The position numbers and the translations under genes are program-made. Shown here piece by piece: positions 1 through 64,000 of a DNA stretch of 64,000 bases. The DNA is taken from positions 1,488,001 to 1,552,000 of the forward strand of contig JAMYGW020000010.1 in NCBI GenBank assembly GCA_025617375.2, written 5' to 3'. Source of the DNA: Acarospora socialis (taxonomy: Eukaryota; Ascomycota; Lecanoromycetes; Acarosporales; Acarosporaceae). The notes beneath the pieces are model-generated. The model did no database searches. It was not told the DNA's origin and saw only the letters and a list, made by a program, of their open reading frames with translations. How positions within the stretch are numbered: the stretch's first letter is position 1; each line of letters starts with the position of its first letter.

Positions 1-3000
1 ACTATGACAATGCAAGTAAAACTGAAATTGCACAGAGCTTGAACTCAATACAACTGAGTAAAAAGAACTTGAAATTACTGATGTAATCTTTTGTTTCAGT
101 TACAGATCTTTTATCTTGTCACAATTACAATAAGAAAAATTATCTGTCTCAATAGCAAGCTGCAATAACTGACTCAGAGAATTGATTCATTGAGTTTTCA
201 CAGTCTGAAAAATTTCTTCAACTTTCTCACTTCAAGACTTCTTATTTCATAACAACATTATCTGTGATGATTTCTAGTTGATGAGTGTGAACAACAAGTA
301 TAGTCAAGTGAGTGACACTTCATATTGCTCATCTAACATTCTTCAAGTCAATTGATGAGTTTGACTTTAATCAGTTTGATCACTTTCATTCAGTCATGTC
401 ACATATAACTTTAATGTCAGTCTTTTATTCTTCAACAGTGAAACACATTTTGTTGTAAAATCATTTTCTGACAACATACAAATTTCATATCTGTGTCTGA
501 AAAGCAAAGCTTAAGTGAGTTAGACTATCATGATGCTTGAGTTTTGAATTGAATCATCATCATATGCATTTCTCACTGCTGCACAAATATTCACATGATG
601 TTATCAGCTGTCAGTTAAGAAATGAAGAAAAAGATAATGCTGAATATCTTTGCTGAAGAAACTGTGATTCTATATGATGATAGTTCAGTTTTAAGTAATT
701 CTGTTAATAGTTCAAGAATATGTCAGAATACTAGTTCTGACAGACAACAGAACTCAGAGTTATTGTGAGAACAGAGTTACTTTCAATTGCTTGACACTGA
801 CTGTCAGATTGATAAGTCTTGAAAAAGAACATTCTGTTGTTGTGAGATTCTTATAATGTTCACTGAGAAGTTACAGTGTTGTCATCATAATTCATGCTTA
901 CTTCTCAAAGCTTGCAATAATCTCATTCATCACACTGTTGTGAACTAATCAGAATCTTGTATTTGAGAAACATTGTCAAGTGTCAACTGAATTGTGTCAC
1001 TGCTTTCACAAGAATGTGTACTTGCTTGTTCAATGAAGTAACTCAACTATCAGTAAATCAACAACATCAACTAGTAACTCACTCTACAACAAAGCTGTGC
1101 CTATTAAAAAAGAAGACTTTGACAGAGAAAGAACTTGATGAGAATAAGAGAGTATATAGATTTATGAATGAAAAGACTGCTTAGACTTGTTTCATAAGTT
1201 TATTTTAGTGCTCAATAGTGAACATCTAGTCATTTCTTTTGATTGATTTGAGAAACTTGATTATCTTTTTTCACACAACATTTAAAAGAGTGTCAATGCA
1301 GCAACAAGAGACAATGCAGCAAACAGAATGATCATCAGTCATCAATAGTAAAAAGTTGAGCAGATTTCACAAACAAAAGTCAGTGTATCAGAAAGTTCAT
1401 ACAATGATTATTTCAAAGTTGAGCTTCAAGAACATGCTCATAATTGTTAAGATCAATATTCAAAGACATATTGAAGATCATATCAACAAGAGATCATGTT
1501 CATCTCAGCATTCTCACATCAATCACTGTGTTTTTTCTTTTCTTCACTACACAAAGACACTGCAACACTCTTTTGAAGACAACAAAGATTCATCTTGAAG
1601 ACATGACATCTTGCTGAATCAACATTGTCATATTGCTCTTTGCAGAACTCTGAAGAGTTAGTGACTAATGTTGAGACATAATATTCTTGATTCTTGCTCA
1701 TCTCATAACACTGAGCAGCTTTCATTCAAAAGTTCTTCTGATGGTTCTTTCTTCATGATCTTGCTATATCATCTTTTTGAATTAATCACTTGTTGAGATT
1801 TCTGATTTCTTCAATCATCAGCAAGTGTTGCTGATTGCAGAGTATACTTGCATTGATATTCAGACAGAAGATTGTGATTGAACATGTTGTGAAAGATTAA
1901 GACTTGACTTTCACAAGCAGTTGCAGTTCTATCAAAGATTTTCTGACCACTCTTGTAACTAATGTACATGAGTGTATGATTACACAAATCTGAACTCTAA
2001 AGCAGAGTGAATAAGAATCTTTGAATATCAGAGACTTCTTCTGCACTGACTCATCAATGTAAGCAGTCAATAGATACACTATCAAGAATTGTCTTGCTAT
2101 CATTAACTATTCTTCAGAACACTCAATCTTGAGTATATTGTTGTCTGACATTTGTATTTGCTGCATTCACCAGATCTTGAGTAAGTCACACAATGTGACA
2201 GCTGCTCTCATCTGCTTGCATCACCAGTCAACTTTCTTGTATAATTCACTGAAAGAGCTGACTGCAGAGGTGACAGTCTCTGTGTGAGAAGCTTGAGTGA
2301 CATGTGATTTTGATGAAACATTTGTAAAGTCAGTCAAGGCTTTTGCAGAGCAATTTCAAGGAGAGTCATGCTGAAATAGTGCTTGTTGAATATATTGCTC
2401 AGGCAATGCTGTCTTCTTTGGGGTAGATGTTCATGAAGCATTTCAAATTGAACTTCTTTTTGGTTGTAACAACTCTCTTGTGATTGTGAGATTGACTTTC
2501 AAAAGTTATGAGCTCAGAGATCATGCTGAGAGAGATATTAGATCAGAGTCTCTGAGTTGGTAAGATCTTCACAACTAAAGGTTCTGGGTTGTTGATTGCA
2601 TCTAGTGACTCTGTAAGCATGGGTCTCATGTTAAGCAATATGATGATGAAGTTTCAATCTTCTTTTGTGATATCAAAGTCAAATGATCTGCCTCATCTTT
2701 ATCTTCATTCACTTATTGTATACACCCTGCAATTGTGATGCCAACCCTGATACTTCATAATCTTAACTAGCAGCAACAACTAGCAATACCATCTAATTTT
2801 ACATAATAATCAAAGAGACTGCTGCTATCCCTGATGCCCATAGACATTGTTTGATCATTGTCTTGTTCATTCACAGTTCTTTCATCTGTGTTGTCACTGT
2901 CTCACAGTCTTGTCATCTACAAACAGTCTGTCCCCCTTCATCACCATCACTTCACAGTCTTTCTATTCTCTGATAGCCTGCTCTTCTTCATTGTTGCTGT

Positions 3001-3580
3001 TTCTCATATCTTCAGATGTTCTTGTTGTCAGAATGTTATTTGAGTTCATTGAGAAGGCTCAAATCATTGTCTGCACTTGAATAGTTGAACAGAGTCAGTC
3101 ATACATTGTGTCAAAGGCCCATATGTGTTGCTGAATGGTTGTCTGTAAGAACAAGTTCTGTTAGTTTTGAATTTGCATCAGAAACAATGCTGAATCTATC
3201 ATTTTTGTTCTTAATGAGCATACCTGTTTCTTCTTTACCCACCACTCTTTTCAGACAGTCAATTCCACCCAGTATCTGGCCTCCCAGCATGTCTCAGACA
3301 TCCTTGACAACTGAAAGATAACTCTTTGTCAAATTGAGTCAATTGATGACCTCAGAACCAGTAACTGAGTGCTCTACATGCAGGCATGGTGAACAAGGAA
3401 GAGGATCTGTTTGCAGGTCAAGAAAGACAAGAAGAATGTGTTCTGTAGACTACCTGCTTTGTTGTTGGTCATGACACAAGGGGTGAAGAAGGAAAATTTT
3501 GAAGTTCTGGTGCAGATTGATACACCAGACAGTTGATTTTGTTGGCTATGTTGCTTGGGATATGGTACACTTATCTTAGT
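1..3580. repeat. CpG-free, AT-rich mutated relic tract
   Basis: No CG dinucleotide occurs from position 1 to 3580; the first lies at 3581-3582. In 1-2160 I also find only three CC or GG dinucleotides (near 1100, 1743 and 1946), while CA, TG, CT and GC stay common. From about 2160 onward CC and GG return but CG remains absent. Every frame is short and interrupted and none resembles a known protein. This looks like repeat DNA saturated by a cytosine-directed mutation process related to RIP or methylcytosine decay. Classical RIP would deplete CA and TG, which is not what I see. The element family is not recognisable. Confidence 0.85.
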
Positions 3581-3597
3581 CGGCACAGCCAACTAAG
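3575..3597. repeat. Imperfect 10-bp palindrome at the edge of the CpG-free tract
   Basis: Two 10-nt arms, CTTAGTCGGC and GCCAACTAAG, pair with one mismatch around a 3-nt loop. The first CG of the window lies inside the left arm. It could be an element terminus or a chance hairpin. Confidence 0.4.
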
Positions 3598-4457
3598 CAT
3601 ACCGTATTCTGCATGTGATCAGCACCATCTTGAGCTGGTACATGCAGGTGAGGTGTTTCTGTCCAAAAGTGGTGAGCTGAAGTTGCTCTTGAGTGTGTGA
3701 GAATGTCTGCATTGTTGACTATAAGACCTTATGTAGAACATGTGTTAGAAAGAGAAGGTTAGCCGAGCCGTCAGCGTCCTGCCTAAGCGAATCTAAGTAC
3801 AGAATGGTTTCACAGTATTCCCCACTGTGTTTCAAATCAACGCAAAGGGTCCGAGACCTTCAAGGCTCAAGGGCAGCAAAGAAAATGCAGTATGCTTTAG
3901 CAATAGAACCTGTAGCGACCCAACCATAAGCAATTTCTTTCAATAATGGTAGCTCTCTGCTCCAACTGACATTTGATTAATATCACATAAGCAGAGGCTG
4001 ATTGTGTCCTGAGATATCTGTGCGCGTAAGAAAAGCTTGAATTACTTTTCTCTAAGGTAATTGCTCGACGTTCGGTGCATAAATGGGTGGCTATTGGCCG
4101 GGATGCTCAACATCTTCATCGGGGGTGCTCGATACCTTCATCATCACCATCATATTCAGCGGCATCAGGGTTTTGTCTGTCCTCCAAGGTGACCATCACT
4201 CGTCTCAAAGCGGTATGCAACTGCAGGCACGACTCTTCCGGATCTTTCTTCAGATCCAAGCGTGGATCGGCGTGCATGGATATCACGTCGTCCCCGTTCT
4301 TTGATGGCAGCTGGCGTAGCACTCGCTAGCTCTCTGCCTAAAGCCCGCCTTTTCCCAAAAGGTTTCTCGTGCTGCTCTTGCTCTCCGATATGTGGGCAGG
4401 TTGTTCATAACCTTCTCTGCTACCGATCCTGGGACTATATGGCCGCATTAATGTCCG
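3598..4457. other. Transition zone with no convincing gene; one short unassigned open stretch
   Basis: CG dinucleotides return here, so the DNA is outside the mutated tract. On the minus strand 4116-4322 is open for 68 codons. It is acidic at its end and has an AG just upstream that could be a splice acceptor, so it might be the last exon of a lost gene. I do not recognise it and find no partner exon. Nothing else stands out. Confidence 0.4.
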
Positions 4458-6460
4458 TCATCGATCAGGGTCAATCTGTTTATGCCGAACGTGAACAGGG
4501 AAAGGGACAATGAAAACGTGCAAGGTTGCGATTTGGTGGTGGTGATCTGGTGTTGGGGAACAAGAAAGGAAGGGAGAGAAGACAGGAAGGAAGGATAGAC
4601 GCACGATTTTTCCGCCCTTATACTCCTTCCCGAGCAGATGTTTGACGGTATCGATGCTGAGCAAACCGCGCAACCAGTCCCATTCGTCACGATGCCGGAC
4701 CCAGAAGCCGACGTTGGCGTTGCTGCCCTTATCGCCGCTGCGAGCGTGCACGATCCAGCCGAGGGGTGCGTGGACGGTGGGGCCGAAGGATGAAGGATCG
4801 GTGGGGTTGGGAGTGCTGGGTTGTGAAGGTTGTTGGGTGGGATAGAGGCGCGTGCCGGTTTCTGAGGGAGGAGGAATGAGGATGGGAGCGCCGGTGGGTG
4901 CGTGGAGAGTGTGTTGGATGTGGGATTGCGGGAGGAGGGTTACGAAATATCTGTCGCAGGTCAAGGACGAGTTAACATACAGAATAGGTTTGATTGGTCG
5001 AGGTTGGAACAGGTGCTTGGTGGAGGAGTTATTGGGAAGATATACTCAAAGACAGGTTTCGGCAACGCCTGCCTGAAATCCAGATGAAAAGTTGCGCCCG
5101 GATAACCTTGCATAATGAGATCCGCAATGGGCCGAAAGAACTTCAGAGGCGAGAGATCTTCCTCCGTTGGCGCCTGCGCGAAGATTCGGAAATCCACCGT
5201 CGCGGAGTTCTGATCGATCGGGTCGTCCGGACACGAGCCGTTGAGCGTGAATGCGAATACAGTAAACCGATGGGAACATTGTTTCAACGCGCGCCGGACT
5301 TGCGCTTCAAGCATGCGCGCTTTCGCCGCAATACCCAACCCCACGAGGAACCAGTGCATTTCGGCCTGGTAGCCTCCTTTGGCGGTAATGCCGACTTTGG
5401 TTGTGGGTGGTGGCGGGGCGGACTTCACACCATGCAGAGCGACGCGGTCAGTAGACAGCTGCTCGAACCAGATCGAGTCCAGGACGGCGGTGACGTCGGA
5501 GTTGAAGTACCAGGGTCCTTGTATCTCGTAAAGGAGTTGCGAGCTGCAGGTCCCGACGGAGACTTCGCCTCCGCTGCCCTTTTGTTTGGCGATGATCACC
5601 TGACCGTTCGAGGATATTTCAGCGATGGGGTAGCCGATGTTGTCCCAGCCTTTGTCTTCGAGCGTCTTGAAGCCAGTGTAGTTGCCGCCGCAGACATAAT
5701 TGGAGCACTCGATCAAGTGTCCAGCCACGAAGGCGTTCGCGAGTTGGTCGAGGTCGGAGCGCGTCCAGCCATGCCACCAGTATGCGGCGCCGATAACTGG
5801 AGAAGCGTCTGAGACTCGCCCGCAGAGGACGATATCAGCCCCTTTGTCGAACGCGGCGGCGATACCGAGCCCGCCGAGATAGCATTGGGCGTAGATGGGT
5901 TCGAATTTCCAGTCATCCAGGACCTCCCCGGTGCAAATGTTCTCGAACTTTGATTCCTCTGATTTCCGAGCTTTGTTGACGGCGTCCAGAACCTCGTCAC
6001 CCTCGATCCATGCCACCTTCAGTTCGAGCCCCTTGTCCGATATCATCTTCTTCACAATGCCAAATAGCATCTTAGTGTCCGAGCCTCCAGCGTTCACAGC
6101 TATCCTAATCCCGTACTTGGCGATATTCAACAGCGCCGGTTCTAGCGCCTCCAGAAACGTAGGCTCGTAGGCAACGCCGGCGGTCGGGCTGAGGAAGTTG
6201 GGATCATTGGCATGATCTTGGCTAGCAGCACGGTCTGTCTTGCGTCCAGCAGCGACGGTCATGTTGGCTTCAGACATCCAATCCCCGATGATGACATCCA
6301 CTGGGTCATTCCGGTAGTTTTGTGCAAGCTCGCGGAAGGCATCGCGGCGATCTGACACTGCGCCGGAGGCACCTAGAAAATCGTCAGTTACTCGATAGGC
6401 CTGAGGGTGGACGTCCACCATACCAGCGATACGGATTGGTCTATCTTTCCTAAGGGACAT
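4458..6460 (-). CDS. AtuA-type (acyclic terpene utilisation family) protein, 3' end apparently lost
   Basis: The protein matches the fungal AtuA/DUF1446 family, which in bacteria belongs to the acyclic terpene (citronellol, geraniol) degradation locus; its role in fungi is not established. Seen: start at 6460, a 51-nt intron (6373-6423) after which the family N-terminus reads RIAGASGAVSDRRDAF, the hallmark DVIIGDWMSEANMT, then a 95-nt intron (4951-5045) leading into the smaller C-terminal domain with HARSGDKGSNANVGFWVRHR. About 575 residues result if a donor at 4604 joins an acceptor at 4476 and ends at 4458. The last 40 or so residues expected of the family (the block with HDHLDRG) are absent in all frames down to the CpG-free tract. 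Start choice: a Met ten codons upstream (6490) is in frame but lies before the family's usual beginning. Confidence 0.8.
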
Positions 6461-8034
6461 TGTACCTATAATTGCATAGATCCCGGACATCAGAGGTCCC
6501 TTTGTAAAAACGACTCATCAAAGAGGCAGATCTCCTCATGGCGATATCTTAGCTATTATTGAGCTTGAACCGAGGCATCGTTATGACTAACGTCAGGTCA
6601 TCGCCCGCCTAGCTCTTAAGCTACCCCACTACCCCACGTCTTCTAATTAGCCCTAACACTACCCTTTTACTGTAAAGAGAGCGATCTTCAGATATCAACC
6701 TTTCATATTGCGTACAAGAGATCAATTTCGAGTAATCCCCTTGTTCTCAGAGGGTACCTATCGTGAAGCTGCCTCATGAGTCTATGCGGTAAGCACCCGG
6801 TAACACCAGCAACAGTACCAACAGAGCTCCGAACACGACTTCAATAGTCAGTAGACCCACTGTGCCGTCATTCGAGAAAGCCCAACTCCTAACACCGTTG
6901 ACCTTTGAACCGCCACTACGGTCCCGTGTAGCGACTCTGAGACCAGTCAGTCCGTCAAGGCTGTCTGCATTCCACTGAGCCTGATACTTCCACAGTTGAT
7001 TCCTCTCCATCCACTTTGAAGCCCAATGCTATATGGTCTCACGATCCTTAGAGCACTTCATTTCGTTACTTCCTCTGCTTGAAGCGTCAGCTGAAGATGA
7101 CCCGAACGCCAGTAAAGGATCTCCGTAGCCGCAGGGGATCTGCACCTGCCGCAGAGATGAGAAACACGACAGAATGATACGGGTGTTCCCACCTCACTTT
7201 GAACGTATTCAATCGAATGATAGCGCTTGCACCGTCGACACACACCTCCCATCTTTCCCGACATTGGCCGAAAGTCCTGCTGATCCCAATCGATGACTAT
7301 TCCCTTGTAAAAAAACCCCTTGTTCCTCCATAGTAATTCGAATAAACAGAACATGATCGTCACTCTGACATTCTGATAAACACGGCTGACAATCTCCATG
7401 CCTTGTCCTGTGACATATATGTATGTAGTGTATAGAGTCGAGGACCGCAAACGTCATTGCAGGGAGACATTTCGGCGATTCATTGACATGCTTGCTTACT
7501 AGGGGTGCCGACGCAGTGAAGAGGACATGTTGGAACAATAGTGCCGAGCCGTGGACGTCGTCCGGAATGTTCCCACAGAAGTCTTTATCTCATCCAGAGC
7601 CAGGACGAGGAGGATCGGTAAAGCCTACCTAGTAGTCGGTGCATCTTCAACCGCGACCGGGCTAGGAGCCAATACAAGCCATAAGCCGCATTTGTTGAAT
7701 CCGCGCGATAGGCATATAGCTTTCGCCTCTAGGATCAAGCATGTTGTTCTCATATTGGCAGACGAATCTAACTGAAGGTGGTCAATCAGACTCAAGCTGG
7801 TGCCCTTTCTGCTACGTATATAAGCTAGCGTGCTTAAGATGATGTAGATTCTTATCATTGCCAACGCCGCCCTTATCACCACTAATCCACTTCAAACCCA
7901 AAAGAGTGTGAGCCATGATAGATGAACCGAGTAAGGTCACCATTAACAAGTTGAGAGACACTTCCTGAAGTTCCATGAACGTGCTAACAGGGTTACCTCC
8001 ATCGCATGTGCAACCGATGACAGATTCATATCCA
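6461..8034. other. Gene-poor stretch with possible decayed coding fragments
   Basis: On the minus strand, 6774-7010 encodes a segment ending in a long hydrophobic run like the C-terminal anchor of a surface protein, and 7058-7450 is an open frame with several CxxC pairs. Neither is recognised, and no splice chain joins them convincingly. They may be the tail of a broken secreted or membrane protein. Confidence 0.3.
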
Positions 8035-9640
8035 CTATTCGCAAAGAAACACTGTAAGTAACGATGCCATAATAACCAAAACAATCAAAGATTGCCCAGG
8101 TCGACCATCTGCGCCACCGGCATACACTGATCCAGAGACCGCTCCGCTCGCCGTCGGCCCTACAGTACTACCTAGCCCGCTCAAGATGGTAGGCCCAAGG
8201 TCGGGACTCGTTGTTGTTGGCTTTGCCATGTTTTGCGTACTGGTGCCCGACAACGAGCTACGACGTCCCCTGTGCTAAGGAGATTCGAGTACCAGAAATG
8301 GTTATGGCAGAGCTAGGGCTCAATGTCTGGCCACCAATGAGATACTCCGACGCCGAGTCTACACTAAAGGGGACCCCACCTGTGGTCAAGGGAGGCGGAC
8401 TCATTGATGGGCACACAGAACTCCTGGGCTGGGAGCCACTGATCAGCGACGAAGCGGACGGGGCCAGGGAGAAGAGAGTCCCAGAAACAACAACGGGAAC
8501 ACCTCCCGGGCCGAGAGGTTGAGAGCCAACGGTGCATTGCGAGGCCGGTTTTGCAGTTTGGCTAAACCACCAATCGTGATAGGAGCCAAGGAAGGTGATA
8601 GAGCAAAGTTTGATGGTGCTAAACTAGCTACCCAGCGCAGCTGGCAGTGCGCTCGATATTCGATGGACATTTGCCAAACCGGCCGTGCTGGTTCCAATAA
8701 GGAAAGATAGGAGAGTGCCAGACATTGTAATTGCTGATCCCCGTCGATAAGTGTAACACCTTGATATACATACTGGGCTGACGAATAGACCGTGATCGTT
8801 TGATTCCCAATTGTTATAGTCGGCATTGGGACTGGTCGTCGGCTTTGATTTTGATCTGAAGCCGCGGCACTGGATTTCGGCAAGGGTGACTAATACTGCC
8901 AAATGTCTTGAGTGGTAGGACCTGGAAAAAAAAACGCTAAATGGGTAGGTGGGGTGGTCTGTAAGGCTCGTTATACGATTGTAGGTCATTGGGCTAGACG
9001 GCAGGTTTGAGGAAGGACCTCAGTGACAGGCTTGATGGTTGGAAGTGTGGGTGTAGCCGAATCTGCCACTGGGGACCCAGTGGCAATGAATTTGACTCTG
9101 TAGTAGTTCGAAAAGCTAAGTCCCCAGCCGTAGGTAGTCACGGTTGTTGTCAACATTGAAACTGCAAGAAGAGTTTGAAGGACGCCCATTGGCAATCCAG
9201 TGCATCCTTCCGCTCCGAGGGGACGTGATGTTTCGCTGGGAATAATAACACTGTGGAATGGATAGTCGTTGAAGCGTGCGTCTGGTGTAAGGATCAGTAC
9301 ATAAAGGGGGCGTGGCAGTCGCGTTCTGACCACCATCACCTACACACTGAGCTGAGCCACCCTTCACCATGGTGGTTGAGCGCGACGTTAGGTAATCAGT
9401 AGATAGGTTATAGAAGAAGTTGGGTGTCCACTGACTCTGTTAGAAGGCAGAAAAGAAACATTTGAGTCTGAGCACCTACGATTGCACTGAATGGTCTATG
9501 ATGAGAATGTGTGTATCGCCACCCCAGGTCTTGAGATTGTTTGTGATCGTAAAAGAAGCCGACCTGTTTCTTTCTTGCTCAGTATTGACTGTGATGATTA
9601 CAGTTGCACCCACAAAGCTACTGATTATGATATCTCATTG
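8035..9640 (-). pseudogene. Broken copy of a secreted, GPI-like beta-repeat protein
   Basis: Read on the minus strand from about 9640, an N-terminal region contains NNLKTWGGDTHILIIDHS and, across an intron at about 9430-9481, QWTPNFFYNLSTDYLTSRS. Another intron (about 9290-9350) leads to GAEGCTGLPMGVLQTLLA. The repeat part follows, with units of the type TITIGNQTITVYSS, GTLFSLAPSAS and YLIGGQTLSPSSAITISGT, and then a hydrophobic C-terminus at 8035-8130 typical of a GPI signal. The repeat units match those of the intact gene at 12457-14184. The frame shifts near 8730, again near 8650 and near 8520, and a stop lies near 8260, so the gene is dead in this strain unless the sequence has errors. 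No clear signal-peptide exon was found upstream. Function of the family is unknown; a cell-surface role is inferred. Confidence 0.6.
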
Positions 9641-10343
9641 AAATAGGAGGGCGTCCGCAAACACTATACATCACCACGGCACGCTGTCGAAGAGGGTAAA
9701 AGTGGCAGGCTGGCAAGGCAACAATTTGACCAAGCTATTGCAGTGTACCCTTTGATATAGGTCGAAATGGAGCATGCTCAACTGAGTGAAGCGCAAGGTG
9801 CAAGCTTGACGTATTTGTAGAGGTAGTTTGTACCCTCAAGCAGCAGAGAAACAGCACGGATACGATATCCAGATAATATGGCACAAGCATAACTTCTTGT
9901 TTGGGCCCTCAACAAGAATAATTCAACGAATGACTGAACGTCGACAAACCATGAGAGTTAAACCTGCGCAACGAAGCAGACCTAGGTGCCAGGTCATGTT
10001 ATCATAACATTGACGCCGGTGGTTGTGAGGTGGTTACACCGTGGGCTGTACTGAGTTTCGGGTCGGTTACCATTGCACATAGGCCTGCAGGCACCCTGAA
10101 AGCGTTCTACCAGCCTTCTGATGAGGCTGGTCCACCCAGACCAAATACAGAGCGCAGTATTATTCTCTGTGATGGCTTGTACCACGCATGATTTGGGGTA
10201 TCTATTTTCGTACCAAGCAGTGACATGATAGACATGCATGTGTCCAGTAAGGCCGGTTGCCTTGGTTGCCTTGTAGCATCTCGAGACGAATCTTCTTGAG
10301 GCCATCCTCACGGAGTTTTACCTGGCATGCATTATATTGATCG

Positions 10344-12103
10344 ATGGGTAAGGGTTTGAGCGTGTATACTCCGTATGCCTCTGCCAATTGTGATTCCTCC
10401 CAGTCAGGGCTGGTAAGTCGCTTCCCCGGTTATAGTGCTTACTCAGCTCCTAAGACGTCTGGCAGGGATGGAAACGACGGTCCTTGGTCCTCGTTCACTC
10501 TGCGCATAGGCTCACCCTGGCAAGATGTTCACGTCTTCATCTCAACGACCAGTGCAGAGACGTGGGTGGTTCTTCCACAGGGCTGTATCAGCAGTGATCC
10601 CCCGGATTGTGCCACTACTAGAGGCGGCGTGTTCAACACGAACGCATCGAGTTCCTGGGTCAATGCCGGCCTCTTTCAGCTTGATGTGGAACATAATCTC
10701 AATTACACTGGCAATGGGAACTATGGGTTCGACACGGTCGGCCTCGGGTGGCAGGGCAGTAATGGCCCTAGCCTGGAGCATCAAGTATTGGTTGGCATAG
10801 CTACGAAGGACTTCTATCTTGGCCACTTTGGTGTCGCGGCAAAGGCAATCAACTTCACGGACTATAATGACCCACAACCAAGCTTCTTGTCGACGTTGTG
10901 GGAGAAAGATCTTATACCGAGCCTATCTTTTGCGTATACAGCCGGGGCACCTTATCGTAGGTCATCAGTCCTTCGTATCAGACTGGAAGTCAAGCTACTC
11001 ACTAATTTATAGAGCTCAAACGTGTGACCGGAAGCCTGACCTTGGGTGGCTATGATGCGTCAAGGTTCAGCTCGAATCATGTATCATTCAACTTCGCCGA
11101 TGATAATTCTCGTGATCTGGTCGTTGGCGTCCAGTCCATCACCATGACCAGTTCTGTGTCCAATTCGGCTGTCTCTCTTTTGAACGAGGGCATTCTCTCG
11201 TTCGTTGACTCTACCGTCCCGCACATCTGGCTTCCTCTCGCTGCCTGTCAAGCATTCGAGCGAGCTTTTGGACTTACCTACGATCACAGCACCGAGTTAT
11301 ATCTTGTTAATGACAGCTTACATGATACCCTAGTTAGACAAAACGCCAACGTGACCTTAAAGCTTGGAAACACCATCTCGAGCAAGCAAACCGTCGACAT
11401 TGTTCTACCATATGCTAGCTTCGATCTTACCGCAAGCTACCCAATTGTTCCGAATACCACGCGATACTTTCCAATACGTAGAGCAATCAACGAATCTCAA
11501 TACACACTCGGCAGGATATTTCTGCAGGAAGCGTGAGTTCATTCTCTACTACCTGAAGCCCCATGGCTGTCGGTTTTTCTGCCTCTGCAGTTACTCACAG
11601 TTACCAGTTACCTCACGGTCGACTATGGGCGTTCAAAATTCACCGTATCCCAATGCATTTTCAACGAGAACTCCAAACAGAACATCATCGCGATCCCTTC
11701 GGTTAATGGAACAGCAGACCACACCACATCAGACCCCCAGATCCCTCCACCCTCACATCATTCTCTCCCAGCTGGGACAATCGCAGGTATTGCCATAGCG
11801 GCCGTCGTTGCCACCTCCTTAATCCTTGTTCTTGCTTTCTTCGTAGTTCGCAAATCCCGCCACAGAGCTGCCGACAGCGTTGCTTCGCGAGACGAGCTGC
11901 CTGCAACCAACTATGATGCGGAAGAGATCGACGGGACAAGAATTTATCCCGCTGGGATGGTAGAGATGCCAGGGGACCAGCCAGGTCTGCATGAGCTGCC
12001 AGGGCACCGGACGAGTTGGCGCGAAATGGCAGCGGACCTAACAAGTCCGCGCGAGATGCCCGCAATCCAGACAAGTCCAGTGGAATTAGCGTGCGGAAGG
12101 TAG
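10344..12103 (+). CDS. Aspartic-protease-fold membrane protein, likely catalytically dead
   Basis: Three exons: 10344-10956, 11013-11532 and 11608-12103, with introns of 56 and 75 nt that splice into one frame (GAPYQLKRVTGSLTLGGYD; RIFLQEAYLTVDYGRSKF). The body matches the fungal pepsin-like (A1) fold: FTLRIGSPWQDV, SLTLGGYDASRF, LGRIFLQEAYLTVDY. Where a pepsin has DTGS the sequence reads STTSAETWV, so the first catalytic Asp is missing; the second site reads FVDSTVPHIWLP. After the fold comes a transmembrane helix (AGIAIAAVVATSLILVLAFF) and a cytoplasmic tail of about 75 residues with short imperfect repeats rich in Met-Pro and Thr-Ser. No signal peptide is visible at this start, so the true start may lie in an upstream exon or be lost. 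It sits between the broken and intact copies of the secreted repeat protein. Confidence 0.8.
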
Positions 12104-12456
12104 AGGAAGCAATATAGCTCGTATGCTGTGTAAAGTACAACGCTCAGCAGCAAATTAGATCTGTGTAAGATACAAGAATGGCGGCGGTAGGAAAGGGGGT
12201 AGCTTTTGGTAGGAAGATCGTTATAGGCTTCCAGAACACGAAAGGCCCTAAATGTAAGGCCTAGAGGACAGAGGAGGCAGCAGAGCTTTACCGACAATAA
12301 ATATAGCTAAGCCCACACAAGACTAGTAGCAGCAAATACAACCCTTCCAACACCTTGTCTGCACTGTTCACTATAGAGATGTCAGTCAGTTTCCGGGCAA
12401 CCCATAACCGGTACCCTTTAACTCTCCGCCTTAGGCCGGATCTCCATTGATTACAG

Positions 12457-14184
12457 CTAACGTTCTAAGAATGTAAGCATTACCAGTCCAGCAATCATGC
12501 ATCCCCACCGTGTTAGAGCCGCAACTCTAGTTCCGTCCCCAGTTGACACTTCCACGCCGGTTCCTACAATGCTTGTGCCTGTGCTTGTGCCTGTGCTCGT
12601 CTCTATACCTGTACCTGTATCTGTGCTCGTGCTCGTGCTTGCGCCTGTTCCTACCGTGCCCGGTCCTCCCGTGCCCGAGCGTGTACCCGCTCCCGCTCCC
12701 GCTCCCGCTCTCGTCGCCGTACTCGTCTCTGTCCCAGCCGCAGTCATCGTGCCCCAACCGCCCGCAATCCCACTCAAAATATACCCGCCCAACCCCACCC
12801 CCTCTGTAGCAGATCCAACAATCACCTCCGTTCCCCGCGCGCCCGCCACCAAACTAACCAACGTCCCACCGATCGTACCCCCATCTCCACCCGGCACAAG
12901 CGTATGTCCACTCACCAAGACATCGCCATTACTGGCTCTTGTGGCGGTGAAGACTTGTGCTCCGACGGTGATGTACTCGAGCGTAGGGGCCAAGGTCAGC
13001 GGGATCGGGACGGAGGACGTGCCGCCCACGAGAATATAGTTTGCACTCGGGGCGAGTGAGATGGGGGTGCCGGAGATGGTAATGGCGGGGCCGCCGGGTG
13101 TGAGGGTTTGGCCGACAAGGATTAGTGCGGAGCCTGTGGGGAGCAGTGTTACGGGTGAGCCTGCGATGACTATGACTGGTGACTGCGTGGGGAACTGTGC
13201 AGGAGGGGTGTTGGTGGCGGTAAAGGGCGGAATGGTGATGGTGCTTCCTCCCAGGAGTAGAATTTGGCTTGATGCGGAGCCAGAGTAAGATATGGGTGTT
13301 CCGGAGATGGTGATGGGGGGCCCGCCGGGTGTGAGGGTATGGCCGGCGAGGATTAGTGCTGAGTTGGTAGGGAGTAGCGTTACGGGTGAACTTGCGATGG
13401 TGATGATCAATGGTTGAGGTCGGAGCTGTGCAGAGGGGGTCGTGGTGGTGGTGGGTGAAGCGGTGGTGCTGCTTCCGCCGAGGAGAAGAATCTTGCTTGG
13501 GCTAGAGCGGGATTTCAGTGTTCCGGGCATGGTGACGGGAAGATTGCTTTGTGCAAGAGTTGTATCCTCCGCAATGATTGAAGAAGAAGCAGATGGAAGG
13601 TTGGGAGGCGAGCCGGCAAGGGTGTTAGTCGGTCCGACAGACTGCGCAGCAGTACCTCCAAGGGTGATGCTGCTTCCTGCCACAACTAGAATTGAGTCTG
13701 AGGGTGCAAGAGATACCACGGTGCCGCCTGCAGCTGTGATGGCGGGACCGCCAGCTGTGATTACATGGTCGCTAATGGTTATTGCTGAGGCTCCAGATGA
13801 TATGGTGACGATCTGGTTGCCAATACCAACTGTGGCGGCTGCTGAAGTAATGTCTGATGAAAGAATTCCAGCGCCGTTGCTAGTACCGCCTCCGGAAACC
13901 GATTGAGGAGCTTGAGGCCTAGCCGGTGAAGAGTTGACTATTGAAGTCTGAGTGGGATGTGGTGTAATTGTCTGAGATGCAGCAGATGCCGGCAACTCAG
14001 CTGAGTAGTCGCTTGTGGCTTTGACAGGAGGCAATATTGCTGTTGTGGAGTTGTAGAATTCTGCTTGGCATATTCGTCAGTGGCAACCTGCTATGTAGAT
14101 GGTAATTCTTCTAGGGCGCAGACTGGGTTGAGGATTCGCAAATGATATTGCAGAGAAGGTGAAGCACAGTAACAGAGTAGCCAT
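12457..14184 (-). CDS. Secreted, GPI-anchor-like Ser/Thr/Gly-rich beta-repeat protein
   Basis: A first exon from 14184 encodes a signal peptide (MATLLLCFTFSAISFA). A roughly 60-nt intron, donor at 14123 and acceptor at 14061 or 14064, joins it in frame to a long exon. The body carries repeats built on GGQTLTPGGPAITISGTPIS and LLPTGSALIL, including two near-identical 77-residue units. It is followed by a Thr/Ser/Gly linker coded by short GT-rich repeats (about 12540-12720) and a hydrophobic C-terminus (MIAGLVMLTFLER) fitting a GPI signal. There is no catalytic motif. The repeats share units with the pseudogene at 8035-9640, though the globular N-terminal region seen there is absent here. A cell-wall or surface protein is inferred; the specific function is unknown. 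The donor GTCTGC is unusual, so the first exon is less certain than the rest. Confidence 0.65.
13066..13527 (-). repeat. Two tandem 231-bp coding repeats
   Basis: Units starting near 13066 and 13297 align at a 231-bp (77-codon) offset with high identity, within the secreted repeat protein. The in-frame period indicates recent duplication inside the gene. Confidence 0.7.
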
Positions 14185-15147
14185 CAGAGCTGGCGCAATC
14201 AGACCTCTAGGTTCAAGCGAAGCGACTATCAGGAGGCAAGTAACACAAACAACACAGCTGTGTAGACAATCAAGTCGACAAGATCAGATAAATTGCACCA
14301 GAGCAGAAACGAGTGGAGAGGACCTCATCAATCAAATATACTCATTGCAAAGACAGTCTGATGAACAGGACCAGACATTTCCTCAGCCTCGTCTTCTTTC
14401 ACCTCCGAGGCCGCAGCAGAATTGACTATATTTACACATCAATGCTGCCGCCTTGCAAACGCAAAGTGTGGTGTGTTGCACATATTCTGAAGTCTTGCTT
14501 TGGTTGGACGGAGGTCAGTACTCGCAGAGCATCGTTCACAGGTACTGCCTTCAGCAGATGCAAGTGAGACTCTGCAATCAGGCCACACCAGATAGACGTA
14601 CTACCTGACTTTGGTGGAATGATGTCCCTCCAAAAGACCGTTGGCAGACAGGCTAACGAAGTATGAAGTACGCCTCGTACTGCCTTAACACTAACCCCTT
14701 TCAGTCTAGTGCGGCATGGAAGACAGTCACACAGCAGGTGCAGGGTAAACTGACTGCAGTAACTCGCCAAATCCGGTTCGCCTATGCTTATTTGGTCGGC
14801 ACCATGCATGAGCCGAGTCAATTTGGATGCAGCTATCTGCTGTACACTGCAGCGACTTGCAGGTGGGGGCGCAGAAAGTGCCTGGGGTAGAACATACACT
14901 CGATCCTGAGAGCCATGAGTGCTTGTAGCCCTTGGGGCCCCTGCACGACCTAGACGGAGCACAAAGAGGAGAGCGAGGGTGGAGATGTGCGGCTACTGCG
15001 AGGGCGTTGCCGACGTTGGGATCTGCTTTGGTCCATTCTCTAACAATGATAGTACATAGAAATGAGTACTTATGTCTAATAACAAGGCAAAGCATCTGAA
15101 AAATTGTGGAATCGTCTTTTATCACTTTCCCAGTCGTATATGTCTAG
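14185..15147. other. Intergenic, nothing recognised
   Basis: Head of the secreted repeat gene on one side, stop of the deuterolysin gene on the other. The longest frames (for example 14432-14962 minus) show no family motif, signal peptide or splice partners. Confidence 0.5.
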
Positions 15148-16419
15148 TTATGAAAAGAATGCTTTCGCCCTAAACTGCCCCGTCGAGAACCTCTCCAGAC
15201 AGACTTTCTGTTGATTCCACGGCGGCCCTCCCAAGCCCAAATCCCACGCCCACGTCCCGAGGAAGGAGTACGCGTTCGCATCCGTCGTCGTATCCTTGCC
15301 GGTCTTGACCGCATGGCCTACCTCAAACGCCGTCTCGCCCGTCTCATCGTTGACGTCGAGGCCTGGGCCAGAGATACTCTGGATGTGCGCCATTTCGTGC
15401 AGGAGCAGAAAGCCAATGCTGACGGTGCCGGGGGCGGCCGAGCACGGGGTCGGGTTGGGCGGCAGCGACAAGCCGCCGGGGCAGAGGACGATGGCGGGAG
15501 CTCGGCCGGGGCTTTGGGCCGCATAGCCGATTAAAGCTTCGAAGAGGTTGAGCCGGCAGTGCTTCATGAAGTCTCTGCACGTGACGCCGATGGGTTGGCC
15601 TTGGCCGAGTTGGGACTGGATGACGCGGCTCATGACGCCCCCCACGATGTTGGCCGCGCCTTGGTTGCCCGGGAAGAAGTATTTGAACGGCAGGTCGCTG
15701 AATTTGGCGGCGGCGTTGAGGGCCGCGCCGGCGAGATAGCTGGCGTGCAGCATGCCCATGGAGGCTTTGGCCGCAGCGGTGGGAGAGCAATGGCCCGGTA
15801 GCAGCCGGATGCCGCTGGTGGTGACGGCTCGACGGGTCTTGGGACGGGAGTGACGGGCGTTCACGGGGAGGGTGACTTGGAAGGGCGCGGAGATGTGGGA
15901 TATGGAGGTCAGGTTGACTTTCGAGACATCGCCGAGTCGCAACTGCCCGTCTATCAACCGCCCTTTGGCTGCGGGATGGACATCATACACTCCGTCGTGC
16001 TCTTTCAGCCCTCGGAAAGCCGAGGACAGCGAAATCTCGATCGTCTGGAGGCGTTCCGACCCTTTCGGCTCGAGCACAACATATTCCGTCAGGTTGAATT
16101 CCCGCGTGAAGTTCCCTCCGGGCGCCAAGTCCAAGAAATCCTCCCGACCCACGCCGCTGTAAAACAAGTGGCTCGCCCCCATCGGCAAGCGGGTTCCGGC
16201 CGCATCGGTGATTCTGAACGGAAGGGACTGATGCGAGGTGTCGAAGATGGTGTTGTGTTTGAGCACGGAGACGTGGCGGGTGTGGGTGTTGGTTATGACG
16301 GCCATTATGAGGTTGTGGTCGTGGTTGCAGCGGGTTATGGTCCCGGTTAGCTGGGCGATGGAAAGGGAGAGGTGGGAGAGAAGGAGAATGAGGGTTGAGT
16401 GGAGATAGGTTTTTGTCAT
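15148..16419 (-). CDS. Deuterolysin-type (M35) secreted zinc metalloprotease
   Basis: Single exon of about 423 residues. A signal peptide (MTKTYLHSTLILLLSHLSLS) starts at 16419; an in-frame Met 25 codons upstream would bury it, so the inner Met is chosen. The first half is the M35 prodomain-like beta region. The catalytic half has the HExxH zinc site HEMAH in GFLLLHEMAHIQ, and downstream TDANAYSFLGTWAW, which fits the Asp ligand and Tyr region of aspzincins. Cysteines are arranged as in secreted proteases. The enzyme would hydrolyse extracellular proteins. Family membership is secure; substrate is not known. Confidence 0.85.
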   Translation of the reverse strand: MTKTYLHSTLILLLSHLSLSIAQLTGTITRCNHDHNLIMAVITNTHTRHVSVLKHNTIFDTSHQSLPFRITDAAGTRLPMGASHLFYSGVGREDFLDLAPGGNFTREFNLTEYVVLEPKGSERLQTIEISLSSAFRGLKEHDGVYDVHPAAKGRLIDGQLRLGDVSKVNLTSISHISAPFQVTLPVNARHSRPKTRRAVTTSGIRLLPGHCSPTAAAKASMGMLHASYLAGAALNAAAKFSDLPFKYFFPGNQGAANIVGGVMSRVIQSQLGQGQPIGVTCRDFMKHCRLNLFEALIGYAAQSPGRAPAIVLCPGGLSLPPNPTPCSAAPGTVSIGFLLLHEMAHIQSISGPGLDVNDETGETAFEVGHAVKTGKDTTTDANAYSFLGTWAWDLGLGGPPWNQQKVCLERFSTGQFRAKAFFS

Positions 16420-16913
16420 GTCTGGAAAGTAGAGTGCGGCGAAGAGACTCAGTAGGTACGAATTTTTGCTCAAAGGTATGGATGCGAAGCTCAACGTAAA
16501 GAAAGGGATCTATATATGTTTTCGCATACAAAGTAGATACGCTGGGGTATGAATCAAGAAGACCATGAGTTAAGCCATGAAACAGCCTTGTACTCCTACT
16601 GTGTACATAGTACAGTGCATAGACTGTGATGTTGAACATTCTGTCCTACGCGTGTGTTTCATGGTGAAGCACTGCCCTGATGATGGAAGGTTATGGCAGT
16701 TGATACGCACCAGTCATGCAGGTGGTTAGAGGTCATATCCTGAAGGTTGAGTGCCGGCTTAGCAGTGAGATGAGACAGTTCGTCTGCGCTATTAGCGATT
16801 TACACTTGACAAATCCGAGTGTTGAAACTGAAGAAGAACTTAGTTGAATGGACACTGCGTGTGGATTGGGATCATAGATCTTTCTTGGTGTTTAACTTAT
16901 ACTTTATACAGTA
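16420..16913. other. Promoter side of the deuterolysin gene, nothing recognised
   Basis: No open frame of note. The MITE begins at its right end. Confidence 0.4.
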
Positions 16914-17362
16914 ACGTCTTCTAGGATTAAGCGAAAATGATGGGGAAGCGAAAATCTGACCATTTTTACCCGTACACCACACCTAATCAGACAGTGGTTC
17001 CAGGCTTATCACACCTAAACTCACGCCTAAACTCACATCTAAGTCCAAGTCTAAACTCATACGTAAACTCATGTCTAAACTCATGTCTAAACTTCATTAA
17101 CACATAATTTCAACATAACTTTTCTGAATGAAAGCAGAAGTGAAATTTGTATGAAAATTCAAATATAATCTACAGAGAATTCTACATGCGATGGATGTGA
17201 CTTGAAATATTGATTTAGGCGTGGATTTAGGCATGAGTTTAGGTGCAATAAGCCTAGAAGCACTGTCTTATTAGGCGGGCTGTACAGGTAAAAATCCAGT
17301 GGTGTACTTCATCTGGTTAGATTTTCGCTTCCCCATCATTTTCGCTTAATCCTAGAAGACGT
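16914..17362. mobile_element. Tc1/mariner-like MITE, 449 bp, with 44-bp perfect terminal inverted repeats
   Basis: The left end starts ACGTCTTCTAGGATTAAGCG and the right end is its exact reverse complement for 44 bp, continuing with one mismatch. Both ends are flanked by TA (16912-16913 and 17363-17364), the target duplication of Tc1/mariner elements. Inverted similarity resumes further in (a block ending AGACAGTG, then AGGCTTAT and CACCTAAACTCA), so the element is nearly a fold-back. It encodes no protein and would depend on a transposase from elsewhere. The intact ends suggest a fairly young insertion. Confidence 0.85.
17016..17096 (+). repeat. Minisatellite inside the MITE, about 12-bp units
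   Basis: Seven or so imperfect copies of a CTAAACTCATGT-like unit run in tandem. A shorter inverted set (units like GATTTAGGCGTG) lies in the right half near 17212-17245. Confidence 0.7.
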
Positions 17363-17432
17363 TATGGTCGTTAAGCTCAAGATGTAGGGTAAGAAGTCAC
17401 GTGGTATCTATGGAAAAATTCAACCACCTTCC

Positions 17433-17505
17433 AAAAGACCGGTTAGTTGGTTATGACGTGTCCTTAACACGGACAAGGTCCTGGGTTCACACCCCAGATT
17501 TGTCA
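17433..17505 (+). pseudogene. Decayed tRNA-Val (AAC)
   Basis: D-arm-like stretch, a 5-bp anticodon stem (TGTCC/GGACA) around loop TTAACAC, variable loop AGGTC and a 5-bp T stem CTGGG/CCCAG around TTCACAC all line up with normal spacing, giving anticodon AAC at 17466-17468. The acceptor stem does not pair (three Watson-Crick pairs and one wobble out of seven) and the T loop deviates from TTCGANN, so it is probably a pseudogene. A T-run (17521-17526) follows. Confidence 0.5.
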
Positions 17506-17817
17506 GTTTGGTTTATTGTCCTTTTTTGACAGCGGCGTACGGGCAAATACGACGGCCGACAATCAACGTATGTTGACTTGTCGGCCACTCGAGTTCTTGC
17601 TTATCTACTCAGGAGCGGCAAGCAGCTGTTGTTACTCCATTTTTTAATAATGATCTACGAGTACCTTAAGGGAGGCACCATCAAAACAGGAACAAGGAGT
17701 GAGACGTTGCAAATCCTTCGAGAACGTCTTCGGAGCTAGATCTCAACAAACCATTCCAACCCACTGGCCCCTGGACGAGGCCAAGACGCTTACTCAAGAC
17801 AGGCTAAGCCCATAACG

Positions 17818-18861
17818 ATGGCCTCCTTCTCACCATCTACGATGAGGGCTTGGCAATATTCAAGCACCAAAGGCGGCCTTGAAAAAAACCTCAAGATCAA
17901 CGCGTCCACCCCTTTACCCAAGCCAAAGCCCGACCAGCACCTAGTTCGAATCATCGCAACCGCACTCAACCCCGTCGACTACAAAGTATCCGAGATTCCC
18001 GGCGTCGGCCTCGTCGCCGTTCCCAAACCAGCCACACCGGGCCTCGACTTCGCCGGCACCATCGTCCGACCTGCACCGGGCTCGCCCCTCAAGGCCGGCC
18101 AACTGGTGTTTGGCGTGGCCGGCAGCTCGCCGTTAGCGGGCGGCGCCCTCGCCGACTTCGCCCTCGCCGGAACCAACAGCACCGTCGCGCTCCCGGATGG
18201 CGTCGACGTGGTCGATGCAGCGACCGTCGGCGTCGCGGGACTGACGGCCTATCAGTCCATCGTGCCGCGCGTCAGGAAGGGCGACAGGATCTTCATCAAT
18301 GGCGGGTCCGGTGGGACGGGAGTGTTTGGCATCCAGTTTGCCAAGGCGGTGGGATGCCATGTCACGACGACTTGCTCGACAACCAATGTAGAGCTCTGTA
18401 AGAGATTGGGCGCAGACGAGGTGGTGGACTACAAGAACGGAAGCGTCCTTGAAGCGTTGAAAGCTAGTGAGGACAAATTCGATCATGCGGTCGATAACGT
18501 GGGGACGGACAAGAAGCTCTTATGGCGTTGTCACGAGTTCATGCGGTCTGGTGCCGCCTACGTAATAGTCGGCGGGGACCCCTCGCTTGGGAGTCTGGCG
18601 GATGGGCTGAAACGGAAGGTGTGGCCTGGCTTTCTCGGCGGGCCGAAGGGCAAGGTGGAGGGGTTCTGGCCGCAGCAAAACGTTGAAGACTTCCAGCAGG
18701 TCGGGGAGTGGATGAAGACGGGTAAAGTCAAAGCGGTGATTGATCAGAGGTTTTTGTTCGAGCAGGCGCCGCAGGCGTTCGAGAAGTTGAAGACCGGCAG
18801 GGCAAAGGGGAAGATCGTGATCGAGGTGGCTGCAGAGACGGACATGAAGGCGTCGGTATGA
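17818..18861 (+). CDS. Medium-chain (MDR) NAD(P)H quinone oxidoreductase-like protein
   Basis: Single exon, 347 residues, the usual length for the zinc-less quinone reductase/RTN4IP1-like branch. The GroES-like N-terminal half contains ATALNPVDYKVSE and PGLDFAGTIV. The nucleotide-binding site is NGGSGGTGVFGIQFAKAVG (about residues 160-178), followed by TTTCSTTNVELCKRLGADE. No structural zinc cluster is seen. It probably reduces a quinone or enone with NADPH; the substrate cannot be told. The gene converges on the aldehyde dehydrogenase at 19539-21372, so shared metabolism is possible but not shown. Start fixed by the first Met after a stop-rich leader. Confidence 0.85.
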   Translation: MASFSPSTMRAWQYSSTKGGLEKNLKINASTPLPKPKPDQHLVRIIATALNPVDYKVSEIPGVGLVAVPKPATPGLDFAGTIVRPAPGSPLKAGQLVFGVAGSSPLAGGALADFALAGTNSTVALPDGVDVVDAATVGVAGLTAYQSIVPRVRKGDRIFINGGSGGTGVFGIQFAKAVGCHVTTTCSTTNVELCKRLGADEVVDYKNGSVLEALKASEDKFDHAVDNVGTDKKLLWRCHEFMRSGAAYVIVGGDPSLGSLADGLKRKVWPGFLGGPKGKVEGFWPQQNVEDFQQVGEWMKTGKVKAVIDQRFLFEQAPQAFEKLKTGRAKGKIVIEVAAETDMKASV

Positions 18862-19538
18862 GGTATTTTACTCGACCTTGGCGTCATCCGAGCTTCGGAG
18901 GTACCGAGTGTGGGACATGGATCTGGAGTACTTCGGTGATCATCTGCTTGGTCTTTGGCTCAAGGCGTTGTGTTTCTCATGTCGGGAGCTCTTACGGAAA
19001 GCAGACGTCGTTATTCGACCCCTGGCGATGCTTCGCTCCATGACTATACGAACATCAAACCAAGACATGAAGCCAACGTACATCTCCTACAGTACGCTAC
19101 GTAGACTGTGATGTTGAATCACAGCTGTGCTTCGAGTAGAGCACTGCCTTGGTGACGGGGACGAAGTCAGGGACGTTGGTTGATCTTTGGGCGAGAGTGG
19201 CCAATTGGTAGCCCAGTCGGGAGAGGAAATAATGCGCCAGCGCTATTCAGCGTTGGTTGATGCGATGGAGAAGGTCATGGTACACCTAGTGAGTAAGCTA
19301 CCTACCTAAGGTAAGTAGGTTGGAGTGGTGCTGCATTGGTAAGCGCACGGTGAGGGTTCGAGTTTCCGGAGAACAGCTGCTAGTACGTATGAAGACATCA
19401 AGTGATACGGAGACATGACAGGACTGGATTCTCAGGATTTTGATATTTACTCTACTTCCATTCAGTGAGAGTAGCTATGGTTTGTGAAGCAGAAAAGTGG
19501 CCGGCAAATTATACAACGCCTGGGACAATGTTGTCAAT
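18862..19538. other. Convergent intergenic region, nothing recognised
   Basis: Lies between the 3' ends of the MDR and ALDH genes. A B-box-like GGTTCGAGTTTCC near 19355 has no stem partners (see rejected items). Confidence 0.4.
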
Positions 19539-21372
19539 CTAGCCAAACAGCGCATCACCGAGACGGATCGACACCGTCTTGGTCTGCGTGTAGTTGGCTA
19601 ATGCCGCCTCTCCCAGCTCTCGTCCGATACCGCTCTCCTTGTACCCACCAAACGGCATTTGGTGGTGAAGGGTGTTGTAGGTGTTGACCCAGACGGTTCC
19701 GGCGCGTAGGGCGTTGGACACACGGATGGCGGTGTTGAGGTTGGTGGTGTGTACGGCGGCGGCGAGACCGTAGGTGGTGCTGTTGCCGACGCGGATGGCC
19801 TCCTCCTCGTCCTTGAACTTGGCGATCGAGCAGACCGGGCCGAAGATCTCTTCTTGCATGATCTTCATGTCTTCGCTGACGTTGGAGAAGATGGTTGGTT
19901 CGATGAAGTAACCCTTGTCCCCGTGGCGTTTGCCGCCAATCTCGACCTTGGCGCCGGCCTTCTTGCCCTCTTCGATGTATCTGGCTACGGTTAGTATTCC
20001 TTTGATCCCTCGGATTGAACAAACGGCGATAGAGCTTACCCCATGATGCGGTCGTATTGCAGTTGCGAGACCTGAGGACCTTGGAATGTGTCTGCCGCGA
20101 ATGGGTCACCGACGACGTTCTTGCCAGCCCTCTCCTTGAACCTCTGAACGAACTTGTCGTAGATACCCTCCTGGACGTAGATTCTTGAACCGGCACAGCA
20201 GCACTGGCCGTGGTTGAAGAAGATGCCGAAGTTGACCCATGAGATGGCGTTTTCGATGTTTGCGTCGTCGAAGACAATGTTTGGGCTCTTGCCACCGAGT
20301 TCCAACGTAACCTTCTTCAAGTTGGAGCCTGCGGCAGCCTTCATGATCTGTCGGCCCACGACGGTTGAACCGGTAAAAGCGACCTTGTCGACGTCCATGT
20401 GGGCGGAGAGAGCGGCGCCGGCAATCTTGCCGAAACCAGAGAGAATGTTGATGACCCCCGGTGGGAAACCGGCCTGCTTGATCAGCTGAGCGGCATAGAG
20501 GCCCGAGAGTGGTGTCTGCTCAGCGGTCTTGAGAACGACGGTGTTTCCGGTGGCAACAGCCGGGCCAATCTTCCATGACCACATAAGAATGGGGAAGTTC
20601 CACGGAATGATCTGAGCACAGACACCGATCTACGATCGAACCGCAATAAGTAACAGTACCCAAGATTGTGGGATTCAACTATGCAGAACTTACGGGTTCT
20701 TGCTTGGTGTAGTTGAAGGTATCGGCCATGGTGTCAATCACTTTCCCTTCGATCTTGTCCGCCCATCCACCGTAGTACCTCAGACAACCAGAGGCCATCT
20801 GGACATCGACCTTGGCCATTGACATGGCCTTGCCATTGTCCAAGGATTCGATGGCAGCGATGGTTTCCAAATGCTCGTCGAAGAGTTGCGCGAGCTTGTT
20901 CAGGTATTTCCCTCGCTGCTCGGGCGTCACCGTCTTCCATTCGCCCTCGAACGCTTTCCGGGCGGCGGCAACCGCGATGTCGACATCTTTCTCGGTAGCT
21001 TCGTGAACGGCGACGATGGGCTTTTCGGTCGAAGGGTTGATGGTCTCGAAGGTTTTGCCGTCTACACCCTTGACGAATTCATTGTTGATGAACCTGTAAT
21101 GTCGAGAAAGCTCCGGTCAGCGAGGGTTGCTCAGCTACTAATTAACACGCAAATAGTTGCGCCTCGGCTGGCAGTGGTGATGCAGTCGAAGCCGCGAAGG
21201 TTTAGCGAGGGGCAGATTGCGGGGTATGGACGGATAAGAGACGCCCTGATGTATCTTGCGCCTCACTGCAATGGCTGGCTGAAAGAGACTTGATGATGAG
21301 GATGACTTACAGTCCAGTTGGCTGTTCGTATTTGCCCGTGTGAGGAGTCTCAATTTGCTCTGAGAGAGACAT
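19539..21372 (-). CDS. Aldehyde dehydrogenase (NAD(P)+), AldA-like
   Basis: Four exons (21311-21372, 20694-21093, 20040-20629, 19539-19980) with introns of 217, 64 and 59 nt give 497 residues, the standard ALDH length. N-terminus [20 protein letters not shown]; cofactor region [17 protein letters not shown] and [11 protein letters not shown]; catalytic Glu in [14 protein letters not shown]; catalytic Cys in [16 protein letters not shown]-terminal [19 protein letters not shown]. It oxidises aldehydes such as acetaldehyde to acids, in cytosol or mitochondria; no targeting sequence is obvious. The 217-nt first intron, after a 62-nt exon, is longer than its neighbours. Confidence 0.92.
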
Positions 21373-23690
21373 ATTTGCAAGTTGATAATTGTGTTTAATG
21401 AGGTAAAAGTTGCTCTTCGCAGGTTTCTTTGAAGCAGAAGGAAAGATGAAGTGGGGTAGAAGAAAAGGATATATAATTTATACCAACACACAAAGTTTTT
21501 TGATTTGTGGATTAGTAAACAGCAGCGGGGCGATCTCCGCCAAAGGATGGGATTAGATGCAAATACAGTACCTAGTGAGATGATGAAGTCCCACATCGCG
21601 CTTATCTTGGTCATAAAGTCATTGCCGCATCTGGCAATCAATTCGTCGAGTCAATGGCTGATGGAACCCCGAACTTCCCCACATGGAAGAAGGGGGAGGG
21701 GTTGAATGACTTCGGATGAGGAGCCCCTCTTTTAGCGTGTCCCAGACTGAAAATCAAAGGGAAGAGCCCTGCACCCTTGAGGTCTGTCTTGGTCTAGGCC
21801 ATGGCGAATGGATGGTCGGCTTCTAACTCAGAGTAGGGGCCCGTTCAGGTAATCATCACGATTCAGCAGGGTCTTCCGGCAGAGGAGAGAACAGCCACCC
21901 TATCCAATATATGTATTGTACCTTAGGTCCCATCGCCTGTTGTGCGACGTGCATGCGTGTATGACAGACACTTGTTGCAGTATTACACGAGTACCCGAAC
22001 CATCCACAAAAAATCATGTCCCTACGACGAGGGTATTTGAACAAAACGAACAGGAGGTGCACCTGTTGTATAAAGGTAAGACGAACTGATAGAAATGGTT
22101 CGGACGACACTGAACGAATCAACAATGTTCTCCATATTCCCGCGGCCTTCCAGTCTACCGCCCTCCATCTTCCTCCGCATACCCGATGTGCGCTAAAATC
22201 ACACAATATCAACGTACTGTAGCTTTCGGTGCGCGATACATTTGCAATGGATGACCAGGACCGTTTCCGTCCCCATGTTCGAGGCTACCTATATGATCCT
22301 TCTCAGTCATCTCTGCCATGGTGTGTTCCCGCGTTCGAAGACTCTGTCACATCAGCCTGATGACCCTGCCTCTCATCTCATTCAACACATCCTGTTCTTC
22401 ATAGAGCCCTCTCCTCTGGTGAGTAGGGTATCCCTGGACTCGCTTTGCCGTGTGTTGAGAAACGAAATGCAACATGACCATTGGCACCGCTGGAAGCCAG
22501 CACTAACTTCTCGCTCATGATTGATAAGGACGTGAAAGTGAGAGAAAACCTGTAGAAAAGCGGAAGGAAGCGGAAGGAAGCGTCAACTGGCTCGATACTC
22601 GAGAATCGAGTCTAGCCCTGTTTGCACATCCGGTACTTCTACCTATACCACGATCCATGGCTTCTCTCCCTCATGATAGAGAATCTGGGGAAGAGGGGTT
22701 CCGTTACCCGGAATTGGTCGATCTCCGGTCCTAGAAATGTTACGTGTGAACCGGCGCGATCTTTAGGTTAGTGTATCCCTACTTTGCGTTCAGGTCTACT
22801 CCGTAGGTAGTGGAAGAAAAGAGAACTTTGAGGTCGAAGTGCATGCCGTAAGACGGTCTCCTGGAGTGTCAGCTAGGCTGCCTGCGTCATCAAGCGTTGC
22901 AAGCGATGATTCCCTAAGGACACAGGAATATCGAGGAGATATAGATTACTACCCCTTGCGATAACAATGTGTCCGATCTCGGAAACTCAGGCGCGGACTT
23001 TGATTATGAAAGAAAATTTCCGACCAGTGGGTACGGATATATAACAAAACAAGACAAACATTGTCAGCTGTGATGGCTCAACTTAAAGAAGGCCACCGTA
23101 TCCCACTGCAACTGTCTCCTTCCTCTTTCACAAGAACGGAAGAAAGGTGCCCAGTTCGAACCCCGTGGTAGTCTCCAACTCGTGCGGGTAACCCACGATC
23201 TGCTTCGCGGGGCTCTAAGCAATGGGGATGAATCTTGAGGGAAGCAATTCTGCAGAGGCATCCCCACCATCGGGTGGCGGCACTGGATCACACCTTCTTT
23301 CGCTACGAGACGGGGGTGGTGGGCTGGTGGTCGACTTTTTTGATGTTTTTTTGTCTTTCCCCATCTTTAAACCTCGGTTGCTAATTTAATATCTTCGCCT
23401 GCCTGATATGAGCTGATTATGTTGCAACCAGCGCAAGTAGATGATGATGTCGTCTGTTGTGCCATGACCTGTAATAATTCCGTACTCGAGCAAAGAACAT
23501 TTCCATTATCAGTCGCATTTGCTACGTATGATTTCTTTCATTAACCGTTATCTAGTATACAAAGTTGCAGAGGCAGCCACCACCAGGCTGCGAATCTGCC
23601 ACACTTATCTCGATCAAGATGGCCGTGCTCCATGGAGTCAGTCTCGCTATGCTATGTAAATCGCCGGAGAAACGCCATACTCGCTGAGGT
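21373..23690. other. 2.3-kb intergenic stretch, no gene seen
   Basis: Upstream of the ALDH gene and downstream of the PP6 gene. Frames are short and without family motifs. Contains a GGAAGCGGAAGGAAGC repeat near 22560 and poly-T near 23336-23351. Confidence 0.5.
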
Positions 23691-25125
23691 TTACAAGAAG
23701 TATTCGTTGCGACGATTGGTAGTCGCCGGAACAGCACGCTGGTCGTCAGGAACGGCGGAGAAGATGGCAAACTTGGGGTTCATGTCTTCGGCCAGGTTCA
23801 TGATCGACGCGACGTTGCCACAGCGGTAGCAGTAGTTCGGCGCCGACCAGACCGTGACGACGTCTTTCGCTTTGAAGTGATACTTGAACCCTTCGTTGAC
23901 GAGCTGATGCGCACGAGCGATGAGACTCAGACCGTTGACATGATTGAACTATTGAGATGAAAGTTAGCAAGAACCCGCTTTAATGAGTGTGGAGTAATAA
24001 CCTCCGTGGCCACCTTATCACCAAACAACCAGCCAGCCCCTCTAGGTGAGACTGCCCACGTATCTACATCTTCCGGGTCGCTCCATACCAAATCGCAAAA
24101 GGCACCTTCGTGGGGGATCTCCTGGGCTCGAGCAACGACGCGGACCTGATCGAGCGTACGAATTTCTGGAGACAAGCCACCGTGAACACAAAGAACCTTG
24201 CCGTCGACAACTGCTGCGAGGGGGAGGAAGTCGAAGACTTGGCAACAAGCCTTCCAGACCGACGCATTTCCGTATTTAGACTGACATTCTTCGTAGAATC
24301 CGTAGACTTGAGTGATCTGCCGAGACTCGTGATTTCCGCGTATCAAAGTGATTCGGTCTGGGAATCTACAGTGACATGTTAGCTTCGTCCCCAGCCTGGT
24401 AGAGAGCTTCTTACTTAGCCTTGAGGCACATCAGAAGAGTGAACGTCTCCAAGCTGAAGTAGCCACGATCTACAAAGTCACCGAGAAAAATGAAGCCTTG
24501 ATCTCCAGATGCGGTGAAGCCAGCTTGAGAACCTCCTTTGTTCATCCCGAGATCTTCCTCAATGCCACGAGACCTTCCACGTTCTTCCTCATCTTCATCG
24601 CTAACGTCCGTGCTAACCTCGCTGCTTCCTGCACTCTCGCCACTACTATCCTTGAATCTCTTTTTGAGTTTCGGGTCCGTGATAGTGGAGGGTGGTTCGA
24701 TATCTTCAGAGGTAATGACTTTGGTGGGGACCGTTGGACCTTCGACATTGGTATCATTAGGCATGCCTCCAGCGACGCGAAATAGCTCCAATAAATCGTA
24801 GAACTGGCCGTGAATGTCGCCACAAACCGTGACTGGAGTTTTCACTGGCTGGATGTTTGACTCTGTCCAAGTCGACCTTGTTAGTGTCCTGCTCTTAAAC
24901 CTTGGCTGGACTCTTGAAGCCTGTGTACGTGCGATGATCCACAAAGTAAGCAAATCTCAAAGACTAACCTTCCATCAGGAACTCCTTAACTGTCTCACAG
25001 AGCTGCTTCATGTGTGCTTCAGGTAGGTACTTGCATTGCTTTGCCGCTTCAAGCCATTCGTCCGGGCCACCGCCTTGCGCAATTCTCGCCGGACCTGGTT
25101 GAGGAACCTTGCCGCTGGTTGCCAT
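23691..25125 (-). CDS. sitA: PP6/Sit4-type protein phosphatase catalytic subunit
   Basis: Four exons from Met 25125 (24969-25125, 24415-24862, 24002-24365, 23691-23948; introns 106, 49 and 53 nt) give 408 residues. Metal and active-site motifs are complete: [59 protein letters not shown], and the PP2A-class tail YFL. EEWL-like start and KQCKYLPE place it in Sit4/PP6 rather than PP2A or PP4. An insert of about 80 acidic, serine-rich residues separates GDIHG from GDFVDRG; such inserts are, to my memory, common in filamentous-fungal members, and yeast Sit4 (311 aa) lacks it. Role by homology: cell cycle, TOR and ER-Golgi signalling with SAP partners. The frame stays open upstream (next entry), so the start could be earlier. 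Confidence 0.9.
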
Positions 25126-25916
25126 TCTAGAGCCGGATTCAACAGTGTACGTCACAGGGTAGATCGGATCGCGTTTTCGTAGCTTGTCCGCAACAAAAGA
25201 CCTGATATTCTCTGCTTGGGTGCGTGGCTTCCTTGCAATCGCTGCTGCAGAGTAGTTGCCACTGAACGGGTCACGTTCGGAAAGACCCAAAGTGGGTGAG
25301 TGCAAGGCTGGGGTGAAGCCAGGACATGCGCGAACTGGTGTTGCGTAAGCTCTAGGTTGAAGTAGACCGTTTGGCGCGTCAGGGCTGCTTGTAAGGTGTG
25401 GACCGCTTAGGTCAGAGTGAATGTCCGATGGTTCGTCTTCACTGCTGTTTACCAAGCGCCCAAACTGGGGGAGGTTATTATATATATCCCAATTCCTGGT
25501 AGGCTCATTGATATTTGGTTCAGTAGATGTTTCCCAGGTTGTAGGTTTCGCGGTGCTCTCAACAACGTCAGGATTGGTGACTCGGAGAGTGGAGATAGAA
25601 GGTTGACGACGATGTCTATGCGCCGCGGTGCGCCGTGGGGAAGTAGCCTATGGCTTGTCATATTAGATGTATCCATTCAGCTGCTTGTCGATGCATCGAT
25701 ACTAAAGTCAACATAAACAGTAACGCATCAAAGTTGCGACTTTGCTGCAGTGCATCACAGCCTAAGCTTCGACATAGACGAATTAGACCAGCATACCTCA
25801 GTAGACTCGCAGCTATTCGCAGCACTTGCAACAGGGGTTGGAGATGTTGAGCTCGCTGGACGGCGGGCTTGTTGTCGCTCTTGCTGCTGGGCTCGAAGCT
25901 CGCTTAGAGATACCAT
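25126..25916 (-). CDS. In-frame 5' extension of the PP6 gene, or a separate small gene
   Basis: From the PP6 start the same frame stays open upstream for 174 codons to 25647, where CATAG gives a good splice acceptor. A 149-nt intron (25648-25796) then leads to a 40-codon exon starting at Met 25916 (MVSLSELRAQQQERQQARRP). The joined frame would add 214 residues, rich in Ser, Thr, Pro and Arg and apparently disordered, to the phosphatase. Contents such as NYSAAAIARKPRTQAENIR do not match any family I know. Known PP6 subunits start near the 25125 Met. Either this species has an N-terminally extended isoform, or these exons belong to an overlapping transcript. The upstream gene UPF3 begins 229 bp away in the other direction. 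Confidence 0.45.
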
Positions 25917-26144
25917 ATCGGTCAAATCGGCGATAGTTTTTCCGTGTCCCGGCGACTAATGGCTAGCGTACTAGCGCAAATGGGTGTCTGCTTTACCGTA
26001 CCTGATTGGAGTGTGGTGAGTGGTGGAGTCGTAAAGGTGAATCAGTGGAAGGTTGTACAAAGTGAGGTTTGAAGGGCGTGTCAAGACCTTCAACATCAGA
26101 GCACTGGCATCTTATGAACGAGCTCCGACGACTAAGCACACATC

Positions 26145-28151
26145 ATGACCTCGCCGGCGCCCCAAGCTCCCACTTCCAAACCTCCCCATACGCCCTCCTC
26201 CAATGGCATCCTCTCGATCCCAGCATCTGCAACGCAGAAGGGAGCTTCGACAACACTCCCCTCAAGTGCATTACATAGCAGAGCTTCTGCTCCAAGGCTG
26301 AAAGTGGTTATTCGACGACTAGCGCCTGGTCTTACACAAGATGAGTTCGACACAGCGCTCGGAGACGAATGGAAACTCGGTGGAGGTAAGGTCGATTGGA
26401 GGCTGTTCAAATCTGGAAAACTGTCCAAGGAGTACGTCTTTCGGTCTGGCATTATATTCAGGCAGCTCTGACTAATCGACAGTCCGGCAAAGCCTTCAAG
26501 ACCAGCTCGAGTCTATCTACATCTCACCAATCACGCCCATCTTTCCTCCCTTTCCGATAAGGTCCGGCTCACTACGTTTGAGGATGCTAAACACAGCTCC
26601 AGAGACCTGTGCCTCCTTGGTCCTCCGTCTGTAGAATTTGCACCCTATGGCAGAGTACCTGGTGGTCGGGTTCGGAAAGATGCTCGTCAAGGTACCATCG
26701 ATCAAGACCCAGAGTTTATAGACTTCCTCGAAAGCCTTACGAATCCTATATCAAAGCCTGCTACTGTGTGTTCCGAAGCAGATGCGGCAGGCAAGAAGGA
26801 AGAAAAGGTCACAGTGACGCCATTGATCCAGTACCTGAGGGACAAGAAAGCGAATAAAGGTAAGGAGCCAACACCAGCTGCAAGGACCTCGAAGCACACT
26901 CGGCAAGATTCGAAGGATGGCAAAATCGAGCCAAGTCCGGAAAAGAAGATTTTGGCTAAGGCGGGTAAAGAAGTGACGCCTTCTCCGGAGAAGAAGGGTC
27001 GCCGGGAGTCAAAGGTTGATCGAGCTGCTAGAGAAGCGGTCAAACTACTCAACAAACGAGCTGTTGCCAATAACGATCAAACCAGTCCTGGTAACTCCAA
27101 CGCGTCATCTTCTGTTCCGCCAAAGGATAACGCGTTACCGGCTCCAATTGCAGAGAAGAAGAGAGAGCGAGGAAACGCGAGCGCTGCGGCAAGAATCCTA
27201 CAGCGTGATTTAGGTCTTGGGAATCCGGGAGGAGGTCGAAGAGGTGCTCGAAAAGAGACCTCAGATCCATCGAAGTCAAATACGGATCCCTCTGCACGGC
27301 CTCCGAGGCAACCTGCAGCTCAGCCCGCTGCAAAGCAGGAGAGGCGCGCTGCTCGTAGTTTGAGGACTCCAGGGCCGGACTTTTCTCCAGCACCATCAAA
27401 AGTGAACCTTCCTCTATCTCAGACATCGACCGGTCCTGCGAGTTTAACAACGACCACACAAGACTCTACGCCCGTACATCAAACACCCACCGGTCCCTCC
27501 GCATTGCGTTCTCCAGCCGGGCCAAGTAACCCCAACCGAGCCAACGCCAACACTCTTACTCCCACGCTGTCAACACCCACGCGAGCTTCACCCACTCCCA
27601 CCGCCACGCAAGCCTTCCTCAAACACGCCAACGCCTCCCAAGGCGTCACGGAACCGCTCCTCCAAGAAACCTTTGCGGTCTTCGGCACCGTCACGAAAGT
27701 CGAGATAGATAAGAAGAAAGGTTTCGCGTACGTCGATTTCGCCGAGCCGGAAGGCCTACAGAAAGCCATGCGAGCTAGTCCCGTCCCGGTCGCGCAGGGC
27801 AACGTGGTTGTTCTGGAGAGGAAGACGGGTGTTTCGCTTCAGGCAAGGAATGTACGAGGCGGTGGCGGGACGGTGGGGAGAGGTGGTGGAGGGTTTGTCG
27901 CGGGTCCGAGAGGTGCGAGGATTGGTGGGAGGGGGAGGGCCGGCGTTGTGGGCGGCCGTGGGCTGGTACAGAGTGTTTTCGGTGTCCCTACTGCTCCTGC
28001 TACAGCGCCTGCTTCATCTCCTACTTCAGCTCCTGCTCTTGCTTCAGCTACCACTCTTGCTTCAACTTCTGCTCCTGTTGCAGCTGATACTTCGGCTTCG
28101 GCTCCTACACCTGCTCCGGCCGCTGGCGTTCCAACTACGAACACGGCATGA
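26145..28151 (+). CDS. UPF3: Upf3/Smg4-like nonsense-mediated decay factor
   Basis: Two exons (26145-26431 and 26483-28151; 51-nt intron) encode 651 residues. The N-terminal Smg4/UPF3 domain begins LKVVIRRLAPGLTQDEF, and after the intron continues KDPAKPSRPARVYLHLTNH and PPSVEFAPYGRVP. Next come long charged, low-complexity linkers, then a second RRM-like module (EPLLQETFAVFGTVTKVEID, KKGFAYVDFAEPEGLQKAM), a Gly/Arg-rich RGG stretch, and an Ala/Ser/Thr/Pro tail coded by near-repeats at 28000-28140. By homology it bridges Upf2 to mRNA in nonsense-mediated decay. Divergent from the PP6 region. Confidence 0.8.
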
Positions 28152-29522
28152 TAAGGAGTGGTATTTTAGGAAATGTTTTACTTAAAGTAGCTCAGCAAGA
28201 ATGCAAATTCGAGTTATCACTCAATCTCTCATTAATTGCCCATTGTCACAGATATATGGCAGCCCCCTCACTGTAGAAGTAGTCTCCTAACCTTCTCGAA
28301 AAGTTCTCAACCACCTTAGAGGGTAAGACAACTGCGCTTAACGGCTGGATCTGTATTATCTGGCGTTGTGTGCGATGTCATTCATTCGGTAAGGATGATG
28401 AAGCAACAGCTGCAATACGGACAGATGGTTACGCGTTGCAGAGCAAAATTTTACAGGGCAGAGGTCACAGGCTACATGTAAATGAGCACGAAGATAAATG
28501 TGGATAAACAATTTGTATTGATTATATCTACTCGAACGCGTCCCGACCGCCAACATCTAAAGCCCACAAAAAGGAGAATGTGATAGAGTGCCTGTCAGAC
28601 CTCCATCAACACCCACCCCGCCGCGCCGACCGAAGTCCAAGCACAAGACGGGGTCGAGATCATCACCACTCTCACCCACCATGCCATCACTTCAGCTGCT
28701 CAGTCCCCGAAAGGCCCTCGTTGCCGAAGCGATGAGATGATGGGAAGACGAGAGTATAAGGCTTCACTCTAGGGTGTCGAGGATATAACGATCATCAGCC
28801 AGGTTGGAGATTCTGTGGCTCTGGTAAGGAGCTCAGAAGAGGACGTTTACTATAGAATTGATTCTATGCTGTTGTTCGCGAAGGGAGTGAGTAGTTAGCA
28901 GATGTGCTTGAAGACGGGGGAGAGATGGTGACAGGAGGAGAGAATGTGGTTGTTGCTGAGGTTTTGGGGAGAGGGACGTACAAGTAAAGTCGACTGAAGA
29001 AGAAAAAGTTTTGGAGGTTTTTCGAAGAATATATAGATGCTCGCTTAGCTGCGCCAAGCGAAAATTTTCGCGATTCACCGTGTTAGAGCTTATCCAGATT
29101 GGGCGAAGCGAGGGTGGACCTTCACAGCAGGGCAAGGTAAACATCTAACTTGTGCACCACCTTCGACCCTTAGTAGTAGGACTTGATACCGATGTCAAAA
29201 CGAACATCTGAGCACCTGTAGGTATAGGCACTGACAAATGCTTGATATAGGCCTCATAGTACATAATCCAAGGGTGAGCAGCCGATTTTATGCGAAAGGC
29301 TTATACACCCTTATGCAACCCTGGTGGGTCACCCACTCGACGTCACTATCTTGACTTCGTAACAACAGAGCTCCAAACATACCGCAATGTGTGATGGGCG
29401 TTCAAACGCGCACCTAACTACACCTTCGATCACAAAGAATACTCAGTGAAGAATATCTATAGCATCTTTTATCTTACCATTGCAAAATCCGTGAAGAAGA
29501 TCGATCTCGGACATACCTCACC
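28152..29522. other. Intergenic, nothing recognised
   Basis: 3' side of UPF3 and promoter of the gene at 29523. No frame over about 100 codons, no RNA gene seen. Confidence 0.45.
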
Positions 29523-30824
29523 ATGGTGCTCGACGACAGCACAGCGACCCCGTCCGACTTCACCTCCGACTACACCCCCGACTCTGACGCCGACCCCTAC
29601 AGCACAACCACCTCCTCCAATAAATTCATTCCTATGAATCTGCCCTCCCCACCCCCTATCATTGGCCCTTTGTTCGGCTACACGCACGCCTACTGCACTT
29701 CAGCCATCAACGCGCGGATCCAAGCCTCCGCCCAGCTCCTTGGGCGACCTCCAACACAAGATGAAGCCACAGCTCTGGCATACTGGAGCGCGAAGATGCT
29801 TTCCTATGCCGCATGGGGTCGGCCTCTCGGTATAGCGGCCGGTTGCTACCAAGCTTACCGCACCGCCGCCACCTACCGCTTTCCGTTCATGCAGCCCAAG
29901 CCCGAGACATTCAACCCAAACTTCTTCAGCCTGTTGAAGTTTCAATTCCAAGGCAAACAGGCGCAGATCATGTGGCATGCGCTACGTGCTATCGCCTACG
30001 GGACGTTCGGCATGTGGACAGGTGGCCTGTTGGTCGGTACCTATGCTGCAACCGTGGCTGCCGTGGGAGAGCAACGGGATCCGAGGTTGCAGGATGTGCT
30101 CAGGGCGATGCGGGAGAGGGTACGGGAGGCGGTACCCGCTGCACCTCCAGGCGCGCCTGGCAACCAACGGCCGGGTCAGAGGCGTGATCCGACGGGGCAG
30201 GGGACCAGGAGCGCGAGTGAGTTGTGGAAAAACCATAGAGCTGCCATCGGAGCTGACGATGCTCCTCTAGCCAGGACACCCAGCACATACGAGGATGACG
30301 CGAGCCCCAGCTCCGGCGATACATACGACTCCTACGATGCGAATGCCGCGGCAGAGCAAGGCAGAAGCCTGGCTATGAACGAAGGAAGCGTGCTTACGGA
30401 TCGGCAAATGAGAAAACAAGAAGCCAGACAACGCCCCAACCCCAGATCTAGCCCGACCGAAACCACCGCCTCGACGTTCCGCATCGAGAAAGTCGAGCGC
30501 CAACCGCGGAGTTTCGACGACGACGACGCGAGTCCAACGGGCGGCGAAGGCACCTTCATGGACTCTGCTTATGCTTCCGATTCCGACTCGGCGGCTACTG
30601 GCAGCGCATGGGAACGTATCCGCCAGGAGGCGGTTTCAGCTCCTCCATCGCGGCCATCGCGGAACGCGGTGAGAGGATCCAGAATCGTAAGGCGGCCGAA
30701 GCAGACGCTGGAGGAAAGGTTTGCGTCCTCGGCGACGGAACGGGAAAGTCAATCGGCCAAGGACGAAGCACAGAGGGCTTTTGACGAGAGGGTCGAGAGG
30801 GAAAGGAGGGGTGGTGAATTTTAG
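29523..30824 (+). CDS. Fungal protein of unknown function with two hydrophobic segments
   Basis: Single exon, 433 residues, start in a good context (ACCATGG). An acidic, disordered N-terminus of about 40 residues is followed by a compact part (residues 45-185) with a PPIIGPLFGYTHAY motif and two hydrophobic stretches, around residues 88-112 (GRPLGIAAGCYQAYRTAATY) and 150-175 (AIAYGTFGMWTGGLLVGTYA). A long charged C-terminal half with Ser/Asp clusters ends in a predicted helical RERESQ-like segment. I recognise the first part as a conserved fungal type but know no function. Membrane-associated (perhaps mitochondrial or endosomal) is inference only. Confidence 0.7.
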   Translation: MVLDDSTATPSDFTSDYTPDSDADPYSTTTSSNKFIPMNLPSPPPIIGPLFGYTHAYCTSAINARIQASAQLLGRPPTQDEATALAYWSAKMLSYAAWGRPLGIAAGCYQAYRTAATYRFPFMQPKPETFNPNFFSLLKFQFQGKQAQIMWHALRAIAYGTFGMWTGGLLVGTYAATVAAVGEQRDPRLQDVLRAMRERVREAVPAAPPGAPGNQRPGQRRDPTGQGTRSASELWKNHRAAIGADDAPLARTPSTYEDDASPSSGDTYDSYDANAAAEQGRSLAMNEGSVLTDRQMRKQEARQRPNPRSSPTETTASTFRIEKVERQPRSFDDDDASPTGGEGTFMDSAYASDSDSAATGSAWERIRQEAVSAPPSRPSRNAVRGSRIVRRPKQTLEERFASSATERESQSAKDEAQRAFDERVERERRGGEF

Positions 30825-31510
30825 ATATCGTTCAAATTGCTCCGACAAATGGAAAACTCTTTCACCCGTTGCTGCTGCTGATGTCAGTAGGCATAGCCAT
30901 GAATGAGTAGGGATGGGCAAGTGCGACTCTTAATTATGACAACTGGAGTCCGTCGTGTGAGTCCATTTGCCACTCCATTACCTCCAGGCAGCCTGTGCGG
31001 CACTCTTGTACTGGTCCACAAGCCAAACACTTCACAGACTGCGGACTGGGAGATTAAAGCATCATCCTTTGCTCCACAACAAAGACAGGTCATCCCGGGG
31101 TAGTACGTAGTCTCTACACGAGTGTGAGGGCGATAGCATGCAATCTCACATACCGTACCCAGGGGGGAGCTGTACCCTCTATACCTACATTACTCAACGC
31201 TGACAGTATCTGATACCAGAGCTGCCTTGTTGGAGCCTGAGCATGCTTGAGCAATCCTCCGAGCGCATCCTGAGGTTCCCTCCGAGCTACAAGCTGCCTT
31301 GAACTCGAATTGCGCTGTCTTGCTCATCTGTAGCCCTATCGCGAAGTAAAGCCCCACCGGGTTACGGACAGCAGTCCAAAGACCGTAAGTTACCAAAATC
31401 TGCGGGCGTGCCACGAAAGAATAACAGCGAACCCTCTTACTGCTTTCTAGATACGCACTCAGCTTTACTTTAACAAGGAAGGAAAATCCAAAAAATCGAA
31501 TCGTGATGAG
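30825..31510. other. Intergenic, nothing recognised
   Basis: Between the gene at 29523 and the tRNA-like gene. Only short frames. Confidence 0.4.
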
Positions 31511-31651
31511 AGCCCGATCACCGATTCGAACGATGGACCTAGAGATAGTAGAAGTAGAACTGCAATCTGCAGGGTCACGTTAGAGACGGAGTCGAGCAAG
31601 TCCAAGCGACGAGAGACCTACCTCTCGCTCTAACCGCTGAGCTAATCGGGC
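31511..31651 (-). tRNA. tRNA-like gene with about 68-nt insert in the anticodon region
   Basis: On the minus strand the acceptor arms GCCCGAT and ATCGGGC pair perfectly, the D arm is GCTC AGCGGTTA GAGC, and the T arm is CATCG TTCGAAT CGGTG directly abutting the acceptor. AGGTC fits the variable loop. Between the D arm and the variable loop lie about 85 nt instead of 17, so there is an intron-sized insert. The anticodon cannot be fixed: pairing AGAGG with TCTCT leaves A at position 33, and shifting by one gives AGG with U33 but a weaker stem. It is either an intron-bearing tRNA or a decaying one. Confidence 0.6.
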
Positions 31652-33492
31652 ACAGATACATTTCGGTCTTATCTAGTTATATATCTTTAGATACAACTCT
31701 TGTGATGCTGATCTCCAACAATCTAGTGTTGGTCCTTTTGCGCGAATCTTCAAGCCGGGCACCCTTCGCCTTTTGGCACCCTAACTCTTGGATTCGGCCA
31801 ATACGTTCTGATAATCTATCGTGGCATTACTACCGTTAGCCAAAGCATCTACTATGTAGACCCCGCAACCACTGTCAACCAGGGTTCCCCGTGGCCTCCT
31901 CACTGCCTTACGCATGCACGTCCGCATCTGACACGTCCACCTGAAGTGCATACAACATACACCCAAGCTACCCTATAATTCGACCGACAGGTTACAGCAA
32001 CGTGTCCTCAAGACTGAGGTATCATCAGGCTTCCTCATCAGCAAGCCTAACATTCCCACGATCAGTCAGCTGTCTGAAACCAGCTGCCCCCCAGATGATT
32101 GCCACCGCCCCCTTCCCCTTCACGGAATGAGATTCCTATCTTCAATGATCGATACCTCACTCCCATGAAGTTACAAGTAAAGCATCTCAACAAATCACAA
32201 GGTACGAGCAAGCAGACCCGTATGCCCACTGTATCACCCCGCCCACCCTGAGAGGATAAAGGTAGGCAACGTATTGTAGCCCCCACGCCCGTATCCTACG
32301 AGTACCCTCCAAGAATCCCAACACCCACACTACCGCCGGCCCGCCGCGAAGAACGAACCCAAAAAGCTACGGATCGAAAAAGGTGCCCTCCACCATCGCA
32401 CACATAAGAGAGCCCAAAGCCCCACGATCGAAGCACGTCTTTCACGCCGCTGGAGATTCGTCGGGCAAAACTTGGGCTCGTCTGCTGGCTCGCTCGCTCG
32501 CTCTTCGCTCTCGGGGATGGCATACCGAGCGGGACGGGCGTTCGCGATCCGCAGAGTTAGGGCGGTGCGGTCCGACATCGTGGTCGTCGAGGTCCTTTCG
32601 ATACGGACACTTTACGTTTATCTAAGGTACACATAGTTTGAGGACACGTAGGCGAAGTTACTCCTTAAGGTCCTGTCTCAGGGCTGGATGCTGTGATGCG
32701 AATGGGAGGCTGAGTGAGATTACATACATACACTTACTGTATGCTCTGGCTTACGATATGACTGCCCACCACACATGTGAGCATATAACAGTCCAAACAA
32801 TGTAACCTACCTGTGTGTGTACGAGGACGCTTCTGCATCCCAAGGGTAGAAATACAAGTCATACAAGTAATAATAGTGAATGGATCTGAAGTTGCAAATC
32901 TCACCGCCCCTTCTCCGTCTCCGGCCTCCGTCGCATCTCAGTCTCGTCTCGCCAGCTCTCCGTCCCGGCCGGGCCGTTAGTTTAGTGTCCCCCCCCCCTA
33001 AGGTAGGTAGTCCCCTCCAGGCTGCACGCCTGCGTTGTCGGCGAACAAAATCCATTCGACGATCCGTTCCAGGCGGTCACTTCACCGCCTGAAATGTCAC
33101 GTCTCCGCCCAGATGCGACGATTGGATGACTGGACGGTTGGGGGTCGCTGATAGGATGCGTTGCGGGGCGGTGGGTGTTTTGCTCGTTTCTGACTGGGTG
33201 GATGACTGATGACTGATGACTGTGTCTTATGGCATCTTTGGGCTCTCGCGATGCATGCGTGGTATGGGGTAGTGGGGTGCGGACCACGGGGGGGGTGTGG
33301 CATGGGGCTCTGGAGGGCTGGATTTATATTCGGTGCGTTTTCTCGAGAGAAGGGTTTCTGGAGATTTTCTTTTATTTCAAGAGAGAAGTGATCTAGCGAT
33401 ATATACATACTACTGCTATACTACTGTCATCTCTACTGTTGTTGTTTCGCTGCTGCTACCGTTGACCACCAACCTCATCGTCACCATTCACC
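31652..33492. other. Intergenic, low-complexity bits only
   Basis: Contains a GCTCG repeat (about 32487-32502) and a C9 run near 32990. No credible coding frame. Confidence 0.45.
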
Positions 33493-33936
33493 ATGTTCAT
33501 CAGCACCTCACCGCCCTCCCCCATCTCCACCTCCCCAGCCGCTCCACCCCCCTCACCCGCAAACTCTCTCCTCGACCTCTTCCCCCGCCGCACGTCCCTC
33601 GGTGGCGGCAGTCCCGTCTGCGCCTTCCCATCCTGGCCGAACCGCTCGTCGCTCGCGCACTCGCCCGACGACCAACCCAGCGCCTTCATCTCCGACGACG
33701 ACCTGTTCCCCAGCGTCTTCGAACAGACCGACCGCTCCCACGTCAACGCTGCTTACTCGCAGGCACGTCACGCGATGGGCTACGATGGCAGGGCGGGGGC
33801 CCAAGAGACCGCGCCACTGCCGCCGCTGTACGCGCCGCAGGCCAACGATCCGTCCAGGAGGAAGCGGAGGCGGAGCTCGCGAAAGCAGAGGGGGAGTGCG
33901 AAAGCGATGACGCCGATCGTCGAGGGCCCGGAGTGA
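33493..33936 (+). CDS. Small conserved (Dothideomycete-type) protein of unknown function
   Basis: Single exon, 147 residues. Begins MFISTSPPSPISTSPAAPPP, then a segment with CAFPSWPNRSSL and AFISDDDLFPSVFE, then a strongly basic patch RRKRRRSSRKQRGSAK and a conserved-looking end AMTPIVEG. I recall similar short proteins (Ser/Pro N-terminus, PSWPN, ISDDDL, basic patch, MTPI end) from related fungi, without known function. The basic patch suggests nuclear location. The start lies in a good context (ACCATG). Confidence 0.6.
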   Translation: MFISTSPPSPISTSPAAPPPSPANSLLDLFPRRTSLGGGSPVCAFPSWPNRSSLAHSPDDQPSAFISDDDLFPSVFEQTDRSHVNAAYSQARHAMGYDGRAGAQETAPLPPLYAPQANDPSRRKRRRSSRKQRGSAKAMTPIVEGPE

Positions 33937-36900
33937 GTGGCCGTGAGGGGGTTCACGTGATGCTTGCGAAATTGTAGAATGGTGAGTCACCTGGGCAGCT
34001 GCCATTTTTCTCTCCATGGTCGTCAGTGGTGCTGATATCACGCAGCATAGCAAACCTGCATCGAATCACACGATCCGTTGACTATCCTTCCTCGGTCAAG
34101 TTAGACGTGTCTTGCGCGTTTACCGCACACCTGGTAGCACAAGTCCTACACCCGCCGACTGCGAAGGCCTGAAGAAACATCACGGTGTCTCGTACTCGAT
34201 AAAGGTCAAGTTAAGTTGGCGCCGGGCAAGCGACCAAGGATAACAGAGCGTCTTTGTCCTGTGTATGGAAGACAGGTGGAAAGGGGACGTGCGGAAAGGG
34301 TCCATTCGGCGGTGGAGAACTTGATGGTTGAAGGATGTGCGCGCTTGACTATGGCCGGTGACTCCTACACTGTGATTGTGACTGGCGTTTGTTGGGAACC
34401 TACATATACGGTGGATCGTTGAGTTTCAGTCCTTTTATCGAGCATGCAGAGGAGGAGAAGGCTTCGGCCCATGCGCGATGAGCGCTCCATAGCGCGTGAT
34501 GTCCGTGGCTAGTTGGTGATCAAAAGGGAAGGTTCAAGGGAGGGAAGCGGCCATGGTTGAAGGATTGTTAGTGTTGGCGCCTAATCCCAGATCCACCTCC
34601 ACACCTTCACGCGATAATTTTAAAGGCGATAGACAGGAAAAGGATTTCATCAGCTAACGATTGTTCTCATATCGTGATTTTCCTCTGACCAATGAATTTT
34701 ACTCCCTGACATCCAATGAAAATTACTCATATCTCGTTCTTAGGTGGGAAGACGAGAGATACCGCCATCTTGAACTTAGAGTGGTTGTGCAGTCGTACTA
34801 TTCGCTCAAGAGGAAAGTTGTGTAGATTTGTTAAACCAAGGATCATTATCATTTGTTCACAGTTGAGTTTCCTAGTCTAGTCAACAATATTTTGTGAGAT
34901 CGAGGAAAAGGGTCAGTTCTGCAGACGACAGGTCTCCCGACTCCCGAGATGGTCAGAAAAGCTGTGATCCATCGAGCCATCGTTGAACGGAGCACAGACT
35001 CACCGACATGGCCGAAGCGGGCGGGATTCGATGCGCAAGTGCTATCACTTTGGACTATTGTATGCAGGTGCCAGCGCCGGTGAAGGTGGAAGTCTGTTAG
35101 TCAACATAATTATATGCCTGTTTTCACTACGCTGAACCATGGCCGCGATCGTAAACTCAACTACTGATGCGCAAGTGCGCAATTAATAATGATCTCTCAG
35201 GAATACTGGGAATATCAGCACTATTATTATCGTATTTCTGTTATTAGGAGGTTGAATTGGGAGAGGGAAGATGGACCAAGGGGAAGGAAAAATGGAATAT
35301 AAGTGATACTCGGTTAAGGCGCAAGACGACTCAAACGGTCCTGTCGTGTAACCACATCTGTTAGAAATCATTCCAAGTTGACTGATAGTTCCGTTCTTCC
35401 CAGTCAGTTGTGTCGAGTACGTTGTAATAATGTGTACGACTGTGTGGACTGCACCCGATGAGCAACCGAATGCCCGTTCGTCCTGCAGCTCCTCGGGCTC
35501 GTGCAAGGTACAGTACAGGACAGGACAGTACCGAGTAATGTAACAGGACATACACATACAGAGTACAGACTACTCGTACTCGTACAGCATAAGTGATGCA
35601 ATTCCCAAGCAACGTGACGGGATCCGACCCAAAGCTCGTGCAGCGCTCTGCAAATCTTTCCGATTTCTTGAAGAGCACAGCCCGGTCGTGGGTAAAGGCT
35701 GTTGAGCACTTCTGTTACTCATTACTCGTGCTGAACCGCTCCGAGCAAGGTCTTTCTCTTCTGCAGTCATGAGATCTCAAACAAGCGCTCTCCTTGGCCT
35801 TTTTCACGGCGGGAAAAGAGACCGAGACCGAGAAGACGGAGAGGATACAAGCGACTCGAAATGTGATGGTGGTGAGCAGGCCTGGAGGAGAAGTGGTGAT
35901 ACGTTGACTGATTGGCGGATGGAAAATCAACGGCATATGCACGCCGCAGAAGCGACCTAACGGGTCGTCCAATCTCGGGCCGTCAGCGGCTGAGAGAGCG
36001 GCCACATCGTCGGCAGATCCATGTCTAGCTTTCCTCACTCCTACGCATCTGATCCATTAAGCGTGGACTAAGTTAACAATACCTTTTTCACTTCTTGAAA
36101 CCCGATCCATACAAGGTCATCATTATTGTTGTGTCTTCCACTCAGGAAGGGTACCTACTGATACAGACACACCATTCGGTGCACCGCATGCCATCCATGC
36201 CATGCCATGCCAGGCCATGCGAAGCTACCAGTGTGCCTGCCCTGTGGCTTTGGCTCTTCTCTGGGCAGGACCAGGCCGTAAGGTAGCATCAGAAGGGTTG
36301 GGGAAGCTAGCTAGATAGCCTCCCTTCATCCATCCAGTCGTTCGCTTTAAGCTGGATGGTGAGCTTCAGAGATGCTCTTCGACCGTAACTGTTACGCGCG
36401 CATGCCTGACGGTGAGGGTGGTCCTCTCGCTGCTCTGGACCCGGAATTGCAGATCAAAACCATTCTGCATTAGGGGCCGATTCCTCGGAATGGCATGCTT
36501 GCTCACTCCAAGCCCGAAGCGCCAACGTCCCTTTCGCTGACATCTTTGCTACTATTGGGTGCGATCCAATATTCGGAAGACTTGTCGCTCTCTGACTGCA
36601 ACGGCCAGAATTATCTTTCCTTCCTCTCAGTATTCTAGCTTTCTCCCCTTTTTGCCACTCTCTCTATCGCAAAGGAGCTGTCCCTACCCTCCATCTTTGT
36701 CCCACACACCCTCCCATCCGTTTTGTTCCCCAGGGCGCCATCTTGCATATGGTAGACTGTCGTTAGCCGCGAAGTGTGGACCTTCCCTCTTTGTTTCAGA
36801 CGAGGCTACCAGAACACATATTCCGTACCCAACGTCGTACGAGTACCGAATCTGATAGTGGAAACTCTGCCTCCTGCATCTGCAGGTAGGCTATCAAGCG

Positions 36901-37007
36901 AAACGGCACGGTGAGTCGACGGTTTTTCTCCTACTCTGTTATCGCAATGCCAATTCGACCATCGACTGATCGAGTGACCGATCGCAGCAATTCGGCTTCA
37001 GATCGAA
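33937..37007. other. 3.1-kb intergenic stretch without a gene
   Basis: No frame with family features on either strand. Short repeats occur: GTAC-rich sequence at 35505-35590 and CATGCCATGC repeats at 36187-36225. It includes the long promoter and 5' UTR of the WD40 gene at 37008. Confidence 0.5.
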
Positions 37008-40000
37008 ATGTCCGCCGGACAGCTGGCGAGGCATCGCTCCACCTCCCAGGGATCGCGACCCTCGTTGAAGTCGCCGTCGCCGGTCAGCGTTCGCGCGATG
37101 GAGACGGGGAGCGACTTCGAGCCATGCGCCGCGACGGCGTCAACTTTCCTGTACGCTCAGGGCTCAGAGGTCATGTGTCTACACCATGATACTTTGGCAA
37201 TTGATCGGAAGTTTCAACGACATCAAGAGCAGATCCTGTTGATCTCGGTGGACAATGTTAGCGAGCAAGGTGCCGGACGTTTGGTGGTCAGTTATGATGC
37301 TGGGCAAACGGCGATTGTTTGGGACCTTTTCACCGGTGACGAAATTGCTCGGTTCGCTTCTTACGAGCAGATACTGGTTGCGGCGTGGATGAGGAATGGC
37401 AATGTTGCCTTTGGTATGCATATATTCGGCTTCTTATGGTCTAGCCCAAGCTGACAGCATTGTAGGAAATGGGCAGGGCAACATCATCCTCTTCGAACCG
37501 TCCACATCAGAGCATATATCTGCGAGAACAATCTTTGATCCCATCACCGCTCTTGCCCCAGCGTCTGATTGCCGGTCATATGCAGTTGGGTATGCATCGA
37601 TCATAGAGATTGCTTTAATTGCGCTAAACCCAACTGCAGGTATATGAACGGTTCCATCCTCATCGCAGCCCTTCAACCCTCCTTCACGATACTACATACT
37701 TTAACAACAGCACGTGCACCATCGCCGATAGTGACCTTAGCCTGGCATGCGTCCTCATCAAAACAAAAGTCAGACATGTTGGCGACCCAGTCTTCGGACG
37801 GAGACCTTAGGGTTTGGAGCGTGGCCAAACCTCCTACTTCTGATATTCCTAAGGTGATCCGCGTCTTAAAACGATCTGAAAACTATCAGCCCGGTCCCAA
37901 CTGGCTGGCTTGGTCGAAGAACGGAAGGATTGTCCAGTATTCTGAAGGGTATGTGGACCCCTGCCTTGGTAGCCCTGCACGATCAGGGATTCACGATAAG
38001 TGGATGATTGTTTAATTTAACTTGCACGTTACATAGGGAAACTTGGGCATGGGATGTGAGGACAAAGACCGTCAGCTATGAGACGATACAAACCGTCAGT
38101 GGTGTGAGGGCACTGGCCAGCTACGGTCCCACCGCAGCTCTGTTCACTCTTGGCCCCAACCATACCGTCCAACAATATGACCTGAATTCGCCGGCAATGG
38201 TTGCAAACGTACACCTTCCCCCTATAATACCGCCTCCAACACCTCCGGTGGATGTCGCAGTGCAAAAGCAGCAACCGGTACTCACCAATATGACTACCGC
38301 GCCCTTCATGCCTTTACGGCAGGAATCTGAGAGTGAGGGGGAAAGCATCCCGATGTCGCCTTTACAAAGGACGACATACGAGATGAACGCCATTGAAACA
38401 GCGCGTCGAAACCGAGTTGAAGCATCCAGTCCGGTTTCCTCGACCGGTCGGAGTAGGTCCGGCTCTCTCAGCTCATACGCTTCTAGTGGCTTCGATCCTT
38501 ATAGCTCAAACAGATCGGTAAGCTCGAAGGCACTCAGTAGCGGAACAACATTCTCCTATGGCACATCTGTTGCGTCCAGCCGAGAAAGCATGCTTAGTGG
38601 TCCTTCGGCGGCTCGGCCGTCGGGATCGTCAATATCTTCGTCGATAGCGTCTTCAATGGCTTCGTCGCAGCATCGCTCTCGGAGGAAGGGCTCACGATTG
38701 CGGCAAGAAGTACTCAGGAGTCCTGAACATGGCAACGCTCCGGTCGACCTCTTCCCGTACACACGGGCGCGACTGAGCGAGGTGCCTTTCAAGCAATCAC
38801 ACGCGGTTGATCAAGACCATCTTACACCTGACGGCCTTCGGAAACAGATCCTTAGCGTAGTCTTCGGCTGGGACCATGATATCGAAGACCTGATCCATGA
38901 CGAACTGTGCCACCATGCCCCTGGATCGCCTAGTTTCGTGTTACTTTCGAAGTGGTTGGGCGATGTCAACGCGGACATGATGGTCTCAATGGAGGGGTCT
39001 AATTCGATGAGCTCCTCAGATTGGATGTTACTCGCGCTCAGTCAAATCGGCGGGCAAGCTTCCACAAAGAAAGTAGGTCAAGCATTTGTGCAACGCCTGC
39101 TGGCAAAAGGCGATGTCCATGCATCGGTCACGATTCTTCTCGGACTTGGCGATCATAACGACGCCGTGGAAGTGTACGTTTCTCGAAACTACTTTATGGA
39201 AGCCATCCTTCTCACATGCCTGGTCTACCCCTCCGACTGGCAGCGTCAATCACATTTGGTGCGTAAATGGGGTGAGTTCGTCGTGGCAAACTCTCAGCAA
39301 CAGCTTGCAATCCGGTGCTTTTCATGCACCGGCGTTGAGCCATCAGAGCCGTGGACATCACCAGCGGCACCAAGCGCGACTACTTTTGCACGGCAAGCGC
39401 AGAGTGTACCACGAATCCTCAGTCCGCCACTGTCTCCGCCAAGCATCAAGCCGAGTGGCCCGAATCGTATGACCGCGAAGAACTCAGCCCTGAAGTTGAT
39501 CACCTCATTCGGGGCGTCAGCCACCGACCAATATAAATTCCCAGGGTTGATTTCCGATGATCGCACACCCACCAACGCTCCAGGTGTCACGCCAATCGCA
39601 GAGTCAGCGGTAACACCTGGCGGAACACCTGGTGGGCCCTTGAAAGGCCATTCACGGAACCTGAATAGTACCCTCTCAGCAAAGACGATGACCCCTGGTG
39701 GATGGGTCAGAAGTCGCCTTCCCTCAATCGGGGAAACGCCTATTGACGTTACGACGCCTCAGCCTTTTGGCGTCCCAGACCCCCTCCCTACACCTGTTGA
39801 TTCCGGTTCAGACAAGGAGAAAGATCAACGCTTAGCAGCGCATGCCCAGGAACAAAAGGCTGGTGATGGTGAGCAGGAGGAACCGATTCTGTTGTTGAGC
39901 TCCGCAAGATATGAGCCTGGAAAGGAAACTCCAAAGCAGACTCCGATGACGGCTGTCCCGACTACAGCGTTGAAGATCCAGCAGTTGCCAGCGCCTGCGC

Positions 40001-42321
40001 AAGGTACATTCACAGCTCTGAAGGTAGAATCGCGGAGTCGTAATGGATCTCGTGATCGCAAGCCCGATGGGCTTCAGATCCAGTGGCCACCAATGGAATC
40101 AATCATCGCTGGAGACCATCCTTCATCTGCAAGTGGATTATCTTCGGCACGTTCGGGGCATCGAAGATCCAATACGCTTTCATCCTTACGTACCGGTATT
40201 AGTCTACCAGAGAGCCTTCAGACACGGGATGATGCGCGAAGCCCGCCTCTTACCAGCAACAGTCAGAAGTCAATCAAAAGCCCTCTCTACGGGGGTCGAA
40301 GTATTGACCAATACATTAGCAGTCTGGAAGAGGCTAATTACCATTCACGAAAGCAGCGCGGGGATAGCAGGCGCCGTCAGGAAAGCCGTGAACGTGGTTT
40401 GGGCTCTGAGTCTGACTATACCGGTCGTGCGCGGAGCAAGAACAGGCACCGGGAACCTTCACGAGATCGTGGGCGGGCCGATTACCGGTACATCCGGCCA
40501 GCCAAGCGTTCACCCTCTTCTCCAATACCAATGTCTCCAGATGACCTCCAAGCGTACACCGTTAGTACCGACATCGCGAGCGATGAGAGGTATTATCGGG
40601 TTCAATCGCCTGAGCTTGAGGTCAATGGAGACCACAGCAGAACTCGTCCGCGGCATGGTAGTTCCAAAACTCGAGGAGAAACTAAGCCGTCTGAGCACTC
40701 TCGCCGGCCTGTGCGCAATGAATCCTCGGAACGTCACTTGACTGCTCGAGCGAGAGATAAATATGAAACAAAAGGTGGGAGCAAAACCACTAGTCGAAAA
40801 GGAAGCCCTGATGGCCGGTCGGAGAAGGGCGGTCGCGCCCGAAGTAGAACAAAGCCTGATGGATTCGGCTTGCGTTCACCCACCTCACCAATGCCAATGT
40901 CACCTCATGCACGTTTTTGGGAGAAGAGCGAGGACGATGAGAGTAGCTTGAAGGCGTCGGCCGCTAACCGTCAACGGCTTCGGTCTCGACAAAGAAGCTC
41001 AAGTAGACGACCAAACGAACGAGGCACGGGTACCCGCCGGGCAGAATCTCCTGACCGGAGGCGACCGCAGGATAGATCACTGAGTCGGAAGGCCAGAGAC
41101 AGAGCTGATAGTTTCCAGCGTCTTTCCGGTGAACAAGTACCAGACCACAAGAGGCAAAAGGCGACCGACCAGCAGACGATGGGAGAAATATCTAGTGACT
41201 TGGATGTGACTAAACTTGAACGAACCTTGAAGAAGGAGATGGCCGCCAAAGAATTAGAAGCTCGTCGGATATCCCTTGCTAACCGATCATACACACCAGT
41301 CATTCCACATCCTGCCGAGTTGACTAATGACAGACCTCCTATGGGTCGCCGCTCCCGCACTGAGTACGAGAAGCCGACCTCCTGGGGTTCTGCCGACAAC
41401 GACCAAGCAATGGTGATGGACCTTACTGGGTCGCCAGAGGATATTGAGACTACGAAGCCCAACTCTAACTCCCACGTCATCAACGTGCCTTTTGGTCTTC
41501 CAACAACGCCAAGAGCAATGCGCCATCCGAGGTACACGAATATAGATCAAAACGAACAACATGCCATACCGGCAGTTCCTCCGATACCAGATGGTGCTGT
41601 ACTTCAGGCCGAGGATTATTATCTTAGGCAGAACTTCCGCCCTCCACCACGTTCTATATCCGCTCCGATCCCAGAGCAACGTTCGGCTGTCTCTCCCGGC
41701 TACCAACCTCTTCCAGCCGGGCTGCCCATGCATCCTGCATTCCAGCATACGCTTCCTCCGAGCAGTAGACGACGAAACAAATCGCCTGGCAACGACCGTC
41801 GAAGAGTGATGGCTAGTGAAGCACAGCCAGGAGCTCTCGCATACGGAGCACCTATAACAGTCAGCATAGAAGAAACACTAGAGACGGTACCGCCGCCACC
41901 GCCGCCACCTCAGCCACCTCCACTGCTGCCAGAGCTGCAGCATTTGTCGTCGCCGCCGCCCCCTCCGCCTCCACCACCACCAACCTTATTTTTTCCCAAT
42001 CACACCCACTCCAGTTCCGTGAGCAGCGGTAGCGGCGTCGGCGTGATCAATATTGGAATCGAGGGCCAATCTAGAAGCGGTACGCCTATCGTTGACGTCC
42101 CAGCCACCATGGTCGAGTGTGACGTTCTACCCAACACTCAGACATCCCCCAGTCACCGACGAGGTCGCAGCGTCAACGAGAATATCGGCACCAAGATGAA
42201 GAATTTCACGGAACGTATGCGAAGTACCAGTCGAGGCCGAAACAACGCAAAATCTCCCCCGTTGGGCACGGTTGCGAACACGCCTTCACCGTATGAGAGT
42301 TTGCCGCCGCTGTACTTTTAG
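37008..42321 (+). CDS. Large WD40 / alpha-solenoid protein with long disordered tail
   Basis: Four exons (37008-37413, 37466-37589, 37640-37948, 38037-42321; introns 52, 50 and 88 nt) give 1707 residues. The first 370 or so carry WD40-type blades (IVWDLFTGDEIARF, DLRVWSVAKP, TWAWDVRTKTVSYE). A helical region at roughly residues 590-780 (GQAFVQRLLAKGDVHASVTI, NYFMEAILLTCLVYPSDWQR) resembles the solenoids of Sec31 and Gemin5. The rest is disordered, rich in Ser, Arg and Pro, with poly-Pro runs near 41890-41985 and a basic end. Three PMSP motifs recur. It may be a trafficking or RNP scaffold; the exact orthologue is not recognised. Confidence 0.75.
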
Positions 42322-44447
42322 ACTTGTCCGGTCCCTGTCCGGCAACAAATGAATATGTCAGTGTTTCTGGGGCAATATCACCCAATAATTTGAAAGAGAG
42401 GGCAACCCAGAATTTCCAACCAGAACGGATCAAAAATTCATATTTTCTCACACCAAAGCAAACAAGCAAGGGCCTGCCTTCGATTATCCTCTATTACCTT
42501 CTCGTCCTTTTCTCTCCATCCAAAACTATTAATGACCTTACGACGACCCTTGGCATTCTCCATCTCCATCTCCACAACTACTCGCTACACTTCACCTTCA
42601 TCATCAAAAGTGTGGTAGTCAAAGTGACGACACTTCCCACTTCCACGCCTCCACTTTAGCTTTGAGTATGGGTTGGATCTTCTGCACCAGCGATGGCGTT
42701 CCCTTAGCTTCTTGCTCTTTCATCCTACGCTTGGCCGTATTTGGCATCTGTATCTACCTTTCCAACCAACCAAAAACTACTCGAGCCGCGAGCTGTGAGC
42801 TGCAAGTCGCGAATTCAAGTCCCTACGTGCTCTAATCCACATGCCGTTAATCCTCCTCGTGACCGCCGAAGCAAGTATACACCCCACCAGTTCCAACTGT
42901 ACCTGTATACGACTACATCCCCACTATAGACCTTCATCTTCCCTCAGTCTCAGCCTCGTTATCACACGATACTCCAATAATCAGACCAGAGGAAATGAAA
43001 CCAACCGGAAACCTGTCTCTCCTCCGTCTCGCAAGACCCTACATACGTCGAGAAAGACCATCCGAACAGCCCTCCGTCCATCTGTTTCATCCCGCATAGC
43101 ATACACCCACAGCACGGCATCCCCTTACCGTACCTCCCCCACCCAGCGGAAAACGCAATCTCCATCTCCAACTCCGATTTTCCGTCCCGCTTATCCCGCC
43201 CGCACTTTCTCTCGATCCTCTCGGCCCAGCTTCACTAAACTGCACCTTGTACATACCTATAGACTCAGACCTATCCCATCGTGCTTTGGCCATGGCATAA
43301 TTTACTAGAACTGGAAGAACCACTGATACATGCCGATGGCAGGTAGAGGTGAGGTGAGGTGATATGAGATAGGAGCGTTGCAGTTGAAGCCGTTGGTGTG
43401 GTGCGGTGTGGTGCGGTGCTGTGCGGTGCAGGGAGATGAGAGAGAGGAGAGGACAGATGAGAAGAACACGTATGTTGAGAGACGAGGTGGATCGGAGTCC
43501 GTGTCCGCGACGGGTTCCGGCACATCACCAACGATACTTCCCAGTCTGACCGCAGCGAAGAGTACGGTGGGGAGAGCGGCTGATGAAGGTGTCGTGGAAT
43601 ACGGGGAGCGCGGAATGATTCAATGGATGAGTGCCTAGGCATTGACGCGTTTTCTTTGAGGTAGGTATGTTTATGGTGCTCTTGTAAGGTCGATAACTTC
43701 ATCGCTGGGTGGAGAGGTCAGACATAGATGCATGGGAGCTGGAAGGGAGTTCTGCGATGCGAGGGGGTACAGGCATATTTGCTGAGGTGCCTAGTTCGTG
43801 GAGGTTCAGAGGGACTCGGCCGTGAGAGGTGTGGTTGAGGAGGCGGTTGGAGGAGGTAGGGATGAGAAGGTTTCGAGCTTCGAGTACAGTCTAGGCAGAA
43901 ATACAGAGCTCTTTCGGATTGAGTGTGAGTTTGTGACATGAGAAGCTTGGGATCACTAATCCCTTGTCGTCTACGTGCACCATGGACCTGCGTAAATCGC
44001 GAACAAACTAACTCACGGAGTATTTCGTACATCTATCCAAGCCAGCCATATACGGCAATGACATTGCTACCGAACTCCGCCAGAGACCTCTAAGAGGAGA
44101 TCTTGCATATCAAGAAGAAGTCTGCTCGTTAGCTGGGATCAAGCTTCGAGAAGCGGACCTCAGTCTTACTCAGTTGACTCGAGATCAAATGCTGCCATAA
44201 GAGCATGAAGCACAGATCTGTCCTGGAAGTAACGAGTCTTGTTGGGATTGGGTAGTCGATGCAAGCATAGCTCACACCCACTCCCCGTTGTGGCTGAAGT
44301 TCGAAGGCTCCATCCGACCAAAGTATCATAGCCTGTCTGCCGCATCTTCAACGTCTGAAATCGACACCCAGACCTTTTTTGAACACCGGACGAGATTTCT
44401 GCCTTCGTCATAAGAGTGGATTACGCCACGATTCTTTCTAAGTAGTC
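42322..44447. other. 2.1-kb intergenic stretch, no gene seen
   Basis: Frames such as 42841-43308 (plus) are Ser/Thr/Pro-rich by composition and show no motif. A GGTGCGGTGTGGTGCGGTGC microsatellite lies at about 43396-43432. Confidence 0.45.
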
Positions 44448-47400
44448 TTACTCAAGACCATCGCCTTTTTTCTTCCTGTGCGGTATCAGATTGCGCAAAG
44501 TCCGCCTCGACCGGGAAGGGCGCGAAGGGTCCGGAGAAGGCACTGCTTCTTCTGAGTGTTCCTCGGTTGGTAGATTAGCGGGATCATTACGTTCTACGTT
44601 TAATGGAATTTCTGAAGTGCTGACATCTTCCACCTCTGGCGTTTCACTTTGCTCAGCTGGCTCGCCTTGAGTGGGATCTTGGATTTGTGAATCCTGGCCT
44701 TCGGAGCTAGCTGGTTGGGTTGTCGAATCTCTCCTAATAAGTTCTTCTTGGATCACAGATTTGATAAACATGTACCTCTGTGCCAGATAATCACTACCAG
44801 TTGCATCTGCGAGCCTTCGTAGCTCTGCAAGAGTTGATTGGAAATTCCCGGCTAGCGTCAACATCCACTGAAGGATTAGGACGGCTGCAATGAAGAGTTG
44901 ATGTCTGTGGCACCACTGGCCGATAGAGAACACCTGACGGACGACTGTGGCTTTCATTTCATCATCTCCAAGCTCAAATGCTTTTCGCATGTCAGCAAGG
45001 ACGGCGTGCACCTTGTCCTCTTGTTCCAAACGCCCATAGAGTTCCACGGCGAAACGAAGGTATCTGACTGTTTGTTCAGCTACGATACCATACCAGGCCG
45101 TACATCGCTTTACTTGTATCCCGTAGATTCGAAGTGCCTCGGCATACCATTTTCGTCTTTTGTATTCGATCATCAGCTTTTCCAATAATTCCCCTGCGAG
45201 TGTGAGTTCTATGGCCTGCAACGATGACAATGCTGGCTTATGAGCGAGGTTTAAGACCGCTTGGTTCTTGAGAATCTCGAAGCAGTATTCTTTCTTTCCA
45301 GCCGCTAGACTCCTCGCAACCAGCCCATGTTCGATCTTGATAGCAATTGATTTCTGACCAGACAATCTCGATATAACAGCCAGGGACATCATTGATTTTA
45401 ACGTCACTAGATGAAACCTACCGAACCGCTGAGATATGAGAGTTGTGAATCGCTCAAATAAACGGTGACTGATAGGGCTAATAGTCAATGTTTTGTCCAG
45501 CATCACCAACCACTCGATATAAATTGCTGTAAGCAAGAGGAGCGTAGGCTGGAAGGACCGATCTGCCGCTAGAATGCGTTGACATAATTCACTTTCAATC
45601 TCACACCCTCCGTCAGATGTGGCAACTGTTTCAGCCTTTTCGTGAAGTGACTCAAGGCAGTTCCAAACTCCCCTAAGCTGGCACAATTGATCTTCCACTG
45701 ACATCTTGGTGGTAAGGTTGAAGCTTAGTGTCTCAAGGTCTGTGGCGGACTGTTCTAAAAGATTGCTATAGTGATTATAGCCCTGCCGTTTAGCAGCTTC
45801 ACTGGCGAAACGAAAGGAGGTGATGAAGTCGGGGAGAACTTTGTTTGAAGATTGTTCAACAGCAGCTTCGTTGACAGCTTTGGCCCAGATTTGTGCTACC
45901 TGATCAGGTTGCTCTGAGGCTCGATGTGCAATCAATAGTTGAATAAAGGAAGACCATAGAGAGGGCACAACTTCAGGAGCAGCATCCGTGAAAATCAGAA
46001 ACTTTCTTCGAAACTCAGACTGAAGCTCGAAGAACGCGTCTACTCTTCTCCGTCTCAGGTTCTCTTCGTCGAACTGTCCAGGCTGCTTCTCTACAAGCGC
46101 GAGCTTTGCTTGCAAATCTTCTGCTTTTAGACGCCGAATTTCCTCGCTGTCCCCAGTCAAACACAGTTGCAGTTCAAAATATCCTTCTTCATATAAATCG
46201 TCGAATTCGTCCCCAAGTTCCTCGCAGGTTCTGAGCGCTTCCTGATAAGCCGTTCGCGCCTCGGACACTTTGCCGCATTTGCGAAGGATTTTGGCTTTAT
46301 TGACTGTCAATAGTACAGTAAGTTGATGGTGTTTGCCGAGTTCCTTTTGGATTTCCATTAAGTGCCCATCTACAGTAGCCAACACGTTCCCAGGTGACAG
46401 GTGTTTTAAGCTCATGGCTGCCAACAATACAACTGTCTTGCTGCTTAGATAGTCATACGTGCTCAGTTCTTGTTTGTGCCGATTGATGTAACTCAGTGCT
46501 TCCTGAACAGCTTCCCCACACTCTGCGTGCTTTCCCAACGACATCAAACAGCTGACATTCGCTAGAAGCAAAGCCCACTGACTCGGTTCCTTGTCGGTCG
46601 GATTCGAAGCTGCGGCATTGGCAAGCAGTTTGGTAGGAAAGTCTATGAGTCGCTCAAAGTCCAAATCACAGTTCGGATACAGAACTCGAACATCTAGAAG
46701 TACTTTCAGGAGAACCATCAAGGTGGTGAAGTTATTCAGACCAGAGCGCTGACTGCTATTTCCTAGCGCTAAAGTGATAAGTTTCGTGTGTAATCGCTCG
46801 CTCTTCTCCGCAACTCTCAACATAATGGACAGTGCAAGTAGCGACTCTCCGGCGACGATTGGTGTATGGGACGCATCTAACAAAGTAGTGAGATTACATG
46901 AATGGCGCACACAGTGTAAAACGTGGTTGTGATAGTGTCTCCGTAATGACTCATGGACGTCGGAAAATCGATCAAGCTTGGAAGAATGAGTCTTAGATAT
47001 CATGGCGAGGGCAAGGTGAGCTCGAGCATGTAATCCAGTTGTTTGATGTCCGTATTCCCCTACACGGGCCCAGGTATGTACCAAGGGGTGAACACTCAAG
47101 AAAGCATCATTATGCACATGCAGAAGAGCATAACTTTTGAGGAGACCGAGTGCGTGGTCGAAATGCGTACGATCCCAGCCAGTATCTTCGTTCTCTAGGA
47201 ACAGGCCTTGAATCCAGACATAAGGCTCTTGCGAAAGATCAATCTCATCTTGCTCCCAGAGTAGTTGGACACTTGATTGACCGATCTCGAATAACTCTAG
47301 AGGAATGTCAGAATGGTGGTAAAGCCCAAGGAGTAACAATAGCTCGGCAGCCGCTCGATTTTCCCTGTAGATAACCTGGAACGACATATCCCATGTAGCG

Positions 47401-49333
47401 ATGACGGTCTTTCCATACTGCTTGACTCTTGTCCCTCCTTCTCCATCCAACATTTTCGCTTCATGCTTCTGGTACACCGTGCAATATCTCTGTAGCCGTT
47501 GATTTAGAGGGAGTCTTTCCGGAACTCGGTTGTTCCTTAGGTAGGCACCTGCTTGGGCAATTGCAAGTGGCAGACCGCACAAGAGCTCAACGGCGATGCG
47601 CCGTTTCAATGCGGTGACTTCAGTTAAAGACAGCCCGTCGAGTGTTACTGGCAGAGCAGCAGACTTCTCTAGCAGAATGATGGCTTCCTCTTCTGACATT
47701 GGTCCTACTTCGAGGCAGTTGCCATGCTGCTGAGAATCTCCACCAATCTCTCCAGCAACATCTTTAGTCCGGCTAGTCACGATAATGTTTCCCTTTGCTG
47801 ACCAAGGAAAATATTGTGTAAGATCATACCGATCCTGGTCCGGGAGGTCGTAGTTGTCAAACACGAAGAGCCACTCTTCTGGATAGTCTAGCACATACTT
47901 GCACACAGCACGGACGGTTGGGTTTGGAGCATCCGGACTAGATTTACTCTGCTGTAGATTGGCTTCAATTGCGAAATTGTTGAACGATGCCGTGAGGGTC
48001 TCCATGGATGAGGCATCGAGCCAGTAAATTGCTTTGCCGAGCCGTAACCATCTTTTAGAAAAACTCCGCACGAGCTGCGTTTTGCCCGAACCCGGAAGAC
48101 CATGCAACAGAGCAATGCAAGGCCCATTGTGATCTGGTATATGCGATGAGAGTATCCTGCCTAATCTGCTTAACAGTTCCGGACGTTCAACAAAATGCGG
48201 TGATATTGAGTTGCCTATTGTTGACGAGGGGAAGGTGTTATGGTTAGTTTGAGGATGACGACGTACTGAAGAGAGTCAGACAGTTTACGGTTGTGGTATA
48301 AGTCTTCAACTCACTGACCGGGGCTGGAAGAACTTTGAATGGCCTCACGGGCCATACTCTGAATACTTCTCCCAACTATATCAAAGTCATCTCCCTTCGG
48401 GTTTTGAAACCTGCAGATACCGTTATGATCGGCATCCATGGGTATCTTCGGCTCGCACTCATCAGGCAAGCCCATCACCCCATTCTTCCGCTCAACGACC
48501 TGTCAAAATTTCAGCATCGAATTATCCGTTCTTTGCGTTGGTAAGAAGGTTTGCCACCGAAGGCTTACCATATGGCCGAACTTCGGATTACCTTCGTTGA
48601 AAGTAAGGAAGGTAAAGTCTTTTGCCCGCTGCAGGAAGTCGTTATGATGGCCTTCGGCAAAGAATGAATTCCCATTCAGCGCGGTCATAAAGGAATTTGA
48701 TGGCTTTCCGCTCAGCGTTCTTGCAATCGAAGCTGCTATTTCTCCAAGGCCCGCTTTATTGCCTCCATGATGGGGGGTACCGAAGAAAACAATACCGAAA
48801 GTTGCCGAGTATATAGACTTGTCGACATCATTGTTCCATGCAATGACCATTGCCTTACACATGTCAGTTGCGTGTCTGCAGATAGGGTTTGAAGCGCCAT
48901 ACTCTTTTGACCAGTAAACCGCCCAAGCTGTGGCAGATGAATATGATTGGTCTTGCGGGGCAGTCTTCACGGAGCAATCGAAGTCTAAACAGCATGCTTT
49001 TGGCCTGATCATCAACTCCCGCTGTGGATGACGAGAATGCTGGATTAGAGTTGTAGCCAAAGACCATGATACGAGCATTAGGTATCTTCGATGGAAGAAA
49101 TTCGGGATCTGCGAGCCACATTTTGCCATTGTCGGCGGTCCATGTAGTGATTGCATTGCTGTTACTACTGAAAGGGTTCAAGCCGTGCACACCGACAATA
49201 CTGTGATGGGTCAGCGACTACCCAGACAATGGGAACGGGTATAAGGGCATGAAACTCACTCCAGGTCAAGTGTTGCGACATCATCATCTTCTGCGGGGCG
49301 TAGGACTCGTAGGAAGTTCCTCGTAACGTCGCT
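44448..49333 (-). CDS. NLR-type protein: alpha/beta-hydrolase (SesB/PGAP1-like) - NB-ARC - helical repeats
   Basis: Exons 49260-49333, 48903-49200, 48569-48853, 48319-48499 and 44448-48214 splice cleanly (introns 59, 49, 69 and 104 nt) into at least 1535 residues; the first exon with the Met was not found. The head contains LDIVGVHGLNP, the nucleophile elbow ICHSLGGLLVK and FGIVFFGTPHHGG, typical of fungal lipase-like NLR effectors. NB-ARC: HFVERPELLSRLGRIL, P-loop HGLPGSGKTQLV, Walker B EEWLFVFDNYD, NIIVTSRTKD, CGLPLAIAQAGAYL. About 850 residues of TPR-like helices follow, then an acidic linker and a basic tail (SRRTLRNLIPHRKKKG). By analogy it senses non-self or an effector and triggers a lipase-like response or incompatibility. 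Confidence 0.85.
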
Positions 49334-50158
49334 CTAAGCTTGTTGTCAGACTCTCATGTATGTATTCTGCCACTGAATGGTTCATCTACCATAATGTAGG
49401 CTCGGGAGACCAAGGCGCATTCAAAGTCAGTATCAAGAAGTTGCACAGTTTCGCCACTGTAAAGGTGGACACTCTACTCCACGTCACCACAGTCGGGACA
49501 AGAGCGTAGTAAGATCCGAAGCTGAAAATAGCCCCCCACCTTTGCAGAGCCTCCATTCGCAGCCTTGCGAATACCCTTGTATGGTAACCATTGCGAAAGA
49601 AGGTCGCGTATGGAAACCTAACAGTATCATTAAAGAATATACACAATTCTAAATAGTGGTCCCTGGCAAAGCCTAGAGCTGACTCATTCCAAGTTCTGGA
49701 CAGCGCATTGGCTGCCCTTGCCTCGAGGGTTACCAAACAAAGAAGCTTCATGATCATCGTAGTAGTCAAGGTCTCGGGCAGTAGCACGGTGGGCGAGTGC
49801 AATTGCGATTCTGTACCAAGCTGGAGGTTGTCAGACAAATAGACCTTTGGACGTGAATCTTGTTAAGTTGCATTCCTTGGCCACGTCTGAGACATTCTGT
49901 TAAACACATGTTGTTGTAAAGAAACCGCATCCGAGAGCCAACAATAAGCCCTATCGCATCCTACCAACAAGAGGATCTAAGAGAGAAACAACAACTGAAA
50001 ATCATCGTACCGAGCAAGTGCACGTAGAGTTACAAGCCAAAGGAGAAGAGGAGACAAGACGTGGGAGCCATTTGTGAGCAATCAACCAGGCGCTTGATTC
50101 GACCGCCAAACCATGCGTAGCCATGCTTCAATCTCGCCAAAAGGCGCATACGTAACGC
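49334..50158. other. Region upstream of the NLR; possible first exon(s)
   Basis: On the minus strand 49386-49838 is open, with an ATG pair near 49770-49776 and helical-looking content (LEARAANALSRTWNESALGF). Its end does not splice in phase with the NLR exon at 49333 by any site I see. It may hold the missing 5' exon or be unrelated. Confidence 0.3.
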
Positions 50159-52296
50159 TCACTAAGCGGTGAATGTCAGTGTAAAGAACAGCCTAGATTG
50201 TGACCTTGTGCTTACAGAAATCTCATCCATGCCAAGGTCCTCTCCGCCATTGGTAGCAGCAGGCTGGACAGCTCCGTTGGTCACGGCACCCGCATCGACT
50301 CCAGAAGTAGTACCGTTGGCAGCGTTGGCGTCAAAATAATCTACCATCTCCGCATCCAGCTCTTCGGCAGTCTTTGCCTTTGGACGACCAGCATTACGTC
50401 CACGACGACCGGCACGCCCACGGCCACGTCCACCACGAGCTGAAGCAGTGCTGGCCGTAGTTTTGGTGGCAGTAGCGGGTTTTGGCTGAGCCTTGGGTTG
50501 TCTTATACGATGTCAGCCAAGCTTCACCATTCACTTATTGCAAGGTGACATACGCAATCCGCTCGCTAAGAGCCTTTACGGGAGCTGGAGGGGGAGCTCG
50601 GGATGCATCAACAACCACCTCAATCTTATTCCAAGTTAGATAACGTTGAAAAGCCGCCCACGGATGTGAAACACACCTTCATAGGTCTCTTGTCGACAAG
50701 AAGGCCATTAAGCTCGGTAGCTGCTTGGTTGGCACCACCAGGTTTGCTGAAAATGATAGTTGCAATGCCCCGACTGGCACCGTTTGGACCGTACGTGAGG
50801 GTGACTCTCTTGACTGGACCGACAGATTTGACAAAATATTCCTATATCAGAAAAAGGGTGAATCGTATTAGTCCACTCGTCTGCCGGGTAGTTCGATAGA
50901 AGCAGGCATTGGGTTATATGCAACACTGGTAAAGTACAAGACCCTCGCGCGCGCATAGATGAGAGTTCTCGAGCGTAATCGCAGAAGCCAGGAGAATCCT
51001 CATGTCCAGAACATCAGCGAGCGAGCAGTGAGACCATATTAGTAGGGTTAGTACGCCTTGAACGGGGAGGATTCCGAGCCAAAAACAGAAAGATCCGTAG
51101 TCGCAGAGGGGCCACTTGCAACCGATTTGTCCGAAACGGTGTCCGCGGGCTTCCCCCCCAATGCTCTGAGTTCTGAAAAAGACTGCGAAGACGATTTTGC
51201 CAACGAAACCCAGAAGTGTGAAACGGTCTCGGGATTGCTAAAGACTTCGCATCCCTCGGTTGAGACGTAGCGTGTAGGACCCAAAGCCTGCTCGAATTTG
51301 GAGTCTGCTCCTTGAGTTCCACGCGGTGCTGATGGAAGTGCATCGAGGAAACATTATCACTGGACGTAGCCGTCGATGTCACAGGTGGAGTTGTGTGATC
51401 CGTTAAAGTACATAGAACCGTTCTGAACAAGGCGTTGTGGCAAACGGGCGTCGTTCCAGCGTGTTGCAGAGCGATCCAGACGGTCTCGGAGCAGATGGAG
51501 ACCGTCCATGGAGCGGACCAGCTTCTTGGTCGACCGAAGGTCCCAGCAAAAGTGTCGAAGAGTTTCTTGCTAAGCTGTATTGTCTCACTGCTACACTCGC
51601 CGATGCTCGAAACCACAGGCAAAAGCTCAACCTTAGCACTGTCACGGAAACACCGAGGCAGTCCACAACATGCGCCATCACCCCCTTGTCTCAACCGTAG
51701 CCGACCAAGCCTACACGATAGCCAGTCGACAGTAGAGCTTGGTGACTAGGCGATAAGGGCGAACGTTCGACTCGCCACACTCTGCGTCAAGCTTAACATA
51801 AGCGAGCAAGAGTTATGGGAGGAATGTGGTTCTGGGTGAGGCCTTGCTAAACACATGTGCGCAAAGATGCACTGGGCTCTCCACGGACGCCCGAGGATGT
51901 TCGCGAGGTTCGAAACTCCGAAAAAAGGTGGCCATGAAAACCATATGGCTTGATGGACTCTCGTTCAACATACCTTGATCTGGGTCTCGTTCACATCGGG
52001 AGGCTGTATAGATGTATGTTAGCATTCTATTCAAGTGTGCAACTCAGCGGTTATCTTACCAAATTGCTCACAATGATCTTACTCTCGCCGTTTCCACTAG
52101 CTGGTCCTGTTGGAACTGTAGTCTTTGCGTTTGTCCTTGTTGGCCGGGTTGTTTTCTTGATTCCTCCAACGGGTGCAGTGGTAGCGACACCATTGGTCTT
52201 GCCCGTAGTTGGGACACGGCGACCGCGTCCGCGGCGGGCCGATGAGCGGCGAGTGCTGAGAATCTCATCAAGAGACTGGTCGAGTTTGCCAGACAT
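50159..52296 (-). CDS. YRA1: Yra1/ALYREF-type mRNA export adaptor
   Basis: Six exons: 52060-52296, 51974-52003 (30 nt), 50677-50841, 50554-50624, 50216-50501, and a last exon holding only the stop at 50159-50161. The product is 263 residues. N-terminal motif KLDQSLDEILSTRR, then RGRGRR; RRM with KIIVSNLPPDVNETQIK and GIATIIFSKPGGANQAATEL; C-terminal RGG region (ARGGRGRGRAGRRGRN) and the conserved end AEELDAEMVDYFDAN with LGMDEIS. By homology it couples transcription and splicing to export by recruiting Mex67 with Sub2. Introns are 56, 1132, 52, 52 and 54 nt; if the last is retained the frame reads on 17 codons to 50162. Confidence 0.9.
50842..51973 (-). promoter_or_regulatory. Exceptionally long (1132-nt) intron 2 of YRA1
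   Basis: Donor GTATGT at 51973 directly follows a 30-nt exon, and the acceptor is TATAG at 50843-50842. Other introns in this window are 49-217 nt. In budding yeast the YRA1 intron is also unusually long and mediates autoregulation through slow splicing and pre-mRNA decay. The same role here is an inference. Confidence 0.65.
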
Positions 52297-53224
52297 TTTG
52301 AGTTTCTGGATTCTACGACTGATAATCGGCGAGTTTTGGTTTCTTGAGATGGCGACCGGCAGCTCTTCAGCTTAGCGGGTCTTTGATGGAGATGATGGCA
52401 GCTGAGCGATCGAGCTGATCAGGAAAGCTTGCTGTCGCTGGGGTTAAGTCGTATGAGACTGCGGAGAATAGTAGAACGGGAAGAGTTGAACTGGCTCTAT
52501 CCTTGATACCTGGCTTTCGTGTTGGCTTGGCCGCGGTTGTCACCTTTGCACGACGGGTTCGTTTGAGACTTGTGGAGAGCGAGATCGCGCTGCAAAGCGA
52601 GTATGAAGAGGGATAATAACTTGGAAAGCTCGGATGTGAAGATCGATGTAAGTTTCTGGGTTTTTCGATCGTCGCTGATTGTTAAGGTGTGAAATGTAGA
52701 GAGGTTGGTTCCTATCAGTGAAGAAGCGAAAAGTGGAAGGGGGGGAGTGAAGCAGCCTACGCTAGGCCGTTTCTGGCGTTGCCTTCGCGCTCAACGGAGT
52801 GAAAGTTACCTTAGGTATTATTCAGCGTACACGTACGGTCTCAATACAGGTCTTTAAACGTATCAATGGCCGCGCATGTCTCGTCACCCTTGTCATGGGT
52901 GAACAGTAGTAAGTAATTGGTTCGGGCCGAGGATAGTAGTCACATAAGGCCGATTTGTTGTTTTGGTCGTCTCTACTGCGCGTCCACCCTACCCAGTTTA
53001 TTCAAGATGATACATGAGCTGTTTGCAGGTCTATCAGAAGTATACACAGTGTTGTCATCGTGCTCCAAGAGTTGAAAGTATGCCTCATCAAAGAAGGCGA
53101 TGATAAGCCCTTCTATTGCGACAAACTCGTCTTTGTACGATGATCCCGACCTTCATCAACGAGTAACTCCGAGTAACTCCACCCCTAAATCCCTTTGTAA
53201 GATCCAGAACCTTTCGTAAACTCA
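52297..53224. other. YRA1 promoter and Vps24 3' side, no gene seen
   Basis: No open frame of note, no RNA gene recognised. Confidence 0.4.
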
Positions 53225-53966
53225 TCAACTCCTCAGAGCTTCCAATCGGCCCCTCATCTGAGCCAACGTGGCTTCTTGATCCTCGAAATCCTCGTCTTCC
53301 GCTACCGGCTCCTCTTCCACCGGTTGATCCACCTTCTTCCCTTCGACCTTACCCAGCTTACCCTGCAGCACTTCCCCTAACACCTTATCGACCTCCGTTT
53401 CCGCCTCCTCGTCCTCCCCTTCCAACAGCTCGTTGTCGGGCAGGCTATCCCCAACCATCTCTTCAATGATCCCAGCCTTGACCAGCTCCTGACTCAGCTC
53501 CCTCATCGTGCCCGTCAGCTCCGGTAACCGGACAAGACTGTTGACATCTTTCATAATCCCCGTCGACGCCCGGAGACTGCCTTCGATCTTGCGGACGGCG
53601 AAGGCTTCGTTCACCTGCATCTGCACGCTGTGTAACTGCGCCTTGCTCGTCGCCAGTCTCGAGCTTTGTTTTCGTATCCGGATCAGTTCTCGGGCAAAGG
53701 TTCGAGTTTCGACGGCAGCCTGTTTGGCCTGAGATGGGTTGCGTTGGCCGCGTCTCGAGGCCTGGATGATGAAGTTTTTGGTCTTGGAATCGAGGGCCTT
53801 AAGCTGGGCCATGTCACGGTCGAGTTTGCGCGTGTTGGCACGAATTAAAGAGTTACATTTTCGCATCTAGGTAAGATAGGTCAGCTTGGTGTTGGTGTTT
53901 TGGTCGAAGTGTACAGACTTGTGCTGCCGGATCGGGCTTCCAGAAGACAGCTTTGAGTGTCTCCAT
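53225..53966 (-). CDS. VPS24: ESCRT-III subunit Vps24/CHMP3
   Basis: Two exons (53919-53966 and 53225-53866; 52-nt intron) encode 229 residues, normal for the family. N-terminus METLKAVFWKPDPAAQ then MRKCNSLIRANTRKLDRD, a basic helix 1; the core has QVNEAFAVRKIEGSLRASTG and LPELTGTMRELSQELVKAGI; the acidic C-terminal half ends with a MIM-like helix EATLAQMRGRLEALRS that would bind Vps4 MIT domains. It caps Snf7 filaments with Vps2 at endosomes for cargo sorting into multivesicular bodies. It shares a 510-bp promoter region with the p23 gene. Confidence 0.93.
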
Positions 53967-54476
53967 GATCTGGCGAGAGACCTCCCATTCATCAATACAG
54001 TGATAAGCCCTTGCGCAAGTGAGTTGCTGGTCGTGAGATGTTTCGACCGTACACTGACCCTGTTCAGTCAAGCGCTAGGACTATCTGGTGACGTTGGGAG
54101 CCTGAAGAGCCTCAATTGTGGGGCATTGCTCTCAGTTGATGTCGACTTGTGTCGATTCGGAGGTCGACTACCTCTATGCAGAATTAGTTTAGGCTACGCA
54201 ATGTCTTTACAAGGCTTGCGCGTGAGCGTCGCAGTATTTTGAATCAGTTGTTGGAATTGTGTTGGTTATTCGAGAGCTTTCCACAGTATCAGTACGGGCA
54301 GCCTCGTCCCGCGCTAAAATTGCACACTCAGATCTTCTCCCTCGATTCGTTATAACTACATCCACAACCCTCGGAAACTGAGATAAAGTTCAGTTACAAG
54401 TCACACTTTTTCACAGGACATATTGAATCTTGATCTCCAATTCTTGAAAAACAGTATCTCAGAGCATCTTCCTGCA

Positions 54477-55448
54477 ATGTCGTCAAATCAGACAACGCCC
54501 GAAGGTAGGTGACTTCCGCTGAGCTCCCACAGTCATTACTTCCATGTCGACCTGGCAGTCAGCCTCACAAGATTCTACTGCCATAAACCGCCATCTCCTC
54601 GCCAGTTTTTTGATCTGACTGTCCCCTACAGTATTATGGGCTCAACGCTCCTCCGCAACCGACCCAACCAAGAACCTCATCTACCTCACGATATCCGTCC
54701 CCGACGTACCCAAAGAATCGATGATACTCGACCTAAAACCCACGGGCCTCACCTTCAGCGGGCACTCGGACACGAAGAAGACAACGTATCACGTCGAGCT
54801 CGAGCTCTACGACGAGATCGACGTCGCCGAGAGCAAGACCTTCCACACCGCGCGGGATGTGGAGCTCGTGCTGCGGAAGAAGGAGCCGAAGGAGGAGTAC
54901 TGGCCGAGATTACTGAAGGACAGCAAGAAAGTGCATTTCTTGAAGACGAATTTCGATAAGGTATGGCTGGGCCTCTCTCAACTCGTGGTGGTGAGGGTCG
55001 TTGCTGATTGATGGGTTGCAGTGGGTCGATGAGGACGAGCAGAATGAAGCACCCGAGGATGACTTTAGCGGGATGGGAGGTATGGGTGGAATGGGCGGTA
55101 TGGGAGGTATGGGTGGGATGGGCGAAGACGGCTTCGGAGGCATTGACTTCTCGAAACTGGGTGCTGGTGCCGGTGGTATGGGTGGTATGGGTGGGATGCC
55201 TGGGATGGGGGGCCTTGGTGATATGGGAGGAGATGACGACGATGTGAGTTTACGTCCTGCCTGCTGCACCGTTCACAGCTTACTGACGATCTCTCCTGCA
55301 GGATGATGCCGATATGCCAGAGCTGGAAGACGAGAAAGGCGTACCGAAGACGGAGACAGGAAAGGATGCCGAGCCGGTACCTGAAGCAACGGGCGAAACT
55401 GGTGCTTCAGCGACCAAGACCGCAGCGAAGATTGAGGAGGTGTCCTAG
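54477..55448 (+). CDS. p23/Sba1-Wos2-like Hsp90 co-chaperone
   Basis: Four exons (54477-54504, 54632-54960, 55022-55243, 55302-55448; introns 127, 61 and 58 nt) give 241 residues. The CS domain runs from VLWAQRSSATDPTKNLIYLT through LTFSGHSDTKKTTYHVELEL to EYWPRLLKDSKKVHFLKTNF, with the p23 signature WPRL. After the WVDEDE motif comes a Gly-Gly-Met repeat tract (about 55070-55230), common in fungal p23 proteins, and an acidic tail ending EEVS. It stabilises the closed ATP state of Hsp90 and slows client release. The first exon codes only nine residues. Confidence 0.92.
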
Positions 55449-55733
55449 ATCTCAACATCGTCATCTACCGGTCCCCACCGACTTCCGTGCCTGACGAGCG
55501 ACTTCAGAACGACCAGCGTTGTTGCACAAAGCAAGCCTAGTTACGTTACGTAATGAAACATTGGGAAAGGGGAGTTCCAAAATAAAGGGTTCTAACCTCG
55601 ACATTACGTTTCTGCACATCTAGATAGTGTTACCTTCAACAAGTCTCTTGACCGAAGATTGCCCTCTGGCCCTGATGTGAAGAACAAATGCGTATGCCGC
55701 TAACCGTGACTCTTTACAAGCGCAACACAACGC
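55449..55733. other. Convergent 3' region between p23 and Tma46
   Basis: Short AT-richer stretch holding both 3' UTRs; nothing else seen. Confidence 0.4.
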
Positions 55734-57095
55734 TCATGAACCATCGCTGTCATGCCCATTGACCCCATTGCCCATAACTGCATGACCATTGACCCGGTTG
55801 ACTGTAGCCTCGCCATCCACTTCCCCACCATCGCCACCACCACCATCAACTGCACCACCACCCGCTCTGAGTCGATCCTCCTCCTTCTTCGCCCTCAGCC
55901 TCTCCGTCTCCCTCCGCATAGCCTCCAAGTTCCACGCCCCGTCCTCATCCGCATCCGCATCCTCACCATCCTCCTCCTCATCGCTCTCGTCCTCGCTCGC
56001 CTCCCAGTCACCAGACTCGAACATGGCCCGTCCCGTCGCTTCCTTGGCTTTGCGCGCTTCATCCTCCGCAGCCTTCTTGTCGAGTCGGTTCTTCTTCCAC
56101 TTGGCAAACGATTCTTCCGTCACGGGCGTGAGTGTGCCGGTGAGCTTGTGCCGTTCCGATTCGAGGAAGTCTTCTAGTGTGAGCGTCTTTAGTGGCGATT
56201 TGTCCATCAGGGCTTTTTCGGCCGCGCGTTGCTCTTTAGTTTTGAGGACGAATCTGTTAATCGCCGTACCTATCAGTATACAACGCCTATTACAGATGTT
56301 GATATCGGGGAAATGAGAGGGATGTTGTACCCCGGTGGCAGACTATGCTTGTACATGCATTTATCGCCGCCATTCGGACACGTCCAGAACCAGCCGTACT
56401 TGCCATTCTCGACCGCCTCGATGAAGTACTTGCACACCTTATCCGTCGTCGTCTTCGGGTTGCCGTGCTTGGACATGACCACCTGTCGCAGCTTCTCTTC
56501 GTCCCAGTCCTCCATCCCATCTTCCTTCTTCCTCTCCTCTTCCGCCTCCCGCGTGTCCTGGTATAGGTTCTTCTTCTCGCCCTTCCGCTCCACCGACAGG
56601 TCATGCGAGAACTTGCACTTCTTCCCCTTCTCGCAGTTCCCTTGTTTGTAGAATTGGCAAACGACCGTTTTGGGGTCCACGCCAAAGGGCACTTTTTGCA
56701 CCTGCACGGGTTTGAACAGCGCCGCCGTCTCCAGTCTCGCTTTCTCCGCCGCGGCCTTTTCTTTTTCTCGTTGTTCTTTCTCCGCTTCCTTTCGTTTCTG
56801 CTCGGGCGTTTTGGATGACGAGGCTTGGGCTTGGAATTGGGCTATCTGTTTCTTTGCCGTGGATCCTTTTTTCTACGACACTGAAATGTGAGCCAAGCTA
56901 GCCGGTTGGGCGCATCGGATGCTCAAAGTCATGTTCGGCATAGGGGTCAGTGGGTGGGTGCCTTACGTTCTTCATCCCAAAAGTCTGTGGCGAGCGTATC
57001 AGCATAGATCTTTTGGGAGTTGTGGGGGCAAATGCTACCTTATCCTCCACCGTCTTCGCCGCCTTCGGCTTGACTGCATCTTTCTTCGGCGGCAT
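55734..57095 (-). CDS. TMA46: CCCH zinc-finger translation factor Tma46 (DFRP1/ZC3H15 family)
   Basis: Four exons: 57039-57095, an 18-nt micro-exon 56967-56984 (TFGMKN), 56331-56872 and 55734-56253; introns 54, 94 and 77 nt; 378 residues. Begins [20 protein letters not shown] and continues [14 protein letters not shown]. Two CCCH fingers: [20 protein letters not shown] and CKYFIEAV...[14 protein letters not shown]. Then the DRG-binding domain with [16 protein letters not shown], and an acidic, Gly-rich tail. It binds the GTPase Rbg1/DRG1 on ribosomes and supports elongation. The gene diverges from OST4. Confidence 0.93.
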
Positions 57096-57592
57096 CTGGA
57101 GAGTAGTATTTATTCCGCGCTGGAGATATCGTTCTCCTCTAACAATGGAAAAACGAACCTCCGGGGTTGATGCGGAGTGATATGACGCTGATGAGTTCAA
57201 TGAGGTCTTCCGGTCGACGTCGAACTGGCGCGGGGTATGTTTCTATCTGTATGTTAACGGAAATTGTTTTTTGAACTAATGTGACATAAGGCTATGGGGA
57301 GGGTTTGGCGGCGGCGGGTAGTGCTAGCGGGCTCGATCGGGTATAGCCAGAGACAAGGGTGAGCTCGACACCTTGCGGGACAGCATTGAAGACATCAGCA
57401 ACAAGAACTGGAGAACTCGTAGCAAGATCTGAGACCAAGCCGTGAGTCCTCATAGCCTCGAGACTGACACGTTGACTCACAGACTGCAGCACAGTCCTCC
57501 AAAACCATTCCCGATTGTCGAGGCCAGCACCTCGTAACCCCAGTCGTGTCCTATTCACAACCCAGCTTTCCACTCCTCGTCGTACGCTCAGC

Positions 57593-57778
57593 ATGATATC
57601 CGACAACGAGCTCTACTCCCTCGCCATCTTCCTTGGCTCCGTCTCCATGCTCCTCATCGTCCTCTACCATTTCCTCGAAATCAACGCCCAGGACGAGCCG
57701 TCAGAAAGCATTGCGAAGACCGAGAAAGTTGGTGCAAGGCCACTAGCTCAAGGAGGAGGGAGGGTTGCCGCGAGATGA
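57593..57778 (+). CDS. OST4: Oligosaccharyltransferase mini-subunit Ost4
   Basis: 61 codons, one exon. The first 34 residues, MISDNELYSLAIFLGSVSML then LIVLYHFLEINAQD, match Ost4: a very short N-terminal lumenal piece, one membrane helix with the LAIFLG start, and a cytosolic Asn-Ala end. Ost4 holds Ost3/6 and Stt3 together in the ER oligosaccharyltransferase. The extra 25-residue tail (to VAAR) is longer than yeast's 36-residue protein, and such tails occur in filamentous fungi. Longer overlapping frames on both strands are ignored. It shares a 497-bp divergent promoter with TMA46. Confidence 0.88.
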   Translation: MISDNELYSLAIFLGSVSMLLIVLYHFLEINAQDEPSESIAKTEKVGARPLAQGGGRVAAR

Positions 57779-58288
57779 TGACCAAAGGGCGCTGTTCTGA
57801 AGGGTGTTGGGAGTCAGGTTCTGGTCGCGATTCTAGGGACGATGGAGAGCTTGTGTACTCGGCCAAATTTAGAACGCGGGTAGGGATCAATAGGGCTTTT
57901 TCATAGAGCACGTGTCCTACTTATTCTGCGCCATTTGCCATGGCAGAGAACTACCTACAGGCACAAGCACCTTCACTTCCATCGACTTCAAATGTAGGAA
58001 TTGAATCATTACAACTATCTCGCTCTTATCTGCAATACGAAGAGGTATAGCCAGGCCATGCCACAGTGGTCCCAACGCCGTACGGTGTTCAGCAGCTGAG
58101 ACGCTGTCGGAGAGAGTACGTGACGCTAGTACACTCATATCGCGAAAAAAACAAATCAGTCCATCTTCGCCCATCTGGACATCGAGTCGCCTTGAGCACG
58201 CGAAAGGTAGAGCAACACTCCAAGACGTAGAGCGGGCATCTATCTCTGTTGCGTAGCAACTTTGATCGCTAATAGATAACGTTCGTCG
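57779..58288. other. Intergenic, nothing recognised
   Basis: Convergent 3' sides of OST4 and the AT-hook gene. Confidence 0.4.
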
Positions 58289-61200
58289 CTAAGATGATTC
58301 ATCATCTTCGTCCAGAACCTTAACTGCAAACTCGCTGTCTCGAAGTGCGGCTCTCCGTGCAGGGGTGACGAGAGTACATCCTCCTCGTTCAATACCAGGA
58401 CCGACAACCTGCTTTCTGTGCTCGAGGGCCTTGAAGATTGCTTGAGCCTTCTCTAACTCTGTACGGTTTCCGTGTGTCTTGTTGTAAGCTCTGAGGGGCT
58501 TCTTCTTCGCTGGAAGGATCAGAGCATCTTGTGGTCCGCTTGATATGGATAGAGGTGTCATTCGCCGCCCTTTTCGATCGCTAAGGTAGTCAGATAGGTC
58601 AGTGTCGGGGCCATCTACATGAGTATGTTAGGTGAGTTAAAATAATTGTTGGCCTGAGGACCCGGTACTAACCTGATGGCCCGGCAGACGGACCGTCTCC
58701 GAGATCCCACGCGAAAGGCTCGAGATGCTTCTTATCCATATGCTGATCCCAGAGATCTTCAGTGCCAAAATCGAGAAACTGGTGTACTCGATTGTGGCGG
58801 CCAGTCTTTCGATCCTGGACAAAACTGACTTTGCCACATCCTGTCCAGAGACATGGGATGCCACCAAAGGCGGCCTTTGCGCGGTGAACCTTCTGAACAT
58901 GCTTGCGTAGTGTTTCGAGATTGTGGAGTTCCGCTTTGCAATCTTTCCATCGACACTCGTACACCTTGTACGTCGGCTCAGCTTTACTGGCTGCACTTGG
59001 ACGACATCTGGTCCTGCGACTCGGGTCCCGTGACTCGCTCTTGCGTTTGCGTTGACTATCAGAACGTCTAGGACTGGTATTGCGCGAGGTGGGGTCGATT
59101 ACGACTGCAAAGCCTTGGTCTCCTAGCGGCGTGAACGCGTTTCTGAGCGCCGAGCGAGCTGGAGTCGTGTTCGCGCTGGACTTTGGCCGAGTCGGAACGG
59201 TAAAATGTCCTTCCGCACGACTTTCGGATGACTGGGGCGTACGATTTTTCGAACCTGGCGGCCTCCCTCGTCGCCTTTTCCCCTTATCGTCATCAGTGTC
59301 ATCTTTAACGGAGCTAGGTCGTGATGGCTGCGAGCTACGAGACGGTGTAGAGCTTGATGAGTGCCCAAGTTTAGGGGGACGTCCCCTAGGTTTCCTTTCA
59401 GAAGTACCAGTAACCTGCCCCATCGGAGGATTTTCCTGCATATCAGTATTCGAGGTAACTTCGCCTGATGAACCCGTAGACACTTCAACTCGAATGGCTG
59501 AACTAGAACCTCTACCAGCATTTGCCAGTTGAGCGGAAGATCGATCAGCAGGAGCTGCAACCACCAACTGTCCAGGGGTTTCATTAGCATGGCCCCCTTG
59601 CCCATAACCAGCCGGTCTTGCGCGATGACCAGAGCCATTACGATGCAGTGGACCCCGACTCTTTACTGGAGCGCCTTTACCCAATTTCTGGATTTGATAA
59701 TCTAGATTCATTGTTAGCATCACTTAGAAGTAACCAGATTGAGTAGCTTTCAGCCACTTACCAGTACCAAAAACTTCCACTCCACCATTGGTGCTAGACA
59801 TTACAGCTCTTCGATGCGGAGGTTGAGCTATGGCGAAACTCGTCTGCTGCTCAAAACCGGCGATCCCATCATCCTCATCATCTGCGTCGTGGATTGAACC
59901 ATCCGGGCCCGTACCATGGTCGCCAGCTGGTGTAGGGTCAACGAGCTCCCAGTTGAATGTAGCGAGGTCCGATCCAAATTCTACAGCGTAAAAGTTCCGT
60001 CTCAAGCTGTCAAGGTGAGCGTTTAAGGGTCGCATGTCCGGGTGCCGACCAGCAGCAATTAAGACATCTCGAGCTATAGTCTTGGCGTTGTATTCGGACC
60101 TTCGAAGAGCGTGCCTCTTGTTGAGGGGTTTGATCACATCCATGTAGAGTGCAGTCTTTTGTGAGAGTGGCCCTGCGCTAGGGAGATTGAATTTAGATAT
60201 ATCCATCGAGCCACCAGTGACAGGTGCGTCAACCCCAGGCGGGGGGACCACCCAGGAAGGTGTAAACAAGGAGCCTTCAGGAGCCGAATTCAGCGGCATG
60301 AAGGAATCTTCTTTCAGTCGCTTCTGCAAGGGCTGGTTAAGATTGTCCTCTTCGCCCGACAGGTGCTGAGTGAGATCGACAATATCGTTGAAATCACGCT
60401 TGCGGGCCATTTCCCGTTTCGACAAATGTTCCAAAGTAGTAGGTTTTGGTAAGTGAGAGGAACTCGAATATTGTTGTGTTGGAAGGTTCGCGTTGAGGTT
60501 TGACGCGTTGTCTCGCTTAGCATTAGCAGTGCGATGTGGCGGGACTTGTGTCATTTGTGAATCGTGGAGCTTTTTTTGTCCGCTCCAATCCTGTATTGAT
60601 GATTTGGTCCACATCCGTGAAGGGTCCCATTTTAGATTGTCACGTAACCATTGCTTCGGTGCTCTTTCTTCGGCGAGATTTGGTAGTTCTGAGCCAGTGT
60701 TACGATTGACGCCTTCAGCATTGGCACTGCCGTTAATAACTGATTGCGTGGTTGGAAGACCATCAAGGCCTTGACGTGGAACATTGTGAGGTGTTTCTTT
60801 AGAGCCCGAAACCTGCTGGTGGTCGTTTGACGAGTGGGAGGCAGGCTGCGTGTGATCATGCGAATGTGAATCACTGTGACTGCCGAGTCTTTGTCTGTTC
60901 TCGCGATCTGCAGCCAAAAGTGCCGGATCGATTGGTAAGCTTCGGGATGCAGTTGGAACAGTAACAAAAGATGCATGATTCTGAACAGGTGAGTTGACGT
61001 GCTTTCCCCCTGTCCGTCGTATCTGACCGTCTTTTCGGGGCTGAGCAGGAGAGCCGTCTTTCCGTGGACGACCAGGGCTGCGTTTCATGAGATGAAGAGG
61101 GACAGTCTTAGGCTGCGCAAGAGTCTCAGAGCGCGGGACCTGACCGACGTCTATATTAGGAGACATAGCGGACAGTCCACTATTGACACTCAGCTGTGGC

Positions 61201-64000
61201 GATGAGCGAGGGGCTGAACCAGCAGCATCTGCTGTTGTATTCGGTGGTACAGCTCGACTGGCAGACTCCGCTGACGCTGCGACGGCCGCACGAGGTAGAT
61301 CTTGTGAGGCTCTGTTCATCTCGGTAGGATCGTTCGAGGTAGGGTTCATCGTGGGCGGTGCGGACGTACTGGAGTTGATGTCCGGAACGGCTGCCAGTAG
61401 CATTCGTGCAAAGTGACCTCTATCGAACACAAATCCCAGCTTCTCAAAGCTTTCGCAAAGTTCAATGTAGCTGGGATTGGAGTCCAGTAGTGTTCGAACC
61501 GCCCCTATAGAGATTGTCTTACCGGCATTGGCGGCATTAGAAGTCAACGCTTTCTCAGCTGCAGTTGCCAAGGCTGTTTTCTTTGAGTCAGGCCAAACGA
61601 TCCCGACTCGTTGATTGTGGCCCGACTGATCTGGTGGTGTTGCAGCAGCTGAATCTCGTTCCTCTTGCAGACTACTTCTAAAGAACTGCTTCCGTCTATC
61701 TGTTGGCCTAGCCACTGCCGGTTGTGGTGTGTCCGAGGGCGCCTGTGTGGAGGGAGTTCTGTCAAGACTAGGCGGATGCACACCAGGTACTGTCCTAGAT
61801 ATCTCTCTGTCATCCCGCGTAGCCGTTGGAAGTTTAGAGATTTGAAGAGTAATGTTAGACGAATTCGGAGCTTCGTTCTGTTGCCCACTCTGAAGATCTC
61901 GTTGAACTTCGCGCGATGATGCGTCAACAGAAGCATGGCTCTGGGGTTCGTACGCTACCGATTGGAAAGTCTGGGTCGAAGTAACAGGCTTCTCGGACTG
62001 TTCGGTCTGTGGCTGCTTTGGAAGGCGAGACTTCCTCCCCGCGCCACGTCTACGACGCATAACTGGAAATTTTCCCAAGTCCGGCGAGCTGTCCACAGGT
62101 GACTCCCATGCCACCGGGGGCTGGATTATGGTCGGACTGGGACTTGGCAACTGTGAGTTATCTGTGGTCGTAACCGCCACCGATCCGTCGGTAGCAGAAG
62201 GAGGTTGTGGTGGGGGGATTTGGCTGGATGGCTGACGTGTAAGCCCCCCTTGTGGAAGGGTTGGGGTCTTCATCGTTGTTTGCGTTGTGCCCTAGAAATG
62301 CATTACATCAGCCAAATCAAGCTCACGACACTATTAGATGGATAGGCAGAGTATCTCAAATGCCATTCCATCAGGTTTGATGGAAAAAGGAACCAGAACC
62401 CAGGCGGGCAGCTGTCTTGAGAAGCAAATGATCGTGGTAGCAGCCTTCGTCTCCATCGTAGCCGACCCAAGCAGTAGAAGATACACATACCTTCTTTACT
62501 TGGTCCCAGATTTGCAGAAATAACGACGGATCTTTAGCCTTATATTCACGCATCTTCTCGAGCATCAGTTTCATCTCAGCTTCCATCTGCTCCTTCTCGC
62601 CAGACTCTAGCCCACTGTTTGCATCCCTGACTGCGGTCTCGGTAGGAGCAGCAGCGTTTTCGCCACCGGTCCCTGGACGGCCCGTAACTGGAGTAATGGC
62701 TTTCCCGCCAGAATCCGAGGTTGAAGATCCGACCTGGGGATCCGCTCGCGTTGATGCCTGCGACTGTTCAGATGTTCTATCGTGAAGTGACAACGAACTC
62801 CGGGTGTCTTTTCTTGCTTCCTCGGCGTCCGCAAGTGCTTTACGACGCTGATATTCCTGATGGTACGGATTAAACACGCGGCTAGGATCTACGGTGATAG
62901 GTGTTGCAGAGGGAGCTGGCATTGACGGATGCTGTAGATCGTGATGGGTTGAGTTCTGAGGAGGAAGAGGCTGTGCATCACGGAGCTCTTGACTTTGCGA
63001 CATCTGATGATGTCGTACTCGTTCAGCTTGTGTTGGCGCATCTTGAGTTCTTGAAGGCTCCCAGCTCGACGGACGGTATGTACTATTCCGGGACTGGTCC
63101 GTTCCATTGGTCTGGCTGACATGCTGTGGTGCCGCCTTAGGACTAGCCTCCGTGCTTCCATATGCAGGATCTAATTGTGGGTGTTTGCTGGCTGCTGATT
63201 GTACACTCCGGGAAGTAGTCTCGGGGCTCTGGTGGGACGGCGGATTATTGTTGGCTTGCGCATTAGACACCTGCGTTCCGTAACCTGGAGACGTCTGCCA
63301 TCTGTGATGTTCGAGTGGAGCGCCTGAGTGAACCTGTTGAATATGCCGGGGCGAGCTTGTACGGCGCTCCGGGACAAAAGAGCGAGCCTGCTGCGTAGGG
63401 AGCTCTGAGTTATGCATTCTATAACCAGACTGATTCGCCGCAGCATTTGGGTAACTGCTATTGTAGCTTCCATGCCGACTTTGAGCATCCCAGTCAGGAC
63501 TTGATACTCCAACACGTGGTTGATGAGGACTATGGTTAGTGTTGGTCAACTGAGGATGGCCATGACCGGTAGGCAACTGCTGCTGAGCATGCCTGTAGCT
63601 CGGGACAAATTGAGATTGTTTGGAACCAGTACTACCGGACCGGACCTGATCGTTGCTGTTGGCGAGAGACGTAGTGGTGTTTCCATACATCGGGGATACT
63701 AAGCGGGCGGGCGGCGTCTGTATGCGTCTCGATGCTGTGTTGTAGTCCGAGCTAGCCCGCCCGTTCGTTTGTACTGGTTGACTATCAACGCCCGAAGATT
63801 CCAAGCCTGAAGCATAGGCAAGACTACCCAAAGCCGATGTATCGAGATGGGAGCCTCCGCTTCTACCAGCAGCTCCTATATAGTGGCTCTGTGGACCAGA
63901 GGCTGAAGTCGCAGTAGTCGAACCTTGGTAACTTCCACCAGATGTGGCATTGCCACCATTGTACCACTGATTTGACGAGGAATGGACGGAACCGTTTGGC
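58289..64000 (-). CDS. Large nuclear protein with AT-hooks and C2H2 fingers (5' end outside window)
   Basis: Exons 62491-64000 (open to the edge), 59762-62291, 58673-59701 and 58289-58614; introns 199, 60 and 58 nt; about 1798 residues visible. The N-terminal part is Gln/Ser/Pro-rich, ending in a helix LMLEKMREYKAKDPSLFLQI. The middle has basic patches (RRRRGAGRKSRLPK), a conserved-looking block MDVIKPLNKRHALRRSEYNA followed by a helical stretch, then AT-hooks (RKPRGRPPKL, RRRGRPPGSKN). Two zinc-finger modules follow: YECRWKDCKAELHNLETLRK with HVQKVH, and PCLWTGCGKVSF with a distant H...H pair. DNA-binding chromatin or transcription protein; I suspect an RSC-type remodeller-associated C2H2 protein but cannot prove it. 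Confidence 0.75.

Follow-up and report, generated by a model that had tools for sequence, protein, structure and literature searches.

Repeat-induced point mutation (RIP) is a C-to-T hypermutation of repeated DNA in fungi in which the mutated C usually stands before A or T, and RIP as known mutates both copies of a duplication. APOBEC-type DNA deaminases read the preceding base and produce long same-strand runs. In the available portions of the papers cited throughout this report, a CpA preference is described as common to RIP-like defences, and in Neurospora a DIM-2- and DIM-5-dependent branch acts on single-copy DNA flanked by repeats (PMC12543289). CpA, CpT and CpG signatures have all been reported (PMC4352252), with CpA foremost in rDNA pseudogenes (PMC5555474), CpG then CpA in MATE of Aspergillus nidulans and CpG in Microbotryum (PMC2621366), and a CpG bias in Rhizoctonia, for which Coccidioides is also cited (PMC4014442). 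Table 2 of the latter paper gives genome-wide values for R. solani of one CpC change per 214 bp and one CpG change per 370 bp; CpC change is therefore not unheard of, being denser there than change at CpG. Low GC is reported for Coccidioides transposons, the accessible text giving no dinucleotides (PMC5872316), and RID and DIM-2 are treated in PMC11969663 and PMC13297926. In Cladonia rangiformis, one large RIP island per chromosome is read as the centromere, and the part of that paper available gives no dinucleotide context for the islands (PMC12542154). No paper was found in which 'CpG and CpC' occurs together with repeat-induced point mutation, and CpC as a main RIP target is unnamed in the literature covered, at least in the portions available; the novelty of what follows is provisional, since most subscription papers, including those on Coccidioides, lie outside that coverage.

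The locus described here, known from one genome sequence of Acarospora socialis, resembles Neurospora crassa RIP in that changes are C>T/G>A only, both strands are affected, a multi-copy centre is accompanied by spread into single-copy DNA and putative RID/DIM-2-like genes are present. It differs in that the target is a C before G or C and not CpA, and in that the partner copy, on contig C14, is hardly mutated. A preference for CpG is shared with Coccidioides, Rhizoctonia solani AG8, Microbotryum, A. nidulans MATE and Tuber, in which, in the descriptions accessible, CpA is the second target if there is one, R. solani excepted, whereas here both CpG and CpC approach exhaustion in one block and CpA survives. 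Cladonia rangiformis likewise combines AT-rich retroelement islands with RID and DIM-2 homologues, but the GC peak there is ~16% and island borders are mostly very abrupt, in contrast to a GC of 25–35% and the survival of CpA here (PMC12542154, in the part available).

The window is the whole stretch of 64,000 nucleotides analysed (C10:1488001-1552000), and the genome searched comprises 31,147,409 bases in 38 contigs. A preliminary description of the window had noted that CG is absent before position 3581 with CA and TG retained, and both observations hold. Window 1-3580, with a GC content of 0.35, contains 0 CG compared with 109.6 predicted by base composition, the first CG occurring at 3581; CA (333, observed/expected (o/e) 1.69) and TG (334, o/e 1.59) exceed expectation, and TA falls short of it (o/e 0.49). 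The dinucleotide count bears out the loss of CpG but also reveals a depletion which that description overlooked, that of CC (38, o/e 0.34) and GG (34, o/e 0.32). The right end had been placed correctly, near 3581, but the tract does not start at window 1: the full CpG-free run extends over 40,153 bp (C10:1451428-1491581), for which composition predicts 847 CpG and in which none is present, window 1-3580 being its right end. The second-longest CpG-free run, over the 154 kb examined on this contig, is 181 bp. Most of the C10 block has a GC content of 25–35%, and the genic DNA around it is of normal CpG composition. Tracts of the same kind occur on C7, C9 and C12 and, as short tracts near both contig ends, at C10:1-2750 and C10:1639001-1641500.

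Beyond the mutated flank, on its right, the nearest intact gene encodes an AtuA-family protein (window 4961-6490). Elsewhere the window carries an NLR-like gene (44448-48107), encoding an NB-ARC/NACHT protein that also weakly matches a tetratricopeptide family, a fungal signal recognition particle RNA gene (23066-23341, + strand; Rfam) and a U3 snoRNA gene (28590-28876, - strand; Rfam); Rfam detected nothing in the window beyond these two RNAs, and a tRNA scan of it detected none.

A search for related copies revealed one other near-full-length copy of the tract in the genome, on C14, in which GC and CpG are normal, and showed that the tract itself flanks a retroelement block. The homologous segments are C14:134766-149736, facing C10:1452928-1492446, and blastn identity of the mutated copy to C14 is 72–83%, piece by piece. 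The genome search found no further near-full-length copy; the remaining matches are of 650 bp on C12, 541 bp on C11 (68% identity) and five under 100 bp. The C12 match (91% identity) was considered as a mutated copy and rejected, its substitutions being mixed and its CpG o/e 0.93, that is, unmutated. Over 14,966 aligned positions, C10 and C14 differ by 3,064 C>T/G>A changes, 40 other differences and 58 gap columns; opposite window 1-3580, the corresponding values are 652 C>T/G>A and 8 others in 3,579 aligned positions, with 228/228 CpG sites lost. The C14 copy is not quite pristine: on reading the list of the 40 other differences by hand, 11 (nine T>C, two A>G) look like an ancestral CpG turned into TG or CA in C14. 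Since this twin is nearly unmutated, every change is readable without reconstruction of an ancestor, and the pair, ~15 kb before and after mutation in one genome, shows directly which targets a RIP-type process prefers and how it spreads.

Five stop-free frames in the C14 segment yielded no Pfam family except DUF3945, matched fragmentarily over 17 residues in a frame of 317 aa (E 2.8e-05). Within the duplicated segment, tandem repeats at C14:143644-144597 (L015:3644-4597) are open in both orientations, over 317 and 263 aa, and may be coding. Window 15158-16621, which is 82% identical to C14:133214-134668, was examined as a possible lost part of the duplication and rejected; because substitutions are mixed and gaps are present, the two represent an older paralogue, the open reading frame of which has no Pfam match. 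The C14 member of this pair ends ~100 bp before the duplicated segment starts.

Comparison of the two copies defines the target context. Between C14:134766 and 148842, 856/856 CpG sites are lost, the outcomes at 855 of them (cut at 148800) being TG 389, CA 341, TA 122, AA 2 and CT 1, so that both strands are affected. Classified by the next base, mutated cytosines amount to 1500/1930 before C, 976/1710 before G, 324/1910 before A and 222/1811 before T. The rate at CpG cytosines is near one half because one event at a site leaves its other cytosine in a CpA. The usual CpA preference of RIP is thus absent, with CpA and CpT mutated at only 17% and 12%, respectively. Isolated CpC (no C before, A or T after) is mutated at 360/370 sites between the elements, 183/196 to the left and, on the right side, 140/146 proximal, 51/79 distal and 8/32 at the edge, that is, 93–97% near the inserts. 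The following base matters most and the preceding base less, T raising the rate and A lowering it (TCC 0.88, ACC 0.68). Strand runs are weak, adjacent CpG outcomes being alike in 387/729 cases compared with 365.8 expected (z 1.57), and in 0.596 of CpG pairs closer than 10 bp (n=317). The target rule is a C before G or C; CpA and CpT play a minor part. The CpG-directed C-to-T process carried to saturation that had been proposed is consequently correct as far as CpG is concerned but incomplete, CpC/GpG being the second main target. The locus is a real, strong and clean example of RIP-type hypermutation directed at CpG/CpC, preserved alongside a nearly unmutated twin, and it suggests that RIP can have a target context opposite to that of the textbooks.

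One consequence concerns the detection of such DNA. The RIP indices of the tract are 0.56 (window 1-3580) and 0.69 (40-kb run) for TA/AT and 1.60 and 1.56, respectively, for (CA+TG)/(AC+GT). Published cut-offs are TA/AT >1.15 and (CA+TG)/(AC+GT) <=0.75, in a survey the available part of which places in its strongly RIPed class two species that bear on relatives of this fungus (PMC7882544). The tract fails both cut-offs and is therefore scored unaffected; surveys based on these indices would miss such DNA. The two strongly RIPed species are lichen fungi, and relatives may for this reason follow the classical rule.

The C10 copy is broken by three inserts of related LTR-type elements of ~6.2 kb per element, I1, I2 and I3 (Table 1), which match one another and have terminal repeats of ~0.35 kb. 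By eye, I1 and I2 are flanked by 5-bp target duplications, the two copies of each differing by at least one C>T/G>A. The I3 family comprises I3 itself and at least 12 other near-full-length places at 81–83% identity, a lower bound, as 13 of 421 first-look candidates were scored; RVT_1 matches are listed inside three of these places (C3, C8, C9). A sister copy of this family on C7 has 0 CpG and 5 CC+GG in 6,180 bp, and I1 and I2 together contain a single CC or GG in 18.4 kb.

Table 1. Coordinates of the mutated block, its inserts and the CpG-poor LINE copies.
Feature	Location	Strand	Observation
I1	C10:1456479-1468773	n/a	one element inside another of opposite orientation (reading of self-matches)
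I2	C10:1469358-1475483	n/a	matches I1 and I3
I3	C10:1481123-1487305	n/a	matches I1 and I2
Right flank of retroelement block, fully CpG-stripped	window 1..3506	n/a	homologous to C14 up to 148841; CpC loss ~80% to ~window 2007, then falling
Fade-out zone	window 3507..4152	n/a	CpG partly lost, CpC little, CpA/CpT almost untouched; ~45-column gap vs C14
End of duplicated segment, practically unmutated	window 4153..4446	n/a	C14 homology ends at window 4446
LINE copy L035	C1:2715001-2719000	n/a	7 CpG in 4,000 bp
LINE copy L036	C8:205001-208000	n/a	5 CpG in 3,000 bp
LINE copy L037	C14:73001-76000	n/a	5 CpG in 3,000 bp

Mutation frequency varies with position relative to the inserts. CpA/CpT rates are 0.231/0.170 between the elements and 0.157/0.123 in the left flank and, on the right side, 0.119/0.065 proximal, 0.039/0.016 distal and 0.024/0.000 at the edge. 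To the right of I3, mutation at CpC, CpA and CpT declines with distance, CpC loss starting to fade near window 2007, ~1.5 kb before that of CpG, which is fully lost to ~window 3507. The end of the tract had been called sharp, which is partly right, but it is graded, CpG sites lost per 300 bp being 17/17, 15/21, 6/16 and 0/18 (~window 3207-4446). Within the fade-out (C14:148842-149442), where the two intermediate values fall, losses are 11/66 at CpC, 2/82 at CpA and 0/82 at CpT, and the last 295 compared duplicated positions, in which no CpG is lost, contain 1 difference; ~300 bp of identical duplicated DNA are spared on this side. On the left, the CpG-free run continues to C10:1451428, 1.5 kb past the duplication and 5 kb from I1, into DNA the sole full match of which is itself, six other matches being of 44–48 bp. 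The mutated zone extends 4–5 kb past the outermost elements and ignores the ends of the duplication. Thus, the position of the elements is a better guide to the mutated zone than are the limits of the duplication, given the overshoot on the left, the shortfall on the right and the dose peak between the elements. The dose-distance rule describes one block, since the position dependence of CpC was followed at one right and one left flank only. Edges were compared at three blocks in all, the ends of the elements being undefined in the other two: on C9, all 6.5 kb examined of the left flank lack CpG and the fading on the right takes place at 1.0–2.0 kb; on C12, both edges change over ~500 bp. Given the right edge on C9 and both edges on C12, spread into neighbouring DNA is not general. 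The short matches on the left involve a sequence of 44–48 bp (C10:1450860-1450907) whose six matches lie on C8 and C14, four of them as two closely spaced pairs in opposite orientation; it is perhaps a small mobile element.

We consider it likely that the locus records a RIP-type process aimed at a C before G or C and spreading from retroelements into their neighbours. Changes are almost wholly C>T/G>A (3,064/3,104 differences) and repeated DNA is targeted, the LTR-type inserts and the C7 sister being CpG-free, with the mutated single-copy 1.5 kb on the left as the exception. Recognition would begin at the multi-copy LTR elements, from which the machinery, probably a RID-like and/or DIM-2-like methyltransferase, would spread along the chromosome into adjacent DNA at a dose declining with distance; we propose that it is because of this fall in dose that mainly the best target, CpG, is mutated at the rim. 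Timing may be premeiotic, as in Neurospora. Several observations count against this explanation: the 15-kb duplication is almost free of mutation in its C14 copy, unlike RIP as known, spread is not general at the C9 and C12 blocks, the dose-distance rule comes from one block, and the preferred context differs from that of the RIP literature in the portions available (PMC12543289, PMC4352252, PMC2621366). In this one genome, C14 could have escaped because the spread started from elements that C10 alone carries, or through inheritance of an untouched C14. The latter belongs to a different reading, in which the trigger was the 15-kb duplication itself, RIP occurred in one parent, and the mutated C10 was inherited with an untouched C14 from the other. 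We regard this as unlikely, although the segment is found in exactly one other near-full-length place, the 72–83% identity to C14 is close to the ~80% limit of RIP given in the sections available (PMC2621366, PMC10787394) and the 11 apparent losses in C14 suggest that CpG was lost there as well, since the mutated zone departs from the duplication at both ends and the dose peaks between the elements.

Retroelement-borne, RIP-type mutation also has to be weighed against explanations in which no such process operates. Passive decay of methylated cytosine, by deamination at methylated CpG/CpC, had been suggested initially and is consistent with CpG as the best target and with the presence of cytosine methyltransferase genes, and the 11 C14 losses show that ordinary CpG decay occurs too. 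The rates do not fit, however: 0/856 CpG survive, compared with 40 other substitutions in 14,966 bp, and by our own Poisson arithmetic, with 3/856 as the upper bound for surviving CpG, each CpG site received at least 5.6 events on average against a probability of 0.003 at an ordinary site, a ratio near 2,000. Mutation also stops at defined edges within identical DNA, and CpC is lost at 1500/1930 sites, so that decay is a very unlikely cause. Both classical, CpA-directed RIP and an APOBEC-like deaminase acting on single strands would account for C>T/G>A changes only and for AT-rich retroelement islands. The former had already been discounted, correctly in view of the low CpA count and of indices outside the cut-offs, while dominance of the following base and weak strand runs argue against the latter; we hold the two together to be highly improbable. 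Least probable of all is a contaminant or misassembly, which the abrupt change in composition at the window start might have indicated: the tract lies inside C10, its base-by-base homology to C14 is unbroken through the fade-out into identical sequence, and similar tracts exist elsewhere.

A profile search of the genome detected PF00145 matches on C2, C3 and C8. The best PDB chain for the C3 gene is 9bap (E 2.3e-191), deposited as a DNA (cytosine-5-)-methyltransferase, which we take to be Neurospora DIM-2; Pfam also finds DUF7893 in this gene, plus a BAH match just under the cut-off. The C2 gene has two exon matches to PF00145 and relatives that include DmtA of Aspergillus terreus, on the strength of which we call it RID-like. 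With its catalytic part as query 1,090 proteins passed, and among the best 120 of these the top named match is from Pleopsidium flavum (79% identity), with many lichen-forming fungi next and also Sarea, Botrytis, Aspergillus and others. Pleopsidium belongs to Acarosporales, which suggests that the host is a probable lichen former close to that order. As judged by these resemblances, the genome appears to encode RID-like and DIM-2-like methyltransferases. The present pair of copies opens to testing the question of which property of RID, DIM-2 or their partners determines the base after the mutated cytosine. A third, more divergent gene lies at C8:612909-616397 (L025), with a DNA_methylase match of 50 bits.

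Reverse-transcriptase matches elsewhere in the genome fall into two classes. Genome-wide, 150 of 151 RVT_1 matches were listed and were split at a match length of 600 bp, our own choice. Among those listed, the 108 short, LTR-type matches contain 389 TGA, 19 TAG and 56 TAA stops, or 389 TGA vs 75 others; mutation at CpA would rather be expected to yield TAA and TAG. The 42 long, LINE-type matches among the 150 include 23 without a stop, the remainder having 29 TGA, 2 TAG and 4 TAA. Three LINE copies, L035 to L037, are poor in CpG (Table 1) and 99.4–99.8% identical in their main alignments. In the C1 copy CpG o/e is 0.06, NCG accounts for 0/225 NCN codons and CGN for 4/32 arginine codons, and a 957-aa open frame contains reverse transcriptase and RNase H; the copies on C8 and C1 have open frames of 1,329 aa. 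All 33 differences listed in the three overlapping pairwise comparisons of these copies are transitions, 29 of them in a CpC/GpG context by hand count. These features fit a LINE that survives by offering no CpG, the alternative being acquisition from a CpG-poor genome. Only tentatively do we entertain the combined proposal of a RIP system whose 3' specificity is reversed (C before G/C, not A/T) and a LINE answering it by shedding CpG. For the escape of transposons from RIP (crapaud in Podospora), divergence with retained function is given as one route in the text available (PMC10787394), whereas the LINE here has lost nearly all CpG while its three copies stay nearly identical.

The 40-kb block at 1.45–1.49 Mb is not favoured as a centromere, the LINE-type cluster of C10 lying at 187–265 kb. 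Among the matches listed, LINE-type RVT_1 occurs on C1-C12, C14 and C16, with a single cluster in each of 12 contigs and a lone match in each of C12 and C16, and these clusters are perhaps candidate centromeres.
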